Source: Nocardioides sp. | Lineage (GTDB): Bacteria; Actinomycetota; Actinomycetes; Propionibacteriales; Nocardioidaceae | DNA length: 64,000 nt | Assembly: GCF_030655615.1 (NCBI RefSeq) | Contig: NZ_JAURVJ010000173.1 | Span: 1 to 64,000 of the forward strand | Direction: 5' to 3' | Part shown: piece after piece, positions 1 through 64,000 of the stretch | Layout of the letters: every line of letters begins with the position of its first letter | How positions within the stretch are numbered: position 1 is the stretch's first letter | The notes under the pieces: model-generated | Database searches by the model: none | The model's input: only the letters and a program-made list of their open reading frames with translations | Told to the model about the DNA's origin: nothing | Translations under genes and position numbers: made by a program

Positions 1-14
1 CTTTCGTCGTCCCG

Positions 15-638
15 TCAACCGCGCCGAGCCGTCAGGTCGACGACCTGACCGCCGGCATCGGTCAGGTTGCGGTTGCGACGCGCCCCCCGCTCCTGCCTGC
101 GGTCGAGCGCCTCCTCGTACGGCAACCGCTTCCCGGCCCAAGGCGGCGGGTCACCGCCCTGCAGCACCCGCTTGCTGACCCGGTTGTTGCGTACGTCGAT
201 GGCGAAGAGCTCCCGCGTGTCGCGCCGACACCCGACGATCGTCCCGTTGAGCACGTGGTCGAAGGTGAACTCGGCGAAGGCCGGGTCTCCCCGGTGGCGT
301 GCGGCAGCTCGGGAGGAGAAGAAGTGCTGGACGAGGTAGCGCATCCACTCCACGGGCGCGTAGGGCTTCTCGATGCCGTCGTACGTCAGGCAGTCGCCGT
401 CGCCGCACGGCACCCAGTGGCACCACAGCTCGGGCTGCCCTGCCGCCGTACGGTTGTAGGTCTCGACGGCCACCTTCTCGTCCCGGGCCTCGGCGTACGG
501 GTTGCTCGACACGAAGTAGGGCCCCTCCGGTCGGTCGAAGTGCCGGGTGCGCGTGAACGCCGTCAGGTAAGCGGTCTCGGCGTCGTTGAGCGGTGGGGCG
601 ATGTCGATGTGGCCCACGAAGTCGGTCTGGTATCCCAC
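15..638 (-). CDS. hypothetical protein, 207 aa
   Basis: I do not recognise this family. The protein is soluble, with no signal peptide or membrane segment. It is rich in aromatic residues in the first two thirds (for example the stretch FFSSRAAARHR) and ends in an arginine-rich tail. The GTG start at 638 is chosen because it is preceded by a strong AGGAGG ribosome binding site five bases upstream. The coding frame has actinobacterial third-position GC. It reads leftward, out of the window side, and diverges from the small genes at 758-1197. No function can be assigned. Confidence 0.6.
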   Translation of the reverse strand: MGYQTDFVGHIDIAPPLNDAETAYLTAFTRTRHFDRPEGPYFVSSNPYAEARDEKVAVETYNRTAAGQPELWCHWVPCGDGDCLTYDGIEKPYAPVEWMRYLVQHFFSSRAAARHRGDPAFAEFTFDHVLNGTIVGCRRDTRELFAIDVRNNRVSKRVLQGGDPPPWAGKRLPYEEALDRRQERGARRNRNLTDAGGQVVDLTARRG

Positions 639-757
639 GGTTCCTCCTCAGGTCGGAGCCACGACCCTCACCCCGGAATACTTCCCCGCGCCACCACGTC
701 GACGGCGCCTGTGGATGACCGCGGCAGCGACCTCGCCGTTCGGTGCACCCTCGTGGC

Positions 758-1012
758 ATGGAACTCCAGCCCTACGACTTCCGAGACCCTGAAGCACTCA
801 TCACCGAGATCGCCGAGCGGGTCCCGCTCCGTGCCGGCGACGTCTACCTCGCTCTCGTCGCCCATCCCTCGACCGAGCAACGGATAGACCAGCTCGTCCT
901 GCTCGGTCTCGATGCGGTCCAGGAGCGCTACCAGCCGCTCAGTGAGGAGATCCGTCACGTGATGGACAGCCTGTCGTTCCCTGAGGCCCGTCCCCGACGC
1001 ACGGGGCCGTGA
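758..1012 (+). CDS. small hypothetical protein, 84 aa
   Basis: A short acidic, mainly helical protein beginning MELQPYDF, of no recognised family. The ATG at 758 is preferred over an upstream ATG at 743 because a CACCCT -10-like box ends six bases before it, the leaderless pattern seen at many genes in this window. Its stop overlaps the GTG of the next gene by four bases (GTGA), so the two are probably translationally coupled. Both lie in the accessory stretch at the left edge. Confidence 0.5.
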   Translation: MELQPYDFRDPEALITEIAERVPLRAGDVYLALVAHPSTEQRIDQLVLLGLDAVQERYQPLSEEIRHVMDSLSFPEARPRRTGP

Positions 1013-1197
1013 CCATCGTGGTCCGCCCCGGCCTGACCGTGCTGGGCGCGGGCGAGTACGCCTGGCTCAACGGCTGGCGCTACGCCAACCACCTCCGTAG
1101 CTGCTACTCGTCCGGACTGATGCTCGTCACCGGGCACGGGTGGATGGACTTCATGACCGAGTGGGGCGGAGAGTCGCCCGCCATGATGGCGTCGTGA
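1009..1197 (+). CDS. small hypothetical protein, 62 aa
   Basis: A 62-residue protein starting with GTG inside the stop of the preceding gene (GTGA overlap), which argues for a real coupled gene. It contains many aromatic and glycine residues (WLNGWRYANH, HGWMDFMTEW), suggesting a compact beta-rich fold rather than a random frame. No recognised domain, signal peptide or membrane helix. It is followed by the vapB-like operator, so it is not part of the toxin-antitoxin transcript. Confidence 0.45.
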   Translation: MTIVVRPGLTVLGAGEYAWLNGWRYANHLRSCYSSGLMLVTGHGWMDFMTEWGGESPAMMAS

Positions 1198-1212
1198 ATC
1201 GGCCGGGCGCCC

Positions 1213-1229
1213 ACACCCAATCTGGGTGT
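1213..1229. promoter_or_regulatory. inverted repeat at the antitoxin promoter (probable VapB operator)
   Basis: ACACCCA and TGGGTGT form a perfect 7-base inverted repeat with a 3-base spacer. The last base overlaps a TAACGT -10-like box (1229-1234), which ends seven bases before the antitoxin GTG at 1242. Placement over the promoter of a VapB-type gene fits autorepression by the antitoxin or complex. Binding itself is inferred. Confidence 0.6.
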
Positions 1230-1241
1230 AACGTCGATGGC

Positions 1242-1469
1242 GTGCCCAAGGTGATCCAGGTGCGCAACGTTCCCGACGAGACTCACCGAGCGCTCCACGA
1301 ACGCGCGGCATCGGCCGGGATGTCCCTCTCCGACTACGCCCTCCAGGCCCTCGTCGAGTACGCCGCCCGCCCCCCGATCGCCGACACCCTGCGCCGTGCC
1401 GCAGCCCGTCGTGGTCGGGTCGACCCGGCCACGATCGCCGCGGTTCTCGACGACGCGCGCGGCCAGTGA
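1242..1469 (+). CDS. VapB/FitA-type antitoxin
   Basis: A 75-residue antitoxin of a type II toxin-antitoxin pair. Residues 1-35 (VIQVRNVPDETHRALHERA) are a typical ribbon-helix-helix DNA-binding segment of the FitA/VapB class. The C-terminal half should wrap the PIN toxin. The GTG start at 1242 is chosen over upstream codons because the RHH starts right there, and a -10 box plus operator lie just upstream. Its stop overlaps the GTG of the downstream PIN toxin by four bases, the standard TA arrangement. It probably represses its own promoter. The toxin frame is broken, so the antitoxin may now be an orphan. Confidence 0.8.
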   Translation: MPKVIQVRNVPDETHRALHERAASAGMSLSDYALQALVEYAARPPIADTLRRAAARRGRVDPATIAAVLDDARGQ

Positions 1470-1863
1470 TCGTCCTTGACACCTCGGCCGTCGTGCACTG
1501 CTCGTCAGCGGCGCACCCTCGCGGCGGCTGACGACCCGGGTGACGACCGCGTCGAGTATCCACGCTCCACACCTGTCGGACACCGAGGTCGTGTCGGCGC
1601 TCCGCGGACTCGTTCTGGGCAAGCACCTCACCGTTCGCCGGGCCAGGGCCGCTCTGGACGACTTCCTCGATCTCCCAGTGGTCCGCTACCCCGCAACCCC
1701 CTTTCTGACTGAGGTCTGGCGACGTCGGGACGCCCACACCGCCTACGACGCGACCTTCATCGCGCTTGCTGCCGCACTTGGCTGCCCGCTGGTGACGAGT
1801 GACGCCAGGACACGTCGGGCACGTGGTGTCGTCGTGGAGGTGTACGAGAGCTCTGACTCATGA
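1466..1863 (+). pseudogene. frameshifted VapC-type PIN-domain toxin
   Basis: Reading from GTG 1466 gives VIVLDTSAVV, the canonical start of a VapC PIN ribonuclease with its first catalytic Asp. After His at about 1496 this frame runs into a stop at 1529. The rest of the PIN domain (LTTRVTTASSI, then DTEVVSAL with the catalytic Glu, AYDATFIALA and LVTSDAR with catalytic Asps) continues in the next frame to 1863. Joining them needs one extra base near 1495, where GTGCA would be restored to GTGGCA. The toxin is therefore probably inactivated by a single-base deletion, unless this is a sequencing error or programmed frameshift. A start at ATG 1540 would lack the first catalytic Asp. Confidence 0.8.
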
Positions 1864-1919
1864 AGCGTAAGACGACGAGTCGCCAGCGTTCTGTCGACGT
1901 CCTGTGATCAGCTTCGGGG

Positions 1920-4900
1920 GTGCCTGACTCCCCCCAAGGATCACCCGTCGCTCGCCGGGGCCTCCATGAGCGACTGATCACCGCCGAGCTGCGTCAAGCA
2001 CTCGACGCGCTTGACGAGATCGGCGCGGACGTCACGGAGATCATCGAGGTAGACGACAGCGAGGAGCTTGAGGTCCTGGCCCGTCACGTCTATGACGTGA
2101 CGCTGAGTGCTCTGCGTCAAGAGCGCGACGCGAAGCAGCGGGTGTCGTTGATCAACGCCATGATGTCGACACTCGACAGGCCGGACCTCGCGCTCGCGCC
2201 GTCACGCCGACTGATGCGTGTCGACGCACGCGACGTTGGCGCGCCGACCTACGGAAAGGTACGACCGTCGACCCCGTTGTCGGACGCGGCGCTCCTCACC
2301 AACGCACCCGGTGAGCCCGGCCTCGGAGCCGAACTTCGCACGGAGATCGACACCTCCGACGAGATCGATCTTCTCTGCGCCTTCGTGAAGTGGCACGGCC
2401 TCCGGCTGCTCGAACCCGAGCTTCGGCGCCTGAGCGAGCGTGGGGTGCGTCTTCGCGTCATCACGACGACCTACATGGGCGCTACTGAGCGTCGCGCGCT
2501 CGATCGTCTGGTGCGTGAGTTCGGCGCGGACGTGAAGATCCACTACGACAACGCGCGCACCCGGCTACACGCCAAGGCCTGGATGTTTCGGCGCCACACC
2601 CACTTCGACACGGCTTACGTCGGCTCGTCCAACCTCTCCCGAGCGGCCCTGCTCGACGGAGTCGAGTGGAACGTCCGGCTTTCTCGGGTGGGAACGCCCC
2701 ACCTGCTCGACAAGTTCGCGAAGACGTTCGACACCTACTGGAGCGACCCGAGCTTTGAGGGCTACGACCCCGATCGGGATGCCGACCGCCTCGACGACGC
2801 CCTGGCCCAGGCGGGCGGACCCCGCGATGACAGCCGCGTCACGATCTCTCTGTCTGGGCTCGAGGTCCGGCCGTACCCCTACCAGCAAGAGATGCTCGAC
2901 GCGATCAACGCCGAACGTCGTGAACACGACCGGCATCGCAACCTCGTGGTCGCCGCCACCGGAACGGGCAAGACCGTGCTGGCTGCGCTCGACTACCGCA
3001 ATCTGTGCGACGAGTGGGGCAGACGACCTACACTCCTCTTCGTAGCCCACCGGCGCGAGATTCTCGATCAGTCGCGACGCACCTATCGCGAAGTGATGGT
3101 CGACGCGTCGTTCGGAGAGCTGTACGTCGGTGGCGAGCGACCGCGGGAGTGGCGGCAGGTCTTCGCTAGCGTGCAGTCACTGAGCAACGCCGCCGGAGAC
3201 CTCTCGCCCACAGCATTCGACGTCATCGTTATCGACGAGTTCCACCACGCCCAGGCACCCACCTATCGCGCCCTGCTTGAGCACTTCTCACCACACGAGC
3301 TGCTCGGCCTCACCGCAACGCCGGAGCGTGCCGACGGACTCGACGTGCGCGACTACTTCGATGGCCGCATCGCCACCGAGTTGCGCCTCTGGGAGGCGCT
3401 GGGCGCTGACCTGTTGTGCCCCTTCCACTACTTCGCCGTGGCGGATGGCACGGACCTCCGACAGATCAGTTGGAACCGCGGTCGCTACGACGACAGTGAG
3501 CTCGACAACGTCTACACCGGCAACCAAGGCCGAGCGGCCATCGTCCTGAAACAGCTCCGGGACAAGGTCCTCGACCCTGGCTCGATGCGCGCGCTGGGGT
3601 TCTGCGTCAGCGTTGCGCACGCCCAGTACATGGCCACCGTCTTCTCAGACGCCGGGATTCCCGCGAGAGCCGTCAGCGGCGCAACCCCGGCGGTCGAACG
3701 CCAGGCGGCGATCGACGACCTCAAGTCCCGGAAGGTGAACGCCCTCTTCGCAGCAGACCTGTTCAATGAAGGCCTCGACATCCCCGAGATCGACACTGTC
3801 CTCTTCCTGCGTCCCACGGAGAGCGCCACCGTCTTCCTCCAACAGCTGGGGCGCGGCTTGCGCCGCACACGGGACAAAGCCGTCCTGACGGTCCTCGACT
3901 TCATCGGTTTCCACCGCAAGGAGTTCCGCTTCGACCTCAAGCTCCGAGCCCTCACCGGTCAGACGCGACGAGGGCTCGAACGCGACATCGAGCGGGGATT
4001 CCCGTTTCTGCCCGCGGGGTGTCAGATCATGATGGAGAAGCAGGCACAGGAGATCGTGCTGGCCAACATCCGAGCGCAGGTCGGCAGTCGTTGGAATCAG
4101 ATCGTCGCCGAGCTCCGGTCCTGCGGCGACCTCGACCTCGGCCCGTTCCTCGACGAGTCCGGGCTCGAACTCTCCGACATCCTGCGTCGCGGATCGTGGA
4201 CCCGCTTGCGTCGTGAGGCCGGACTGCCGTCGTCCGCTGCAACGCCGGGTGAGGACAAGCTCCTGAAGCGAGTACGCGCGTTCGCCCATGTCGACGATCG
4301 CCTACGGGCGCTGGCCTACGACGCGTTGCTCGACGACAGTGCGCCGTCCTACGCGGAGCTGAGCTCCGTCGAACAGCGCCTCGCCCAGATGCTCTTTTTC
4401 TCGATCTGGCCTGACGGGGGTGGCTACGACTCGTACGACGACGGCCTCGCCGCCCTGCGAGGCCAGCATGCCGCACGTGCTGAGCTTCGCAGCGTGGTCG
4501 ATCTGTCCTTTGAAGCTGGTCGGCACCAAGCGCTCGAGCTCACGGGGTCGTTGGCCCAGGTCCCGTTGCGCGTGCACGCGCGCTACCAGCGTGAAGAAGT
4601 GCTTGCTGCCCTGGGATACGCATCCCTGGCTCGCAAGCCGAACTCCTTCAGGGAAGGCGTCCTCTACGCACCCGATGTCAACGTTGATGCATTCTTCGTG
4701 ACCTTGAAGAAGTCCCAGGCCGACTACTCGCCGACGACGATGTACCGCGACTACCCGATCAGCCCGGAGCTGTTTCACTGGGAGTCGCAGTCCGTCACCT
4801 CGCAGGCCTCGAGGACCGGCCAGCGCTATCTCACTGGTTCGAGCACGGTGTTGCTCTTCGTCCGCCAGGAGCAGAAGGACGAATTCGGCACGTCGTCCTA

Positions 4901-5024
4901 CCTCTTTGCCGGCCCGATGACGTACGTATCTCACCAGGGTGAGAAGCCCATCGCCCTGACCTGGAAGCTCGAGCACGCTCTCCCGTCCGACTTCTACAAC
5001 GCCGCAAGCGTCGTGGCTCTCTAG
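1920..5024 (+). CDS. PLD-type nuclease / SF2 helicase / DUF3427 fusion
   Basis: A 1034-residue multidomain protein. Residues about 130-290 are a phospholipase D-like HKD nuclease module (LHAKAW at about 216, GSSNLS near 237). Residues about 320-670 are an SF2 helicase: Walker A ATGTGKT near 345, DEFHH box near 438, TATPE near 464, and motif VI QLGRGLRR near 641. The C-terminal third carries the DUF3427 signature (FFVTLKKSQADYSPTTMYRD). Such PLD-helicase-DUF3427 proteins are common in bacterial defence islands as single-gene, restriction-like enzymes; a role in cleaving invading DNA or RNA is an inference. The start is GTG 1920. Codon use is less GC-biased than in flanking core genes, suggesting transfer. 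It converges on the NERD gene. Confidence 0.85.
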   Translation: MPDSPQGSPVARRGLHERLITAELRQALDALDEIGADVTEIIEVDDSEELEVLARHVYDVTLSALRQERDAKQRVSLINAMMSTLDRPDLALAPSRRLMRVDARDVGAPTYGKVRPSTPLSDAALLTNAPGEPGLGAELRTEIDTSDEIDLLCAFVKWHGLRLLEPELRRLSERGVRLRVITTTYMGATERRALDRLVREFGADVKIHYDNARTRLHAKAWMFRRHTHFDTAYVGSSNLSRAALLDGVEWNVRLSRVGTPHLLDKFAKTFDTYWSDPSFEGYDPDRDADRLDDALAQAGGPRDDSRVTISLSGLEVRPYPYQQEMLDAINAERREHDRHRNLVVAATGTGKTVLAALDYRNLCDEWGRRPTLLFVAHRREILDQSRRTYREVMVDASFGELYVGGERPREWRQVFASVQSLSNAAGDLSPTAFDVIVIDEFHHAQAPTYRALLEHFSPHELLGLTATPERADGLDVRDYFDGRIATELRLWEALGADLLCPFHYFAVADGTDLRQISWNRGRYDDSELDNVYTGNQGRAAIVLKQLRDKVLDPGSMRALGFCVSVAHAQYMATVFSDAGIPARAVSGATPAVERQAAIDDLKSRKVNALFAADLFNEGLDIPEIDTVLFLRPTESATVFLQQLGRGLRRTRDKAVLTVLDFIGFHRKEFRFDLKLRALTGQTRRGLERDIERGFPFLPAGCQIMMEKQAQEIVLANIRAQVGSRWNQIVAELRSCGDLDLGPFLDESGLELSDILRRGSWTRLRREAGLPSSAATPGEDKLLKRVRAFAHVDDRLRALAYDALLDDSAPSYAELSSVEQRLAQMLFFSIWPDGGGYDSYDDGLAALRGQHAARAELRSVVDLSFEAGRHQALELTGSLAQVPLRVHARYQREEVLAALGYASLARKPNSFREGVLYAPDVNVDAFFVTLKKSQADYSPTTMYRDYPISPELFHWESQSVTSQASRTGQRYLTGSSTVLLFVRQEQKDEFGTSSYLFAGPMTYVSHQGEKPIALTWKLEHALPSDFYNAASVVAL

Positions 5025-5097
5025 AAGAACCGACCGACTCACCGCGATCGGACACTCCCCACCTCAGCGTGCGGAGGAGGTCCACCACCTTCTCGCT

Positions 5098-6030
5098 CTA
5101 CGGCTGCCAGGTCGTCGAGCGGCGAGCGACGTCGTGGATGGCATCGACCGTGTCGACGCTCAGGAGGTCGCCGTGCCGGAGGAGCCACTTCGCGACCTGC
5201 ATCCGCGGCGTGACGTGGACGCCGTCCGGAGCCTTCTTGACGACGACGTCCTGGGCGTTGACGGTGACGATGAGTCCCTCGACGTGCACCGGGAAGCCGC
5301 ATGCCGCCGTCAGCAGCCTGGCGGCACGGGCTGCCTCGTAGCGGCTGTTGCGGATGTAGGGCTGCTTGTGGCCGTCGACCATGAACGTGGTGCCGCCGAC
5401 CCAGATCTTCGCTTGGGGGTGGTGCTTGGTGTTGACGGTGAAGATGCCGCCGGGCCCGATGACGAGGTGGTCGATGTCGGAGCCGCGGTTGCCCACGGGG
5501 ATGGCGTGGATGAATCGCCAGCGGGGGTCCTTCTTGGCGGCCTTGACGAGCTGGGCCGCAACCAGCTCCTCGCCGTCGGCCCCGATGCGCCAGGCACGCT
5601 CTTCGGTGTGGACGCGCAGGGCGCGGGCGAGCAGCGTCTTCACAGGCGCGGCCTCGCGGGCGGCCAGGGCCTGCTCGCGTGCTTCGGCGCCCGGGCGGTT
5701 GGTCGTGAGGTCGAGCCAGGGGCGGTGGGTCGACGGCACGTCAGGCGTCACGACCCGCGACGGGACGGTGGCCCGCGGCTGGGGCGGGTCGGCGGCCGGG
5801 ACCAAGTTCGGGACGACGGCAATCGGCTCGGCTGCCGTGATCTGGCCGGTGTGGCTGGCTCGCCAGTCCTCGACCGCCTCGACGAGGGTGGGCAGGTGCT
5901 CGGGGGTCTCCGCATGGGCCTCGTCGGTGACGAGGTCCCAGTAGCCGATCTGGGCCTCGTCGGCCGCGACGTAGAGCCGGTCCTTGCCGTAGCGCTTCCA
6001 CCTCGTGACCTGCACGGTGCTGCTGTCCAT
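5098..6030 (-). CDS. NERD-domain (nuclease-related) protein
   Basis: A 310-residue cytosolic protein. The first 140 residues are variable and proline-rich in the middle. Residues about 150-265 form a NERD domain, with GEELVAAQL, then GSDIDHLVIGPGGIFTVNTKHH, which contains the Asp and Lys expected of a restriction-like nuclease core. NERD proteins are predicted DNA-processing enzymes, and their cellular role is poorly defined. Position next to the PLD-helicase protein suggests a shared accessory or defence island, but the genes are convergent and so not an operon. The ATG at 6030 starts MDSSTVQVTRWKRYG. Confidence 0.8.
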   Translation of the reverse strand: MDSSTVQVTRWKRYGKDRLYVAADEAQIGYWDLVTDEAHAETPEHLPTLVEAVEDWRASHTGQITAAEPIAVVPNLVPAADPPQPRATVPSRVVTPDVPSTHRPWLDLTTNRPGAEAREQALAAREAAPVKTLLARALRVHTEERAWRIGADGEELVAAQLVKAAKKDPRWRFIHAIPVGNRGSDIDHLVIGPGGIFTVNTKHHPQAKIWVGGTTFMVDGHKQPYIRNSRYEAARAARLLTAACGFPVHVEGLIVTVNAQDVVVKKAPDGVHVTPRMQVAKWLLRHGDLLSVDTVDAIHDVARRSTTWQP

Positions 6031-6078
6031 GCCGTCATCATCGGCGGCGCCGCGCCTCGACTTCAGTGTCCAGAAACA

Positions 6079-6127
6079 ACAACGCGGTAGATCGGATCAA
6101 CAGAGTTGATCCGATCTACCGCGTTGT
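6079..6127. terminator. 22-bp perfect hairpin downstream of nrdJ
   Basis: Two 22-base arms (6079-6100 and 6106-6127) are perfectly complementary around the 5-base loop CAGAG. It lies 29 bases after the nrdJ stop on the minus strand and before the NERD gene. Only a weak T-rich tail (TGTTGTTTCTG on the minus strand) follows. It most likely terminates nrdJ transcription. Confidence 0.8.
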
Positions 6128-6155
6128 CTGGCGTCGGGCGCTCCGACGCCGGAGG

Positions 6156-9086
6156 TCAGCTGCAGCCGCTGGTGGAGCCGCAGCCCTCGCACACGTAGCA
6201 GGAGCCGGCGGGGCGCATCTTGGTGCCGCAGGTCATGCAGAGGGGCGAGTCGACGGCGGTGCCGGTGAGCTGCTCGAGGAGCTCGGCGCTGGTGTGGGCG
6301 CTGGTGGCCCGCTCGGCGGGGACGGCGCGGGTGTTGGAGCCCTCGGTGCTCTTGGTCTCCACGACGGCCTCGGGGGTCTCGGCGGCAGGAGTGGACGCCA
6401 CCGGCGAGAGCTCGACGCCGGACTCGATGAGCTCGGAGGCGTTACCGGTCTCCTCGGCGGGCAGGTCGTAGGACCCGGTCTCGAGGTGGCGGCGGCGCTC
6501 GTCGGCGGAGTAGATGCCGAGCATCGAGCGGGCGTCGAAGTCGAGGTAGTCGAGGGCGAGCCGGCGGAAGACGTAGTCCATGAGGGACTGGGCCATCCGG
6601 ACGTCGGGGTCGTCGGTGAGGCCGGCGGGCTCGAAGCTCAGGTTGGTGAACTTCGAGACGTAGGTCTCGAGCGGGACGCCGTACTGCAGGCCGATGGACA
6701 CCGCGATCGAGAAGGCGTCCATCACGCCGGCCAGGGTGGAGCCCTGCTTGCCGAGCTTGAGGAAGACCTCGCCGAGCTGGCCGTCGTCGTGGGCGCCGGA
6801 GGTCATGTAGCCCTCGGCACCGCCGACGGTGAACGACGTGGTGCGCGAGGCGCGCGACTTGGGCAGACGCTTGCGGGTCGGGGCGTAGACGACCTTCTCG
6901 ATGACCTTCTCGACGACCTCGGCCTCGGCGGCGGCACCCGTGGCGTTGGAGTCCTTGCCCTTGTTGTCGCCCTTGCCGTCGGAGAGCGGCTGGCCGACCT
7001 TGCAGTTGTCGCGGTAGACGGCCGTCGCCTTGAGGCCGAGCTTCCAGGACTGCAGGTAGACGTCCTCGATCTCCTCGACCGTGGCGGTCTCGGGCAGGTT
7101 GACCGTCTTGGAGATGGCCCCGGACAGGAACGGCTGGCAGGCGGCCATCATCCGGACGTGGCCCATGGGCTTGAGCGAGCGGGCGCCCATCGCGGTGTCG
7201 AAGACGTCGTAGTGCTCCTGGCGCAGGCCGGGGGCGTCGATGACGTGGCCGTTGTCGGCGATGAAGGCGACGATCGCCTCGACCTGCTCGGGCTGGTAGC
7301 CCATCTTGCGCAGCGCACGCGGGATGGTCTGGTTGACGATCTGCATCGAGCCGCCGCCGACGAGCTTCTTGAACTTGACCAGCGAGAAGTCGGGCTCGAT
7401 GCCCGTGGTGTCGCAGTCCATCATGAAGCCGATGGTGCCGGTGGGCGCGAGCACCGAGGCCTGCGCGTTGCGGTAGCCGTGGGTCTTGCCGAGCTCGACG
7501 ACATCGGCCCAGGCCTGGGTGGCGACCTTGTGGACGGCGCTGTCGGAGATGGCGAGGGTGCGGATCGTGTCGTTGGCCGCCTGGTGCTTGCGCATCACGC
7601 GCTGGTGGGCCTCGGCGTTGCGGGCGTAGCCGGCGTAGGGGCCGACGATCGAGGCGAGCTCGGCCGAGCGCTTGTAGGACTGGCCGGTCATCAGCGAGGT
7701 GATGGTCGCGGCCATCGCGCGGCCGCCGTCGGAGTCGTAGCCCAGGCCCATCGCCATGAGCAGCGCGCCGAGGTTGGCGTAGCCGATGCCGAGCTGGCGG
7801 TAGTTGCGGGTGGTCTCGCCGATCGGCTCGGTCGGGAAGTCGGCGAAGCAGATCGAGATATCCATCGCGGTGATGATGAACTCCACCGCCTTGGCGAACA
7901 GCGGGGCGTCGAAGGTGTCGTCGTCCTTGAGGAACTTGAGCAGGTTGAGCGACGCCAGGTTGCACGAGGAGTTGTCGAGCGACATGTACTCCGAGCAGGG
8001 GTTGGACGCGGTGATGCGGCCCGTCTCGGGGTTGGTGTGCCAGTCGTTGATGGTGTCGTCGTACTGCAGGCCGGGGTCGGCGCAGGCCCACGCGGCCTGG
8101 CTGATCTTGGTGAAGAGCTCGCGGGCGTCGACGCGCTCGATCTCCTCGCCGTTCTTGCGGCCGCGGAGCGCGAAGTCGGTGCCGTCCTCGACGGCGCGCA
8201 TGAACTCGTCACTGACGCGGACCGAGTTGTTGGCGTTCTGGTATTGCACCGAGGTGATGTCGACACCGCCGAGGTCCATGTCGAAGCCGGCGTCACGGAG
8301 GGCGCGGATCTTGTCCTCCTCCTTGGCCTTGGTCTCGACGAACTCGACGATGTCGGGGTGGTCGACGTCGAGGACGACCATCTTGGCCGCGCGACGCGTG
8401 GCGCCACCGGACTTGATGGTGCCGGCCGAGGCGTCAGCGCCGCGCATGAACGAGACCGGACCGGACGCCGTGCCGCCGCTGGAGAGCAGCTCCTTGGACG
8501 AACGGATGCGGGAGAGGTTGAGGCCGGCGCCGGAGCCGCCCTTGAAGATGAAACCCTCCTCCTTGTACCAGTTGAGGATCGAGTCCATCGAGTCGTCGAC
8601 CGAGAGGATGAAGCAGGCCGAGACCTGCTGCGGGCTCTGGGTGCCGACGTTGAACCAGACCGGGCTGTTGAAGGAGAAGTACTGGTTGACCAGGAGCCAG
8701 GTCAGCTCGTGCTCGAAGACCTCGGCGTCGCCGGGGGTCGCGAAGTAGCCGTGGTCGACGCCGGCCTTGGTGTAGGTGACGACGATCCGGTCGATGAGCT
8801 GCTTGAGGCTCCACTCGCGGGCGTCGGTGCCGACGGCGCCGCGGAAGTACTTGGTGGTCACGATGGTCGAGGCGTTGACCGACCAGCTGTCGGGGTATTC
8901 GACCCCGCGCTGCTCGAAGACGGTGGCGCCGGTCTTCCAGTTGGTCTGGACGACGTCGCGACGCTCCCAGGTGAGCTCGTCGTAGGGATGGATGCCCGGG
9001 GTGCTGAAGACACGCTCGAGGGTCAGGCCCTTGCCGGTCGCGGCCCCATCGCTGGCCGTGGTCTTGGCGCTGACGGTCTCGGTCAT
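6156..9086 (-). CDS. nrdJ: vitamin B12-dependent (class II) ribonucleotide reductase
   Basis: This 976-residue adenosylcobalamin-dependent enzyme reduces ribonucleotides to deoxyribonucleotides in the cytosol, with or without oxygen. The catalytic barrel includes NPCSEYMSLDNSSCNLASLN with conserved active-site cysteines and FNVGTQSP upstream. The C-terminus ends in a zinc-ribbon-like cluster (CMTCGTK, CYVCEGCG) that shuttles reducing equivalents. ATG 9086 is chosen because AAGGAG precedes it at good spacing and the residues before it are not conserved. Downstream of nrdR on the same strand, but a hairpin and a separate promoter lie between them. The promoter resembles the PafBC DNA-damage type, so induction by DNA damage is likely. 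Confidence 0.95.
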   Translation of the reverse strand: MTETVSAKTTASDGAATGKGLTLERVFSTPGIHPYDELTWERRDVVQTNWKTGATVFEQRGVEYPDSWSVNASTIVTTKYFRGAVGTDAREWSLKQLIDRIVVTYTKAGVDHGYFATPGDAEVFEHELTWLLVNQYFSFNSPVWFNVGTQSPQQVSACFILSVDDSMDSILNWYKEEGFIFKGGSGAGLNLSRIRSSKELLSSGGTASGPVSFMRGADASAGTIKSGGATRRAAKMVVLDVDHPDIVEFVETKAKEEDKIRALRDAGFDMDLGGVDITSVQYQNANNSVRVSDEFMRAVEDGTDFALRGRKNGEEIERVDARELFTKISQAAWACADPGLQYDDTINDWHTNPETGRITASNPCSEYMSLDNSSCNLASLNLLKFLKDDDTFDAPLFAKAVEFIITAMDISICFADFPTEPIGETTRNYRQLGIGYANLGALLMAMGLGYDSDGGRAMAATITSLMTGQSYKRSAELASIVGPYAGYARNAEAHQRVMRKHQAANDTIRTLAISDSAVHKVATQAWADVVELGKTHGYRNAQASVLAPTGTIGFMMDCDTTGIEPDFSLVKFKKLVGGGSMQIVNQTIPRALRKMGYQPEQVEAIVAFIADNGHVIDAPGLRQEHYDVFDTAMGARSLKPMGHVRMMAACQPFLSGAISKTVNLPETATVEEIEDVYLQSWKLGLKATAVYRDNCKVGQPLSDGKGDNKGKDSNATGAAAEAEVVEKVIEKVVYAPTRKRLPKSRASRTTSFTVGGAEGYMTSGAHDDGQLGEVFLKLGKQGSTLAGVMDAFSIAVSIGLQYGVPLETYVSKFTNLSFEPAGLTDDPDVRMAQSLMDYVFRRLALDYLDFDARSMLGIYSADERRRHLETGSYDLPAEETGNASELIESGVELSPVASTPAAETPEAVVETKSTEGSNTRAVPAERATSAHTSAELLEQLTGTAVDSPLCMTCGTKMRPAGSCYVCEGCGSTSGCS

Positions 9087-9134
9087 GTGCTGTCTCCTTG
9101 AGGATTCCCGAACGGGGAGGGGGTGACGGTTGTC

Positions 9135-9156
9135 AGTGTTGCGGGGACCACCGACA
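9135..9156 (-). promoter_or_regulatory. PafBC-type DNA-damage promoter of nrdJ
   Basis: On the minus strand TGTCGGTG (9156-9149) is followed by eight bases and the -10-like AACACT (9140-9135). This matches the mycobacterial tTGTCRGTG-N8-TANNNT motif except for the first -10 base. Transcription would start about 40 bases before nrdJ. A plus-strand TGTCAGTG (9131-9138) overlaps it in inverted orientation. Confidence 0.65.
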
Positions 9157-9204
9157 GTCCTGAGGGGGTCGGCGTCGTCCCGGGGTGTGGGGGGTGAGGT
9201 GGTA

Positions 9205-9240
9205 CGCCCGGCAGGCAGCTTCCCCACTGCCTACCGGGCG
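9205..9240 (-). terminator. hairpin between nrdR and nrdJ
   Basis: A 14-base stem with one mismatch (9205-9218 with 9227-9240) and an 8-base loop begins eight bases after the nrdR stop. No strong T-tract follows. It may terminate or attenuate the nrdR transcript, making nrdJ depend on its own promoter. Confidence 0.6.
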
Positions 9241-9248
9241 GTCTGTGG

Positions 9249-9722
9249 TCAGCCCGTGGGCTGAGCGAGGGGTGGGAGGGCGTCGGCGTGCATGGACGCG
9301 ATCTCCTTGATGAAGTCGTCGGCCGACTCGAAGGCGCGGTAGACGCTGGCGAACCTGAGGTAGGCGACCTCGTCGAGGGCCCGGAGCGGGCCGAGGATGG
9401 CCAGCCCGACCTCGTGGGCGGGCACCTCGGCGGCACCGGTGAGGCGCAGCGCGTCCTCGACGTCCTGGCCGAGGCAGGCGAGCTGGGCGTCGGTGACCGG
9501 GCGGCCCTTGCAGGCCTTGCGGACGCCGGCGACGGCCTTGTCGCGGGTGAAGGGCTCGGTCGCGCCGGAGCGCTTGAGCACGGTCAGCTGCATCAGCTCG
9601 ACGGTGGTGAACCGCTTCTCGCACGACAGGCACGAGCGGCGGCGGCGGATCGAGCCGCCGTCGTCGGCGACGCGGGAGTCGAGGACCTTCGTGTCGGTGC
9701 CGCGGCAGTAGGGGCAGTGCAC
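9249..9722 (-). CDS. nrdR: transcriptional repressor NrdR
   Basis: A 157-residue ATP/dATP-sensing repressor of ribonucleotide reductase genes. The N-terminal zinc ribbon is visible ([16 protein letters not shown], then [13 protein letters not shown] with the second cysteine pair), followed by the ATP-cone domain ([22 protein letters not shown]). The GTG at 9722 directly starts the zinc ribbon and has GGAGAGGAG upstream; longer starts add an unconserved 29-residue extension. It precedes nrdJ, its expected target. Two NrdR-box-like repeats lie about 120-165 bases upstream, so it is probably autoregulated. Confidence 0.93.
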
Positions 9723-9844
9723 GATGATCTCCTCTCCTGGGTCGTCTCGGGCGTGCTCGTAGGACCCGTGAGGGCCTGTGGATAACGCAGCTTCTCCTGG
9801 GGAGAACATCCGCGTGGCTGTGGGTCTTCCGCATCTGGATGTGG

Positions 9845-9884
9845 ACTAGATGTGGATAACTACATCGTTGTAAGTACTAGATGT
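9845..9884 (-). promoter_or_regulatory. paired NrdR boxes upstream of nrdR
   Basis: ACTAGATGT occurs at 9845-9853 and again at 9876-9884, exactly 31 bases apart, or three helical turns. On the minus strand they read CCACATCTAGTCC and ACAACATCTAGTACT, close to the known actinobacterial NrdR box. Pairs spaced by about three turns are the rule for NrdR operators. A palindromic TACAACGATGTA lies between them. Confidence 0.7.
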
Positions 9885-10109
9885 TGTGGTGACAGTACGC
9901 GGCCCGCGGACGGGTGCGCAACCCGATCGGCACAATTGATCGAGGTTGTTTGCCGCGCGGACCGCCGGTGAGGCAAAGCCGCAGGTCAGGGGCCTGTACG
10001 ACGCCCCGACGACCTGGTCCGGACCACCCGGGCGACGGCGTGTCGGGGCCGCCCGGGTCCCCCGCACGAGGGGTTGCCGAGGCCGGGAGGCCCGGCCTAG
10101 CGTCGACCC
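9885..10109. other. gene-free interval with strong inverted repeats before nupC
   Basis: No coding region is supported between the nrdR regulatory sites and nupC. A nested structure can be drawn at 9958-10021: outer CGGAC/GTCCG, inner CAGGTC/GACCTG and GGGGC/GCCCC, with a GGCAAAGCC turn. Two further perfect hairpins follow, ACCCGGGCG with CGCCCGGGT and GGCCGGG with CCCGGCC around AGG. A -35 TTGCCG (10073-10078) and -10 TAGCGT (10098-10103) place the nupC start at its own GTG, so the structures would lie outside that transcript. Confidence 0.45.
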
Positions 10110-11414
10110 GTGCCGGCTCCCCTCCTCGCCTCGGTCACCGACCTGCGCGGCGCCCTCGGCCTGGTGCTCCTGCTGCTCGTGGCCTGGGGACTGTCGAAGG
10201 GCAGACGCCTCGTCTCGTGGCGGACCGTCGGGGTCGCCCTCGGCCTCCAGGTCGGCTTCGCGCTGCTCGTGCTGCGCTGGGGCCCCGGTGAGCGCGGCCT
10301 CGGCTGGGTGTCCGACCGCGTCGAGTCGCTGATCGGCTACGCCAACGAGGGCACGGCGTTCGTGTTCGGGCCGCTGCTCGAGGTCGGCGAGGAGAACGAG
10401 ACGATCTTCGCCCTTCAGGTGCTGCCGGTGATCGTGTTCCTCGGCGCCCTCATCGGCCTCCTCTACTACCTGCGCGTGATCCAGTGGACGACCTACCTCG
10501 TCGGCGGTGCCCTCTCGAAGGTGCTGGGCGTGGGCCGGGTCGAGGCCCTCTACGCCGGCACGGTCGTCTTCCTCGGCATGAGCGAGGCGCCGCTGATGAT
10601 CCAGGGCTACCTCGCCCGGTTGCGCCGCTCCCAGCTCTTCACCGTGATGACCGCCGGCTTCGCGGCCGCCGCCGGGTCGACGCTGGTCGGCTACTCCCTG
10701 TTGGGCGCGCCCCTGGAGTACCTCCTGGCGGCGACCGTGATGAACGCCCCGGCCTCGCTGCTGATGGCCAAGCTGATGTGGCCCGACGGCGCCGACACCC
10801 CGACCGACACCCCGGCCGGCACCCCGACCGACACCCCGACCGCACGGACAGCCGACGCCGATGAGATCGACGTGCGGGACGTGCGCGACGAGGAGTCCGC
10901 CAACGTCATCGACGCCCTCGGCCGCGGCGCGATGGCCGGCGGCCGGATCGCGGTCACGGTGGGAGCGCTGCTCATCGCCTTCGTGGCCGTGATCGCGCTC
11001 GCCAACGGCATCCTCGGGGCGGTCGGCGGCTGGTTCGGCGCCGACGACCTCACGTTCGAGCTGCTGCTCGGGCGGGCCTTCGCACCCCTGGCCTGGCTGC
11101 TCGGCGTGCCGTGGTCGGAGGCGACCGACGCCGGCTCGTGGATCGGGCAGAAGACCGTGCTCAACGAGTTCGTCGCCTACGCCGACTTCGGCCCGCAGGT
11201 CGGCGACCTCTCGCCGGTGACGGTCGCGGTGGTGACGTTCGCGTTGGCCGGGTTCGCCAACTTCTCCTCCATCGCCATCCAGATCGGCGCGCTGGGGTCG
11301 CTGGTCCCCGAGCGCCGGGCGGAGGTGGCCAGGCTCGGCCTGCTGGCCCTGCTCGCGGGCAGCCTCGCCAACCTTGCCAACGCCGCGATCGCCGGCGTCG
11401 TCATCTCACTCTGA
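10110..11414 (+). CDS. concentrative nucleoside transporter (NupC/CNT family)
   Basis: A 434-residue inner-membrane cation-coupled nucleoside importer. The family hallmarks are present: GMSEAPLMIQGYLA in the first half, the MNAPASLLMAKLM repeat, GWFG, and the C-terminal block FALAGFANFSSIAIQIGALG. About ten hydrophobic segments are visible. GTG 10110 follows a TAGCGT -10 box by six bases, indicating a leaderless mRNA. Position next to nrdR/nrdJ suggests supply of nucleosides to DNA-precursor metabolism. A hydrophilic loop at residues about 226-250 carries four 12-base repeats coding DTPT-like units, unusual for the family. Confidence 0.88.
   Translation: MPAPLLASVTDLRGALGLVLLLLVAWGLSKGRRLVSWRTVGVALGLQVGFALLVLRWGPGERGLGWVSDRVESLIGYANEGTAFVFGPLLEVGEENETIFALQVLPVIVFLGALIGLLYYLRVIQWTTYLVGGALSKVLGVGRVEALYAGTVVFLGMSEAPLMIQGYLARLRRSQLFTVMTAGFAAAAGSTLVGYSLLGAPLEYLLAATVMNAPASLLMAKLMWPDGADTPTDTPAGTPTDTPTARTADADEIDVRDVRDEESANVIDALGRGAMAGGRIAVTVGALLIAFVAVIALANGILGAVGGWFGADDLTFELLLGRAFAPLAWLLGVPWSEATDAGSWIGQKTVLNEFVAYADFGPQVGDLSPVTVAVVTFALAGFANFSSIAIQIGALGSLVPERRAEVARLGLLALLAGSLANLANAAIAGVVISL
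10794..10841 (+). repeat. in-frame 12-bp tandem repeat (x4) in nupC
   Basis: Four consecutive 12-base units of the type GACACCCCGACC encode DTPT, DTPA, GTPT and DTPT. They sit in a cytoplasmic loop between conserved membrane segments. Being a multiple of three, copy-number change would preserve the frame. Confidence 0.85.
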
Positions 11415-11480
11415 CTCCTCCTCGCGCCCCCTCCCGCTCGGCGCGCCGACGTCGCTGGGGACGTCGGTGACAATGGGCGG

Positions 11481-11807
11481 GTGGCACAGGGGAAGCGAGC
11501 CGGAGCGCGGCCGAAGCGACGGTTCCGCCCGATCCTGCTCGGGCTCGCGCTCGGCGTGACCGCCGCCGTGGTCGCCTGGGGCTACCTCGTCCTCGCCGCC
11601 ATCGACTTCGGCACCAGTGCCCGAGACGGCGACGAGACCGCCTGGTGGTTCCTCGCCATCGCCGCCGTCGGTGCCGTGCTGTGCCTGTTCCTGGCCCTGG
11701 TCCTGGTCGCGCGGATCGGCCGCGCGCTCGGCGTCACGCGGGCGCCTACCTCCGACGCGCCGAGCGCGGCTCCCGACGAGCCGGGCGGGCGTCGCGCGGC
11801 TCGCTGA
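11481..11807 (+). CDS. small two-TM membrane protein
   Basis: A 108-residue protein with a basic N-terminus (about 15 residues rich in Lys and Arg), two hydrophobic helices at about 18-40 and 55-80, and a disordered charged tail. No recognised family. GTG 11481 lies six bases after a GACAAT box, consistent with a leaderless transcript. It is separated from nupC by 66 bases and is probably a separate unit. The function is unknown. Confidence 0.6.
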   Translation: MAQGKRAGARPKRRFRPILLGLALGVTAAVVAWGYLVLAAIDFGTSARDGDETAWWFLAIAAVGAVLCLFLALVLVARIGRALGVTRAPTSDAPSAAPDEPGGRRAAR

Positions 11808-11910
11808 CACGACCCGGGCGACGGGCCGGCTCACGGGTTTGGGCGTTTTCGTGGCGCGCGACGCCGCGGACTCCTAACCTGAGGTCGCCCTGCGAGACCG
11901 AGGTGGACCC

Positions 11911-12441
11911 GTGGCCACGAAGTACGACGTCCGCGTGACGGAGGCGAGCGCCTCCGCCACCCGCTTCCATGCCGTCTGCGCCTGCAGCTGCGGCTGGTAC
12001 GGCAACGCCGAGGCCACCCGCGAGCCGGTCGCCCTCGCCGAGGCCGCGCGCGAGCGCGTCGAGCACCTCCTCGAGGCCCACCCCAAGCAGACGCCGTCGG
12101 CGTTCTTCCGACCGCGGGCGCACGCGCGCTACAAGCACCCGCGCTCGCTCAGCGCCGCCAGCCCGCACGGCAAGCGCTGGTCGCGCTACGCCGCCTGCGC
12201 CTGCGGCTGGACCGACACCGTCAAGGCCGGCTCCCCCGACGGCGCTGCCCGGGTGGCCCGCGCCCGGCACCGCGCCCACGTGCAGCTGCAGACCGGGCGT
12301 ACGCCGTGGCGCGACTACGCCGTGATGGCGCTGGTCGTGCTCGTGGTCGTCGGGCTGTGCGTCGCCCTGGCCGTGGTTGCGATCGAGGCGGCAGGCGGGG
12401 ATCCGAAGGACCTCACCGACCTGGGGTCGTTGCTCGGCTGA
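11911..12441 (+). CDS. hypothetical protein with duplicated CxCGW motif and C-terminal TM
   Basis: A 176-residue protein of unknown function. It has two similar cysteine-tryptophan motifs, CACSCGWYG near residue 23 and CACGCGWTD near 97, each followed by a stretch ending in Ala-rich helices (EHLLEAH; RHRAHV). This looks like an internal duplication of a small metal-binding or ligand-binding module. A single membrane helix at about 137-162 anchors the C-terminus. GTG 11911 has GAGGTGG upstream, and TAACCT at 11873 could be the -10 box. Its transcript ends at the double hairpin just downstream. Confidence 0.65.
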   Translation: MATKYDVRVTEASASATRFHAVCACSCGWYGNAEATREPVALAEAARERVEHLLEAHPKQTPSAFFRPRAHARYKHPRSLSAASPHGKRWSRYAACACGWTDTVKAGSPDGAARVARARHRAHVQLQTGRTPWRDYAVMALVVLVVVGLCVALAVVAIEAAGGDPKDLTDLGSLLG

Positions 12442-12468
12442 GCGCTCCGGCGCCTCTCACCTGCAGAG

Positions 12469-12556
12469 GCTGTCGGGTGCGGGAGTCGTCTTCCCTCGAC
12501 TCCGCACCCGACAGCACTCTGGGGGTTCGCCCGCCGGGGTCGAGTCGGCGGGCGAA
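12469..12556. terminator. tandem hairpins, bidirectional terminator
   Basis: The first stem pairs 12469-12488 with 12497-12515 (19 pairs, one bulged G, 8-base loop). The second pairs 12526-12536 with 12546-12556 perfectly (11 pairs, 9-base loop). They fill the gap between the convergent CxCGW gene and the LysM gene, so they can stop transcription from both sides. Confidence 0.8.
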
Positions 12557-12567
12557 GCTAGGGGCCG

Positions 12568-12876
12568 TCAGGCCGGGACCTCGAGGCTCTGGCCGGCGCC
12601 GAGGACGACGGAGTCGAGGCTGTTGAGGTCGACGAGGTGGTTCATCATGTCGCGCACGTCGCGGCCCTCGGACACGTCGGAGGCGATCTCCCAGAGGGTC
12701 TGGCCGGGCTCGACGACGACCGTCTCGGTGGCCCCGGCCTCGTTGGTGGCAACTGAGCCGTCGGCGAGGAGGACCGCCATCGCGATCAGCGTGGTGAAGG
12801 CCAGCACGAACACCACCAGACGTCCACGGCGGGTCAGCCGGTAGTCGGGAACGTGGGTCATGGTCGTGGTGTTCAT
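12568..12876 (-). CDS. membrane-anchored LysM protein, candidate SOS division inhibitor
   Basis: A 102-residue protein with a single membrane helix at about 17-37 (RLVVFVLAFTTLIAMAVLL) followed by an extracellular LysM domain (VEPGQTLWEIASD to AGQSLEVPA). ATG 12876 is chosen because AGGAGG lies just upstream; the longer frame has no such signal. Two genes from lexA, it resembles in size and layout the SOS division suppressors YneA of Bacillus, which has a TM segment and LysM next to lexA. Its upstream region has three LexA-like boxes and a PafBC-type promoter. A role in halting septation after DNA damage is therefore a reasonable inference, not shown. Confidence 0.75.
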   Translation of the reverse strand: MNTTTMTHVPDYRLTRRGRLVVFVLAFTTLIAMAVLLADGSVATNEAGATETVVVEPGQTLWEIASDVSEGRDVRDMMNHLVDLNSLDSVVLGAGQSLEVPA

Positions 12877-12913
12877 GGGTGCCTCCTGGGGAAGTGGTGC
12901 GCTCTCGACCTGA

Positions 12914-12935
12914 TGTCTAGTGGTGGCCACCGACA
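12914..12935 (-). promoter_or_regulatory. PafBC-type promoter of the LysM gene
   Basis: TGTCGGTG (12935-12928 on the minus strand), eight bases, then TAGACA (12919-12914) as -10. This fits the LexA-independent damage promoter apart from the last -10 base. Transcription would begin about 30 bases before the ATG, leaving room for the AGGAGG site. Confidence 0.7.
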
Positions 12936-12947
12936 GTTCAGATCAGT

Positions 12948-13016
12948 TCGAACACCTGAGCGACTCTAGATCAGGTGTTCGAACGCACGCAAGCCCTCAG
13001 GCGAACATTTGTTCTA
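12948..13016. promoter_or_regulatory. cluster of three LexA-like boxes
   Basis: Against the actinobacterial consensus TCGAAC-N4-GTTCGA, the sites are TCGAACACCTGAGCGA (12948-12963), TAGATCAGGTGTTCGA (12967-12982) and GCGAACATTTGTTCTA (13001-13016). Each keeps at least one good half-site, and the third has one mismatch per half. They lie upstream of the LysM gene; the third overlaps the stop codon of the neighbouring dehydrogenase. Confidence 0.65.
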
Positions 13017-13811
13017 ACGCCTCCGCAGCGCCCGGCGCCCCTGCTTCTCGAACAGCGCGATGCCGGCACCCGCCAGCGACGGCGCCAGGGTGGAGGCCCG
13101 CATCGCTCCCCCGCGCCAGGCCGGGATGGTCCGCAGCACCCGGCGCGACCCCACCAGCCCGAGCACGGCGTCGGCGACCTCGTCGGTCGTGAGCAGCCGC
13201 CCGCCGGAGCTCACGAGGCGCTTGCCGGTGCCGTCGGACATGGCGTCGACCATCGCCGTCGCCACCCCGTCGGGCAGCACCGCGTGCACGTCGACCCCGG
13301 CCGGCGCCTCGATGGCGACGGAGGTCGTCACCGAGACGACCGCGGCCTTGGTGGCGGCGTACGTCGACAGCCCCGGCACGGGACCGAGGCCGGACAGCGA
13401 GGCGACGTTGACCAGCGACCCGGCCCCCGAGCCCGTGGCGAACGCGTCGAGCGCGGCCCGCATCCCCCACAGCACGCCGAGCAGGTTGATCTCGACGAGC
13501 CCGCGGACCTGCTCGTCGGAGAGGGCGACCAGGTCGCCGTCCCAGCCGACGCCGGCGTTGTTGACCCACACCCCCAGCGGCGCGAGCCCGCTCGCCGCCT
13601 CGGCGACCGTCCGGTGGGAGGCCGGGTCGCGGACGTCCTGGGCGATCCCGGTCGCCCCGATCTCGGCGGCCGTCGTGGCGACCGCCCCGGCGTCGACGTC
13701 GGTGACGACGACGCGGTGACCGGCGGCGACGAGCCGCTCGGCGACCGCCCGCCCGATGCCGCGGGCGGCCCCGGTGACGACGGCGGAGGTGGGCGAGGAG
13801 GCGGTGACCAT
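13014..13811 (-). CDS. short-chain dehydrogenase/reductase
   Basis: A 265-residue SDR enzyme with the NAD(P)-binding motif TGAARGIG near residue 12, NNAG near 85 and the active-site STYAATKAA (Tyr-Lys pair) near 150. The substrate is unknown. ATG 13811 starts [14 protein letters not shown]; longer starts would run through the lexA operator and are rejected. It diverges from lexA, with one LexA box between the two starts, so it may be partly SOS-controlled. Its 3' end overlaps another LexA-like site belonging to the LysM gene. Confidence 0.8.
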
Positions 13812-13849
13812 GGGCCAAGAGTCCCAGGCCGGACCACGCGACACGCCGT

Positions 13850-13865
13850 TCGAACACCTGTTTGA
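13850..13865. promoter_or_regulatory. LexA box upstream of lexA
   Basis: TCGAACACCTGTTTGA differs from TCGAAC-N4-GTTCGA at one position. It lies 31 bases before the lexA ATG and 38 bases before the divergent dehydrogenase ATG, as expected for autoregulation. Confidence 0.85.
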
Positions 13866-13896
13866 AATCGCCGGTCGTCGGTGGGACCCTGAGCCC

Positions 13897-14640
13897 ATGC
13901 CAGACACGCCTGCCAAGCCCCGCACCAAACGCGACAGCAACGTCTCCGAGCTGCCCGACGGCCCGGCCGACGCCACCGGCCTGACCCCACGCCAGCTGCG
14001 CGTGCTGGCCCACATCAAGGACAGCATCGAGCTGCGCGGCTACCCGCCGAGCATGCGTGAGATCGGCGAGGCCGTCGGCCTCACCAGCACCTCGAGCGTG
14101 GCCCACCAGCTGCGGACGCTCGAGCAGAAGGGCTTCCTCAAGCGCGACCCCAACCGGCCGCGTGCGCTCGAGGTGTTCCTCCCCGAGGTGATGGCCGCGC
14201 GCCGCTCCCTCGCCAGCTCCGACGAGACGTCGTTCGACGAGACCGGCATCGGCGACGTCGCCGTCCCCGCGGTCAACGTGCCGCTGCTCGGGCGCATCGC
14301 GGCCGGTGGCCCGATCCTGGCCGAGGAGACCTACAACGACGTCTTCCCGCTGCCCAAGCAGCTCGTGGGCGACGGCCAGCTCTTCATGCTCGAGGTGACC
14401 GGCGAGTCGATGATCGACGCCGCGATCTGCGACGGCGACTTCGTCGTCATCCGCCAGGAGCAGACGGCCGACAACGGCGAGATCGTCGCCGCCATGATCG
14501 ACGGCGAGGCGACGGTCAAGACCCTGCAGCGCAAGGACGGCAAGGTCTGGCTGCTCCCCCACAACCCCGCCTTCGACCCGATCGACGGCACCCACGCCAC
14601 GATCCTCGGCGTCGTCACCGCGGTGCTCCGCAAGGTCTGA
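13897..14640 (+). CDS. lexA: SOS repressor LexA
   Basis: This 247-residue repressor of the SOS regulon self-cleaves when stimulated by RecA filaments. The winged-helix N-terminal domain is seen at about 28-95 ([46 protein letters not shown]). The cleavage site Ala-Gly is in [13 protein letters not shown]. The catalytic Ser lies in [11 protein letters not shown] and the Lys in [11 protein letters not shown] 13897 is chosen because an upstream start would place the LexA box inside the coding region. Terminates at the perfect 15-bp hairpin at 14711-14745. Confidence 0.95.
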
Positions 14641-14710
14641 CCCTTCGAGGCTCGCAGGCTCGCACCTCAGGGCAGGCCCGCAGGCATACGCCGGGTGAAC
14701 GCTCGGCATC

Positions 14711-14745
14711 GAGACCGCCGCCGGGCATCACCCGGCGGCGGTCTC
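14711..14745 (+). terminator. terminator of lexA
   Basis: A perfect 15-base-pair stem (14711-14725 with 14731-14745) around the loop CATCA, 70 bases after the lexA stop. It also argues that the next gene starts at GTG 14761 rather than at the ATG at 14695, which would place the hairpin inside its coding sequence. Just upstream (14645-14670) is a degenerate GAGGCTCGCAGGCTCGCACCTCA sequence, written here only by type, resembling interspersed repeats of related genomes. Confidence 0.85.
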
Positions 14746-14760
14746 GTCGTTGAACGACCT

Positions 14761-16497
14761 GTGACGACGAAACCCACCGGGGTACGGCGACGTACCGTGC
14801 TCGCGACCGGCTCCGCCGGCGCGGCCCTGACCGCCCTCCCCGCCCCCTCGACCGCCGCCCCCTCGACGGCCGCCCTCGCGACGGCCGCCCAGCGCGCCGG
14901 CACCCGCTACTTCCAGCACGGCATCGCCTCCGGTGACCCGCTGCCGACGACGGTCCTCCTCTGGACCCGGGTCACCCCGACGGCCGCCAGCCGGCCCGGC
15001 TCCGGGAAGGGACCGCGGGTCACGGTGACCTGGGAGGTCTCGACCCGCAAGGACTTCCGCCGTGTGCTGCGCCGCGGCGCCTTCGTCACCGGCCCGAGCC
15101 GCGACCACACGGTCAAGCTCGACGTGACCGGGCTCAAGCCCGCGACCTGGTACTACTACCGCTTCGGCTTCCGAGGCACCCACAGCCGTACCGGCCGCAC
15201 CCGCACCGCTCCCGCCGCCGACGCCACCCCCACCAACCTGCGCTTCGGCGTCGTGTCGTGCACCAACTGGCAGGCCGGCTACTTCGCGGCCTACCGCGGC
15301 TTGGCCGCGCGCAACGACCTGCACGCCGTCCTCCACCTCGGCGACTACCTCTACGAGTACGGCGCGGGAGGCTACGGCTACGGCAGCGGCGACGTCGACA
15401 TCCGCACCCACGACCCGAGGCACGAGATGGTCTCGCTGTCGGACTACCGGCGCCGGCACGCGCAGTACAAGACCGACCCCGACCTGCAGGACGCCCACGC
15501 CAAGTTCCCGTGGGTGATCACCTGGGACGACCACGAGGTCACCAACGACCAGTACGCCACCGGCGCCGAGAACCACCAGCCCGGCGAGGGCGACTACCTG
15601 CGGCGCCGGGCCCGCTCCCACCGTGCCTACGACGAGTGGATGCCGGTGCGGATGAACGACACCGCCGGGCTGCGAGACGGCGACCGCCTCTACCGTCGAC
15701 TGACGTTCGGCCGGCTCGCCGAGATCAGCATGCTCGACCTGCGCACCTACCGCTCGAAGCAGGTCGTCACCCTCGCCCCCACCCCGGTCCCGGCGATCGA
15801 GGCCGAGGTGAGCGACCCCGACCGCACCATCACCGGCGCCGCGCAGATGCGCTGGCTCAAGGAGTCGCTCGCGCGCCCGAAGCCGTTCTGGAAGGTCATC
15901 GGCAACCCGGTGATGATCACCCCCGTCTCGTTCGTCCAGGTGCCGGCCGACCTGCTCGGGCCGATCAACGACGTCACCGGCCTCCTGCCCGAGGACGGCT
16001 TCCCCTACAACGTCGACCAGTGGGACGGCTACACCGCCGACCGCAAGGAGGTGCTGCGGTTCATCAAGGACCGCCACGTCCAGAACGCGCTGTTCGTCAC
16101 CGGTGACATCCACTCCGGGTGGGCGGCCGAGGTCCCCTACGACGTCGGCAACTACCCGCTGGGCGGCACCGGCGCCGTCGAGTTCGTCTGCACGTCGGTG
16201 ACGTCCAACAACCTCAAGGACATCACCGGCACCCCGGCCCACACCACGAGCGCGGTCGTCGAGGCGGCGATCCTCGCCAACAACCGCCACATCAAGTACC
16301 TCAACTTCGACGACCACGGGTTCTCCGTGCTCGACCTCAACGCCAAGAGGGCCCAGATGGACTGGTTCGTGATCGGCGACCGCGCCGACAAGAACACCCC
16401 GATCCGCTACAGCCGCTCGTTCGTCTCGGTCGCGGCCAGCGGCCGGGTCAAGGAGACCGACCGCCCGCTGCACACCCAGAAGCCGGGGCAGAGCTGA
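14761..16497 (+). CDS. phoD: alkaline phosphatase D (PhoD family)
   Basis: A 578-residue exported phosphodiesterase/phosphatase that releases phosphate from organic esters. It starts with a Tat-type signal (VRRRTVLATGSAGAALTALP) and has the PhoD N-terminal domain (HGIASGDPLPTTVLLWTRV). The metal-centre motifs of the calcineurin-like core are visible: VSCTNWQ, HLGDYLYEYG, TWDDHEVTND, and VTGDIHSGW. The start is GTG 14761, after the lexA terminator. Its stop overlaps the ATG of the next phosphodiesterase (TGATG), so the two exported enzymes are co-translated. Phosphate-starvation control is likely, but no clear Pho box was recognised. Confidence 0.9.
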   Translation: MTTKPTGVRRRTVLATGSAGAALTALPAPSTAAPSTAALATAAQRAGTRYFQHGIASGDPLPTTVLLWTRVTPTAASRPGSGKGPRVTVTWEVSTRKDFRRVLRRGAFVTGPSRDHTVKLDVTGLKPATWYYYRFGFRGTHSRTGRTRTAPAADATPTNLRFGVVSCTNWQAGYFAAYRGLAARNDLHAVLHLGDYLYEYGAGGYGYGSGDVDIRTHDPRHEMVSLSDYRRRHAQYKTDPDLQDAHAKFPWVITWDDHEVTNDQYATGAENHQPGEGDYLRRRARSHRAYDEWMPVRMNDTAGLRDGDRLYRRLTFGRLAEISMLDLRTYRSKQVVTLAPTPVPAIEAEVSDPDRTITGAAQMRWLKESLARPKPFWKVIGNPVMITPVSFVQVPADLLGPINDVTGLLPEDGFPYNVDQWDGYTADRKEVLRFIKDRHVQNALFVTGDIHSGWAAEVPYDVGNYPLGGTGAVEFVCTSVTSNNLKDITGTPAHTTSAVVEAAILANNRHIKYLNFDDHGFSVLDLNAKRAQMDWFVIGDRADKNTPIRYSRSFVSVAASGRVKETDRPLHTQKPGQS

Positions 16498-17825
16498 TGT
16501 GCGGCTGCGGCGACCGGCACGCGCCGGGCGAGCCCACGCCCTACGACGTCGGGCAGGCCGAGCTGACCACGGGGCGTCGTACCCTCCTCAAGGCCGGCGG
16601 CGGCCTGGCCTTCTCGACCGCCGCGCTCGCGGCCGGGGCGGGCGCCGCCGACGCAGCCCCGTTGGCGCGGACCAGGAAGCGGGTCTACGTCCTGGTCTTC
16701 GACGGGTGCACGCCCGAGGAGATCAGCGGCGGCCAGGCGCCCCACCTCGCCGACCTGATGTTCGGCGGCAAGCGCTTCGCCAAGGCGCAGTCGATGCCGA
16801 TCATGGAGACGATCCCCAACCACGTGATGATGATGACCGGGGTCCGGCCCGACCGCTCCGGCGTCCCGGCCAACTCGGTCTTCGACCGCAAGCTCGGGGC
16901 CGTCCGCGACCTCGACCGGTCCAGCGACCTCAGGGCCGACACCATCATCGAGCGGCTCAACCGGCGCGGGCTGCGCACCGGAACGGTGCTCAGCAAGGAG
17001 TACCTCTACGGCGTCTTCGGCACCCGCGCGACCGCGCGCTGGGAGCCGTTCCCCGTGCTGCCGATCACCGGCCACGCGCCCGACGAGTTCACCATCAACG
17101 CCGCGATGGCGATGGTCGAGGACGTCGACCCGCACCTGATGTTCGTCAACCTCGGCGACATCGACCGCTTCGGCCACGCCGACGTCACCGGGCCCCTCGG
17201 CGTCAAGGCCCTGCGCCGCCTCGCGCTGGCCAAGACCGACCTCTACGTCCAGCGCTTCGTCGACCTGCTCAAGTCGCGCGGCACCTGGAAGCACTCGATG
17301 CTCGTCGTCCTGGCCGACCACTCGATGGACTGGTCGACCACCAACCGGGTCGTCAGCCTGGCCGGCCCGCTCGACGAGGACCCGGTGCTGCGCGGCCGGG
17401 TCCAGATCGCCGACAACGGCGGCGCCGACCTCCTCTACTGGACCGGTCCCTCGGCCCAGAAGGAGGACGCCGTACGCCGGATGGTGCGGATCGCGCGCGC
17501 CGAGACCGGCGTGCTCTCGGTCTTCGACCGACGCCACAAGTCCCTGCGGCTCGGCCCGCAGGCGGGTGAGGTCGTCGCGTTCTGCCGGTCCGGCTGGCGC
17601 TTCAGCGACCCCGACCCGGTGACCAGCAACCCGATCCCCGGCAACCACGGGCACCCGGCGACCCGGCCGATCCCGTTCTTCATCAACGGTGGCCACCCGC
17701 GCCTGCAGCACTACGCCGCGTCGTCGCTGGTCGCCCAGACGATCGACGTGGCTCCCACCGTCGGGAGGTTCTTCGGGCTCACCGGCGCGCCAAAGGGCGG
17801 GTACGACGGCCGCGCGCGGATCTAG
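16497..17825 (+). CDS. Tat-exported type I phosphodiesterase/nucleotide pyrophosphatase
   Basis: A 442-residue member of the alkaline phosphatase superfamily. An unusual MCGCGDRH N-terminus precedes a twin-arginine signal at about 24-50 (GRRTLLKAGGGLAFSTAALA). Metal and nucleophile positions are visible in VLVFDGCTPEEISGG, the segment ETIPNHVMMMTGVRPDRSG, DIDRFGHAD and LADHSMDW. Expected to hydrolyse phosphodiester or nucleotide substrates outside the cell; specificity is unknown. Overlaps phoD by one base, forming a two-gene phosphate-scavenging operon. The Cys-rich leader before the Tat motif is odd and has no obvious lipobox. Confidence 0.8.
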   Translation: MCGCGDRHAPGEPTPYDVGQAELTTGRRTLLKAGGGLAFSTAALAAGAGAADAAPLARTRKRVYVLVFDGCTPEEISGGQAPHLADLMFGGKRFAKAQSMPIMETIPNHVMMMTGVRPDRSGVPANSVFDRKLGAVRDLDRSSDLRADTIIERLNRRGLRTGTVLSKEYLYGVFGTRATARWEPFPVLPITGHAPDEFTINAAMAMVEDVDPHLMFVNLGDIDRFGHADVTGPLGVKALRRLALAKTDLYVQRFVDLLKSRGTWKHSMLVVLADHSMDWSTTNRVVSLAGPLDEDPVLRGRVQIADNGGADLLYWTGPSAQKEDAVRRMVRIARAETGVLSVFDRRHKSLRLGPQAGEVVAFCRSGWRFSDPDPVTSNPIPGNHGHPATRPIPFFINGGHPRLQHYAASSLVAQTIDVAPTVGRFFGLTGAPKGGYDGRARI

Positions 17826-17924
17826 CCACCGGATCCCGGCAATAGTCACACCGGGCCAGGCGCGATGTCGGCGGGGCGGGTTACGGTGAGCGCCGTCCAC
17901 TCCCCACTCCGTATCGGAGCAACG

Positions 17925-19553
17925 ATGCCCCACCGCCCCGCCCGCGTCCGGGCCGCCGTCGCGCTGCTCGCGACCGCAGCGCTGACGACCACCATGATGG
18001 CGGCCTACGCCGCCCCGACGGCCGGTGCCGCCGGCGCCACCGGGGCCACCGTGGCCCGCGGCGACGCCTCCGGCGGCAAGGCCGCCGCCGCCTCGCGCGC
18101 CGAGAAGCGCGCGATGTCGGCCGTCACCACCGCCCGCGCGATCGCCGAGGGCCGCCAGAAGGGCGACCTGACGATGGCCCTGCGCGAGGTCGCCAACACC
18201 CGGACCTCGCTCACCGGCGCCGACCGGGCTGCGGCCGAGGCCATCCTCAAGCGGCCCACTGCGACCGGGGGTGACGGCACCCTCAGCTACACGGTCCCCG
18301 AGGCCACCCCCGTGTGCTCCGCTGACATCTGCGTCCACTACGTGTCCACCAGCGTCGACGCGGTCAACCCCGCCGACGCCAACTCCAGCGGCGTGCCCGA
18401 CTACGTCGAGCTGACCCTGGCCGTCCTCACCGGTGTGCACAACGACTACATCGCCGCGGGCTACCGCGAGCCCAAGCCCGACGGCAACCTCGGCGGCGCG
18501 GGCGGCAAGATCGACGTCTACCTCGGCGAGCTCGGCCCCGACGGCCTCTACGGCTACTGCACCTCCGACCAGCCCGAGCCCGACCCGACGCCCAACAGCT
18601 ATGACCGCTGGGCCTACTGCGCGCTCGACAACGACTACTCCTCCGACGAGTTCCCGACCAACACCCCGGTCGAGAACCTCCAGGTCACGGTCGCCCACGA
18701 GTACTTCCACGCCACGCAGTACGCCTACGACCGCTACGAGGACTCCTGGCTCCTCGAGGCCACCGCCGCGTGGGTCGAGGACGAGATGTTCGACGCGGTT
18801 GACGACAACCTCCAGTACCTCGCCAGCAGCCAGCTCCGCAGGCCCGACACCTCGCTCGACACCTTCGGCAACAACGGGTTCCACTACGGCACCTGGTCGT
18901 TCTTCCGGTTCCTCACCGAGAAGTACCGCACCAGGAAGGGCAAGCTCCCCCGCCTGGTGCTCGACATCTTCCTCAAGGCCGACGGCGCCAAGGGCAAGCC
19001 CGACCAGTACTCCTGGCAGGCGATCAACACCGTGCTGAAGAAGAAGCGCACCACCGGGGCCGCCATGCTCGGCGCCTACGCCGTGGCCAACCGTCGCCCG
19101 GCCCAGCGCTACAGCGAGGGCAAGGCCAACCACTACCCGGTCGCCCCTCTTGCGGGCAGCCTCAAGATCACGGCCCGCAAGGGCGCTCGGGCCAACATCA
19201 GGCTCAACCACCTCACGACCGCCACCGGTCGCCTGACGCCCAAGAGCCTCACGGCGGGCAACTGGAAGCTCAAGCTCACCTTCGACCTTGCCCCCAAGGT
19301 CCGCGGATCGTCGGTGCTCATCACCAGTGCCGCCAAGGCCGGCAAGGTCCGGACGAGCAAGGTCCGGCTCAACCGCCAGGGCGACGCCGTCAAGCGGATC
19401 CCGTTCAGCTCCAGCAAGATCGCGTGGGTCGAGGTCACCCTCGTCAACGGCAGCGGCCGGTTCAAGTGCTTCACCCAGGGTGCCTACTCGTGCCAGGGCA
19501 AGGCGCTGGACCAGAAGGTGCCGATGAAGTTCACCGCGTTCGCCGTGCGCTGA
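17925..19553 (+). CDS. secreted metalloprotease-like protein (MXAN_6640 type)
   Basis: A 542-residue exported protein with a signal peptide at 1-36 (hydrophobic run AAVALLATAALTTTMMAAYA). The central domain carries HEYFHATQYAYD near residue 256, an HExxH zinc-protease motif, with a downstream Glu in WLLEATAAWVED. The last 150 residues are beta-rich and Lys-rich, probably a wall or substrate-binding domain. ATG 17925 has GGAG upstream. The layout is that of the MXAN_6640 family of putative metalloproteases. It is transcribed alone and ends at the strong bidirectional hairpin at 19589-19624. Confidence 0.75.
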   Translation: MPHRPARVRAAVALLATAALTTTMMAAYAAPTAGAAGATGATVARGDASGGKAAAASRAEKRAMSAVTTARAIAEGRQKGDLTMALREVANTRTSLTGADRAAAEAILKRPTATGGDGTLSYTVPEATPVCSADICVHYVSTSVDAVNPADANSSGVPDYVELTLAVLTGVHNDYIAAGYREPKPDGNLGGAGGKIDVYLGELGPDGLYGYCTSDQPEPDPTPNSYDRWAYCALDNDYSSDEFPTNTPVENLQVTVAHEYFHATQYAYDRYEDSWLLEATAAWVEDEMFDAVDDNLQYLASSQLRRPDTSLDTFGNNGFHYGTWSFFRFLTEKYRTRKGKLPRLVLDIFLKADGAKGKPDQYSWQAINTVLKKKRTTGAAMLGAYAVANRRPAQRYSEGKANHYPVAPLAGSLKITARKGARANIRLNHLTTATGRLTPKSLTAGNWKLKLTFDLAPKVRGSSVLITSAAKAGKVRTSKVRLNRQGDAVKRIPFSSSKIAWVEVTLVNGSGRFKCFTQGAYSCQGKALDQKVPMKFTAFAVR

Positions 19554-19588
19554 CCCCTCGGTCGGCCCAGCTCGACCCAGCCCCACGT

Positions 19589-19624
19589 CGTACGCCCCGG
19601 TCGCTCCCGCGACCGGGGCGTACG
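19589..19624. terminator. 16-bp hairpin between convergent genes
   Basis: 19589-19604 pairs perfectly with 19609-19624 around the loop TCCC. It stands between the metalloprotease (plus) and dinG (minus) stops and can serve both. Confidence 0.85.
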
Positions 19625-19651
19625 TCCGCTGGCGGCGGGTGCCGGGTCCGC

Positions 19652-21661
19652 TCAGCCGACAGGGGTCGCGGTCGCCGCCAGCCGCGCCAGCGCCTTGCGC
19701 ACGACCTGGGGGTCGGTGGTCGCCCACATCGGCGGCAGGCTCGCCTTGAGGAAGCTGCCGTAGCGGGCGGTCGCCAGCCGCGGGTCGAGGACGGCGACGA
19801 CGCCGCGGTCGGAGGTGGTGCGGATGAGGCGACCCGCGCCCTGGGCGAGCAGGAGCGCGGCGTGGGTCGCGGCGACCTGCATGAAGCCGTTGCCGCCGGC
19901 CTGGTCGGCGGCCTTCTGGCGCGCGCTCATCAGCGGGTCGTCGGGCCGGGGGAACGGGATGCGGTCGATGAGGACGAGCTGGCAGGTGTCGCCAGGCACG
20001 TCGAGGCCCTGCCAGAGGCTGAGCGTGCCGAACAGGCAGGTGTGGGGGTCGCCGACGAACTGGGCAGCGAGCTCGGGGAGCTGGGCCTCGCCCTGGGCCA
20101 GGGTGGTCAGGTGGGGCAGCCGGGTGCGGACCTCCTCGGCGGCGGCCTCGGCGGCGCGCCGGCTCGAGAACAGCCCAAGGGTGCGGCCCTCTGCGGCGTC
20201 GACCAGCTCGACGATCTCGTCGAGCTGGGCCTTGACCAGCCCGTCGCGGCCCGGCGGCGGGAGGTGGCGGGCGATGTAGAGGATGGACTGCTTGCCGTAG
20301 TCGAACGGCGAGCCGACGTCGAGCCCGGTCCAGGGCAGGACGGTGTCGGTGCGCTCGGAGGCCGCGCCGCGGTCGCGCTCGGCGGGCTTGAGGCCCACGC
20401 TGGTGGCGACGGCGTCGAAGTCGCCCCCGAGCATCAGGGTCGCCGACGTCATCACGACGGTCTTGTCGGTGAGCAGCTTGTCGCGCATCGTGCCCCACAC
20501 CTGCAGGGGCGCGACGTGGAGCCGAGGTGGGACGCGGTCACCGCCCTCGGAGAGCCAGAGGACGTCGGCGGTGGAGCCGGCGGCCATCCGGTCGGCGTTG
20601 ACGAACACGTCCTGCACCGTGCCCTTGGCCTGCTGGAGACCGGGGTCGCCGTCCTGGGCCGACGGGTCGGGCTTGGGGTAGGCCGAGAGACAGGCGCGCG
20701 CGGCGTCGCGGACCAGGACCAGGGCGTCGGCGAGCTGCTGCGGCACCGTGTCGAAGCGGCCCGGGGACGACTCGGCCATGGCGTCGCGCAGCGCGTCGGC
20801 GGCGTCGGCGAGGTCGTCGGCCTCGGCGCCGTCGACGTGGCGCTGGGACCGGCGGGCCGCACGCTCGACGTCGGGGGGCGAGAGCTCGTCGGTCGCGGCC
20901 TGGGTCACGCGCGCCACGAGCTCGTGGCCCTCGTCGATGATCGCGACGTCGTAGTCGGGGATCATCGGGATGCCCTCGATCGCATCGATCGCGAGCAGCG
21001 AGTGGTTGGTCACGATCAGGTGGGAGCGCTGGGCCTTCTCGCGGGCGAGCTCGACGAAGCACTCCTGGCCGAACGGGCACTTCGAGGCGCCCAGGCAGTC
21101 GCGGTGGCCGACGCTGACCTGGCGCCACTCGCGGTCGGTGTGGCGCGGCGCGTTGTCCCGCTCGCCCGACCCCTTGCCCTCAGCCTCCTTCTCGGCCCAC
21201 GAGCGCAGCTCGAGCACCTTACCCGCCATCGACCCCTGGGGCACGTCGACCAGGACGCCCTGGTCGTCGGGCACGCCCTCACGGATGCGGTGCAGGCAGG
21301 CGTAGTTGGAGCGGCCCTTGAGGACGGCGTAGGACGTGTCGAGGCCCTCGACGTCCTTGACGGCCTCGATCAGCCGCGGCAGGTCGCGCTCGACGAGCTG
21401 GTGCTGCAGCGCGAGCGTGGCGGTGGCGACCACGACCCGCTGGTCGTGGACGAGCGCTGGCACGAGGTAGGCCAGCGACTTGCCGGTGCCGGTGCCGGCC
21501 TGCACCAGGAGGTGCCGCTCGGACGACAGCGCCTCGGAGACGGCCTCGGCCATCGCGACCTGGCCCTCGCGCTCGCTGCCGCCCAGCGCCGTCACGGCAC
21601 GCGTCAGCACCTCCCGGACGGCAGGGTCGACAGCAGGGTCGACGGCTGGGGTCTCGGGCAC
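19652..21661 (-). CDS. dinG: DinG-family ATP-dependent DNA helicase
   Basis: A 669-residue XPD/DinG-type 5'-3' helicase that unwinds R-loops, D-loops and forks during repair. Walker A is QAGTGTGKSLAY near residue 56; the DEAH-like box is IIDEGHELV. An Fe-S cluster is indicated by cysteines in YACLHRI, GASKCPFGQECF. C-terminal motifs include LVLIDRIPFPRPDDP and AQGAGRLIRT. The GTG start at 21661 follows a TAGGGT box by six bases, so the mRNA is leaderless. The promoter is a perfect PafBC-type damage promoter, fitting a repair role. The N-terminus carries a short AVDPAVDPAV duplication. Confidence 0.9.
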   Translation of the reverse strand: MPETPAVDPAVDPAVREVLTRAVTALGGSEREGQVAMAEAVSEALSSERHLLVQAGTGTGKSLAYLVPALVHDQRVVVATATLALQHQLVERDLPRLIEAVKDVEGLDTSYAVLKGRSNYACLHRIREGVPDDQGVLVDVPQGSMAGKVLELRSWAEKEAEGKGSGERDNAPRHTDREWRQVSVGHRDCLGASKCPFGQECFVELAREKAQRSHLIVTNHSLLAIDAIEGIPMIPDYDVAIIDEGHELVARVTQAATDELSPPDVERAARRSQRHVDGAEADDLADAADALRDAMAESSPGRFDTVPQQLADALVLVRDAARACLSAYPKPDPSAQDGDPGLQQAKGTVQDVFVNADRMAAGSTADVLWLSEGGDRVPPRLHVAPLQVWGTMRDKLLTDKTVVMTSATLMLGGDFDAVATSVGLKPAERDRGAASERTDTVLPWTGLDVGSPFDYGKQSILYIARHLPPPGRDGLVKAQLDEIVELVDAAEGRTLGLFSSRRAAEAAAEEVRTRLPHLTTLAQGEAQLPELAAQFVGDPHTCLFGTLSLWQGLDVPGDTCQLVLIDRIPFPRPDDPLMSARQKAADQAGGNGFMQVAATHAALLLAQGAGRLIRTTSDRGVVAVLDPRLATARYGSFLKASLPPMWATTDPQVVRKALARLAATATPVG

Positions 21662-21667
21662 CAGAGC

Positions 21668-21690
21668 ACCCTAACGACGACCACCGACAA
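21668..21690 (-). promoter_or_regulatory. PafBC-type promoter of dinG
   Basis: On the minus strand TTGTCGGTG (21690-21682), eight bases, then TAGGGT (21673-21668). This matches tTGTCRGTG-N8-TANNNT at every defined position. The -10 ends six bases before the GTG start codon. Confidence 0.85.
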
Positions 21691-21724
21691 CGCGTGGGAC
21701 GCCCGGCGGAGCCTGTGGAAAGTG

Positions 21725-22429
21725 CTACAGCAACCGCGCGACCTCGGCCGCCACCAGCCTGCCGAGCTTGCGCTGCCCGCGCACGGTCGGGTGCAGGTCG
21801 TCGTCGAGGTAGTCGAGGTCGACCTGCGCCAGGGAGAGGTACGACGCCCCGAACCCGGTCGCCATCCGTGCGAGCGCCGCGTCGACGCGGGGCACCTCGG
21901 CCGCGCGGGAGGGCGCCGGCGGCGGACCGACGACCAGGACCGGGTGCCCGGCGAGCACCTGCATCAGCCGGACGAACCCACGCTGGATGTCGTAGTCGTT
22001 CTGGGCATGGTCGTTGAGGCCGCCCTCGACCACGACGAGCGCCCCGGGACGGCCGGCGACCGCCCGGGCCGCGCGGTCGGCGTACGAGACGGCGCCGCAG
22101 GGGCTCGCGGTGGCGCTGAACCCGGAGCCCGAGAAGCCGTCGACATGCACCCGGCCCGGGAGCCGGGTGGGCCACGACTGCAGCAGGTCGACTCCCGCGC
22201 CGACGGAGTAGGAGTCGCCGATCACGACGACCGCTGGGCCGGTGCCGGTGTCGAGGCTGCGGCGCTCCTCAGCCCGCTCAGCGGCCCGTTGGCACCGGGC
22301 GGATACCTCGTCGACCGGCGCGCCGCCGGTCGCCCGCGCGACGGCGAAGACGGTCAGACCGAGCGCGATCGCCAGGACGACGAGCGACGCCACGAGCCTG
22401 CGGCGGGTGAGCGCGGTGCCGAGTTCCAC
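21725..22429 (-). CDS. exported SGNH/GDSL-type hydrolase
   Basis: A 234-residue esterase-like protein with an N-terminal hydrophobic helix at about 12-32 acting as signal or anchor. SGNH blocks are visible: VVVIGDSYSVGAG (catalytic Ser), a Gly block in FSGSGFS, VEGGLND (Asn), and YLDDDLHPTVRGQ (Asp-His). It should act outside the membrane on a lipid, acyl or polysaccharide ester; the substrate is unknown. GTG 22429 follows a CACACT box by six bases, consistent with a leaderless transcript. It is 44 bases downstream of hflX on the same strand. Confidence 0.8.
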   Translation of the reverse strand: MELGTALTRRRLVASLVVLAIALGLTVFAVARATGGAPVDEVSARCQRAAERAEERRSLDTGTGPAVVVIGDSYSVGAGVDLLQSWPTRLPGRVHVDGFSGSGFSATASPCGAVSYADRAARAVAGRPGALVVVEGGLNDHAQNDYDIQRGFVRLMQVLAGHPVLVVGPPPAPSRAAEVPRVDAALARMATGFGASYLSLAQVDLDYLDDDLHPTVRGQRKLGRLVAAEVARLL

Positions 22430-22473
22430 CCGAGGAGTGTGGTGCGGCGCGGCCGATCGCGCAGGAGAACCGG

Positions 22474-23967
22474 TCAGACGGCGTACTGCTCGAGCTCGCC
22501 GGCCAGGTCGGCGTTGGCCCGGCCGCGGACGACGGTGCCGTCGCCGGTGTGCTCGAGGGAGTCGATCTCGCCGTGCTGGTGGAGCTGGTTGATGAGGTCG
22601 CCGCGCTCGTAGGGCAGCAGCGCGTGGAACTCGACCCCCGGCCGCGGCAGCTCGCTCTCGACCAGCCGCAGCGCCTCGGCGATGCCGGCACCGGTCTTGG
22701 CGGACACGACGACCGAGTGGGTCTCGTGCTGGCGCAGCCGCGCGAGCACGAGCGGGTCGGCGGCATCGGCCTTGTTGATGACGATCAGCTCGGGCACGTC
22801 GGCGGCGTCGACGTCGGCCAGGACGGCACGCACCGCGGAGATCTGGCCCTCGGGGTCGGGGTGGGAGCCGTCGACGACGTGGAGGATGAGGTCGGCGTCC
22901 GCGACCTCCTCGAGCGTCGAGCGGAACGCCTCGATCAGCTGGTGCGGCAGGTGGCGCACGAACCCGACGGTGTCGGACATCGTGTAGACGCGGCCGTCGG
23001 CGGTCGTCGTACGACGGGTGGTCGGGTCGAGCGTCGCGAAGAGCGAGTCCTCGACGAGCACCCCGGCGTCGGTGAGCCGGTTGAGCAGCGAGGACTTGCC
23101 GGCGTTGGTGTAGCCGGCGATCGCGACGCTCGGGATGTGGTGGCGCTTGCGGTCGGCCCGCTTGGTGTCGCGGGTGCCCTTCATGTGCTTGAGCTCGCGG
23201 CGCAGCTTGGCGATCTTGTCGTTGATGCGACGCCGGTCGGTCTCGATCTTGGTCTCACCGGGGCCACGGCCGCCGATGCCGCCGCCGTCGGCGCCGACCC
23301 GGCCACCGGCCTGGCGGGACAGCTGGCCGCCCCAGCCGCGGAGCCGCTGCTTCATGTACTGCAGCTGGGCGAGCTCGACCTGGGCCTGGCCCTCACGCGA
23401 CTTGGCGTGCTGGGCGAAGATGTCGAGGATCAGGGCCGTACGGTCGACGACCTTGACCTTGGTGCGGTCCTCGAGGTTGCGGAGCTGGCTGGGCGCGAGG
23501 TCGCCGTCGCAGATGACGGTGTCGGCGCCGGTGGCGGCGACGATCTCGGCGAGTCCCTCGACCTTGCCGCGGCCGATGTAGGTCGCCGGGTCGGGCGTCT
23601 GCCGGCGCTGGTAGATCGCCTCGAGCACCTCGGAGCCGGCGGTCTCGGCGAGCAGGGCGAGCTCGGCCATGGAGTTCTCGGCGTCCTGGACGCTGCCCTC
23701 GGTCCACACGCCAACGAGGACGACGCGCTCGAGCCGCAGCTGGCGGTACTCGACCTCGGTGATGTCCTCGAGCTCGGTGCGCAGCCCGGCGACCCGGCGC
23801 AGCTGGTGGCGCTCGGCGAGCTCCATGGCGCCCGTCGTCGGGTCGGCCTCGGGGTCGGGCTCGTCGGCGTAGCCGGAGACGAAGTCGTCAGCCTGGTTTT
23901 CGGTGTCGTCCCACTCGGCGGTCTCGTCGAGCTCGGCGGTGAGGGAGAAGTCGCGTGCGTTCGTCAT
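22474..23967 (-). CDS. hflX: ribosome-associated GTPase HflX
   Basis: A 497-residue GTPase that splits or rescues stalled 70S ribosomes under stress. The N-terminal HflX domain has YIGRGKVEGLAE and LRNLEDRTKVKVVDRTALILDIFAQHA; the linker has GGRGPGETKIETDRR. The G domain shows G1 GYTNAGKSSL, G3 DTVGFVRHLP and G4 NKAD. ATG 23967 is chosen because the preceding in-frame residues are unlike the family. A TAGGCT box lies eight bases upstream of it. The acidic first 45 residues are typical of actinobacterial homologues. Divergent from the kinase gene at 24064. Confidence 0.92.
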   Translation of the reverse strand: MTNARDFSLTAELDETAEWDDTENQADDFVSGYADEPDPEADPTTGAMELAERHQLRRVAGLRTELEDITEVEYRQLRLERVVLVGVWTEGSVQDAENSMAELALLAETAGSEVLEAIYQRRQTPDPATYIGRGKVEGLAEIVAATGADTVICDGDLAPSQLRNLEDRTKVKVVDRTALILDIFAQHAKSREGQAQVELAQLQYMKQRLRGWGGQLSRQAGGRVGADGGGIGGRGPGETKIETDRRRINDKIAKLRRELKHMKGTRDTKRADRKRHHIPSVAIAGYTNAGKSSLLNRLTDAGVLVEDSLFATLDPTTRRTTTADGRVYTMSDTVGFVRHLPHQLIEAFRSTLEEVADADLILHVVDGSHPDPEGQISAVRAVLADVDAADVPELIVINKADAADPLVLARLRQHETHSVVVSAKTGAGIAEALRLVESELPRPGVEFHALLPYERGDLINQLHQHGEIDSLEHTGDGTVVRGRANADLAGELEQYAV

Positions 23968-24063
23968 ATGCCCCCAGCCTAGGTCGGGTTCCCCGGCCTG
24001 ACGAACGGCTTTCGTGTAGCGCATCCGTGCGCGGCTGGTCGAGCTCATGCACCCTTCTACTCC

Positions 24064-24633
24064 ATGCAGGCAATTCCGACCCCGCCGGACGTCCGGCTGC
24101 TCGGCATCACGGGCGCGCCCGGGGTCGGCAAGACTACCCTCGCGGCGGCGCTCGGCCGGCCGGTCGTGCCCATGGACGGCTTCCACTACGCCGACGTCGA
24201 GCTCGTCCGCCGCGGGCTGCTGGCGCTGAAGGGCGCGCCCGACACCTTCGACGCCGAGGGCTACGCCGCGCTGCTGCGCCGGGTCGCCACGGGCGAGCCC
24301 GAGGTGGTCGCGCCGTCGTTCGACCGCGACCTCGAGCAGCCGCTGGCCGGGGCGATCCGGGTGCCGGCGGTCGGCCCGGTGGTGACCGAGGGCAACTACC
24401 TGCTCCTCGACGAGCCGCGCTGGCGGGGCGTGCGAGCCGAGATCGAGGTGGTCTGGCACCTGCACCTCGACGACGCCGTACGCCGGGAGCGGCTGGTCGC
24501 GCGGCACGTCGCCTTCGGCAAGACCCCCGACGAGGCCCTGGCCTGGGTCGCCCGCGTCGACGACCCCAACGCCCGCCTCGTCGAGGCCGCCGCCGACCGG
24601 GCCGACCTGGTTGTCGAGCTCGGGCCCGGCTAG
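24064..24633 (+). CDS. P-loop nucleoside/nucleotide kinase-like protein
   Basis: A 189-residue kinase of the uridine kinase/pantothenate kinase-like family (YggC/FrcK group). Walker A is GAPGVGKTT at about 17-25, followed by PMDGFHYADVEL, the substrate motif of this group. A basic lid segment is seen in RRERLVARHVAFGK. The phosphoryl acceptor cannot be told from sequence; sugar, nucleoside or pantothenate are all possible. ATG 24064 is 30 bases from the upstream hairpin-free divergent region with hflX. Confidence 0.75.
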   Translation: MQAIPTPPDVRLLGITGAPGVGKTTLAAALGRPVVPMDGFHYADVELVRRGLLALKGAPDTFDAEGYAALLRRVATGEPEVVAPSFDRDLEQPLAGAIRVPAVGPVVTEGNYLLLDEPRWRGVRAEIEVVWHLHLDDAVRRERLVARHVAFGKTPDEALAWVARVDDPNARLVEAAADRADLVVELGPG

Positions 24634-24676
24634 GCGGACGGTCCGCACCAACAGCGGAGCCGCACCAACGTCGTCA

Positions 24677-24715
24677 CCGCACAACTTGCGTATTCGCAGT
24701 TTGTGCGGGTACGGT
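24677..24715 (+). promoter_or_regulatory. promoter embedded in an imperfect inverted repeat
   Basis: 24677-24690 and 24695-24708 are inverted repeats with 12 of 14 matches around TATT. The -35 TTGCGT (24686-24691) lies inside the repeat, and the -10 TACGGT (24710-24715) follows after 18 bases, six bases before ATG 24722. The overlap suggests an operator for an unidentified repressor. Confidence 0.6.
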
Positions 24716-24721
24716 TGCGTC

Positions 24722-25111
24722 ATGTCCATCGACCCCGCCCTCCTCCAGGCCCTCCGTGACGCCCTGGCTGCCGCCGAGCAGCACGAGGCCGACGAGGCGC
24801 TCCCCCACCTGCGGGAGGCGGCCGACCGGCTGGCCGAGCTGATCGACGGTCAGCTGGCCGAGGCGGTCGTGCACCAGCGCGCGTCGCTGCGGTCGGCCGG
24901 GCAGAAGGCCGGGCTGTCGGAGAACGCCGTGGGCCCGCGGCTGGCGCGCACGCCCGCCCTGGCGCCCTACGCCAACGACGACGGCCGGGTCACCGCCGCC
25001 GCGGTCGAACGCGCCCGTTACGACGCCGAGACCGGCGCCCCTCCCCCGGCGGGCAAGCCCGCCGCCGCCCCGATGCGCTTCAAGCCGCGTCGACCCACGA
25101 AGGGATCCTGA
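24722..25111 (+). CDS. hypothetical protein paired with a VWA protein
   Basis: A 129-residue protein of unknown function, mostly helical for residues 1-75 (AALRDALAAAEQHEADEALPH-like segments) with a proline-rich, basic C-terminus ending RRPTKGS. Residues about 55-85 (ASLRSAGQKAGLSENAVGPRL) read like a helix-turn-helix that could bind DNA, which fits the operator-like repeat at its promoter. ATG 24722 has a TACGGT box six bases upstream. Two bases separate it from the VWA gene, so they form an operon. Confidence 0.65.
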   Translation: MSIDPALLQALRDALAAAEQHEADEALPHLREAADRLAELIDGQLAEAVVHQRASLRSAGQKAGLSENAVGPRLARTPALAPYANDDGRVTAAAVERARYDAETGAPPPAGKPAAAPMRFKPRRPTKGS

Positions 25112-25113
25112 CC

Positions 25114-25755
25114 ATGACCGACCAGACGCTCACCCACCTCTACTTCCTCCTCGACCGGAGCGGGTCCATGCAGTCGATCAAGTCCGACATCGAGGGCGGC
25201 TTCGCGGCGTTCGTCGACGAGCAGCGCGGCACTCCGGGCGGGTGCCGGGTCACGCTGGCGCAGTTCGACGACCACTACGACGTCGTCTACGCCGACCGTG
25301 ACGTCGCCGACGTCCCGGCCCTCGACCTGCAGCCGCGCGGCATGACCGCGCTCCACGACGCGATCGGCCGGACCGTCACCGAGGCCGGCGCCGAGCTGGC
25401 CCGGCTCCCCGAGGACCGGCGCCCGGGCACGGTCATCGTCGCGATCATGACCGACGGGCTGGAGAACGCGAGCAAGGAGTGGACCGGCCCCGCCGTCAAG
25501 GCCCTCGTCGAGCAGCAGACCCGCGAGTGGGGCTGGCAGTTCATGTACATGGGCGCCGACCAGGACGCCGTCGAGGTCGGCACCTCCCTCGGCGTCCCGG
25601 CCGGTCAGTCGATGACCTACGCCCGCGGCAAGGGTCGCGAGGCGATGGGCAAGAAGAGCGAGAAGATCCGCCAGATGCGCGCCGCCCGGATGACCGACGC
25701 CGCCGCCCCGATGCCGGCCTACACCGCCCAGGAGCGCTCCGACCTCGCCGACTGA
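25114..25755 (+). CDS. von Willebrand factor A domain protein
   Basis: A 213-residue soluble VWA protein. The metal-ion-dependent adhesion site is complete: DRSGSMQS near residue 14, a Thr in PRGMTALHDAI, and Asp in MTDGLENAS. VWA proteins of this type mediate protein-protein contacts, often with tellurite-resistance-like or MoxR-like partners, but none is nearby. The end is basic (KGREAMGKKSEKIRQMRAAR). It follows the small protein by two bases and is co-expressed with it. A short 7-bp hairpin follows at 25767-25786. Confidence 0.8.
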   Translation: MTDQTLTHLYFLLDRSGSMQSIKSDIEGGFAAFVDEQRGTPGGCRVTLAQFDDHYDVVYADRDVADVPALDLQPRGMTALHDAIGRTVTEAGAELARLPEDRRPGTVIVAIMTDGLENASKEWTGPAVKALVEQQTREWGWQFMYMGADQDAVEVGTSLGVPAGQSMTYARGKGREAMGKKSEKIRQMRAARMTDAAAPMPAYTAQERSDLAD

Positions 25756-25766
25756 CGTCCTGCAGC

Positions 25767-25786
25767 TCGGGGCCGCGCAGCCCCGA
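25767..25786 (+). terminator. short GC hairpin after the VWA gene
   Basis: TCGGGGC pairs with GCCCCGA around a 6-base loop, 11 bases after the VWA stop. The stem is short but perfectly placed. Confidence 0.5.
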
Positions 25787-25829
25787 TCATGTCGCTGACC
25801 CGTCGCGGTGGTGCACCCGGATGCCCGGC

Positions 25830-25880
25830 TGCGGTGGTCTCGACGCGAGCCGCTCCTTCGTCGCGGCTCGCTGCTCGCTC
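25830..25880. repeat. fragment resembling an actinobacterial interspersed GC-rich repeat
   Basis: The stretch GTGGTCTCGACGCGAGCCG continues into a hairpin pairing 25845-25852 with 25864-25871. Sequences of this kind (GGTCTCGA...GCTCGCT) recur as short interspersed repeats in Nocardioides-like genomes; I know the type but cannot count copies here. Confidence 0.4.
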
Positions 25881-26655
25881 ACTTGGGGGGCATGCGGATG
25901 CCGCCGTCGAGGCGGACGGTCTCGCCGTTCATGTAGGAGTTGGTCAGGCACTCGATGACCATCGAGGCGAGCTCGGCGCCGGAGCCGAGGCGCTTGGGGA
26001 AGAGCACGTTGGCGCCGAGGTTGGCCTTGAACGCGTCGGCGTCGGGGCCCTCGCCGTAGATCGGGGTGTCGATGAGGCCGGGGGCGACGGTGTTGAGGCG
26101 GATGCCGGAGGCCGAGAGGTCGCGGGCGACGGGGAGGGTCATGCCGACGACGCCGCCCTTGGAGGCCGAGTAGGACGCCTGGCCGATCTGGCCGTCGAAC
26201 GCGGCGACGCTGGCGAGGTTGACGATCGCGCCGCGACAGCCGTCGGCGTCGGGCTCGTTCTGGCTCATCGCGGTCGCGGCCTGGCGGACCACGTCGAAGG
26301 TGCCGATGAGGTTGATCTGGATGACCTTGGTGAAGGCCTCGAGGGAGTGGGCCGACTCGAGCAGGCCGTCGCGACCGATCGTGCGCTGGGCCCAGCCGAT
26401 GCCGGCCGAGTTGACCACCGCGCGCAGCGGGGCGATCTCGGCGGCGGCCTTGACGGCGCCCGCGATCTGCTCGGTGTTGGTGACGTCGACCTGGGCGAAG
26501 ACGCCCTTGATCTCCTCGGCCAGGGCCTCGCCCTTGTCGGCCTGGAGGTCGGCGACGACGACGGTCACACCGAGGGCGGCGAGCTGGCGGGCGGCCGCGG
26601 CGCCGATGCCGGAGGCACCGCCGGTGACGATGGCAGAAGATCCACTGAGGTCCAT
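25879..26655 (-). CDS. SDR, 3-hydroxyacyl-CoA dehydrogenase-like
   Basis: A 258-residue short-chain dehydrogenase. TGGASGIG near residue 12 binds NAD, NSAGIGWA lies near 80, and the catalytic ASYSASKGG is near 155. The insertions and the end RLDGGIRMPPK resemble type II 3-hydroxyacyl-CoA dehydrogenases (HSD17B10 group) of fatty-acid or branched-chain degradation. ATG 26655 follows TATGCT by seven bases, a leaderless start, rather than the ATG at 26667. A perfect 11-base inverted repeat sits just upstream of the -10 box, suggesting control by a repressor. Confidence 0.8.
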   Translation of the reverse strand: MDLSGSSAIVTGGASGIGAAAARQLAALGVTVVVADLQADKGEALAEEIKGVFAQVDVTNTEQIAGAVKAAAEIAPLRAVVNSAGIGWAQRTIGRDGLLESAHSLEAFTKVIQINLIGTFDVVRQAATAMSQNEPDADGCRGAIVNLASVAAFDGQIGQASYSASKGGVVGMTLPVARDLSASGIRLNTVAPGLIDTPIYGEGPDADAFKANLGANVLFPKRLGSGAELASMVIECLTNSYMNGETVRLDGGIRMPPK

Positions 26656-26671
26656 GGCGGGGAGCATAGCA

Positions 26672-26696
26672 ACCGTGACACCGATGGTGTCACGGT
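26672..26696. promoter_or_regulatory. 25-bp perfect palindrome upstream of the dehydrogenase
   Basis: ACCGTGACACC and GGTGTCACGGT flank the spacer GAT. It sits four bases before the TATGCT -10 box (26668-26663) of the dehydrogenase, typical of a TetR-type operator. It also follows the dapF stop by 13 bases, so a terminator role is the alternative. No T-tract follows. Confidence 0.6.
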
Positions 26697-26709
26697 CCAG
26701 CGCTGCCCT

Positions 26710-27513
26710 CTAGAGGTCGGTCGTCCCGCGCGCCACGACGACGGCCGGCCCGGTCATCAGGACCCTGCCCTCCGGCGTACGACTGATCGTGACCGTGCCG
26801 CCGGGCTGGTCGACGCGGCAGGTCATCGCGCCGTCGCCGGGCATCGCGGCGACCGCGACCGCGCAGGCGCCGGTGCCGCAGGCCTGGGTCTCGCCCGAGC
26901 CGCGCTCGTGGACACGCATCGCGACGTGGGCGTCGCCGCGGCGTACGACGAACTCGACGTTGACCCCGGACGGGTAGACCGAGGTGTCGTGGGTCGGCGC
27001 GACGAGGAGCGGGCCGGCGTCGTCGAGCTCGTCGACGAACGCGACCGCGTGGGGGTTGCCGACGTCGACGTGGGTCGCGGCCCAGGTGCGGTCGCCGACG
27101 GACACCTGGGTCTCGCCCAGGACCTGGGGCACGCCCATGTCGACGGTGACCTCGTCGCCGGTGACGGTGACGGTCTTGACCCCGTCGCGGGTGTCGACCT
27201 CGAACGGCAGGCCCGCCTCGGCGAGACCCTCCTGGACGAGGTGGAGCGCGAAGACCCGGATGCCGTTGCCGCACATCTCGGCGACCGACCCGTCGGCGTT
27301 GCGGTAGTCCATGAACCACCGGCCCGCCGAGTCGGGCGAGTCACCCGGGACGCAGAGCACCCGGAGGACGCCGTCGCCGCCGATGCCGCCGCGCCGGTCG
27401 CAGAGCGCCCGGACCCGGTCGACGTCGAGGTCGCCGTGGACGGAGCCGTCGAGGTCGGGCAGCAGGACGAAGTCGTTGTGGGTGCCGTGGCCCTTGAGGA
27501 ACGGGTAGCTCAT
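26710..27513 (-). CDS. dapF: diaminopimelate epimerase
   Basis: A 267-residue cofactor-free epimerase converting LL- to meso-diaminopimelate for lysine and peptidoglycan synthesis. The two catalytic cysteines are visible in AEMCGNGIRVF and QACGTGACAVA. The N-terminal KGHGTHNDFVLL substrate motif is intact. ATG 27513 overlaps the stop of the upstream PPOX gene (ATGA), so it is translationally coupled to it. Position between hflX and miaA matches the conserved actinobacterial order miaB-miaA-dapF-hflX-lexA, here with insertions. Confidence 0.95.
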   Translation of the reverse strand: MSYPFLKGHGTHNDFVLLPDLDGSVHGDLDVDRVRALCDRRGGIGGDGVLRVLCVPGDSPDSAGRWFMDYRNADGSVAEMCGNGIRVFALHLVQEGLAEAGLPFEVDTRDGVKTVTVTGDEVTVDMGVPQVLGETQVSVGDRTWAATHVDVGNPHAVAFVDELDDAGPLLVAPTHDTSVYPSGVNVEFVVRRGDAHVAMRVHERGSGETQACGTGACAVAVAAMPGDGAMTCRVDQPGGTVTISRTPEGRVLMTGPAVVVARGTTDL

Positions 27514-28154
27514 CCGTAGAGACCGCGCGCGTAGTTCTCGGGCTTGTAGTACTCCTCGAGCTCCTCCACCGTCTGCCCGCTGGGCTCGACGGTCGCGGCG
27601 ATGACGGCGCGTCGCGGGACGACGCCGTCGGGGTCCCAGGTCTCGGGCTTCCACAGCCCCGAGCGCAGGAACGCCTTGGCGCAGTGGAAGAAGATCTCCT
27701 CGATCTCGACGACCACGGCGAGGAGCGGCCGGTGACCCTTGACGATCATCTCGTCGAAGAACGGCGCGTCGGACACCAGCCGGGCGCGGCCGTTGACGCG
27801 CAGGGTGTCGCCGCGTCCGGGGATGAGGAAGTGCAGCCCGACGTGGGGGTTGACCAGGATGTTCTTGTAGCCGTCGGCGCGCTTGTTGCCCGGGCGCTCG
27901 GCGATCGCGAGGGTTGTGTCGTCGACGACGTGGACGAGCTGGCCGGCCGGGTCGCCCTTGGGCGAGGCGTCGCAGCGCCCGTCGGCGTCGGCGGTCGCCA
28001 TCACGCAGAACGGCGAGGCGGCGAGCCACTGCCGGTCGACATCGAGCAGCGCCGCTCGACCCTTGTCGCGGGCCCGCTGGTTGGGCTCACCGAGCAGCGC
28101 GACCAGCGCGTCGAGGTCGCCGATCTCGGTCCAGCCGGTCTGGGTGCTCGTCAC
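27510..28154 (-). CDS. pyridoxamine 5'-phosphate oxidase family protein
   Basis: A 214-residue flavin-binding PPOX-fold protein of the MSMEG_1061 type. Visible features are FCVMATADADGRCDASPKGD near residue 47 and the ending EEYYKPENYARGLYG. Probably an FMN- or F420-dependent oxidoreductase or flavin-sequestering protein; the substrate is unknown. GTG 28154 follows a TACCGT box by six bases, so this is a leaderless first gene of a PPOX-dapF operon. Longer frames extend into the ggt end and are rejected. Confidence 0.8.
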   Translation of the reverse strand: MTSTQTGWTEIGDLDALVALLGEPNQRARDKGRAALLDVDRQWLAASPFCVMATADADGRCDASPKGDPAGQLVHVVDDTTLAIAERPGNKRADGYKNILVNPHVGLHFLIPGRGDTLRVNGRARLVSDAPFFDEMIVKGHRPLLAVVVEIEEIFFHCAKAFLRSGLWKPETWDPDGVVPRRAVIAATVEPSGQTVEELEEYYKPENYARGLYG

Positions 28155-28200
28155 CCGCCCACGGTACGACGTCGGCGCGCGAGCCGCGACACGACGAGGG

Positions 28201-30072
28201 TCACGGGTCGCGGTGGGCCGGGCGCAGCACCCGTGCGGCGCCGCCACCGCGGCGGGTCGGCTCGGCGACGACCGTCATGCGCCCGCCCGGCGAGATCTCG
28301 ATCCCGGTGAAGGCACCGATCTCGGCCGCGCTGGTGAACGCGTCGCCCGAGGGGACGAGGTCGTGGCCGTAGGCCTCCAGCAGCGCCTCGTAGCGGTCGA
28401 GGAACGCCGGCTCGGAGCTCACCGTCGCGGTGTTGCGCTGCGATGCGCGCGGGGCGGCCACCGCCTCGGGCAGCGTCAGGCCCCGGTCGAGCCGGTTGAG
28501 CAGCACCTGCAGGACGGTGGTGATGATCGTGGACCCGCCCGGCGACCCGACGGCCAGGAACGGCTTGCCGCCGCGGAGCACGATCGTCGGCGACATCGAG
28601 CTGCGCGGACGCTTGCCGGGCTGGAGCCGGTTGGGGTCGGCGGCGTCGAACTCGAGGCTGAAGTCGGTGAGCTCGTTGTTGAGCAGGAACCCGCGGCCCG
28701 GCACCACGATGCCGGAGCCCCCGGTCTGCTCGATCGTCAGCGTGTAGGAGACGACGTTGCCCCAGCGGTCGGCGACCGTGAGGTGGGTGGTCGAGACGTT
28801 CTCGTGGTCCTCGGGCGAGGTGGAGCGGGTGCCACCGCCTGCGCAGGCGCCGTCGTAGTCGGTGACGTCGCCCGCCGGGACCGGCTTGGTGGCCGCGGTG
28901 TCGGGGTCGAGGGAGCAGGCCCGCTCGTCGGCGAACTTCTGCGAGAGCAGGTCGCGCACCGGCACGTCGGTGTAGCGGGCGTCGCCGAGGTAGGCGCCGC
29001 GGTCGGCGAAGGCCAGGGCGCTGGCCTCGAGGTAGTGGTGGAGGAAGTCGGTGTCGGACATGGAGCGAAGGTCGTCACGCTCGAGGATGTTGAGCGCCTC
29101 GCCGACGGTGGTGCCGCCGCTGGACGAGGGCCGCATGCCGACGATCTCGAGCCCCTCGTAGCGGGTGCGCGTCGGGGCCTGGACCGACGCCCGGTAGCGG
29201 CGGAAGTCAGCCGGCCGCAGGTAGCCCCTGGGCACCGGGAGCGTGGTGCCCCGGACGGTGGGTGGGCGGCGCACGGTTTGCGAGATCTCGCGCGGGATGG
29301 CGCCGTCGTAGAACATCCCCGGGTTGCGGCCGAGCTGGCGGTAGGTGCGGGCGAGGTCGGGGTTGCGGAAGCGGGTGCCGACGCGTGGCAGCTTGCCCTT
29401 CTTGAGGAAGAGCCGCTTGGTGCTGGTGAAGGCCCGGAAGCGCTCCTGGTTGTCCTTGGTCTGGGAGCGGAACGTCTGGTCGACGACGAAGCCCCGCTGG
29501 GCCAGCCGGGCGCTGGGCGCGAGCACCCGGGCCAGGGAGAGGGTGCCCCACCGGCGCAGGGCGGTGGTCCAGGTGGCGGGGGTGCCGGGCGTGCCGACCG
29601 ACACGCCGCTGGTCACCAGGTCGGGGGTGAACGTGTAGGGCTCGCCGGTCGCCGGGTCGAGGAACGCGTCGCGCGGGATGGCCCGGGGAGCGGTCTCGCG
29701 GCCGTCGATGGTCTGGACGCGACCGCTCCTCGCGTCGTAGTAGACGAAGTAGCCGCCACCCCCGACGCCGGCGCTGTAGGGCTCGGTGACACCCAGGGCC
29801 GCGGCCGTCGCGACCGCCGCGTCGACGGCGTTGCCGCCGCGGCGCAGGACCCCCAGGCCGATGCGGGTCGCGTCGGCGTCGACCGAGGTCACGCCTCCGC
29901 CGCGGCCGACGGCAGTCGCCTCCTTGGGCGGCACCGGCGCCCGCTCGGTCACCGGCGGCCCGGCCGCACGCGGTGACCCGGGCGCAGCCCCCACGGCGGA
30001 CGTGCCGGTGGTGCTGAGCCCGACCACCGGGGCCAGGACGAGGACGGACAGGACGGTGAGACGACGGTGCAT
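28201..30072 (-). CDS. ggt: gamma-glutamyltransferase
   Basis: A 623-residue exported proenzyme that cleaves gamma-glutamyl bonds of glutathione-like compounds or transfers the glutamyl group. The signal peptide covers about 1-30. Autoprocessing is expected at Thr in DHENVSTTHLTVAD near residue 415, which becomes the nucleophile. Substrate residues are seen in NNELTDFS and GSPGGSTI. Actinobacteria use mycothiol rather than glutathione, so the physiological substrate is open. Its promoter resembles the PafBC damage type with CATGGT as -10, an unexpected regulon member. Confidence 0.92.
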   Translation of the reverse strand: MHRRLTVLSVLVLAPVVGLSTTGTSAVGAAPGSPRAAGPPVTERAPVPPKEATAVGRGGGVTSVDADATRIGLGVLRRGGNAVDAAVATAAALGVTEPYSAGVGGGGYFVYYDARSGRVQTIDGRETAPRAIPRDAFLDPATGEPYTFTPDLVTSGVSVGTPGTPATWTTALRRWGTLSLARVLAPSARLAQRGFVVDQTFRSQTKDNQERFRAFTSTKRLFLKKGKLPRVGTRFRNPDLARTYRQLGRNPGMFYDGAIPREISQTVRRPPTVRGTTLPVPRGYLRPADFRRYRASVQAPTRTRYEGLEIVGMRPSSSGGTTVGEALNILERDDLRSMSDTDFLHHYLEASALAFADRGAYLGDARYTDVPVRDLLSQKFADERACSLDPDTAATKPVPAGDVTDYDGACAGGGTRSTSPEDHENVSTTHLTVADRWGNVVSYTLTIEQTGGSGIVVPGRGFLLNNELTDFSLEFDAADPNRLQPGKRPRSSMSPTIVLRGGKPFLAVGSPGGSTIITTVLQVLLNRLDRGLTLPEAVAAPRASQRNTATVSSEPAFLDRYEALLEAYGHDLVPSGDAFTSAAEIGAFTGIEISPGGRMTVVAEPTRRGGGAARVLRPAHRDP

Positions 30073-30102
30073 GGACCCTCCCGAGATCAGGACGCTCCCC
30101 GC

Positions 30103-30124
30103 ACCATGCCAGAGATCACCGACA
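30103..30124 (-). promoter_or_regulatory. PafBC-like promoter of ggt
   Basis: TGTCGGTG (30124-30117 on the minus strand), eight bases, then CATGGT (30108-30103). Only the first base of the -10 departs from TANNNT. Start of transcription would be about 25 bases before the ggt ATG. Confidence 0.6.
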
Positions 30125-30135
30125 GTCTGCAGGGG

Positions 30136-30948
30136 TCACTCCCGGAGCCCGGGATGGCTCCGGGTCAGCAACGGCAGCAGCAGCGACCGCGGCGTGACCT
30201 GCGAGAGGGCCGCGGCGACCCGGTTGACGGTGCCGGGGATGACGACCAGGCGGCCCCGGTCGAGGCCCTCGACGCCGACCCGGGCGACCTCGGCGGCGGA
30301 CACCCACATCACCTCCGGGAGCGCGGCCTTGGCCTCCTCGTCACTGAAGCCGGCGCGCGCCCCGAACCCGGTCTCGACCGGACCCGGGCACAGGGTCGTC
30401 GCGGTCACGCCCGTGCCCTTGAGCTCGCCGGCCAGGCTCTGCGTGTAGGAGAGCACGAAGACCTTGCCGGCGCCGTACGCCGCCTGGCCCGGCAGGGGCT
30501 GGAAGGCGGCGGTCGACGCGACGTTGAGCACGCCGCCCCGACCACGGGCGACCATGCCGGGCAGGAACCGGGAGCACAGGTCGACGACGGCCACCACGTC
30601 GAGCTCGACCATCGCCATCTCCTCGTCGGGGTCGGACCGGGCGACCGCGCCAAGGGTGGAGAGACCCGCGTTGTTGACCAGGATCTCGGCGGTGAGCCCG
30701 CGCGCCTCGACCGCACCCAGCAGCCCGGCCCGCGCGGAGCGGTCGGTGAGGTCGGCCGCGACCACCTCGGCCCGCACGCCCTCACCGCGCAGCTCGTCGG
30801 CGAGGAGCTCGAGCTTGCCCACCGAGCGGGCGACGAGCGTGACCCCGTGGCCGCGCCGGGCCAGGTGGCGGGCGATCTCGGAGCCGATGCCGGAGGACGC
30901 CCCGGTGACGACGGCGGTGCGGTCGGGCGCGGGTGCGGGCAGCGTCAT
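30136..30948 (-). CDS. short-chain dehydrogenase (DltE-like)
   Basis: A 270-residue SDR with TGASSGIG near residue 16, NNAGLS near 91 and the catalytic Tyr-Lys in QAAYGAGKVFVLSYTQSL near 158. It resembles the COG0300 group of general dehydrogenases; the substrate is unknown. ATG 30948 lies seven bases after TACGCT, consistent with a leaderless start. It is transcribed leftward, 49 bases after the exporter gene, and may be read with it. Confidence 0.8.
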   Translation of the reverse strand: MTLPAPAPDRTAVVTGASSGIGSEIARHLARRGHGVTLVARSVGKLELLADELRGEGVRAEVVAADLTDRSARAGLLGAVEARGLTAEILVNNAGLSTLGAVARSDPDEEMAMVELDVVAVVDLCSRFLPGMVARGRGGVLNVASTAAFQPLPGQAAYGAGKVFVLSYTQSLAGELKGTGVTATTLCPGPVETGFGARAGFSDEEAKAALPEVMWVSAAEVARVGVEGLDRGRLVVIPGTVNRVAAALSQVTPRSLLLPLLTRSHPGLRE

Positions 30949-30997
30949 GCGGCCGAGCGTAGGGCGCCTGGCCGCCGCTGACGACGGACCCGACGGC

Positions 30998-32461
30998 TCA
31001 GTGCACGGCGGGTGCCGCCGCGCCCTCCTGGGCGGACACGCGCCCCGGCATCATCAGCGCCAGCACGAGGACGGCGACGCCCAGGACCGCCCCGACCCCG
31101 AAGCCCCACCGCATCCCGCTGACGAGGGCGTGCAGGCCGTCGGCGCCGGCCTCGGCCTGGGAGGTCGAGCGGGCGGTGAGGACCGCGATGACGATCGCCG
31201 TACCGGCAGCCGCGGCGACCTGCTGCAGCGCGCCGAGGGTGGAGCTGCCGTGGGAGTAGAGATGGGGCGGCAGCGATCCGAGGCTGAGGGTGAAGACCGG
31301 CGTGAAGACCGCGGCCAGCGAGACCATCAGCAGGACGTGGACCGGCAGCACCAGCCACACCGACTGCTCGACGGTGACCTGGGTGAACAGCGTCAGCGCG
31401 ACGAGGATGCCGACCGAGCCGGGGATGAGCAGCGGCCGGCCGCCGACCCGGTCGTAGATCTTGCCGACCTGCGGCCCGAGCAGGCCCATCGCGAGACCAC
31501 CCGGCATCACCATCAGGCCCGACTGGAGCTCGTCGAGGCCGTGCACGTCCTGCAGGTAGAAGGGCAGCAGGATCATCGAGCCGAGCATCGCCATGAAGGC
31601 GACCGCCATCAGGAGCAGGCCGATGGTGAAGGTGCGGTGCTGCAGGGTGCGCAGGTCGAGCAGCGGGGTGCCGGTGCGCTGCAGCGAGAGCTGGCGGAAC
31701 ACGAAGGCCGCGATCGCGGCGACCCCGATCGCCAGGGCCAGCCAGGCCTTCCAGGTCGCGCCGTCGGCGCCGCCCAGCTCGGAGAGGCCGTAGACGAGTG
31801 GGCCGAAGCCGAGGGCGGAGAGCACCACGCTGGCCCAGTCGACGTCGCCGGGGCGGGTCTCGCCGACGTCGGTGAGCTTGCGCAGGCCGACCAGGGCGAT
31901 GGCGATCGAGATGGGCAGCACGGCGAAGAACATCCAGCGCCAGCTGGCGACGTCGAGGATCACCCCGGAGACCGTCGGGCCGAGCGCGGGAGCCACCGAC
32001 ATCGCGAGGGTCACGTTGCCCATGACCCGGCCGCGGTCCTGCTCGGCGACGATCGTCATCAGCGTGGTCATCAGCAGCGGCATCATGATCGCGGTGCCCG
32101 AGGCCTGGATGATCCGACCGGCCAGCAGCACCTCGAACGTCGGCGCCAGGCCGCAGAGCAGGGTTCCGGTGGCGAAGACCGCCATCGCCGAGCCGAAGGC
32201 CTGGCGGGTGGTGACGCGTTGCAGGAACCAGCCGGTGATGGGGATGACGACGGCCATCGTGAGCATGAACGCGCTGGTCAGCCACTGCGCGGTCGACTTG
32301 GTGACGTCGAGCTCGGCGGTCAGGCGCGGGATGGCGTTGATCATGATCGTCTCGTTGAGGATCACGATGAACGTGGCTGCGACCAGCCAGCGCAGGACGC
32401 CGTAGTCGGCAGCCAGGTCGCCGCTCTTGGTCGCGGTGGAGGTCTCGGGCGTCGTCGTCAT
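30998..32461 (-). CDS. MFS drug/proton antiporter, DHA2 (EmrB/QacA) family
   Basis: A 487-residue inner-membrane exporter with about 14 hydrophobic helices. The conserved D/E-rich first helix (VAATFIVILNETIMINAIPRL), the loop 2-3 region (RVTTRQAFG) and motif C (SVAPALGPTVSG) are visible. Expected to pump out toxic hydrophobic compounds. ATG 32461 has a weak AAAGGG-containing leader. The divergent or regulatory partner could be the AraC-DinB protein 72 bases upstream, on the same strand. Confidence 0.88.
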   Translation of the reverse strand: MTTTPETSTATKSGDLAADYGVLRWLVAATFIVILNETIMINAIPRLTAELDVTKSTAQWLTSAFMLTMAVVIPITGWFLQRVTTRQAFGSAMAVFATGTLLCGLAPTFEVLLAGRIIQASGTAIMMPLLMTTLMTIVAEQDRGRVMGNVTLAMSVAPALGPTVSGVILDVASWRWMFFAVLPISIAIALVGLRKLTDVGETRPGDVDWASVVLSALGFGPLVYGLSELGGADGATWKAWLALAIGVAAIAAFVFRQLSLQRTGTPLLDLRTLQHRTFTIGLLLMAVAFMAMLGSMILLPFYLQDVHGLDELQSGLMVMPGGLAMGLLGPQVGKIYDRVGGRPLLIPGSVGILVALTLFTQVTVEQSVWLVLPVHVLLMVSLAAVFTPVFTLSLGSLPPHLYSHGSSTLGALQQVAAAAGTAIVIAVLTARSTSQAEAGADGLHALVSGMRWGFGVGAVLGVAVLVLALMMPGRVSAQEGAAAPAVH

Positions 32462-32533
32462 GGTGGGGTCGACCCTTTCAGAGGTCAGAAGTCATCGGCA
32501 CACGATTAACGGGATCGAGCGCCCGCCAGCGGG

Positions 32534-33448
32534 TCATGCCTGGTCCCGCCGTCGCAGCCACGTGATCGGGTCGCCGTCGTCGACTGTGCGCCCGCGCGCC
32601 CGCAGCATCAGCCGGACGAGCTGGCGGCGGGCGGCCGCGAAGGTCAGCACGTGCGCGAGCACGCTGCTGAGCACGAAGCTCTCCGGCGGGTCGCACAGGG
32701 CGTCGACGAGCACGTCGTCCCACGCGCCGCGGCGGTCGACGTCGCGCCACACCGCCTGCCAGCGGGGCGCCACGTCGTCGAGCCGGGCGACCAGCGCCGC
32801 CACGTCGTCGCCACCGCGCGAGGGCACGTCGGAGCCCTCGATCGCGGCCAGCCAGACCTCGCGGGTCCAGACCAGGTGCTCGAGGACGGCGGCCACCGAG
32901 CTCTCGTCGCCGTCCCAGGCCGTGATCGTGGCGCCGGGCAGGTGCTCGCGCCGGTAGTCGTCGTCGGCGAGGCCCTTGGCCTCGTCGAGGAGCGAGCGGG
33001 TGTCGTCGAGGTCGTGGCCGACCATCAGCTCGGTGACCGGGTTCATGGGCTGCTCCGTCGAGTGGACCCACAGCGAGGTGGGCGGGTGGAAGTGGATGCC
33101 GTTGGGTGCGGGCAGCCGGTGGTCCTGCGTGGGGGTGGTGCCGGGTGTCGCGCTGGGTGGGTGGCCGTAGGCCCGGGCGTAGGCACGGGCGAACCCCTCC
33201 ACCGACTCGTAGCCCGCCGCGAACGCCGCGTCGGTGACGCTGCTCCCCCGCCGCAGCTGCCACGACGCGCGCTCGAGCATGACCCGCCGACGCATCGCGA
33301 CCGGCGGCTCGCCCGCGCCGCGGCGGAGCTGCCGGCTGAAGTGGAACGGCGAGGAGTACGCGCCGAGCGCCATCGCGTCGAGGGTCGTGTTGCCCTCGTC
33401 GAGCACCGCGTCGAGCAGCTCGCGCAGGCGGTCGCGTCCGGTCTCCAT
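32534..33448 (-). CDS. AraC-type HTH fused to a DinB-like domain
   Basis: A 304-residue fusion. Residues about 1-100 hold the two HTH units of an AraC/XylS DNA-binding domain (NTTLDAMALGAYSSPFHFSRQL; SVTDAAFAAGYESVEGFARAYARAYG). From about 130 the protein is a four-helix DinB/YfiT-like bundle with three spaced histidines (VGHDLDD, EHLVWTRE, LAHVLTFAA) that could bind metal. It is unusual to see DNA binding at the N-terminus with a DinB-type sensor after it. ATG 33448 follows CAGACT by six bases. It is divergent from the P-loop gene and may regulate it or the MFS gene. Confidence 0.75.
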   Translation of the reverse strand: METGRDRLRELLDAVLDEGNTTLDAMALGAYSSPFHFSRQLRRGAGEPPVAMRRRVMLERASWQLRRGSSVTDAAFAAGYESVEGFARAYARAYGHPPSATPGTTPTQDHRLPAPNGIHFHPPTSLWVHSTEQPMNPVTELMVGHDLDDTRSLLDEAKGLADDDYRREHLPGATITAWDGDESSVAAVLEHLVWTREVWLAAIEGSDVPSRGGDDVAALVARLDDVAPRWQAVWRDVDRRGAWDDVLVDALCDPPESFVLSSVLAHVLTFAAARRQLVRLMLRARGRTVDDGDPITWLRRRDQA

Positions 33449-33536
33449 GGGCCCAGTCTGGGCGCAGTCGTACGCCGGCCGCCCGACCGATCTTGCTCCG
33501 GCGACTCCCGCCGCGCAGGCGGCGTACCGTGCTCCG

Positions 33537-34100
33537 GTGCCGACGCCGACGACCACCCACCCGCCGTTCCAGCGGCTGATGCTCTACGGCGTCACCGGCT
33601 CCGGCAAGACCACCGCCGCGGCCCGGATCTCGGCGGCCACGGGGATCCCCTGGACGTCGGTCGACGACTTGACCTGGAAGCCCGGCTGGGTCGCCGTGCC
33701 CGACGACGAGCAGCGCCGGATCTTCACCGCGATCTGCGCGGGCGAGCGGTGGGTGCTCGACACGGCCTACGGCTCGTGGCGCGACGTCCCGCTCGCGCGC
33801 GCCGACCTCGTGGTCGGCCTCGACTACCCGCGGTGGCGCTCACTGAGCCAGCTGCTGCGCCGGACCCTGCGACGCGCGGCCACCGGCGAGCTCGCCTGCA
33901 ACGGCAACCGCGAGACGTGGCGGCAGCTGGTGTCGCGCGACTCGATCCTGGTCTGGCACTTCAAGTCGTTCCGGCGCAAGCGCGCGCGGCTGCGTGCTGC
34001 AGCGGCCGCGCCGACCGGACCACCCGTCGTCCTGGTGCGGAGCCGGCGCGAGCTCGACGCGTGGATCGACGGGCTCACCAGGTCGTCAACTCCTTCTTGA
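33537..34100 (+). CDS. P-loop NTPase, FlaR/adenylate kinase-like
   Basis: A 187-residue P-loop protein. Walker A GVTGSGKTTAAARI is near residue 19, then a DDLTWKPGW segment seen in topology-modulation/FlaR-type kinases and CNGNRETWRQL near 122. It probably phosphorylates a small substrate, but none is known for the family. GTG 33537 follows TACCGT by six bases. Its 3' end contains the first operator of the downstream HTH-ClpN gene. Confidence 0.75.
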   Translation: MPTPTTTHPPFQRLMLYGVTGSGKTTAAARISAATGIPWTSVDDLTWKPGWVAVPDDEQRRIFTAICAGERWVLDTAYGSWRDVPLARADLVVGLDYPRWRSLSQLLRRTLRRAATGELACNGNRETWRQLVSRDSILVWHFKSFRRKRARLRAAAAAPTGPPVVLVRSRRELDAWIDGLTRSSTPS

Positions 34101-34131
34101 CGGCACCCTAAGCGTCAAGACATGATTGACG
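34084..34131. promoter_or_regulatory. twin operator CGTCAA-N7-TTGACG with embedded promoter
   Basis: Two copies occur, 34084-34102 and 34113-34131, with centres 29 bases apart. The TTGACG of copy one (34097-34102) serves as -35. CATGAT (34121-34126), in copy two, serves as -10, with an 18-base spacer, and ends six bases before ATG 34133. The layout implies repression by the HTH protein encoded next. Confidence 0.7.
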
Positions 34132-34132
34132 C

Positions 34133-34798
34133 ATGGTCCACCTCTCGCTCGAGCAGCTCGTCCAGCAGATCGACACCGCGACCCCCGGCGAGGACGCCCT
34201 GCGGCGGCTGTCGCTCGCGGCGATCGGCTCCGAGGAGCTCAGCCGCACGGCCGACGACCTGGTCGGTCACTACGTCGACGAGGCCCGCGGCCAGGGGGCG
34301 TCCTGGGCCGAGATCGGCTCGGCGATGGGCGTCACCAAGCAGGCCGCCCAGCAGAAGCACCGCCATGTCTCCGACGACGTCGACGACCTCCTGGGTCTCG
34401 ACGACGCGGCCCGCACCGCTCTGCAGCAGGCGAGCTGGACGGCCATGTCGCAGTGGCACCACTACCTCGGCACCGAGCACGTGCTCGTCGGGGTGCTGCG
34501 CACCGACGCGCCCCTGGCCGCCGCACTCGGCTTCGGCGCCGACGACGCCCTCGAGACGGCGATCGCGATGGTCGGCCGCGGCGAGGTCGAGGTGCTCCGT
34601 CCGCCGCTGCTGACCGCTCGCTGCCGCAAGACCATCGACCTCGCCGCCGTCGAGGCGACCGAGCGGGGGCACGACCTGGTCACGCCGACCGACCTGGTGC
34701 TCGGGATGGTGCGCGAGGGCCGGGGCATCGCTGCCCGGGTGCTCGACCAGCGCGCCGGCGGGATCGACCGGGTCCGGGGGCTGGTCGCGGCGCTCTAG
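34133..34798 (+). CDS. HTH protein with Clp N-terminal (ClpN) domain
   Basis: A 221-residue protein. Residues about 56-77 (GASWAEIGSAMGVTKQAAQQKH) form a clear helix-turn-helix. Residues about 92-221 are a Clp amino-terminal double repeat (WHHYLGTEHVLVGVLR; ERGHDLVTPTDLVLGMVREG), the part of ClpC/ClpA that binds adaptors and substrates. There is no AAA+ motor, so it is probably a regulator that senses or recruits Clp machinery. Twin operators at its promoter suggest autoregulation. Its stop overlaps the convergent miaA stop by four bases. Confidence 0.85.
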   Translation: MVHLSLEQLVQQIDTATPGEDALRRLSLAAIGSEELSRTADDLVGHYVDEARGQGASWAEIGSAMGVTKQAAQQKHRHVSDDVDDLLGLDDAARTALQQASWTAMSQWHHYLGTEHVLVGVLRTDAPLAAALGFGADDALETAIAMVGRGEVEVLRPPLLTARCRKTIDLAAVEATERGHDLVTPTDLVLGMVREGRGIAARVLDQRAGGIDRVRGLVAAL

Positions 34799-35739
34799 TC
34801 GGGACCGGCGACCGCGGCGACGGCGGCCAGCGCCCGCTCGAGGCGGTCGGGGGCGTCGTGGGGGACCCAGACGATGCGGGGGTCCTTGGTCCACCAGCCG
34901 AGCTGGCGCCGGGCGAACCGTCGGGTGGCGAACACCGTGCGCTGCCGGGCCTCGTCGAGCGTCAGCTCGCCGGCCAGGTGGGCGGCGGCCTGCTGGTAGC
35001 CGATCGCGCGCGAGGCGGTGCGTCCCTCGGCGAGTCCCTCGTCGAGGAGCCGGGCGACCTCGTCGACCAGCCCCGCGTCGTACATCTGGTGCACGCGCTG
35101 CTCGATCCGCGCGTCGAGCGTGGCCCGGTCGATCTCGACGCCGACCTGGACGGTCCGCTGGTCGGTGTAGGTCAGCTGGGGCAGCGAGGCGGAGTAGGGG
35201 CGGCCGGTGATCTCGATGACCTCGAGCGCGCGGACCGTGCGGCGTCCGTTCTCCGGCAGCATCCGGGCCGCGGCGTCGGGGTCGAGCTCGGCCAGCCGCG
35301 CGAAGAGGGTCGCCGGTCCGACGGCGTCGAGCTCGGCCTCCCACCGCGCGCGGACCGCGTCGTCGGTCTCGGGGAACTCGAAGCGGTCGAGCACGGCGCG
35401 GGTGTAGAGCGCCGACCCGCCCACCAGCACCGGCGTCGTACGGCGACCCCGCAGCTCGGCCACGACCCCGCGGGCCCACTCCTGGAACTGCGCCACCGTC
35501 GCGGGCTCGCGCACCGACAGCAGGTCGAGCAGGTGGTGCGGCACGCCGCGCCGCTCGGCGGGCGGGAGCTTGGCGGTGCCGACGTCCATGCCGCGGTAGA
35601 CCTGCATCGCGTCGGTGTTGACGACCTCACCGTCGAGCGCCTCCGCCAGATCGAGCGACAGGCCGGTCTTGCCGGCGGCCGTCACGCCCACCACCGCCAC
35701 GATCGGGGGGACGAACGGGGGGTCCACGTCCGCGGGCAT
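34795..35739 (-). CDS. miaA: tRNA dimethylallyltransferase
   Basis: A 314-residue enzyme adding a dimethylallyl group to A37 of tRNAs reading UNN codons. The P-loop GVTAAGKTGLSLDLA is near residue 18. DAMQVYRGMDVGTAK, GGSALYTRAVL, and the C-terminal RFARRQLGWW are all family signatures. ATG 35739 follows a CACACT box by six bases. MiaB, which thiomethylates its product, is encoded 3 kb away on the same strand. The two overlap no common promoter because the Nudix cluster between them is on the plus strand. Confidence 0.95.
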   Translation of the reverse strand: MPADVDPPFVPPIVAVVGVTAAGKTGLSLDLAEALDGEVVNTDAMQVYRGMDVGTAKLPPAERRGVPHHLLDLLSVREPATVAQFQEWARGVVAELRGRRTTPVLVGGSALYTRAVLDRFEFPETDDAVRARWEAELDAVGPATLFARLAELDPDAAARMLPENGRRTVRALEVIEITGRPYSASLPQLTYTDQRTVQVGVEIDRATLDARIEQRVHQMYDAGLVDEVARLLDEGLAEGRTASRAIGYQQAAAHLAGELTLDEARQRTVFATRRFARRQLGWWTKDPRIVWVPHDAPDRLERALAAVAAVAGPD

Positions 35740-35785
35740 GTCAGTAGTGTGGCGGGCGTCGGTTCCCCAAACGCAGGAGGATCTC

Positions 35786-35989
35786 GTGGGCTTCATGGAC
35801 AACATCAAGGGCAAGGTCGAGGACGCCGTCGACAAGCACGGCGACAAGATCGCCGACGGCATCGACAAGGCCGCCGTGACCGCCGACAAGAAGACGGGCG
35901 GCAAGCACCACGACAAGATCGAGGGTGCGACCGGCAAGGCCAAGGACGTGCTCGACGGGCTCGACGGCAAGAACGACGACATCAAGTGA
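35786..35989 (+). CDS. MT0933-like antitoxin-family small protein
   Basis: A 67-residue basic and acidic helical protein (MGFMDNIKGKVEDAVDKHGDK...), matching the MT0933-like antitoxin family (Pfam antitoxin of mycobacteria) in length and in the DKKTGGKHHDKIEGA core. No toxin is recognisable nearby. GTG 35786 has AGGAGG five bases upstream. Its stop overlaps the GTG of the next small gene. The toxin-antitoxin label is inherited from the family and is unproven here; a general stress protein is equally possible. Confidence 0.75.
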   Translation: MGFMDNIKGKVEDAVDKHGDKIADGIDKAAVTADKKTGGKHHDKIEGATGKAKDVLDGLDGKNDDIK

Positions 35990-36150
35990 CGCAGCCGGTG
36001 CCCGAGGAGACCAACGAGGCCTACGACCTCGACGAGAAGCCCCCGGGCGAGCACGAGTCGGAGGCGTCGGGCGCGGACGACGGCGCCCAGGCCGGCGAGG
36101 CCACGCAGGAGGAGAACGCCGAGACCTCGCTGGACCAGCCGTCCCAGTGA
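35986..36150 (+). CDS. 54-aa acidic disordered protein
   Basis: A very short protein dominated by Glu, Asp, Ser, Ala and Pro (for example GEHESEASGADDGAQAGEAT), with no hydrophobic core and presumably disordered. It has a GTGA overlap with the preceding gene and a GTGA overlap with the Nudix gene that follows, which is the main reason to accept it as real. Function unknown. Confidence 0.6.
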   Translation: MTQPVPEETNEAYDLDEKPPGEHESEASGADDGAQAGEATQEENAETSLDQPSQ

Positions 36151-36677
36151 CCTCCCCGGTGAGCCCGGCGGAGACCGAGGGCTACTCGCAGGACTACGCC
36201 GCCGACCACGGGCGCTTCGTCGTGGTGCCGGCGGCTTACGTCTTCCTGCTGCGCGACCCGTCCGCCGGCTCCGGGGGCGGGACGCCGGAGGTGCTGCTCC
36301 AGCTGCGGCAGGGCACCGGCTACATGGACGACCACTGGGCGGCTGCCGCGGCCGGCCACGTCGAGCGTGGCGAGGACGCACTCAACGCCGCGCGCCGTGA
36401 GGCCCTCGAGGAGGTCGGCGTCACCGACCTCGACCTGCGGTTCGTCACCTCGATGCAGCGGACCCGGCACGACCTGCCGATCGACGAGCGCATCGACTTC
36501 TTCTTCACCGCCCGCACCTGGACCGGCGAGCCCCGCATCGTGGAGCCGACCAAGTGCGCCGACCTGCGGTGGTGGCCGCTCGACGCGCTGCCCGAGCCGG
36601 TCGTCCCGCACGAACGGGTGGTCCTCGACGGGCTGCGCGACGGCAGCATCCATCCCTACACCAGCTTCGGTTTCTGA
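36147..36677 (+). CDS. Nudix hydrolase
   Basis: A 176-residue Nudix enzyme hydrolysing a nucleoside diphosphate linked to another moiety. The Nudix box is complete: GHVERGEDALNAARREALEEVGV at about 69-91, with the metal-binding REALEEVG core. The residues around DDHWAAAAAGH and WWPLDALP are usual for MutT-like members. Substrate unknown. GTG 36147 overlaps the stop of the acidic small gene, so it is coupled to it. Confidence 0.88.
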   Translation: MTSPVSPAETEGYSQDYAADHGRFVVVPAAYVFLLRDPSAGSGGGTPEVLLQLRQGTGYMDDHWAAAAAGHVERGEDALNAARREALEEVGVTDLDLRFVTSMQRTRHDLPIDERIDFFFTARTWTGEPRIVEPTKCADLRWWPLDALPEPVVPHERVVLDGLRDGSIHPYTSFGF

Positions 36678-36697
36678 CCGCGGCGTCTGGAGGCGAC

Positions 36698-37009
36698 ATG
36701 TCCGAGAACCCTGACCAGTCCGACACCGAGGCCGACCTGGGCCCCAAGCCCGACGCCGAGATCGAGCCGGGCGAGCCCAACCCGGGCGGCGTCGACGCCG
36801 TGCCGCAGGCCGACGGGGTCGACGGCGAGGACGCCGAGCCCGACCCGCTGACCCGCGACCTCAACCCCGACGACAACCCGGTCACCGGTGAGATCCCGCT
36901 CGAGGTCAAGCAGGGCGAGGACACCTCGACGAAGGCCACCAAGGAGTCGGGCGACGAGGCCGCCGACGACTCCGAGGACGGCGCCTCCACGGAGGAGTCG
37001 CCGGCATGA
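36698..37009 (+). CDS. 103-aa acidic disordered protein
   Basis: A protein made almost entirely of acidic, proline and glycine residues, with repeated DAEP- and GE-type patterns and no predicted structure. ATG 36698 has GGAGG five bases upstream. Its stop overlaps the next ATG by four bases. It is the second of three acidic proteins in this transcription unit; no function is recognised. Confidence 0.65.
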   Translation: MSENPDQSDTEADLGPKPDAEIEPGEPNPGGVDAVPQADGVDGEDAEPDPLTRDLNPDDNPVTGEIPLEVKQGEDTSTKATKESGDEAADDSEDGASTEESPA

Positions 37010-37296
37010 GCACCCCCACCGGCGACGCACAGGCCGGACCCGACGACTACGACCTCACCGAGTCCGACCAGGACACCGAGGGCGACATGGGCGTCAGCTC
37101 CGAGCGCGTCGGCCCCACCGGCCCCGGCCAGGTCGGCACGACCGGCCTGCGCGACGTCTCCCCCGCGCCCGACTCCGACGGCGACGACGACGCCGAGGCC
37201 CTCCCCGAGCAGTCGGCGGGCGGCCCCGAGGCCAACCCCGACCCGCCGATCCCGCCCAAGTCGGGCTACTCGAGCAGCGACCCGCGGTCGGACTGA
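37006..37296 (+). CDS. 96-aa acidic disordered protein
   Basis: Starts within the stop of the preceding gene (ATGA). It is rich in Asp, Glu, Pro, Gly and Ser and ends PKSGYSSSDPRSD. No hydrophobic segment or known motif is seen. It closes the five-gene chain at 35786-37296, which ends at the large palindromic terminator. Confidence 0.65.
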   Translation: MSTPTGDAQAGPDDYDLTESDQDTEGDMGVSSERVGPTGPGQVGTTGLRDVSPAPDSDGDDDAEALPEQSAGGPEANPDPPIPPKSGYSSSDPRSD

Positions 37297-37330
37297 GCGG
37301 CGCCGCCGGGCTGGCGCCTGTCAGGGAGTC

Positions 37331-37393
37331 CCGACCGTTGTCAGGGGTTGCAACCCCTGACAAGGGTCGGATTCCCCGGCCGACCGGGGAATC
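37331..37393. terminator. 40-bp near-perfect palindrome plus second hairpin
   Basis: 37338-37363 is a perfect 26-base palindrome centred on TTGCAA. It extends to 37331-37370 with a single mismatched pair. A second perfect 10-bp hairpin follows immediately (37370-37379 with 37384-37393, loop CCGA). It separates the convergent acidic-protein operon and the peptidase E gene and can end both transcripts. Confidence 0.85.
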
Positions 37394-37411
37394 CGCCACC
37401 GCCCGCGCCCA

Positions 37412-38143
37412 TCACCCCAGCAGCCGCGTCTCCAACGGGGTCTCGACAGCGGCACCGTCCGGACCACGCTCGACGAAGTAGCCGAGCGCGCCGTCGCGCT
37501 CGGAGAGCGCCTCGACCATCTCGGTGCCGCGGTAGAGGAGACCGGCCCCGTCGTCGGTGGCGTAGCCGGCGGGCAGCGCGCCCGACGCGACCAGCGACTG
37601 GAAGAGCGGCCGGCGCTGCTCCTCGGAGTCGTAGTGGACGCCGTTGGAGAAGGGCAGGAGCCCCAGCCCGTTGGTGACCGGGCGCAGCTCGGGACCGAAG
37701 GAGTCGGTGGTGCCGCCGAGGTGCCAGCAGATCGAGCCGGCACTGACGCCGGTCAGCACGACCCCGGCCTCCCACGCCGCGCGCATCGCGTCGCCGACAC
37801 CGTGCAGCTCCCACATCGCGAGCAGGCCGGCGACGCTGCCGCCGAAGACCCACACGACGTCCTGCGCCAGCAGGTGCTCGGCGAGGTCGGGCACGTTGGG
37901 CATCGGGAAGAGCTGGAGGTGCGAGCCCTGCCAGCCCTCGGCGATCGCCATGTCGTAGAAGTTGCGCACGCCGTCGGCGCTGTCGCCGCCCGCCGTGCCG
38001 AGGTAGCAGACGCGCGGCGCACGGCCCTCGACGCCGGCGAGGTCGACCGCGTGGTGGGTCAGGGCGCCGGCCGCCCAGCGGGTGCGGGTGCCGAAGGTGA
38101 TGCCACCCGAGGTGGCCAGGATCGTCGGTGCGTCGGCAGCCAT
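37412..38143 (-). CDS. peptidase E / cyanophycinase-like (peptidase S51)
   Basis: A 243-residue serine peptidase of family S51, which cleaves Asp-X dipeptides or related acidic peptides in the cytosol. The nucleophile is in GVSAGSICW near residue 133, with the family motif VFGGSVAGLLAMW before it and a following TNGLGLLPF-H segment. ATG 38143 lies six bases after TAGGGT, so it is leaderless. It sits downstream of miaB on the same strand but has its own promoter. Confidence 0.85.
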   Translation of the reverse strand: MAADAPTILATSGGITFGTRTRWAAGALTHHAVDLAGVEGRAPRVCYLGTAGGDSADGVRNFYDMAIAEGWQGSHLQLFPMPNVPDLAEHLLAQDVVWVFGGSVAGLLAMWELHGVGDAMRAAWEAGVVLTGVSAGSICWHLGGTTDSFGPELRPVTNGLGLLPFSNGVHYDSEEQRRPLFQSLVASGALPAGYATDDGAGLLYRGTEMVEALSERDGALGYFVERGPDGAAVETPLETRLLG

Positions 38144-38175
38144 CGGCCGACCCTATGACAGCCCGGGACGACCGA

Positions 38176-39651
38176 CTAGCCGCAGGCGGGCGCCGTCGGC
38201 AGCGGGGCGGGTACGCCGATCGTCGGCATCCCGAGGCCGACCCCGGCGGGCACGGGGGCGAGGGTCCGGGCCTCCCACGCGTCGCCCGAGCGGGTACGCC
38301 GGGTGGCCACCACGCGGTCGGCGACGAGGTGGTGTGGCGCCGCGTAGGTGATCTCGACGGTGGCCGAGTCGCCCGGCCGCACCGGCGCCAGGTCGTCGCC
38401 CGGCATGGCGAAGTGGACGAGCCGGTTGTCGGGGCCGCGACCGGAGAGACGGCGGGTCGCGGCGTCCTTACGACCCTCGCCCTCCGAGACCATCAGCTCG
38501 ACCTGGCGACCGACGAGAGCCTTGCTCTCGGTCCAGGCGACGTCGTTGACGAGGGTGACGAGGCGGTCGTAGCGGTCGCGCAGCACGTCGGCCGGCACCT
38601 GCTCGTCCATGGTGGCGGCGGGGGTGCCGGGTCGCTTGGAGTACTGGAAGGTGAACGCGCCGGCGAAGCGCGCCTCGCGGACGACGTCCATCGTGGCCTG
38701 GTGGTCGTCCTCGGTCTCGCCGGGGAAGCCGACGATGATGTCGGTGGTGATCGCGGCGTCGGGCATGGCGGCGCGGACGCGCTCGATGATGCCAAGGTAC
38801 TTGTCGCGACGGTAGGAACGACGCATCACGCGGAGCAGCCGGTCCGAGCCGGACTGCAGCGGCATGTGCAGCTGGGGCATGACGTTGGGTGTCTCGGCCA
38901 TCACCTCGATGACGTCGTCGGTGAACTCAGCCGGGTGGGGGCTGGTGAAGCGCACCCGCTCGAGGCCTTCGATCGCGCCGCACGACCGCAGCAGCTTGGA
39001 GAACGCCTGCCGGTCGCCGAACTCGACGCCGTAGGCGTTGACGTTCTGGCCGAGCAGCGTGACCTCGGAGACGCCGTCGGCGACGAGCGCCTCGATCTCG
39101 GCGAGCAAGTCGCCGGGGCGGCGGTCCTTCTCCTTGCCGCGCAGCGCCGGGACGATGCAGAACGTGCACGTGTTGTTGCAGCCGACGGACACCGAGACCC
39201 AGGCGGCGTAGGCGCTGTCGCGCTTGGTGGGCAGCGTCGACGGGAACACGTCGAGCGACTCGAGGATCTCGACCTGCGCCTCCTGCTGCGAGCGCGCCCG
39301 GTCGAGCAGCGCCGGCAGCGACCCGATGTTGTGGGTGCCGAAGACGACGTCGACGTAGGGCGCCTTCTCGGTGATCGTGGCGCGGTCCTTCTGCGCCAGG
39401 CAGCCCCCGACCGCGATCTGCATCGCCGGGTTGCTGGCCTTCACCGGCGCGAGGTGGGACAGGTTGCCGTAGAGCTTGTTGTCGGCGTTCTCGCGGACCG
39501 CGCAGGTGTTGAACACGACGACGTCGGCCTGCTCACCCAACGGCGCGGCGGTGTAGCCCGCGCCCTCCAGCAGGCCGCTGAGCCGCTCGGAGTCGTGGAC
39601 GTTCATCTGGCACCCGTAGGTGCGGACCTCGTAGGTGCGCTGGCCTGTCAT
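38176..39651 (-). CDS. miaB: tRNA-2-methylthio-N6-dimethylallyladenosine synthase
   Basis: A 491-residue radical-SAM methylthiotransferase that converts i6A37 to ms2i6A37 in tRNA. The N-terminal UPF0004 cluster cysteines are in [18 protein letters not shown] and VGGCLAQK. The radical SAM cluster is CNNTCTFC. The TRAM domain is the C-terminal 70 residues, followed by a Pro-rich tail. ATG 39651 is used; the frame extends to a TTG at 39663 but without support. Neighbours gluABCD and miaA match the conserved actinobacterial order. Confidence 0.95.
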
Positions 39652-39724
39652 GACAGTCGCCAAGCGTACGGCGGTCGCGAGCCTCGGCCGGAATCCTGCG
39701 GTGGGCGACAGGGGCGAGCAGACG

Positions 39725-40054
39725 TCAGGTCGCCAGCCGGAACCACCCGAGCGCCACGACGGCGGCCACGCACAGCACGACGGTCAGCACCGTCCCGACC
39801 GGCGACCGCCGCCACTGCTCGGAGAGCGACGTCGACCCCGGCTCCGGCAGACCCCGCTCCCGTCGCACCTCCTGCGCACGGCGCCGGGAGCGTCGGCGGA
39901 TCCAGCCCTGCCCGATCGACAGCAGCCCGGTCACCAGCCCGATGACGGGGACCAGCACGAGGTCGAGCTCGTCGGTGCCCCGGGCGATCGCGACGCCGCA
40001 GCCGACGAGCCCGGCGACCGCACCGACCAGGAAGTCACGGAGCGCTGGCGACAC
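39725..40054 (-). CDS. small membrane protein, 109 aa
   Basis: A protein with two hydrophobic segments at about 8-48 and one at about 87-105, separated by a highly basic loop ([16 protein letters not shown]). No recognised family. GTG 40054 follows TAGGAT by six bases, so the start is leaderless. It lies upstream of miaB on the same strand and is divergent from gluA. Confidence 0.6.
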
Positions 40055-40234
40055 CGGGCGATCCTAGGAAGGGGACGCGGAGAGCGGCCCCACCCGTCCG
40101 GTGGTAGCCGGCGGGACGCACGACCGCCTACCGCTGGCCGCAACACGACCGTCATCCAGTGTTGACCGAGTGGACTGGCCCTGCGGCGCGTACACGTAGC
40201 CCGAAAGGGTGGTGGGCCGCTAGGGTCCGGACGC

Positions 40235-41020
<786 letters not shown>

Positions 41021-41034
41021 GATCAAGGAGAACC

Positions 41035-41934
41035 ATGCGGATCAGCACCAGGTTCAAGGCGGCCACCGCGGCCGTGCTCCTCACCGGCGCGCTCGCGGCG
41101 TGCGGCGACGCCGGCAGTGACGGCGACGACGAGCCGAAGGTCGACGCCGAGACCGTCGACGAGGGCAAGTTCGAGGAGGGCACCTACATGGCCACCCTCG
41201 CCGAGCAGGGCACCGTCAACGTCGGCGTCAAGTACGACCAGCCCGGCCTGGGCTTCAAGGGCGCGGCCGACGACATCCCCAGCGGCTTCGACGTCGAGAT
41301 CGCCAAGCTGCTCGTCGCCGACCTCGGCATCGACCCCCAGGACACGGCCAAGGTCAACTACGAGGAGACCATCTCCGACAACCGCGAGCCCTACCTCAAG
41401 GAGGGCCGCGTCGACCTCGTGCTGGCGTCGTACTCGATCACCGACGACCGTCGCAAGGAGGTCGGCCAGACCGGCCCCTACTTCGTCACCGGCCAGCAGG
41501 TGCTGGTCAAGGCCGACAGCGACGTCGCGAGCATCGAGGACCTGGCCGGCAAGGACGTCTGCTCGGTCACGGGCTCCACCTCGATCGACCGGATCAACGA
41601 GTCCGGCGCCCGCGGCGTCGGGTTCGACAGCTATTCCGAGTGCGTCGCCAAGGTGCTCGACGGCACCGTCGAGGCGATGTCGACCGACGGCTCGATCCTG
41701 GCCGGCTTCGCGGCCGAGAACGAGGGCGAGCTCAAGGTCGTCGGCGACGAGTTCTCCGAGGAGAACATCGGCGTCGGCTACAGCCTCGAGCACCCCGAGA
41801 TGTGCGAGTGGATCAACGGCGTGCTGACCGAGGCCTTCGAGAACGGCGACTGGGCCGACGCGTTCGAGCGGACCCTCGGCCCCTCGGGCGTCGAGACCCC
41901 CGAGCCGCCGACGCTCGACGCCTGCCCCGCCTGA
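41035..41934 (+). CDS. gluB: glutamate-binding lipoprotein
   Basis: A 299-residue substrate-binding lipoprotein, tethered outside the membrane. The lipobox is LLTGALAACGD with the lipidated Cys near residue 23. The periplasmic-binding-protein fold includes DIPSGFDVEIAKLL and YEETISDNREPYL, typical of the glutamate/aspartate group. ATG 41035 has AAGGAG. A strong hairpin follows its stop, probably so that this gene is expressed above the permeases. Confidence 0.9.
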   Translation: MRISTRFKAATAAVLLTGALAACGDAGSDGDDEPKVDAETVDEGKFEEGTYMATLAEQGTVNVGVKYDQPGLGFKGAADDIPSGFDVEIAKLLVADLGIDPQDTAKVNYEETISDNREPYLKEGRVDLVLASYSITDDRRKEVGQTGPYFVTGQQVLVKADSDVASIEDLAGKDVCSVTGSTSIDRINESGARGVGFDSYSECVAKVLDGTVEAMSTDGSILAGFAAENEGELKVVGDEFSEENIGVGYSLEHPEMCEWINGVLTEAFENGDWADAFERTLGPSGVETPEPPTLDACPA

Positions 41935-41958
41935 CCCGTCCGGACAGCACGACCGACA

Positions 41959-41995
41959 GGTCCCGGGGTGACGCCTTGCGCGTCGCCCCGGGACC
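41959..41995 (+). terminator. intra-operon hairpin between gluB and gluC
   Basis: 41959-41974 pairs with 41980-41995 (16 pairs, one G-T) around CTTGC. It lies 25 bases after the gluB stop and 25 bases before gluC. Partial termination or RNA stabilisation would raise binding-protein over permease levels, as in other ABC importers. Confidence 0.7.
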
Positions 41996-42020
41996 CATCC
42001 ACCCCTGAGAGGAGCACCAG

Positions 42021-42707
42021 GTGGATCCCGTCCTCAACGACTTCCAGCCCTATCTGCTGGGCTTCGCCTACACGCTCCTGCTGTTCGTCTTCGCAGGCGT
42101 CCTCTCGACGCTGCTGGGCGTCGTGCTGGTCGCGATGCGGGTCGGACCGGTCGCCGTCCTGCGGGCGGCGGGAGCGACCTACGTCACCGTCGTGCGCAAC
42201 ACCCCGCTCGTCATCATCTTCGGCTTCTTCACGTTCGTGGCCCCGATCTTCGGCGTGAAGTTCGGCTGGCTCGACATCCGCATCGGCGACGTGGTCCTCG
42301 ACGACCTCTTCGGTGCGGCCGTGGTCGCCCTGAGCCTCTACACCTCCGCCTTCGTGTGCGAGGCGCTGCGCTCCGGCGTCAACGCCGTCCCCCTCGGCCA
42401 GGCCGAGGCCGCCCGTGCGATCGGGCTGCCGTTCGGCGGCGTCCTGCGTGAGGTCGTGCTCCCCCAGGCCATCCGCGCCTCGGTCCCGCCCCTGGCCAGC
42501 GTCCAGATCGCCCTCATCAAGAACACCTCCGTCGCCGCCGTGTTCGGCGTGGCCGAGGCCGTCGCCCAGATGCGGTCGTTCACCAACAACTTCTCCTCCG
42601 AGCGCACGGGCATCTTCATCATGTTCGCCATCGGCTACGTGGTGATCGTCGAGGTGTTCTCGTTCGGGGCCACCCGGCTCGAGCGCCGCTACCGGGTGGC
42701 GACATGA
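42021..42707 (+). CDS. gluC: glutamate ABC transporter permease
   Basis: A 228-residue inner-membrane permease with about five helices. The EAA-like loop contacting the ATPase is AEAARAIGLPFGGVLREVVLPQAIR near residue 130. GTG 42021 has GAGAGGAG upstream. Its stop overlaps the gluD ATG by four bases. Confidence 0.9.
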   Translation: MDPVLNDFQPYLLGFAYTLLLFVFAGVLSTLLGVVLVAMRVGPVAVLRAAGATYVTVVRNTPLVIIFGFFTFVAPIFGVKFGWLDIRIGDVVLDDLFGAAVVALSLYTSAFVCEALRSGVNAVPLGQAEAARAIGLPFGGVLREVVLPQAIRASVPPLASVQIALIKNTSVAAVFGVAEAVAQMRSFTNNFSSERTGIFIMFAIGYVVIVEVFSFGATRLERRYRVAT

Positions 42708-43552
42708 GCACCGCCGTCCTGTTCGACGCGCCCGGCCCGGCGACCAGGCTGCGCCACCTCGTCTACACGATCGTCACCGTCGTGGTCCTGGTCGCCCTCG
42801 TCGCCTTCGCCGTTGTCAAGCTCGCCGCCGACGACCAGTTCACCGGCGACAAGTGGGAGGTCTTCACAACTCCCGACTACGTCCGGATCCTCCTGGTCGA
42901 CGGCCTCCTGCAGACCCTCAAGATGGCCGGGGCCGCCGTGGTCGGCGCCGTCGTCCTGGGCTTCTTCCTCGGCGTCGGCAAGCTCTCCGACCACGCCGTC
43001 GTGCGGTGGCCGTGCTGGGCCTTCGTCGAGCTCTTCCGCGCCCTGCCGGTGCTGCTGCTCATGGTCTTCACGTGGTATCTGCTCGGCATCGCCAACGACG
43101 CCTCGTCGTTCCGCGCCGTCGTCATCGCCCTGATGCTCTACAACGGCTCGGTGCTCGCCGAGGTGCTGCGCGCCGGGGTGCTCGCGGTCCCGCGCGGCCA
43201 GGCCGAGGCGGCGTACGCGCTCGGCATGCGCAAGAGCCAGGTGATGACCATCGTGCTGATGCCGCAGGCGGTCAAGATCATGCTGCCGGCGCTGATCAGC
43301 CAGTGCGTCGTCGCCCTCAAGGACACGGCCCTCGGCCAGTACGTCGCGGCGCCCGGTCTGACGTTCGTGTCGCGCCAGATCTACACCGAGTTCAGCAACC
43401 GGGTGCCCTCGGTCTTCGTCGTCGCGGCCATCTACATCGTGATCAACCTGCTGCTGACGGCCCTGGCCACCTGGGTCCAGCGTCGCTACGTCGGGGAGCG
43501 CAAGCAGCTCGAGGTGCTGGCGACGGGGACGGCCGACCAGACGACGATCTGA
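42704..43552 (+). CDS. gluD: glutamate ABC transporter permease
   Basis: A 282-residue permease forming the heterodimeric channel with GluC. The EAA loop is QAEAAYALGMRKSQVMTIVLMPQAVK near residue 165. The N-terminal 90 residues have an extra helix and a soluble segment before the conserved core. It is coupled to gluC by an ATGA overlap and is the last core gene of the operon. Confidence 0.9.
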   Translation: MSTAVLFDAPGPATRLRHLVYTIVTVVVLVALVAFAVVKLAADDQFTGDKWEVFTTPDYVRILLVDGLLQTLKMAGAAVVGAVVLGFFLGVGKLSDHAVVRWPCWAFVELFRALPVLLLMVFTWYLLGIANDASSFRAVVIALMLYNGSVLAEVLRAGVLAVPRGQAEAAYALGMRKSQVMTIVLMPQAVKIMLPALISQCVVALKDTALGQYVAAPGLTFVSRQIYTEFSNRVPSVFVVAAIYIVINLLLTALATWVQRRYVGERKQLEVLATGTADQTTI

Positions 43553-43582
43553 CCCCGACCGCTGCGTCCTGGCGCGGTGTGA

Positions 43583-43612
43583 CCAGACGTGCCCAGACAT
43601 GCCCTGACGTGC
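43583..43612 (+). repeat. three 10-bp direct repeats upstream of a binding-protein gene
   Basis: CCAGACGTGC, CCAGACATGC and CCTGACGTGC follow one another without gaps, one helical turn apart. They begin 30 bases after the gluD stop and lie about 160 bases before the next start. They could be a regulator array; no protein is known. Confidence 0.6.
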
Positions 43613-43769
43613 CCCGGATCCCTTGCCGGGACGGGTGGACGAGCCGTTACCGCGGCGTGGACCGCGCGTGTTGGGACGGCTGCGACGATGGGCGGCGAAG
43701 GATACGTGGGGTGCCTTCGCTTCGTCTCGTCGCGCGCACTCTCCCGTCTCGAACCGTCCAGGGGAGCTC

Positions 43770-44582
43770 ATGTCCGTGCGCAGGACTGCCGTCGCGACCG
43801 GGGTCGCCGCCGTTCTGCTGCTCCTGACCGCCTGCACCGACGCAGACCCGGACGACCCGGCCGACGACCTGGTCATCGGCATCAGCGGCACCGACCCGGG
43901 GCTCGCCCTGGCCGACGGGGACGGCGGCTACAGCGGCCTCGAGGTCGACCTGGCGTCGTACCTCGCCCGGGGGCTGGGCTGGGACGACGACGACATCACC
44001 TTCGAGATGGTCGATCCCGCCGAGCGCGAGACCGCGCTGGCGAGCGGTGACGTCGACATGGTCGTCTCGGGCTACGCCATCACCGCGGAGCGCGACCTGG
44101 CCGTCGACTTCGCCGGCCCCTACTTCGTCGCCGGCCAGGACCTGCTCGTCGCCGAGGACGCGCGCACGACCGGACCGCGCGACCTCGACGGCTCGACCGT
44201 CTGCGGCGCCGACGGCTCGGCCGGCCTGGCGCAGATCGGCGAGGAGCTGTCCCCGGGCGCCGTCCTGCGCCCGGTGGCCGACACCGGCACGTGCGTCGAC
44301 CTGCTGCTCTCCGGACAGGTCGACGCGGTCACCGCCGACGACGTGGTGCTCGCCGGCTACGCCGAGGAGCACCCCGACGAGCTGCGGGTCGTCGGCTCGC
44401 CGTTCACGACCCACTACTACGGCGTCGGGCTGCCCGAGGACTCGCCGGACGTGGGCGCCGTCAACACGCTCATCGCGTCGGCCCTCGCCGACGGCACGTG
44501 GCAGGCCGAGGTCGACCGGCACCTCGGGCGGTCCGGCTACACCGCGCCGTTGCCGCCGGCGCCGGGCTCGCTCGCCTTCTGA
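43770..44582 (+). CDS. second amino-acid-binding lipoprotein
   Basis: A 270-residue substrate-binding lipoprotein similar in layout to GluB. The lipobox is LLLLTACTD near residue 20. The binding-domain motifs GYSGLEVDLASYLARGL and VVSGYAITAERDLAVDF are seen. ATG 43770 has GGGGAG upstream. It has no permease of its own, so it may feed the GluACD transporter with a different amino acid. Separated from gluD by about 217 bases containing a triple repeat. Confidence 0.8.
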   Translation: MSVRRTAVATGVAAVLLLLTACTDADPDDPADDLVIGISGTDPGLALADGDGGYSGLEVDLASYLARGLGWDDDDITFEMVDPAERETALASGDVDMVVSGYAITAERDLAVDFAGPYFVAGQDLLVAEDARTTGPRDLDGSTVCGADGSAGLAQIGEELSPGAVLRPVADTGTCVDLLLSGQVDAVTADDVVLAGYAEEHPDELRVVGSPFTTHYYGVGLPEDSPDVGAVNTLIASALADGTWQAEVDRHLGRSGYTAPLPPAPGSLAF

Positions 44583-44590
44583 GGCCCTGG

Positions 44591-45070
44591 CTAGGCCTTG
44601 CGGGGCGTCACCCAGAGCTTGATGACGCCTTCGATCACGACGGTGCCGTCGTCACGGACGCCCCGGACCCGCACCGGCACGTGGGGGTCGTCGCCCGTCC
44701 AGGCACCGGGGTCGGTCTCGGCGATGCAGGTGATGTCGCTGGTGGCCTTGGCGGTGTAGGAGACGTCCATGCCCTCGGGGATCCAGCGCTTGTCGGCGGG
44801 GATCGTCCCCTCGGCCAGCGCGCCCATCGCGGCCTCGAGCCCGTTGCAGAGCGCGATCGCGTGGACGGTGCCGAGGTGGTTGTGGACACCCCGGCGCTTG
44901 GGGATCACCAGCTCGGCGTAGTCGGGCCGGATCTCGACGAAGCGCGGTCGGATCGTGGCGAAGTAGGGCGCCTTCTGGCTGAACAGGATCGAGAAGACGC
45001 GCTTGCCGACGGTGCCGCCGACGACCGGGAGGCCGCTCGCGGAGCGCCACAGGGAGAGGACCTGGCTCAT
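44591..45070 (-). CDS. hotdog-fold thioesterase-like protein (DUF4442)
   Basis: A 159-residue cytosolic protein of the DUF4442/PaaI-like hotdog group. The hallmark HNHLGTVHAIALCNGLEAA is near residue 63, in the position of the hotdog helix. Expected to hydrolyse acyl-CoA esters, but the substrate is unknown. ATG 45070 lies six bases after TAGGCT, so it is leaderless. It converges on the second binding-protein gene with nine bases between the stops. Confidence 0.8.
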   Translation of the reverse strand: MSQVLSLWRSASGLPVVGGTVGKRVFSILFSQKAPYFATIRPRFVEIRPDYAELVIPKRRGVHNHLGTVHAIALCNGLEAAMGALAEGTIPADKRWIPEGMDVSYTAKATSDITCIAETDPGAWTGDDPHVPVRVRGVRDDGTVVIEGVIKLWVTPRKA

Positions 45071-45115
45071 GCCGCCAGCCTAGGGCAGACGATTACCGGT
45101 GGGTAACTTGGGTTC

Positions 45116-45385
45116 TCAACCCAGCGAGAGGACGAGCTTCTCGAGGTGCTCGAGCTGCTCGGGCGTGATCTCGCCGTCCTCGTCGACGCTGGTGCGCCAC
45201 TCGGCGGCGACCATCGCGAAGCCGGCGCGGTCGAGCGCGCTGGACACGGCCTTGATCTGGTTGAGCACGGCGGGCAGGTCACGCTCCTCCTCGATCATGC
45301 GGAGCACGCCGGCCAGCTGGCCCTGAGCGCGCTTGACCCGGTTGACGACCGCGGCGCGGTCCGTCTTAACAGCCATGGTTGTCAT
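45116..45385 (-). CDS. CsoR/DUF156-family repressor lacking metal-ligand cysteines
   Basis: An 89-residue four-helix repressor of the CsoR/RcnR/FrmR family. The conserved core VVNRVKRAQGQLAGVLRMIEE is at about 13-33. The Cu(I) ligands of CsoR (Cys-His-Cys) are absent: the protein has no cysteine, and the aligned second-helix positions read ERDLPAVLNQI and AGFAMVAAEW. It thus probably does not sense Cu(I) in the usual way. ATG 45385 has AAGGA immediately upstream. G/C-tract sequences typical of family operators lie about 75-100 bases upstream. Confidence 0.8.
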   Translation of the reverse strand: MTTMAVKTDRAAVVNRVKRAQGQLAGVLRMIEEERDLPAVLNQIKAVSSALDRAGFAMVAAEWRTSVDEDGEITPEQLEHLEKLVLSLG

Positions 45386-45458
45386 CGTCCTTCTCGCAGT
45401 CGGAGTCGTGTGCCAGAGCAGCCCGGGCCCCCCAGTGGACGTCGAGTCATGGGCCCAA

Positions 45459-45482
45459 CGGGGCAAGCCCCGGGGGGTTACG
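45459..45482. promoter_or_regulatory. G/C-tract palindrome upstream of the CsoR-like gene
   Basis: CGGGGC-AA-GCCCCG (45459-45472) runs into a GGGGGGTTACG tract (to 45482). CsoR-family operators are pseudo-palindromes with such G/C tracts. It lies between the VOC and CsoR-like genes. The assignment is inferred from type only. Confidence 0.3.
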
Positions 45483-45501
45483 CCACCCCTCCGGTGCACA
45501 T

Positions 45502-45888
45502 TCACCGCGGCGCGAGCAGCTCCACCCGATTTCCGTGCGGATCCCGCGTGTGCACGCGGAAGTAGCCGTCGAACGTCAGCCGCTCGGTGTGATCAACGTC
45601 GCACCCGAGGGCGGCGACGCGGTCGGCGGTCGCGTCGAGCTCGTCCTCGTCGGCCAGGACGAACGCCGGATGGGCCTTCCGCGCCGCCACGAACGGGTCC
45701 TCGACGCCGACGTGCAGCTCGGCCACGACGTCGCCGCGCGCGTCGTGGGCCCGGAACCAGGCGCCGCCGCGGGCCCGCAGCGCCTCGGGCTTGTCGACCT
45801 CGGTGAGGCCGAGGGCGCCGGCGTAGAACGCGCGGGCCGCGTCCTCACCGCCGGGCGGGCAGGCGACCTGGACGTGGTGGAGCCTCAT
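45502..45888 (-). CDS. VOC/glyoxalase-family protein
   Basis: A 128-residue protein of the vicinal oxygen chelate superfamily with two beta-alpha-beta modules. It has HHVQVACPPGGEDAARAFY at the start and the terminal DPHGNRVELLAPR, where metal-binding His and Glu of active members lie. The reaction is unknown: lyase, dioxygenase or binding protein. Its ATG overlaps the tam stop by four bases, so it is in the tam operon and may act on a related compound. Confidence 0.85.
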   Translation of the reverse strand: MRLHHVQVACPPGGEDAARAFYAGALGLTEVDKPEALRARGGAWFRAHDARGDVVAELHVGVEDPFVAARKAHPAFVLADEDELDATADRVAALGCDVDHTERLTFDGYFRVHTRDPHGNRVELLAPR

Positions 45889-46679
45889 CGCGCGGCCTGC
45901 GCCCGGGCGGGGACCTGGGCGACGACGAAGATTCGACGGAACGGCAGCACCACCGTGCCGTCGTCACGGACGGGGTAGGCCGCCGCGAGCCGGGCCCGGA
46001 ACTCCGCCTCGAAGGCCGGGCGGAGGTCGTCGGGCAACGCCTGGAGCGTCGGCCGGGCGCCGGTCCCGCTGACCCAGGTGAACACGGGGTCGTCGCCGGT
46101 GAGCAGGTGCAGGTAGGTCGTCTCCCACGCGTCGACGCGGCAGCCGAGCGCGGTGAGGGCGTCGAGGTAGACGACCGGGTCGTGGCTGCCGGGGACGGCG
46201 ACGCCGGCGGTGTGGGCGGCGTACGCCGGCTCGGCGGCCAGGTCGTGGCGGAGGGCGTGGCTCGGCTCGCCGAAGTTGCCCGGCACCTGGAAGGCCAGCC
46301 AGCCGCCGGGCGTGACGGCGCCGACGAGGGCGGGCAGGAGGTCGAGGTGGTCGGGCAGCCACTGGAGGGTGGCGTTGGAGACCAGGACGTCGGCGCTCCC
46401 CCGCCAGTCGCGCAGGTCGCCGACCTCGACGTCGATGCCGGGCACGGTCGCGCGGGCCCGGGCGACCATCTCCGGGCTGCTGTCGACTCCGGTGACGCGC
46501 GCGCCGGGCCAGCGCTCGGCGAGGAGGGCGGTCAGGTTGCCCGGACCGCAGCCGAGGTCGACGACGGTCGCGGGGGCCGTGCTCGGGATGCGGCCCACCA
46601 GGTCGACGAACGGGCGGCCGCGCTCGTCGGCGTAGGTGAGGTAGCGCTCGGGGTCCCAGGAATGCGGTGTCTTGGTCAT
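45885..46679 (-). CDS. tam: trans-aconitate 2-methyltransferase
   Basis: A 264-residue SAM-dependent methyltransferase that methylates trans-aconitate, relieving its inhibition of aconitase. Motif I VVDLGCGPGNLT is near residue 38, with NATLQWLPDH near 103, typical of Tam. The N-terminal SWDPERYLTYADERGRPF and the internal VPGNFGEPSH are family signatures. ATG 46679 lies five bases from the operator palindrome. Divergent from the MarR-type gene, whose S. coelicolor counterpart TamR controls tam. Confidence 0.92.
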   Translation of the reverse strand: MTKTPHSWDPERYLTYADERGRPFVDLVGRIPSTAPATVVDLGCGPGNLTALLAERWPGARVTGVDSSPEMVARARATVPGIDVEVGDLRDWRGSADVLVSNATLQWLPDHLDLLPALVGAVTPGGWLAFQVPGNFGEPSHALRHDLAAEPAYAAHTAGVAVPGSHDPVVYLDALTALGCRVDAWETTYLHLLTGDDPVFTWVSGTGARPTLQALPDDLRPAFEAEFRARLAAAYPVRDDGTVVLPFRRIFVVAQVPARAQAAR

Positions 46680-46683
46680 GAGT

Positions 46684-46699
46684 ATCTTGATATCAAGAT
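46684..46699. promoter_or_regulatory. perfect 16-bp TamR-type operator between tam and tamR
   Basis: ATCTTGATATCAAGAT is a perfect palindrome and stands out in a GC-rich context. It ends 26 bases before the marR-type ATG and covers the upstream edge of tam. Divergent tam/tamR operators of this kind are known in Streptomyces. Confidence 0.85.
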
Positions 46700-46725
46700 T
46701 CTCGATGCCTGGCTAGACTGCGGGC

Positions 46726-47238
46726 ATGACGGATCGGACGAGGGACGAGGTCGACGACCTCGTCGACGCCTGGGCCCGTGAGCGGACCGACCTCGACCTC
46801 GACCCCGTCGCCGTCTTCTCACGCATCTCCCGGCTCGCCCGCCACCTCGACCTCGCCCGGCGGCGGGCGTTCAGCGCCCACGGCATCGAGTCGTGGGAGT
46901 TCGACGTGCTCGCCGCCCTGCGCCGCGCCGGGGCGCCCTACGAGCTCTCGCCGGGGCGACTGTTGCGCGAGACCCTCGTGACCAGCGGCACCATGACCAA
47001 CCGCGTCGACCGGCTCGCCGCGCGCGGGCTCGTCGAGCGCTACCCCGACCCGGGCGACCGCCGTGGCGTCATCGTGCGGCTCACGCCCGAGGGCAAGGCG
47101 GCCGTCGACGGCGCCTTCGAGGCCCTGCTCGACGCCGAGCGCCTGCTCCTCGCCGGTCTGCCGCCCCGCGACGCCTCCCGCCTCGCCGCCCTCCTCCGCA
47201 CGCTCCTCGCGCCCTTCTCCGACGCCGACGCGGGATAG
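46726..47238 (+). CDS. tamR: MarR-family repressor, TamR-like
   Basis: A 170-residue winged-helix MarR regulator. The DNA-binding part is seen in ESWEFDVLAALRRAGAPYELSPG and LLRETLVTSGTMTNRVDRLAARG near residues 50-100. The beta-wing contains DPGDRRGVIVRLT. S. coelicolor TamR responds to citrate-type metabolites and represses tam; the same is inferred here from divergence with tam and the shared palindrome. ATG 46726 follows TAGACT by six bases, so it is leaderless. The stop codon lies inside the terminator stem. Confidence 0.85.
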   Translation: MTDRTRDEVDDLVDAWARERTDLDLDPVAVFSRISRLARHLDLARRRAFSAHGIESWEFDVLAALRRAGAPYELSPGRLLRETLVTSGTMTNRVDRLAARGLVERYPDPGDRRGVIVRLTPEGKAAVDGAFEALLDAERLLLAGLPPRDASRLAALLRTLLAPFSDADAG

Positions 47239-47291
47239 TCCCCCACCAACGGGATTCTGGAGTCGTTTGGGAATCCCGTTCGTGGGGGACT
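47237..47291. terminator. 21-bp hairpin between tamR and the ABC-F gene
   Basis: 47237-47257 pairs with 47271-47291 with one mismatch and a 13-base loop. It lies between two convergent genes and includes the end of the tamR stop codon. Confidence 0.85.
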
Positions 47292-47306
47292 GTCGCGGCG
47301 GCAGCG

Positions 47307-49092
<1,786 letters not shown>

Positions 49093-49100
<8 letters not shown>

Positions 49101-50013
49101 GGGCGGGCACCACGTGCGACCCGGCGACGGCACCGTTGGCGACCAGGACGACCGGGCTGCCGGTGCGCATCAGCGCCCCGGCGAGGTCGCGGGCGTGGTC
49201 GGCGGACTCGCAGAGGAAGACGACGGTCGGGCCCGACCCGGACACGATGCCGCGCAGCGCGCCCTCGCTCTCGCCGTGCTCGATGAGGCGTCCGAGCTCG
49301 GGACGAAGGTCGATGGCAGGCTCCTGGAGGTCGTTGCGGAGGGCACGCGCCAGGCTCACCGGCTGGCCGGTGCGCAGGGCGCCGAGCAGCGCCTCGGCGT
49401 CGGGCGGCGTGGGGCTGGCGTCGGGGAAGAGCTGGTCGAAGTGGCGGTAGACGGCGGGGGTCGACAGGCCCTCGAGGCTGGGCACCATCACCCACCACCA
49501 CGTGCCGACGTCGGCCACCGGTTCGACGACCTCGCCGCGACCCGTGCCCAGCGCCGTACCGCCGAGGAGCGCGAAGGGGACGTCGCTGCCCAGTCGGGCG
49601 GCGATCCGGAGCAGGTCGGTGTCGCTGGTGCCGAGGTCGTGGAGCCGGTCGAGCGCGACGAGGGCGGCCGCGGCGTCGGCCGAGCCGCCGGCGAGACCAC
49701 CGGCGACGGGGATCGACTTCTCGACCACGAGCCGGGCGCCGAGCTCGCGGCCGTGGTGGTCGCCCAGGAGCACGCCGGCCCGGTGGGCCAGGTTGCCGCT
49801 GTCGGTCGGGATGGCGTCGGCGTCGACCCAGTCTGCACCGGCGATGTCGACCGAGAGGTCGTCGGCCGGGTGGGCGGTGACGTCGTCGCACAGCCCGACG
49901 GCCTGGTAGACGGTCGTGAGCGGGTGGAAGCCGTCGTCGCGCGGAGCACCCACGCCGAGGTGCAGGTTGATCTTGGCGGCGGCACGCACGGTGACCGCTG
50001 TCGGTGTCGGCAT
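49093..50013 (-). CDS. ispE: 4-diphosphocytidyl-2-C-methyl-D-erythritol kinase
   Basis: A 306-residue GHMP kinase of the MEP isoprenoid pathway. The substrate motif AAAKINLHLGVG is near residue 10, the ATP-binding loop PVAGGLAGGSADAAAALVAL near 100, and GIVSGSGPTVVFL near 260. ATG 50013 is used; a GTG one codon upstream is possible. The rsmA stop overlaps it by one base, and it overlaps the ABC-F start by eight bases, so the chain is translationally coupled. Confidence 0.95.
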
Positions 50014-50876
50014 CACGCCGCGTTCTCCTTGAGGGACTGGGCGAGCGAGGCGAACTGCTCGACGCCCAGCACCTCGCCGCGGGCGAGCGGGTCGATCCCG
50101 GTCGCCTCGAGCGCGCGGTCGACGACCTCGGCCGGGGCGACCGAGCGGAGCACGCCGCGCAGCGCCTTGCGGCGGTGGGCGAACGCGGCGTCGACGACCG
50201 CGAAGACCTCCTCGCGGGAGGCGGTGGTCGGCGGTGGTGCGCGGTGGACCCAGGCCACGAGGCCGGAGTCGACGTTGGGGGCGGGCCAGAAGACGTTGCG
50301 GCCGATGGCACCGGCGCGGCGCACCTCGGCGTACCAGGCGGCCTTGACCGACGGCACGCCGTAGGTCTTGCTGCCGGGGCGCGCGGCCAGCCGGTCGGCG
50401 ACCTCGGCCTGCACCATGACGAGGCCGCGCTCGAGGCTGGGGAGCAGCGCGAGGAGGTGGAGGAGCACGGGCACCGAGACGTTGTAGGGGAGGTTGGCGA
50501 CCAGCGCCGTGGGCGGCGGGCCGTCGAGCGCCGTGACGCGCAGCGCGTCGGCGTGGACGAGCGCGAACGAGGCCACCTGGTCGGGCGCGTGCTCGGCGAT
50601 GGTCTCGGGCAGCAGGGCCGCCAGCTTGTCGTCGATCTCGATCGCCACGACGTGGCGTGCCACCTCGAGCAGGGCCAGGGTCAGCGACCCGAGCCCGGGG
50701 CCGACCTCGAGCACCACGTCGTCGGCGGTGACGCCGGACTCGCGCACGATGCGCCGCACGGTGTTGCCGTCGATGACGAAGTTCTGGCCCTTCTGCTTGG
50801 TCGGACGCAGGTCGAGAACAGCGGCCAGACGACGTACGTCGGCCGCCCCGAGGAGTCTCGGAGCGGCCGGCGTCAT
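50013..50876 (-). CDS. rsmA: 16S rRNA dimethyladenosine transferase
   Basis: A 287-residue SAM-dependent enzyme (KsgA) dimethylating A1518 and A1519 of 16S rRNA. The SAM motif [17 protein letters not shown] is near residue 50, and the adenine-binding [11 protein letters not shown] near 125. The C-terminal helical domain carries [26 protein letters not shown] 50876 follows TAGCCT by seven bases, suggesting its own leaderless promoter inside the rpfB-rsmA-ispE order. Confidence 0.95.
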
Positions 50877-50906
50877 GGTCGTCAGGCTATCGACGGGTCC
50901 CCACCG

Positions 50907-52380
<1,474 letters not shown>

Positions 52381-53271
52381 TCACCAGGGGCCACCGAAGG
52401 CGGTGTCGGTGTTGGCGTCGATGGCACGGCAGAGGGTCTCGAGGTCGTCGCCGCGGACCTCGGCCATCGCCCGGACGGTGAGCGGGACGAGGTAGGACGC
52501 GTTGGGACGGCCGCGGAAGGGCGTCGGCGTGAGGTAGGGCGCGTCGGTCTCGACGAGCACGCGGTCGAGGGGGGCCAGGACCAGGGCGTCGCGCTGGGGC
52601 TGGGCGTTCTTGAAGGTGACGGTGCCGGCGAAGGACAGGTGGGCGCCGCGGTCGAGGCACTGCCGGGCGAAGGTGGCGTCACCGGAGAAGCAGTGCATGA
52701 CCCAGCGCTCGGGCGCGCCCTCCTCGTCGATGACGGCCAGCACCTCGTCGTGCGCGTCGCGGTCGTGGATGACCAGCGTCTTGTCGAGGCGCTTCGCGAG
52801 GTCGATGTGGGCGCGGAACGACGCGACCTGGGCGGCGCGGCCGTTCTCGCCGGTGCGGAAGTGGTCGAGCCCGGTCTCCCCCACCGCGCGCACCTTCGGG
52901 TGCGCCTGGGCCAGGGTCTCGATCTCGGCGAGCGCCTCGTCGAGGCGCCCGGCCGCGGCCAGCCTCGGGGCCTCGTTGGGGTGCAGGGCCACGCCGGCCA
53001 CGAGGGCGTCGTAGGACGACGCGGCCTCGACCGCCCACCGCGCGCCGGGCAGGTCGCAGCCGATCTGGACGATCCGCGTGACCCCGACCGCGTGCGCGGC
53101 GGCGAGGGCGTCGTCGGTGGTGAGCCACTCGCCGTCGGCGATGTCGAGGTGGCAGTGGTTGTCGACGACGGGGTGCGGCAGCGGCGCGGGCGCCGGCGGG
53201 CGCTCGCGATCGCGCCGGGAGCCGCTCTTCTCCTCTGTCGGCGCGCGCTCGCGGGTCGGCTCGGTGGTCAT
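52381..53271 (-). CDS. tatD: TatD-family metal-dependent DNase
   Basis: A 296-residue TIM-barrel hydrolase with 3'-5' exonuclease-type activity in the family. Metal ligands are seen in VVDNHCHLDIADG near 36, GETGLDHF (Glu), VIHDRDAHDE, MHCFSGD and ETDAPYL. The first 33 residues are charged and non-conserved. It precedes rpfB, as in Mycobacterium. An unusual 12-bp tandem repeat lies just upstream of its ATG. Confidence 0.92.
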   Translation of the reverse strand: MTTEPTRERAPTEEKSGSRRDRERPPAPAPLPHPVVDNHCHLDIADGEWLTTDDALAAAHAVGVTRIVQIGCDLPGARWAVEAASSYDALVAGVALHPNEAPRLAAAGRLDEALAEIETLAQAHPKVRAVGETGLDHFRTGENGRAAQVASFRAHIDLAKRLDKTLVIHDRDAHDEVLAVIDEEGAPERWVMHCFSGDATFARQCLDRGAHLSFAGTVTFKNAQPQRDALVLAPLDRVLVETDAPYLTPTPFRGRPNASYLVPLTVRAMAEVRGDDLETLCRAIDANTDTAFGGPW

Positions 53272-53273
53272 GC

Positions 53274-53321
53274 CGGGCTCACGACCGGGCTCACGAACGG
53301 GCTCACGAACGGGCTCATGAG
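53274..53321. repeat. 12-bp tandem repeat (x4) upstream of tatD
   Basis: Four consecutive units of CGGGCTCACGAA type, the last reading CGGGCTCATGAG. On the minus strand it occupies the three-to-fifty-base leader of tatD and the end of the hydrolase gene. It is not in frame with either coding sequence as a domain. Confidence 0.85.
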
Positions 53322-54175
53322 GTGGCCATCCGCTCGAGGATCGCCTCGGCGGCGGCCTCGGGGGCGTGGGTCGGGATCCAGTGGTCGACGCCGGCGAGTA
53401 CGACGAGCTCGAAGTCGGCGTCGACCAGCGCCGCCGTGCCGTCGACGCCCGCGCGGCCCACGAAGTCGTCGCCGTCGCTCCACACCAGCGTGGTCGGCAC
53501 GGTGACCCGCGCGGCCGTCTGGCGACGGTCGGTGAAGGGCAGGCCGCGGTAGTAGGCCACCCCGCCGGGGAACGCGCCGTAGTCGACGATCTCCTCGCGG
53601 AAGCGGGCGACGTCGTCGCGCGACATCCCGCTGCCGCGCAGGCTCCGGTCGAAGATCCCGCGGGGGCGGGCGGCCAGGAGCTCGGGCACGGCCGGCACCT
53701 GGAAGGCGAGCATGTACCAGGACTTCAGTCCCTGGGTGGAGCGCACGAGCGAGCGCAGGTAGGCGCGCGGGTGCGGGATCGAGAGCGACGTCCAGGACCG
53801 CACCCGGTCGGCGTGTGCAGCCACGACCGCCCAGCCCACGATCGCGCCCCAGTCGTGGCCGACCAGGTGCACCCGGCCGCCGAGCACGTCGATCAGCGCG
53901 GCGACGTCGTCGGCCAGCTCGGCCGTCCGGTAGTCGCGGCGGCGCGTCGGGCGGGCGCGCGGCGAGTAGCCGCGCTGGTCGGGCGCGACCGTCCGGTAGC
54001 CCTGCGCGTGCAGCAGCGGCGCGACGAGCCGCCAGCACGACGCGCGCTCGGGGAACCCGTGCAGCAGCACCACCACCTCGCCGTCGATCGGGCCCTCGTC
54101 GACCACGTCGAAGACGAGCCCGTCGCGCGTGAACTCGGTGATCCGGCCGACCGGCGCCGTCGGGAGGGCGCTCAC
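53315..54175 (-). CDS. alpha/beta hydrolase, epoxide hydrolase-like
   Basis: A 286-residue soluble alpha/beta-hydrolase. The oxyanion motif is [12 protein letters not shown] near residue 38, the nucleophile Asp is in [11 protein letters not shown] near 107, and the catalytic His near [11 protein letters not shown]. This HGFPE/GHDWG combination is that of epoxide hydrolases and haloalkane dehalogenases; the former is more likely. Its ATG overlaps the rsmI stop by four bases, so it is co-translated with rsmI. Confidence 0.85.
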
Positions 54176-55029
54176 GAGGCGTGCACGAGGTTGTAGACGT
54201 CGCGCTTGGGAACGCCGGCCAGCTTGGCGACCTCGACGATCGCGTCCTTGCGGCTCATGCCCCGATCCTCCCGTTCGGCGACGGCGGCCCGCAGGGTCGA
54301 CTCATCGGTCGAGATGGCGGGTACGTCGTCCGCACCGGCCACCACCAGGGTGACCTCGCCCCGGACCCCGTCGGACGCCCACGCCGCGAGCTCGGCCAGA
54401 CCCCCTCGGCGTACCTCCTCGTGGGTCTTGGTCAGCTCGCGGCACACCGCACCCGGCCGCTCGTCGCCCCACGCCTCGGCCATCGCCGCCAGCGTCGCGG
54501 CCGTGCGGTGCGGCGCCTCGAAGAACACCATCGTGCGCTGCTCGCCGGCCAGCGCGGCCAGCCGACGGGCCCGCTCCCCCGCCTTGCGCGGCAGGAACCC
54601 CTCGAAGCAGAACCGGTCGACCGGCAGCCCCGACACCGCGAGCGCGGTCAGGACGGCGGACGGCCCGGGCACCGCGGTCACCAGGACCCCGGCGGCCACC
54701 GCCGCGGAGACGAGCCGGTAGCCCGGGTCGGACACGCTCGGCATGCCGGCGTCGGTCACCAGCAGCACCCGCTCACCGGCCAGCAGCGCCTCGAGCAGCA
54801 CCGGGGTGCGCTGCTGCTCGTTGCCCTCGAAGTAGGACACGATCCGCCCGCCCACCGTGACCCCGAGGTCACCGGTCAGCCGCTTGAGGCGCCGCGTGTC
54901 CTCGGCGGCGACCACGTCGGCACCGGCGAGCTCCTCGGCCAGCCGGGGCGGCGCGTCGGCCACCCGCCCGATCGGGGTCGCGGCCAGCACCAGGACGCCG
55001 GGCTCGGTGTTGCTCACCTGCTCGATCAT
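54172..55029 (-). CDS. rsmI: 16S rRNA 2'-O-methyltransferase RsmI
   Basis: A 285-residue tetrapyrrole-methylase-fold enzyme that 2'-O-methylates C1402 of 16S rRNA. Signatures are [18 protein letters not shown] near 11, [25 protein letters not shown] and [15 protein letters not shown] 55029 is used; a GTG at 55038 would add three residues. Divergent from pmt, as in Mycobacterium, with a 26-bp palindrome between them. Confidence 0.93.
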
Positions 55030-55055
55030 GGCAGGCACGACAGCCGGACCACGCC

Positions 55056-55081
55056 GACCCGTCGTAGATCTACGACGGGTC
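55056..55081. promoter_or_regulatory. 26-bp perfect palindrome between rsmI and pmt
   Basis: GACCCGTCGTAGA and TCTACGACGGGTC meet head to head at GATC. It is 26 bases upstream of the rsmI ATG and ends 23 bases before the TAGGAT -10 box of pmt. In a divergent promoter region an operator is more likely than a terminator; the binder is unknown. Confidence 0.6.
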
Positions 55082-55118
55082 AGCGTGGGTGGAGGACGGG
55101 AACGTAGGATTCCGGCTC

Positions 55119-56945
55119 GTGACCACGCTGCAGGAGCCGCCGCGCGCCGGCGACCCCGGTGACCCCGGCGACCGTGGCGACGGGAGAGACGACTCCGCCA
55201 GCAGGGCCGGGGCGACCGGGCTGTCCGAGACCGCCGACGGCCGGCCGGTCCCCACGGCGTGGCAGCGGGCGCGCGGGCGGGCCGTCGGGCTCGAGTCGCG
55301 CCTCAACGACCGCTTCGCCGCCTGGGCGGCCGCGCTCGCGGTCTCCGGGCTCGCGCTCGGGATGCGGCTCTGGCACCTCGGCACCCCCGACCGGTTCGCG
55401 TTCGACGAGACCTACTACGCCAAGGACGCGTGGGGCCTGCTCAACCAGGGCTACGTCCGCAACTACCAGGAGAAGCCCGGCGGCAAGGAGATCAACGACG
55501 CCATCCTGAGCGGCCAGGTCAAGGGCATCTGGGGCGACGGGCCGTCGATGGAGGTCCACCCCGAGGCCGGCAAGTGGATGATCGCGCTCGGCGAGAAGGC
55601 CTTCGGGATGGACCCGTTCGGCTGGCGCATCTCGGCCGCGGTCGTCGGCACGCTGATGGTGCTGATCATGTGCCGCCTCGTCCGACGGATGACCGGCTCC
55701 ACCGTGCTCGGCTGCCTGGCCGGGCTCCTGATGGCCTTCGACGGCCTCCACTTCGTGCTCTCGCGCCTCGCGCTGCTCGACATCTTCCTGGCGTTCTTCC
55801 TGCTCTGCGGCGTCGCGTGCATCGTCAACGACCGCGACTGGTACCGCGCCAAGCTGGGTCGCCTCGTCGACGACGCCACCCCCGACTCCAGCTCGTGGGG
55901 TCCCGTCCGCGGCCTGCTCTTCCGGCCCTGGATGCTCGCGGCCGGCGTCAGCTTCGGCCTCGCGATCGGCACCAAGTGGACCGCGCTCTACCCGCTGGCG
56001 GCCTTCGGGCTGCTCGCGTGGCTGTGGAGCGCGGGCGCACGGCGCTCCTTCGGGGTGCGCCACGCGACCGCGCGGTCGGTCCTCGCGGACGGCGTACCCG
56101 CGTTCGTGCAGCTGGTCCTCGTGGCCTTCTTCGTCTACGTCGTGTCGTGGACCGGCTGGCTGGTGCACGCCGACGACTACGAGCAGGCGCTCTCGTCGAC
56201 GCAGTACACCGGCTTCACCGAGGAGCGACCCTGCGTCACGGGCGCCGACGGCGAGCTCACCACCGACAACGTCAGCGACGACTCGGCGCAGTGGCCCACG
56301 GCGACCGAGCCCGACGCCAGCGGGCTCGGCGAGGTCGTCCAGTCGCTGCGGTCGCTCTGGTACTACCACCACGACGTCTACATCTTCCACACCCACTACC
56401 TCAACTGCAGCAGCCACACCTACCAGTCGCAGCCGTCGGGCTGGCTCCTCGTCAACCGCCCCGTCGGCGCCGCGACCCAGCTCGAGATCCAGCCCGGACA
56501 GCAGGGCTGCAACGCGCCCGCCGGCAGCGAGTGCTACCGCCAGGTGCTGCTCATCGGCACCCCGATCCTGTGGTGGGGCGGCATCCTCGCCCTCATCGCG
56601 GCCGGCGTCCTCTGGGTCGGCGCACGGGACTGGCGCTTCGGCGTCGCCGTGGTCGGCGTCCTGTCGACCTGGTTGCCCTGGCTGCAGTACGACGACCGAC
56701 CGATCTTCTTCTTCTACGCGATCGCGTCGCTGCCCTTCATCGTGCTCGCGATCGTGCTCTGCCTCGGCAAGCTCATCGGCTCGTCCCGACAACCCTCGCC
56801 GCGGCGTACGACGGGCGTGATCGTGGCCGGGTCGTTCTTCGTGCTGGTCGTGCTCAACTTCGCGTACTTCTACCCGATCCTGTCCTACGAGGTCATCCCC
56901 AAGGCCGACTGGATCGACCGCATGTGGTTCTCGAGGTGGATATGA
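55119..56945 (+). CDS. pmt: protein O-mannosyltransferase (PMT family)
   Basis: A 608-residue polytopic membrane enzyme that transfers mannose from polyprenyl phosphate to Ser/Thr of exported proteins. The catalytic acidic pair is in [14 protein letters not shown] near residue 92, in the first extracellular loop. Eleven or so hydrophobic segments follow. The first 60 residues are hydrophilic and low-complexity. GTG 55119 follows TAGGAT by eight bases. Its position facing rsmI matches Mycobacterium Rv1002c-Rv1003. Confidence 0.9.
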
Positions 56946-57361
56946 CGTCCTGGACCCCCGGCTGGGGCGCGTTCCCCGAGCCGCTGCTCGAGTTCTGGAC
57001 CGAGCGGCACCTCTGCAGCCTCACGACGCTGCGGCCCGACGGCCGCCCGCACCTGGTGCCGGTGGGGGTCGCCCTCGACCACGAGCGCGAGTGCGCGTGG
57101 GTGATCACGGGCGGCGGCTCGCGCAAGGTGCAGAACCTGCTCGCCGCCGGGGCCGAGGGCGGGCTGGTCGCGGCCGGCGCCGTCGACGGTGCGCGCTGGT
57201 CGACGCTCGAGGGCGTCGGCGTCGTGGTGCACGACCCGGAGTCGGTCGCCCGCGCGGTGGAGCGGTACGCCGCCCGCTACCGGACCCCCCGGGTCAACCC
57301 CGAGCGGGTGGCGATCCGGATCAGCGTCACGCGCTTCGTGGGTTCGGCCGGACTCTTCTGA
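56942..57361 (+). CDS. PPOX-fold flavin or F420-dependent oxidoreductase
   Basis: A 139-residue split-barrel protein. Features are HLCSLTTLRPDGRPHLVPVGVALD near residue 23 and VAIRISVTRFVG at the end, as in the F420-binding TIGR03618-type group. The reduced substrate is unknown. ATG 56942 overlaps the pmt stop by four bases, so it is co-translated, an unexpected pairing with a mannosyltransferase. Converges on the secreted hydrolase gene. Confidence 0.8.
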   Translation: MTSWTPGWGAFPEPLLEFWTERHLCSLTTLRPDGRPHLVPVGVALDHERECAWVITGGGSRKVQNLLAAGAEGGLVAAGAVDGARWSTLEGVGVVVHDPESVARAVERYAARYRTPRVNPERVAIRISVTRFVGSAGLF

Positions 57362-57368
57362 GGGACCG

Positions 57369-58211
57369 CTAGCCCGCGGACTGCTCGGGCGGGGTGTCGG
57401 ACGGCGGCGAGGGACCGTCACCCAGGCAGAAGTCGCCGAAGGCGACGAGGTCGATCGGGTCGAAGTGGGACGGGTCCTCGTGGGGGCCGGTCACCAGGTG
57501 GTAGGTGATGTCGAGACCGCGGCCGGTCAGCTGGGAGATCAGCGCGCCGGCGTTGTCGCGCAGCTCGACGAGCTCGTCGTCGGGCGAGGCCACGACGCGG
57601 TAGCGGGTGTCGTCGGGCAGGTCGTCGATGTGACGGACCGGGTTGCGGTCCTCGGGCACGGGGCCGCCGTAGGCCTCGGCGATGAACCGGCGGGCGCCGG
57701 CCACGCGGTCCATCTCGGTGAGGGCGATGGCCGGCTTGACGCCGTACCAGCACGGCGGCGGCTCGGCGCCGTGGAGCATCGCGTTGAGCGAGACCGCACC
57801 GCCCATCGAGCCGGTGACCCACAGCGAGGTCCGGACACCGGCCTTGTCCTCGGCCCACTCGGTGAGGAGCTTGACGTCCTCGGTGGAGGCCTCGTTGCCC
57901 CACGACTCGTCGTGGAACGTGGAGGACGCGACGGCCCAGCCGGACCGCAGCAGGCCGCCGAGCCAGGGACCGTCGATGCGGTCGTCGACGCTGCCGCCCT
58001 GGCCGTGGAAGTAGATCGCGAGCCCGCGGGGCTTGGCGTCGCCGGTCGGCAGCGTCACGCGGACCTGCTGGCCGTCGAGCTCGCCGCGGATGACCCCGCC
58101 GGCCTTCTCACCGCTCGCGCCGGACGTCGCGCCCACCAGCAGCAGCGCGATGAGGGCGACGACGAGGAGACGCACGAGCAACGATGCTCGTGCCAGCAGC
58201 TTGGCGCGCAT
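57369..58211 (-). CDS. exported alpha/beta hydrolase
   Basis: A 280-residue exported hydrolase with a signal peptide at 1-34 (LLVRLLVVALIALLLVGA). The oxyanion segment AIYFHGQGGSVDD is near 70 and the nucleophile GSMGGAVS near 133. A catalytic His is expected in GPHEDPSHFDP. The substrate is not evident; its size and motifs resemble bacterial lipase/esterase or dienelactone hydrolase-like enzymes. ATG 58211 has AGGAGG. A PafBC-type promoter lies just upstream, placing it in the DNA-damage regulon. Confidence 0.75.
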   Translation of the reverse strand: MRAKLLARASLLVRLLVVALIALLLVGATSGASGEKAGGVIRGELDGQQVRVTLPTGDAKPRGLAIYFHGQGGSVDDRIDGPWLGGLLRSGWAVASSTFHDESWGNEASTEDVKLLTEWAEDKAGVRTSLWVTGSMGGAVSLNAMLHGAEPPPCWYGVKPAIALTEMDRVAGARRFIAEAYGGPVPEDRNPVRHIDDLPDDTRYRVVASPDDELVELRDNAGALISQLTGRGLDITYHLVTGPHEDPSHFDPIDLVAFGDFCLGDGPSPPSDTPPEQSAG

Positions 58212-58260
58212 GTCTGCCTCCTGTCGGCGAGGGTGGAGCGGCCTGCTCGGGACGCGCCAG

Positions 58261-58283
58261 ATTCTAGGTCCGACCACCGACAA
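58261..58283 (-). promoter_or_regulatory. PafBC-type promoter of the exported hydrolase
   Basis: TTGTCGGTG (58283-58275 on the minus strand), eight bases, then TAGAAT (58266-58261). All defined positions match the damage-promoter motif. The start of transcription is about 45 bases before the ATG. Confidence 0.85.
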
Positions 58284-58321
58284 GTCCGGAATCGACCGCG
58301 ATGTGGCAGCGGACCGTGCCG

Positions 58322-60472
58322 TCAGGCACGCGCCTCGCGGGCGGTGAGCGCGTCGGTGAGCAGCCCCACGAGCGCCTCGGTCTGGATGTCGGCGGAGGAG
58401 CCGACCTCCTCGTCGGACCCGTCGAGGGCCCGCGCGGCCAGGCCGGCCTTGCTGTCGATCAGCTCGGCCACCTTGGTGTCGACGGTCTGGGCGGCGATGA
58501 CGCGCCAGGCGGTGACGGGCTGGTCCTGGCCGATCCGGTGCACCCGGTCGATGGCCTGGGTCTGCTCGGCGTCGGTCCAGGACAGCTCGGCCAGGACGAC
58601 GTTGGAGGAGACCTGGAGGTTGAGCCCGACGCCGGCCGCGGTGAGCGAGCAGACGGCGATCGCCACGTCGGGGTCGTTGACGAAGGCGTCGATGTTGGCC
58701 TGGCGGGTCTTGGGCGACTGGTCGCCGCGCACCGAGGCCGACTTGATGCCGCGCTTGGCGAAGAGCGCCTCGGCCTGGTCCATGACGTCGACGTGCTTGG
58801 CGAAGAACACGACCTTGCCGACGTTGCGCGCCAGCTGGGCCGCGTAGTCGGCGGCGAGGCCGGCCTTGGCCTGGCCGATCCGGCGCATCATCGTGAAGAC
58901 GTTCTCGCCGTCGCCCTTGCCCGAGCCGGTGGTGTCCTCGCGCTCCCAGGTGGCGACCCGGCGTACGAGCTCGTGGTCGATGCCCTCGGTCGTGACGCCG
59001 GTACGACGGGTGGCCAGCGCCATGTCGTAGCGCTCGACGAGCCGGCGCGCGAGCTCGCGCTCGGCCTCGCGGATGGAGCGACCGACCTCGCCCTCGAGCT
59101 CGACGGGCAGGTCGGCGATCCGGCGCGCGGGGATGTCGGAGGCGACGTCGACCTTGCGACGACGCACGATGCCGAGGTCGATGACCGCGGCCCGGGCCGC
59201 GGGGTAGAACGGTGGGTCGATGGGCGTGAGCCCGGTGTCCTCGAGCCGGTCCATCAGCGGCGCCATCGGCTTCTTCTCGTCGATCCAGCCGAGGAACTGC
59301 CAGATGGCGCGGAAGTCGTCGATGTCGTTGATGAGCGGGGTGCCGGTCAGCGCCGTCATCAGCGGCCGCGTGGTGCGGGCCCGGATCGAGTCGGCGATCT
59401 GCAGCACGTGCTGGGAGCGCTGCGAGGACTTGTTCTTGATGAAGTGGGCCTCGTCGACGACCATGCCCTTGAAGCCGTGGTGGCGCATCCAGCCGACGTG
59501 GCGGTCGAGGATCTCGTAGTTGACGATGACGATGTCGGCGTAGCCGTCGATGTCGTGGCCGTTGCCGTGGATCACCGTCGACGTGCGGTGCGGGGTCCAG
59601 AGACTGACCTCGCGGGCCCAGTTGGTCTTGACGACGCTCGGCACGACGACGAGCAGCGGGAAGGCGTCCGCGGCCTGCGCGGCGAGCAGCGCCTGCGCGG
59701 TCTTGCCGAGGCCGGGCTCGTCGGCGAGCAGGAAGGTCCGGTGGCCGGCGGCCGCGGCGGCGACCAGCTGGGCCTGGTGGTGCATGAGCTCGAGGCCGAC
59801 CGGCGCCTTGATCGAGGAGTCCTCGGGCAGCGTCATGCAGGACGACGCCCCGCCGGCGGCCCGCTCGAACGACTCGAGCAGCGGCTCGATGAGCTCCCAG
59901 CCGGCGAGCCGCCGGGCGTGGGTGGGACGCGCGGCGCCGGTGAAGTCGGGCACGAGGAAGGGGTTGGCGAGCTGGTGCGAGAGCACCGACCGCGGGACGA
60001 CCTGACGCTCGGGGTCGTAGGTCGTGCTGGTCGGCTCGGGCGCGGTCTCCACCTCGGGCGCGACCTCGACGCCGGCGGCCTGGAGCATCTCGCGCTTGAG
60101 GTCGCGCGCGGCCTCGGACACCACGGCGTCCTCGGCCAGCAGCGACAGCAGCGACGTGTCGCGGGCGGTCGTCTTGGCGAGGATCGTGCCGATGCCGTCG
60201 AGCCGCTTGAGCTGGTCGGCGCGCTGCCCCTCGGTGATCTCGGGGTCGACCTTGACGCGCGTGCGCTCCTCACGGGCGAGCAGCGCCACGACCTGGAACT
60301 TGGTCCGGCTCGACGGCTTGACCTTGCCGCGCTGGGCGGCGCCCTCGACCTCGCGCACCGCGCGGGCGAGGATCGGGATGATCCCCTCGTTGTCGAGCTC
60401 GCGCCCACGGCGCTGCCGGGACTGACCTGTGGAGCGGGTAGCGCCGTTCTGGCGCTGGCCACCTCGAGCCAA
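58322..60472 (-). CDS. SNF2-family DNA-dependent ATPase/helicase
   Basis: A 716-residue SWI2/SNF2 protein. Motif I is LLADEPGLGKTAQALL near residue 255, motif II VVDEAHFIKNKSSQR, motif III ALTGTPL, motif V-VI SWTDAEQTQAIDRVHRIGQ. The first 200 residues are an extra N-terminal domain specific to the actinobacterial group. No nuclease domain is visible. The TTG start at 60472 is inferred because GGAGGAG lies just upstream, and the ATG at 60613 would place this ribosome site and a hairpin inside the protein. The function is in DNA repair or remodelling; unknown in detail. Confidence 0.85.
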   Translation of the reverse strand: MARGGQRQNGATRSTGQSRQRRGRELDNEGIIPILARAVREVEGAAQRGKVKPSSRTKFQVVALLAREERTRVKVDPEITEGQRADQLKRLDGIGTILAKTTARDTSLLSLLAEDAVVSEAARDLKREMLQAAGVEVAPEVETAPEPTSTTYDPERQVVPRSVLSHQLANPFLVPDFTGAARPTHARRLAGWELIEPLLESFERAAGGASSCMTLPEDSSIKAPVGLELMHHQAQLVAAAAAGHRTFLLADEPGLGKTAQALLAAQAADAFPLLVVVPSVVKTNWAREVSLWTPHRTSTVIHGNGHDIDGYADIVIVNYEILDRHVGWMRHHGFKGMVVDEAHFIKNKSSQRSQHVLQIADSIRARTTRPLMTALTGTPLINDIDDFRAIWQFLGWIDEKKPMAPLMDRLEDTGLTPIDPPFYPAARAAVIDLGIVRRRKVDVASDIPARRIADLPVELEGEVGRSIREAERELARRLVERYDMALATRRTGVTTEGIDHELVRRVATWEREDTTGSGKGDGENVFTMMRRIGQAKAGLAADYAAQLARNVGKVVFFAKHVDVMDQAEALFAKRGIKSASVRGDQSPKTRQANIDAFVNDPDVAIAVCSLTAAGVGLNLQVSSNVVLAELSWTDAEQTQAIDRVHRIGQDQPVTAWRVIAAQTVDTKVAELIDSKAGLAARALDGSDEEVGSSADIQTEALVGLLTDALTAREARA

Positions 60473-60492
60473 GGAACTCCTCCTCCGGAGCT

Positions 60493-60517
60493 GCGACACC
60501 CGCCGGGCGGGTGTCGC
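60493..60517 (-). other. 11-bp hairpin in the leader of the SNF2 gene
   Basis: 60493-60503 pairs perfectly with 60507-60517 around a 3-base loop, 21 bases before the TTG start and just outside the ribosome binding site. It lies in a 247-base gene-free leader (60473-60719), which otherwise shows only GC-rich sequence, a TAGAGT box at 60672-60667 and two 11-bp ATCACCGCCGG repeats at 60697-60718. Confidence 0.5.
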
Positions 60518-60719
60518 GGGGTACGCCGGGTGGCTGGCTGCGGTCCGGCGGCGGGCCCGGGGAGGGCGTCGCGCACGGCCCGGGGCGGTGGTCTCCGGCG
60601 GCGGTGCTGCCACGGGCTGGTGGGCCGTGTGGCGGGAACGCCGAGTCTCACTCCCGGCGTGCCTGCACTCTACCTCTCCCCCGGGAGGTGCGCGGCATCA
60701 CCGCCGGATCACCGCCGGA

Positions 60720-61433
60720 TCAGCTCTCAGACGGCGTGCCCGGTGCCGGCGGGAGCTCGGGCAGCTCGCGGTTCTCGACGATGTAGGCGGCCACGTCGCG
60801 CAGCTTGGTGCTGCTGCTCGAGGACAGCCGGCGCATCAGCTCGAAGCTCTGGTGCTGGGTGAGGCCGTAGCGCTCCATGACGATCCCCTGGGCCATCCCG
60901 ATGGTGTGCCGCGAGCCGATGGCGGTCTGCAGGTTGGTGGCCAGCTGGGCCGCCGACAGGGCGGTGGCGGCGTGGGTGCCGTAGATGAGGGCGAGGTCGA
61001 CGACGTCGTGGTCGGCGAACTTGCCCGGGCTGCGGCTGTAGAGGTTGAGGGCGCCGTAGGGCTGGTCGTTGCTGAGCAGCCGCACCGCGAGCATCGAGGC
61101 GACGCCGAGCTCGCGGGCCTCCGGTCCCCACCGGGGCCAGCGCGGGTCACCGCCGACGTTGCCGCTGCGGATCCACGCGCCCCGGTCGGAGGTCTCGACG
61201 CACGGCCCCTCGCCGAGCGCGTACTGCTGCTCGTCGGCGGCGGCCGCCATCGTGCCGCTCGCGGCGAGCGTCGCGTGGCCGGCGCGGGTCTGGATGGTGA
61301 GGCTGACCTCGTCGGCGTCGGCCACGAGGTCGGCCATCCGCAGCACGATGGTCGTGGCGGTGAGCGACGCGTCGGGCTCGGCCTGCAGGGCGGAAGCCAG
61401 GTCGGCGAAGGCGGAGCTGTCGTTGGCCGGCAC
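60720..61433 (-). CDS. GAF-ANTAR domain regulator
   Basis: A 237-residue cytosolic signalling protein. Residues about 20-160 are a GAF domain (VSLTIQTRAGHATLAASG; ALNLYSRSPGKFADHD). Residues about 165-225 are an ANTAR RNA-binding domain (IGMAQGIVMERYGLTQHQSFELMRRLSSSS). ANTAR proteins bind paired hexaloop RNA hairpins to cause antitermination. No typical target pair was found next to it. The start is GTG 61433. It is a single gene between the SNF2 and siderophore genes. Confidence 0.88.
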   Translation of the reverse strand: MPANDSSAFADLASALQAEPDASLTATTIVLRMADLVADADEVSLTIQTRAGHATLAASGTMAAAADEQQYALGEGPCVETSDRGAWIRSGNVGGDPRWPRWGPEARELGVASMLAVRLLSNDQPYGALNLYSRSPGKFADHDVVDLALIYGTHAATALSAAQLATNLQTAIGSRHTIGMAQGIVMERYGLTQHQSFELMRRLSSSSSTKLRDVAAYIVENRELPELPPAPGTPSES

Positions 61434-61534
61434 ACGGCCTCGTCTCGAGCTGGCAGGGTCGGCCCGGGTCTGGAGCCGTTCACCCCGACCCTACGTCACC
61501 CCTTCACCCCTTCGAACGAGGTCGGGGGCCAGCG

Positions 61535-62335
61535 TCAGGGCACGTCGGCCTCGACCTCGCGGGTCCAGGCGCCCTTGACGGCGCGCCACTCCTCGTCGTC
61601 GTGGCCGCGGCGCCAGTAGGGCGAGCACGAGAGGTGGCCGCGGTCGACGACGCCCTGCTCGAGCAGGTGGCGGCGTACGGCGCGGGTGGCGACGGCCTCG
61701 CCGTGGACGAAGGCGCTCACGGTGCCGGGGAGCGGCGCGAGCGCGGCGACGGCGGCGGGGAGCAGGTCCTCGACCGGTCCGCCCGCACCGGCCCGGTGCA
61801 CCCAGACCACGGTCAGGTCGCCCGGCGAGGTGATCGGGACCTCCCCGGCGGCGTCCTCGACCTCGACCACGGCGACGACCGGACGGCCGGCGGGCACGAG
61901 CTCGGCCGAGCCGGCGATCGCGGGCAGCGCGCTCTCGTCGCCGACGAGCAGGTAGGAGTCGGCCTCCGGCTCGGGCACCCAGCCGCCGGCCGGCCCGCGG
62001 AACTGCAGCCGGTCGCCGGGCTGCGCGTGCTGGGCCCAGCGGCCGGCGCGGCCGACGTCGCCGTGGACGACGAAGTCGAGGGTCAGCTGCTGCTGGGCCT
62101 CGTCCCACGACCGCACGGTGTAGCGGCGCGGGTAGGGGCGCTGCTCCCGCGGCAGGTCACGGACGGCGTCGTCCTCGAACGGGACGTCGTAGGGCGCACC
62201 CTCGGGCACGAAGAACGCGTTGACGTAGGAGTCGGTGCCGCCGGGGGCGGCGATGCCGTCGAGCCCGGTGCCGCCGAGGACGACGCGGATGAGCTGGGGG
62301 GTCAGGACCTGGGTCGAGACGACCTCGCCGTACAT
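61535..62335 (-). CDS. siderophore-interacting protein (ferric-siderophore reductase)
   Basis: A 266-residue flavoreductase-like SIP protein. The FAD-binding region contains RRYTVRSWDEAQQQLTLDFVVHG near residue 70 and the C-terminal HLSCSPYWRRGHDDEEWR motif of SIPs. It should reduce ferric siderophores in the cytosol to release iron. ATG 62335 has AAGGAA upstream; longer starts lack support. It follows an ABC transporter gene by 50 bases on the same strand, resembling the mycobacterial IrtAB arrangement in which a SIP domain is fused to the transporter. Confidence 0.88.
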   Translation of the reverse strand: MYGEVVSTQVLTPQLIRVVLGGTGLDGIAAPGGTDSYVNAFFVPEGAPYDVPFEDDAVRDLPREQRPYPRRYTVRSWDEAQQQLTLDFVVHGDVGRAGRWAQHAQPGDRLQFRGPAGGWVPEPEADSYLLVGDESALPAIAGSAELVPAGRPVVAVVEVEDAAGEVPITSPGDLTVVWVHRAGAGGPVEDLLPAAVAALAPLPGTVSAFVHGEAVATRAVRRHLLEQGVVDRGHLSCSPYWRRGHDDEEWRAVKGAWTREVEADVP

Positions 62336-62385
62336 AGGGGTTCCTTCTCTCGCGGGGCTTCGTGGAGGTGGTTCGAGGCTACGGG

Positions 62386-64000
62386 TCAGCGCGAGGCCGA
62401 CCACGCCGCCCAGAGCCGGGCGTAGGGGCCGTCTCCGGCGGCGAGCTCGGCGGGCGGGCCGACCTCGACGACGCGGCCCTGCTCGAGGACGACCACGCGG
62501 TCGGCCTCGGCGGCGGTGGTGAGGCGGTGGGCGACGAGGAGCGCCGTACGACCCTCGAGCGCGCGGCGCATGCCTGACTCGAGCACCCGGGCACCGGCGC
62601 TGCCGGCCTCGGCCGTGGCCTCGTCGAGCACGGCGACGTCGGCGCCGCGGAGCACGAGCCGCGCCAGCGCGAGCTGCTGCGCCTGGACCGGGGTGAGCGT
62701 GGCCCCGCCCGAACCGACACGGGTCGCGAGGCCATCGGGCAGGGCACGGGCCCAGCCGAGCGCGTCGACGACGCCCAGCGCGGCGGCCAGGTCGTCGTCG
62801 GTCGCGTCGGGCCGGGCGAGCCGGAGGTCGTCGGCGACGGTGCCGGCGAAGACGTGCACCTCCTGGCTGACGAGGGTGACGTGGCGGGCGAGCTCCTCGC
62901 GGCCGAGGGCCGCGACCGACGAGCCGCCGATCTCGATGGTGCCGCCGCTGGGCGTGTGGATGCCGGCGACGAGGGCGGCGAGCGTGGTCTTGCCGGCGCC
63001 GCTCGAGCCGACGACGGCGACGTGCTCGCCTGCGGCGACGTCGAGGTCGACGCCGTGCAGCACCTCGTCGCCCTCGAGGTAGGAGAAGCGGACGTCGCGC
63101 AGCCGCAGCACCGGCGCGGCCGGGGCGGGCGCCCCCTCGGGCTCGGGCTCCTCGAGCATGGCGACGCCGGCGAGCCGGGCCAGCGACGCGGTGGCGCTCT
63201 GCACCTCGTCGAGCAGCGTGAGCAGCGCACTGATCGGGTCGAAGAGCCGGATGAAGTAGAGCGCGGCCGCGGTCGCCTCGCCGAGGGTGGCCGAGCCGTT
63301 GCCGACGAGGACGGCTCCTGCGACCAGGACCGCCGCGGTGCCGGTGAGCTCGCCGAGGTGGATCCGGCAGAAGAACCAGGCGCTCCTGTCGACGGCGTGC
63401 AGGTGGGCGCGGCGGGCAGCCTCGGAGCGGACGGCGACGCGGTCGAGGTGGCGCGGTCCGAGCAGCAGCGCTTGCACGGTCCGCAGGCCGCCGAGGGTCT
63501 CGACGAGCTGCTGCGAGCGCTCGCCCTCGGCCCGGCGGGCGGCGGCATAGAGCGGCGGGCTGACCTTGACGTAGAGGCGGCCGGCCATCACCTGGAACGG
63601 CACGGCGGCGAGCCCGGCCAGCGCGAAGCGCCAGTCGAGCACGCCGAGACCGACGATGGTGAGGGCCACGGTCAGCCCCGAGAACAGGAACTCCGGGAAG
63701 CCCTGCCGCAGCGCGTCGCTGACCCGGTCGACGTCGTCGCCGACGCGCGAGACCAGGTCACCGGTACCGCCCTGCTCGAGGCGCTCCTGCGGCAGCCCGA
63801 GGGCCCGGTCGAGCACGCTCTCGCGCAGCCGCGCGAGCGCGCCCTCGCCGACGCGGGTGAGCATCGCCAGCCCGAGCGCGGCGAAGAGACCCTGCCCGAC
63901 GACGGCGACGGCCAGCACGACGAGCGGCGCGGTCAGGTAGGTGCGCGGCCCGCCGGCCTGCGCGACGTCGACGAGGCGGCCGAGGACGGGCGGGACGACG
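62386..64000 (-). CDS. ABC transporter, fused permease and ATPase (partial)
   Basis: The reading frame is open to the right edge, so the N-terminus lies outside the window; the first visible residues read VVPPVLGRLVDVAQAGGP. An exporter-type membrane domain (about 335 residues) is followed by an ATPase domain: Walker A GSSGAGKTTLAALVAG, Q-loop LVSQEVHVFAG, signature-like LTPVQAQQLALARLVL in place of LSGGQ, and Walker B VAVLDEATAEAG. The altered signature motif is notable. With the SIP gene downstream, a siderophore transporter role (IrtA/B-like) is inferred. Confidence 0.85.
   Translation of the reverse strand, partial: VVPPVLGRLVDVAQAGGPRTYLTAPLVVLAVAVVGQGLFAALGLAMLTRVGEGALARLRESVLDRALGLPQERLEQGGTGDLVSRVGDDVDRVSDALRQGFPEFLFSGLTVALTIVGLGVLDWRFALAGLAAVPFQVMAGRLYVKVSPPLYAAARRAEGERSQQLVETLGGLRTVQALLLGPRHLDRVAVRSEAARRAHLHAVDRSAWFFCRIHLGELTGTAAVLVAGAVLVGNGSATLGEATAAALYFIRLFDPISALLTLLDEVQSATASLARLAGVAMLEEPEPEGAPAPAAPVLRLRDVRFSYLEGDEVLHGVDLDVAAGEHVAVVGSSGAGKTTLAALVAGIHTPSGGTIEIGGSSVAALGREELARHVTLVSQEVHVFAGTVADDLRLARPDATDDDLAAALGVVDALGWARALPDGLATRVGSGGATLTPVQAQQLALARLVLRGADVAVLDEATAEAGSAGARVLESGMRRALEGRTALLVAHRLTTAAEADRVVVLEQGRVVEVGPPAELAAGDGPYARLWAAWSASR

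Follow-up and report, generated by a model that had tools for sequence, protein, structure and literature searches.

In 2023 the mycobacterial protein ClpC2 was shown to repress its own promoter through the palindrome CGTCAAC-n5-GTTGACG (PMC10030653). Its sites lie 1–2 nt ahead of the open reading frame (ORF) and are repeated upstream in many actinobacteria, covering the −35 and −10 elements, and leaderless clpC2 transcripts were suggested in the same report. Cyclomarin A binds the Clp_N domain of ClpC2, which lifts repression and sequesters the drug, and ClpC2 protects against cyclomarin; besides cyclomarin, heat was demonstrated to induce it, though to a milder degree, and results on casein are discussed alongside this heat induction (PMC10030653). 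Contact with DNA was assigned to Clp_N (R185 and R189), and the N-terminal domain was taken to be the dimeriser. ClpC1 was reported to bind DNA with low affinity and little sequence specificity, and competition between ClpC2 and ClpC1 for substrates or adaptors was raised in the discussion of that paper. According to a more recent report, repression by ClpC2 is lifted by unfolded proteins or by cyclomarin, and ilamycin and ecumicin are bound by ClpC2 without inducing it (PMC12913811, 2026).

Here we describe a gene from Nocardioides that joins a helix-turn-helix (HTH) to a Clp_N domain and is preceded by two such palindromes. An initial annotation knew of no description of its mode of regulation, a view that is not supported, as self-repression of ClpC2 through sites of this kind has been in print since 2023 (PMC10030653). 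The architecture and the regulatory idea are therefore already published; what may be new, judging from the comparisons below, is the assignment of operator reading to the HTH, together with a form of the system split over two genes.

A putative twin-operator promoter ahead of a ClpC2-type gene

The window, that is, the whole 64-kb stretch of DNA that was analysed, contains the following features around the gene:

33234..34100, + strand: upstream open frame; start codon approximate, stop codon within the distal operator
34084..34102, + strand: distal operator CGTCAA-N7-TTGACG, CGTCAACTCCTTCTTGACG; exact match, right half is the −35
34097..34102, + strand: −35 hexamer TTGACG (promoter scan)
34113..34131, + strand: proximal operator CGTCAA-N7-TTGACG, CGTCAAGACATGATTGACG; exact match, 1 nt ahead of the ATG, encloses the −10
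34121..34126, + strand: −10 hexamer CATGAT (promoter scan); its last T would be −7 with the predicted start at the A of the ATG
34133..34798, + strand: clpC2-type gene, 221 aa (P0001), probably leaderless (ORF, Pfam, phmmer)
34304..34360, + strand: helix-turn-helix, residues 58–76 (AlphaFold model, alignments), with the recognition helix at residues 69–76, where K69 corresponds to Mtb 74 and Q74 to Mtb 79 (alignments)
34403..34792, + strand: Clp_N (ClpC docking) domain, residues about 91–220, no ATPase (Pfam, AlphaFold model, Foldseek)

The exact pattern CGTCAA-N7-TTGACG matches just these two places in the 64-kb window and none in 100 dinucleotide shuffles of it. Between 33950 and 34850 a promoter scan found a sole promoter-like site, TTGACG and CATGAT with a spacer of 18, which has 9/12 matches (shuffle mean 0.0). 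From its coordinates it follows that the −35 belongs to the distal site and that the −10 lies inside the proximal one. Both palindromes were correctly placed and described in the initial annotation. The arrangement is that of ClpC2, with operators over the −35 and −10 and the palindrome CGTCAA...TTGACG present twice, exactly, with a gap of 1 nt to the ORF, and it fits autoregulation by way of the two operators that lie in the gene's promoter. Counting from the −10, transcription probably starts near 34133, on the first base of the ATG (A), giving a leaderless mRNA. Of the inner C/G bases that the published operator has (CGTCAAC-n5-GTTGACG), only 1/4 is retained in the window sites.

The distal operator overlaps the 3′ end of the upstream open frame, whose stop codon is the TGA at 34098–34100. 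This frame (33234–34100) gave no Pfam match, and it contains the sequence GVTGSGKTT, which by eye is P-loop-like; also by eye, the DNA ahead of the twin in a close relative (L012) resembles it. On the other side of the gene lies a convergent miaA (IPP transferase; about 34798–35740, minus strand), followed by a small ORF (35786–35989) with an MT0933-like antitoxin domain (PF14013). With regard to a RelS-like toxin gene, as would adjoin a RelI-type antitoxin, the immediate neighbours are the upstream frame without a Pfam match and miaA.

The protein carries Clp_N according to Pfam (PF02861, E 1.6e-8), lacks ATPase domains, and ends at 221 aa. Pfam HTH models gave no match to it at E up to 1. 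In the AlphaFold model (pLDDT 88.9, pTM 0.67; 35 sequences) helices 58–65 and 69–76 are arranged as a helix-turn-helix, and the C-terminal part has the ClpC N-domain fold, with 2y1r and 3wdb as best Foldseek matches. These results uphold the reading of the protein as an HTH joined to the Clp docking domain without the ATPase. Residues 6–67 match PDB 8ADA, the N-terminal fragment of ClpC2 (Rv2667), with a phmmer E of 2.4e-10, and the published D46–R57 pair is represented by D41 and R52, both columns being invariant in 137/137 loci of the set described below. On this match and alignment, an N-terminal domain of the ClpC2 type, predicted to dimerise, is present. Residue numbers called Mtb here are those of L099, a protein of M. 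gordonae that has D46, R57, Q94, F96, F172, E181, R185 and R189 at the numbers used in PMC10030653.

Conservation of the layout

We assembled 137 distinct HTH-Clp_N loci, comprising 29 from a search of 145 relatives, the best 80 of 510 confirmed loci and 28 others; left out were L036, a full ClpC, L121, which duplicates the window, and L126, which duplicates L079. When a twin is defined as two GTCAA-N7-TTGAC sites with at most one mismatch each, twin sites stand ahead of 134/137 loci, and shuffled upstream regions yield 0.0 twins per set. Spacing within the 134 twins is 28 bp (103 loci) or 29 bp (31 loci), the proximal site lies 1 nt (87) or 2 nt (40) from the chosen start in 127/134, and the −10 reads TANNNT in 125/134. 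Twenty further, partly more divergent loci (L270, L273–L282 and L284–L292; L283 was left out for want of a Clp_N in the HTH frame) have twins in 12 cases; of the other eight, 6 have one site and 2 have no site. The initial annotation had staked itself on the sites recurring ahead of orthologues, and they do so at these 134/137 and 12/20 loci. The twin-operator element in the window is real and well conserved.

The exceptions among the 137 are L027, L131 and L144. In the genome of L027 (G011) a twin lies further upstream, directly ahead of a methyltransferase gene that precedes clpC2 (L188 1548–2354), and on this arrangement a methyltransferase appears to have entered the clpC2 operon there. 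Across 116 relatives, the exact twin pattern occurs in 21, at one place each, and at 20 of these 21 places it is directly at an HTH-Clp_N gene (control 0). L012 (69%) apart, no collected relative is close to the window protein; of the 145 relatives searched, G068 alone yielded a close homologue (69%), which has exact twins too.

Within the host genome, the pattern with up to one mismatch is found at 13 places, compared with 4 for the reversed control. A third exact CGTCAA-N7-TTGACG lies at G000:C176:28448-28466 (L003), just past a gene end, and no HTH gene was seen at this site, which is about 100 nt from the contig end. In the host this is the one exact site outside the window, and given its place past a gene end we claim no wider regulon there. 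One relative, G100, has 23 exact CGTCAAC-N5-GTTGACG places, with 0–3 in the other relatives searched. All 17 of the 23 that were fetched (L253–L269) fall inside open frames of at least 146 aa, and codon usage likely lies behind the abundance, with a weak GC3 signal in several of the frames (0.11 to 0.56).

HTH genes without a fused Clp_N domain

From at least 110 weaker HTH matches listed, we took 80 loci with no Clp_N in the HTH frame (L151–L170 and L192–L251). They were picked without a prior look at operators, and 300 bp upstream of each were scanned for GTCAA-Nk-TTGAC with spacers of 0 to 14. Exact sites numbered 81 at k=6 and 9 at k=7, and there were none at any other k from 0 to 14 in these upstream regions; the reversed pattern gave none, and shuffles gave 0.02 at k=6. 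An N6 site is present in 49/80 loci and a site with either spacer in 55/80, leaving 25/80 with none. Successive sites are most commonly 28 bp apart (21/35 intervals), and in 31/55 site-bearing loci the last site ends 1–2 nt ahead of the in-frame start that follows it first. The HTH frames of the 80 loci gave no Clp_N match.

In 46 of the 80 loci a separate Clp_N ORF comes after the HTH gene in the same orientation (for example L152, L159, L160, L194, L201, L219, L230 and L247), and Pfam confirmed Clp_N in 4/4 of the two-gene loci tested. Read mechanically, the two genes overlap by 4 nt in 22/46. GTCAA sites, mostly with the N6 spacer, precede 37/46 (26 of them as twins) and are missing from 9/46. 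At L219, TAAAAT lies within the proximal palindrome, GTCAACTAAAATTGAC, whose end is 1 nt from the ATG, the same layout as that of the fused genes. We suggest that the separate HTH and Clp_N genes represent a two-gene form of ClpC2, of which we found no description in the open-access papers searched and which may be new.

Other genes also follow HTH genes of this type. At L206, L212 and L248, twin GTCAA sites occur without a Clp_N neighbour and the next ORF is ABC exporter-like (by Pfam for L206 only), as if the HTH module also controlled efflux at these loci. At L250 an HTH gene with two GTCAA-N7-TTGAC sites is followed by a GNAT-like acetyltransferase ORF, and the pair resembles a toxin-antitoxin pair.

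Recognition-helix residues and the half-site

In 1168 residue-by-column tests spanning the protein, the residue best associated with loss of the inner C:G was residue 79, which is in the recognition helix: the inner C:G is lost in 9/9 loci with Q79 and in 5/125 with K79. In further twin loci it is retained in 4/4 with K79 and lost in 7/8 with another residue, and all loci combined (with two single-site loci added, and in part held-out) show loss in 18/19 non-K79 against 5/129 K79. In the small HTH family, the inner-base counts are C 100, T 31 and A 1 for K, G 6 and T 2 for Q, and G 4 for E. The window fits this pattern, with Q74 at the position of Mtb 79 and 1/4 inner C/G bases. The tree implies a minimum of 7 changes from K79 to another residue. 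Its well-supported branches hold just 3 independent pairs (2 by another count), none of them running the opposite way, and with this correction the association is not significant.

The strongest column association of all is that of residue 74, where a change from K to R goes with a change of the outer base from C to T (18/21 R loci versus 1/113 K loci; p 2.7e-18, without tree correction); 11/19 of the loci with the outer change carry a name, and all 11 are Streptomyces. In the small family the same link has a per-locus p of 0.53, and T is commoner with R when counted per base (p 0.011), so we treat it as a hint only. In the 80 loci, a GTCAA site accompanies the recognition-helix motif QA[AVM][HQ]K[KR] in 38/44 cases and its absence in 17/36 (p 2e-4), but the link is not significant when the set is limited to the 34 loci that lack a Clp_N neighbour (5/6 versus 13/28, p 0.18).

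The crystal fragment 8ADA comprises residues 4–72, and Mtb 72 corresponds to window residue 67, just short of the recognition helix at 69–76. A word search of the main text of PMC10030653 found neither 'helix-turn-helix' nor 'HTH'. Taken with the half-site data, the alignments point to the N-terminal HTH, and not Clp_N, as the part of the protein that reads the operator.

Alternative explanations

Palindromes may arise by chance in a GC-rich genome, and the third exact site of the host, just past a gene end near the end of a contig, is what such an origin might leave behind. The window, though, gave 0 exact sites in 100 shuffles, and the fixed spacing holds in 134/137 loci against 0.0 twins per shuffled set; this conservation already refutes the chance reading, to which we assign a negligible probability. 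It is also very unlikely that the sites belong to another regulator family that uses spaced inverted repeats, such as HspR, which binds HAIR, or ClgR. HAIR also has an N7 spacer and ClgR controls clp genes, yet by inspection the half-site in the window differs both from HAIR and from the ClgR consensus, WNNWMGCYNNNRGCGWWS, and the sites go together with the HTH-Clp_N gene.

The role of Clp_N calls for more weighing, as regards both DNA and ligand. According to the published proposal, a Clp_N helix (174–189, with R185 and R189 in Mtb) reads the operator while the N-terminal domain only dimerises. The R185A/R189A exchange weakened DNA binding, its M. smegmatis counterpart reduced repression (expression was 2.0-fold higher, versus 4.6-fold for R57A), and the patch was reported to be conserved and positively charged (PMC10030653); in our set both arginines are retained in 103/137 loci. 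If these residues read the DNA, however, both should be present wherever the operator is, and this does not hold: the window protein has V173 and E177 in their place, and one or both are missing in 34/137 loci, all 34 of which have twin operators. The same half-site also stands ahead of HTH genes whose protein has no Clp_N, ClpC1 shows little sequence specificity in spite of its similar Clp_N (PMC10030653), operator bases associate best with two residues of the HTH, 74 and 79 (without tree correction), and the crystal fragment by which the N-terminal domain was defined is without the recognition helix. We therefore regard a Clp_N reader as improbable, while Clp_N may contribute additional contacts with DNA because of the published R185A/R189A data (PMC10030653). 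As to the ligand, the cyclomarin contacts Q94, F96, F172 and E181 (Mtb) are replaced by D84, L86, L160 and D169 in the window protein, and Leu at both Phe positions is seen in 3/137 loci (the window, L012 and L021). The ClpC1 of the host retains F2, F80 and E89, which we take to be cyclomarin contacts (F2 and F80 also according to PDB titles). With its contact residues changed, the window protein should not be labelled a cyclomarin sponge from sequence, and its ligand may not be cyclomarin. The initial annotation supposed that the protein senses proteolysis status by competing for Clp adaptors or substrates, so that substrates, adaptors or unfolded proteins, rather than drugs, would be the natural ligand that releases the operator. 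Part of this stands in print, namely competition (PMC10030653) and relief by unfolded protein (PMC12913811), whereas for proteolysis status as such as the signal we found no demonstration in these papers. Substrates and adaptors dock on Clp_N, heat was seen to induce mildly and casein results are discussed (PMC10030653), and the two phenylalanines that contact cyclomarin are missing from the window protein while the host ClpC1 keeps F2, F80 and E89. On the other hand, two other ClpC1-binding peptides bind ClpC2 without induction, and therefore binding alone is not sufficient (PMC12913811); no natural substrate or adaptor was found as inducer in the text of PMC10030653 or PMC12913811; and a different small ligand could explain the loss of the phenylalanines just as well. 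A sensor of proteolytic load is thus a serious possibility that we nevertheless lean against.

Model and implications

We consider it very probable that the window gene encodes a divergent ClpC2-type autorepressor, in which an HTH dimer acts on the twin operators, Clp_N is the sensor and the protein serves as a decoy that spares ClpC1. The dimer would be held together by the N-terminal helical domain (D41–R52, the counterpart of Mtb D46–R57), and the recognition helix (69–76) would enter the GTCAA half-sites of the two tandem palindromes. Once occupied, these palindromes, at the −35 and −10 of the gene's own leaderless promoter, would block RNA polymerase. The C-terminal Clp_N would sense a ligand, which is cyclomarin in mycobacteria and possibly unfolded or substrate protein, and binding of this ligand would take the dimer off the operator and allow the protein to accumulate as a decoy sparing ClpC1. 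We infer operator binding and autorepression by the window protein from its anatomy, the overlap of operators and promoter, the conservation of the layout and the association of the HTH with the half-site, and from mycobacterial ClpC2, for which binding, autorepression, induction by cyclomarin and protection are described (PMC10030653).

A broader proposal, to which we give somewhat less than an even chance, is that actinobacteria have a modular sensor of stress or antibiotics and that ClpC2 represents its fused form. In such a system the HTH would read twin GTCAA palindromes in its own leaderless promoter, and its Clp_N partner would be either fused (N7) or encoded by a separate, often overlapping gene (mostly N6) and control the HTH in trans; the HTH would also head exporter-like and toxin-like operons, and the published Clp_N surface for DNA would then be wrong.

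ClpC2 shields mycobacteria from a drug that targets ClpC1, and the surface that reads DNA and the manner of ligand release matter for ClpC1 drugs and BacPROTACs. That the HTH and not Clp_N reads GTCAA would be a simple, directly testable correction. In the two-gene relatives sensor and DNA reader would be separate proteins that could be assayed apart, and the window protein offers a natural variant in which both the pocket and the half-site are changed.

Comparison with known systems

The window protein shares the Clp_N fold with the N-terminal domain of ClpC1, its best Foldseek matches being ClpC N-domains, but ClpC1 is part of an AAA+ unfoldase. ClpC3 and stand-alone Clp_N proteins likewise have Clp_N without the ATPase and, unlike the window protein, no fused HTH. 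PDB 8B9O may be a protein of this group, either ClpC3 or a stand-alone Clp_N protein. According to a review, ClpC3 binds the same ligands. The antitoxin RelI (Rv2664; PDB 9SDC) has a region related to the N-terminal domain of ClpC2, and an HTH is remarked on in the paper; in contrast to the window protein, it has no Clp_N and neutralises an RNase toxin, RelS, and we found no operator reported for it (PMC13284704).

The closest system is ClpC2 of the Rv2667 type (PMC10030653; PDB 8ADA and 8AD9), which has the same N-terminal dimer domain and Clp_N without ATPase, the same CGTCAA...TTGACG sites 1–2 nt ahead of the ORF, repeated upstream and lying over the −35 and −10, a leaderless transcript (inferred for the window), and the D46–R57 pair, present as D41 and R52 in the window protein. 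The window protein differs in being 26–34% identical to 34 named actinobacterial relatives, in having Leu for both cyclomarin phenylalanines and neither R185 nor R189, and in having Gln for K79 along with the loss of 3/4 inner C/G half-site bases, and its −10 is CATGAT in place of the TANNNT seen in 125/134 twin loci. As judged from these comparisons, the window gene belongs, as a divergent member, to the family of ClpC2 autorepressors already described in print.
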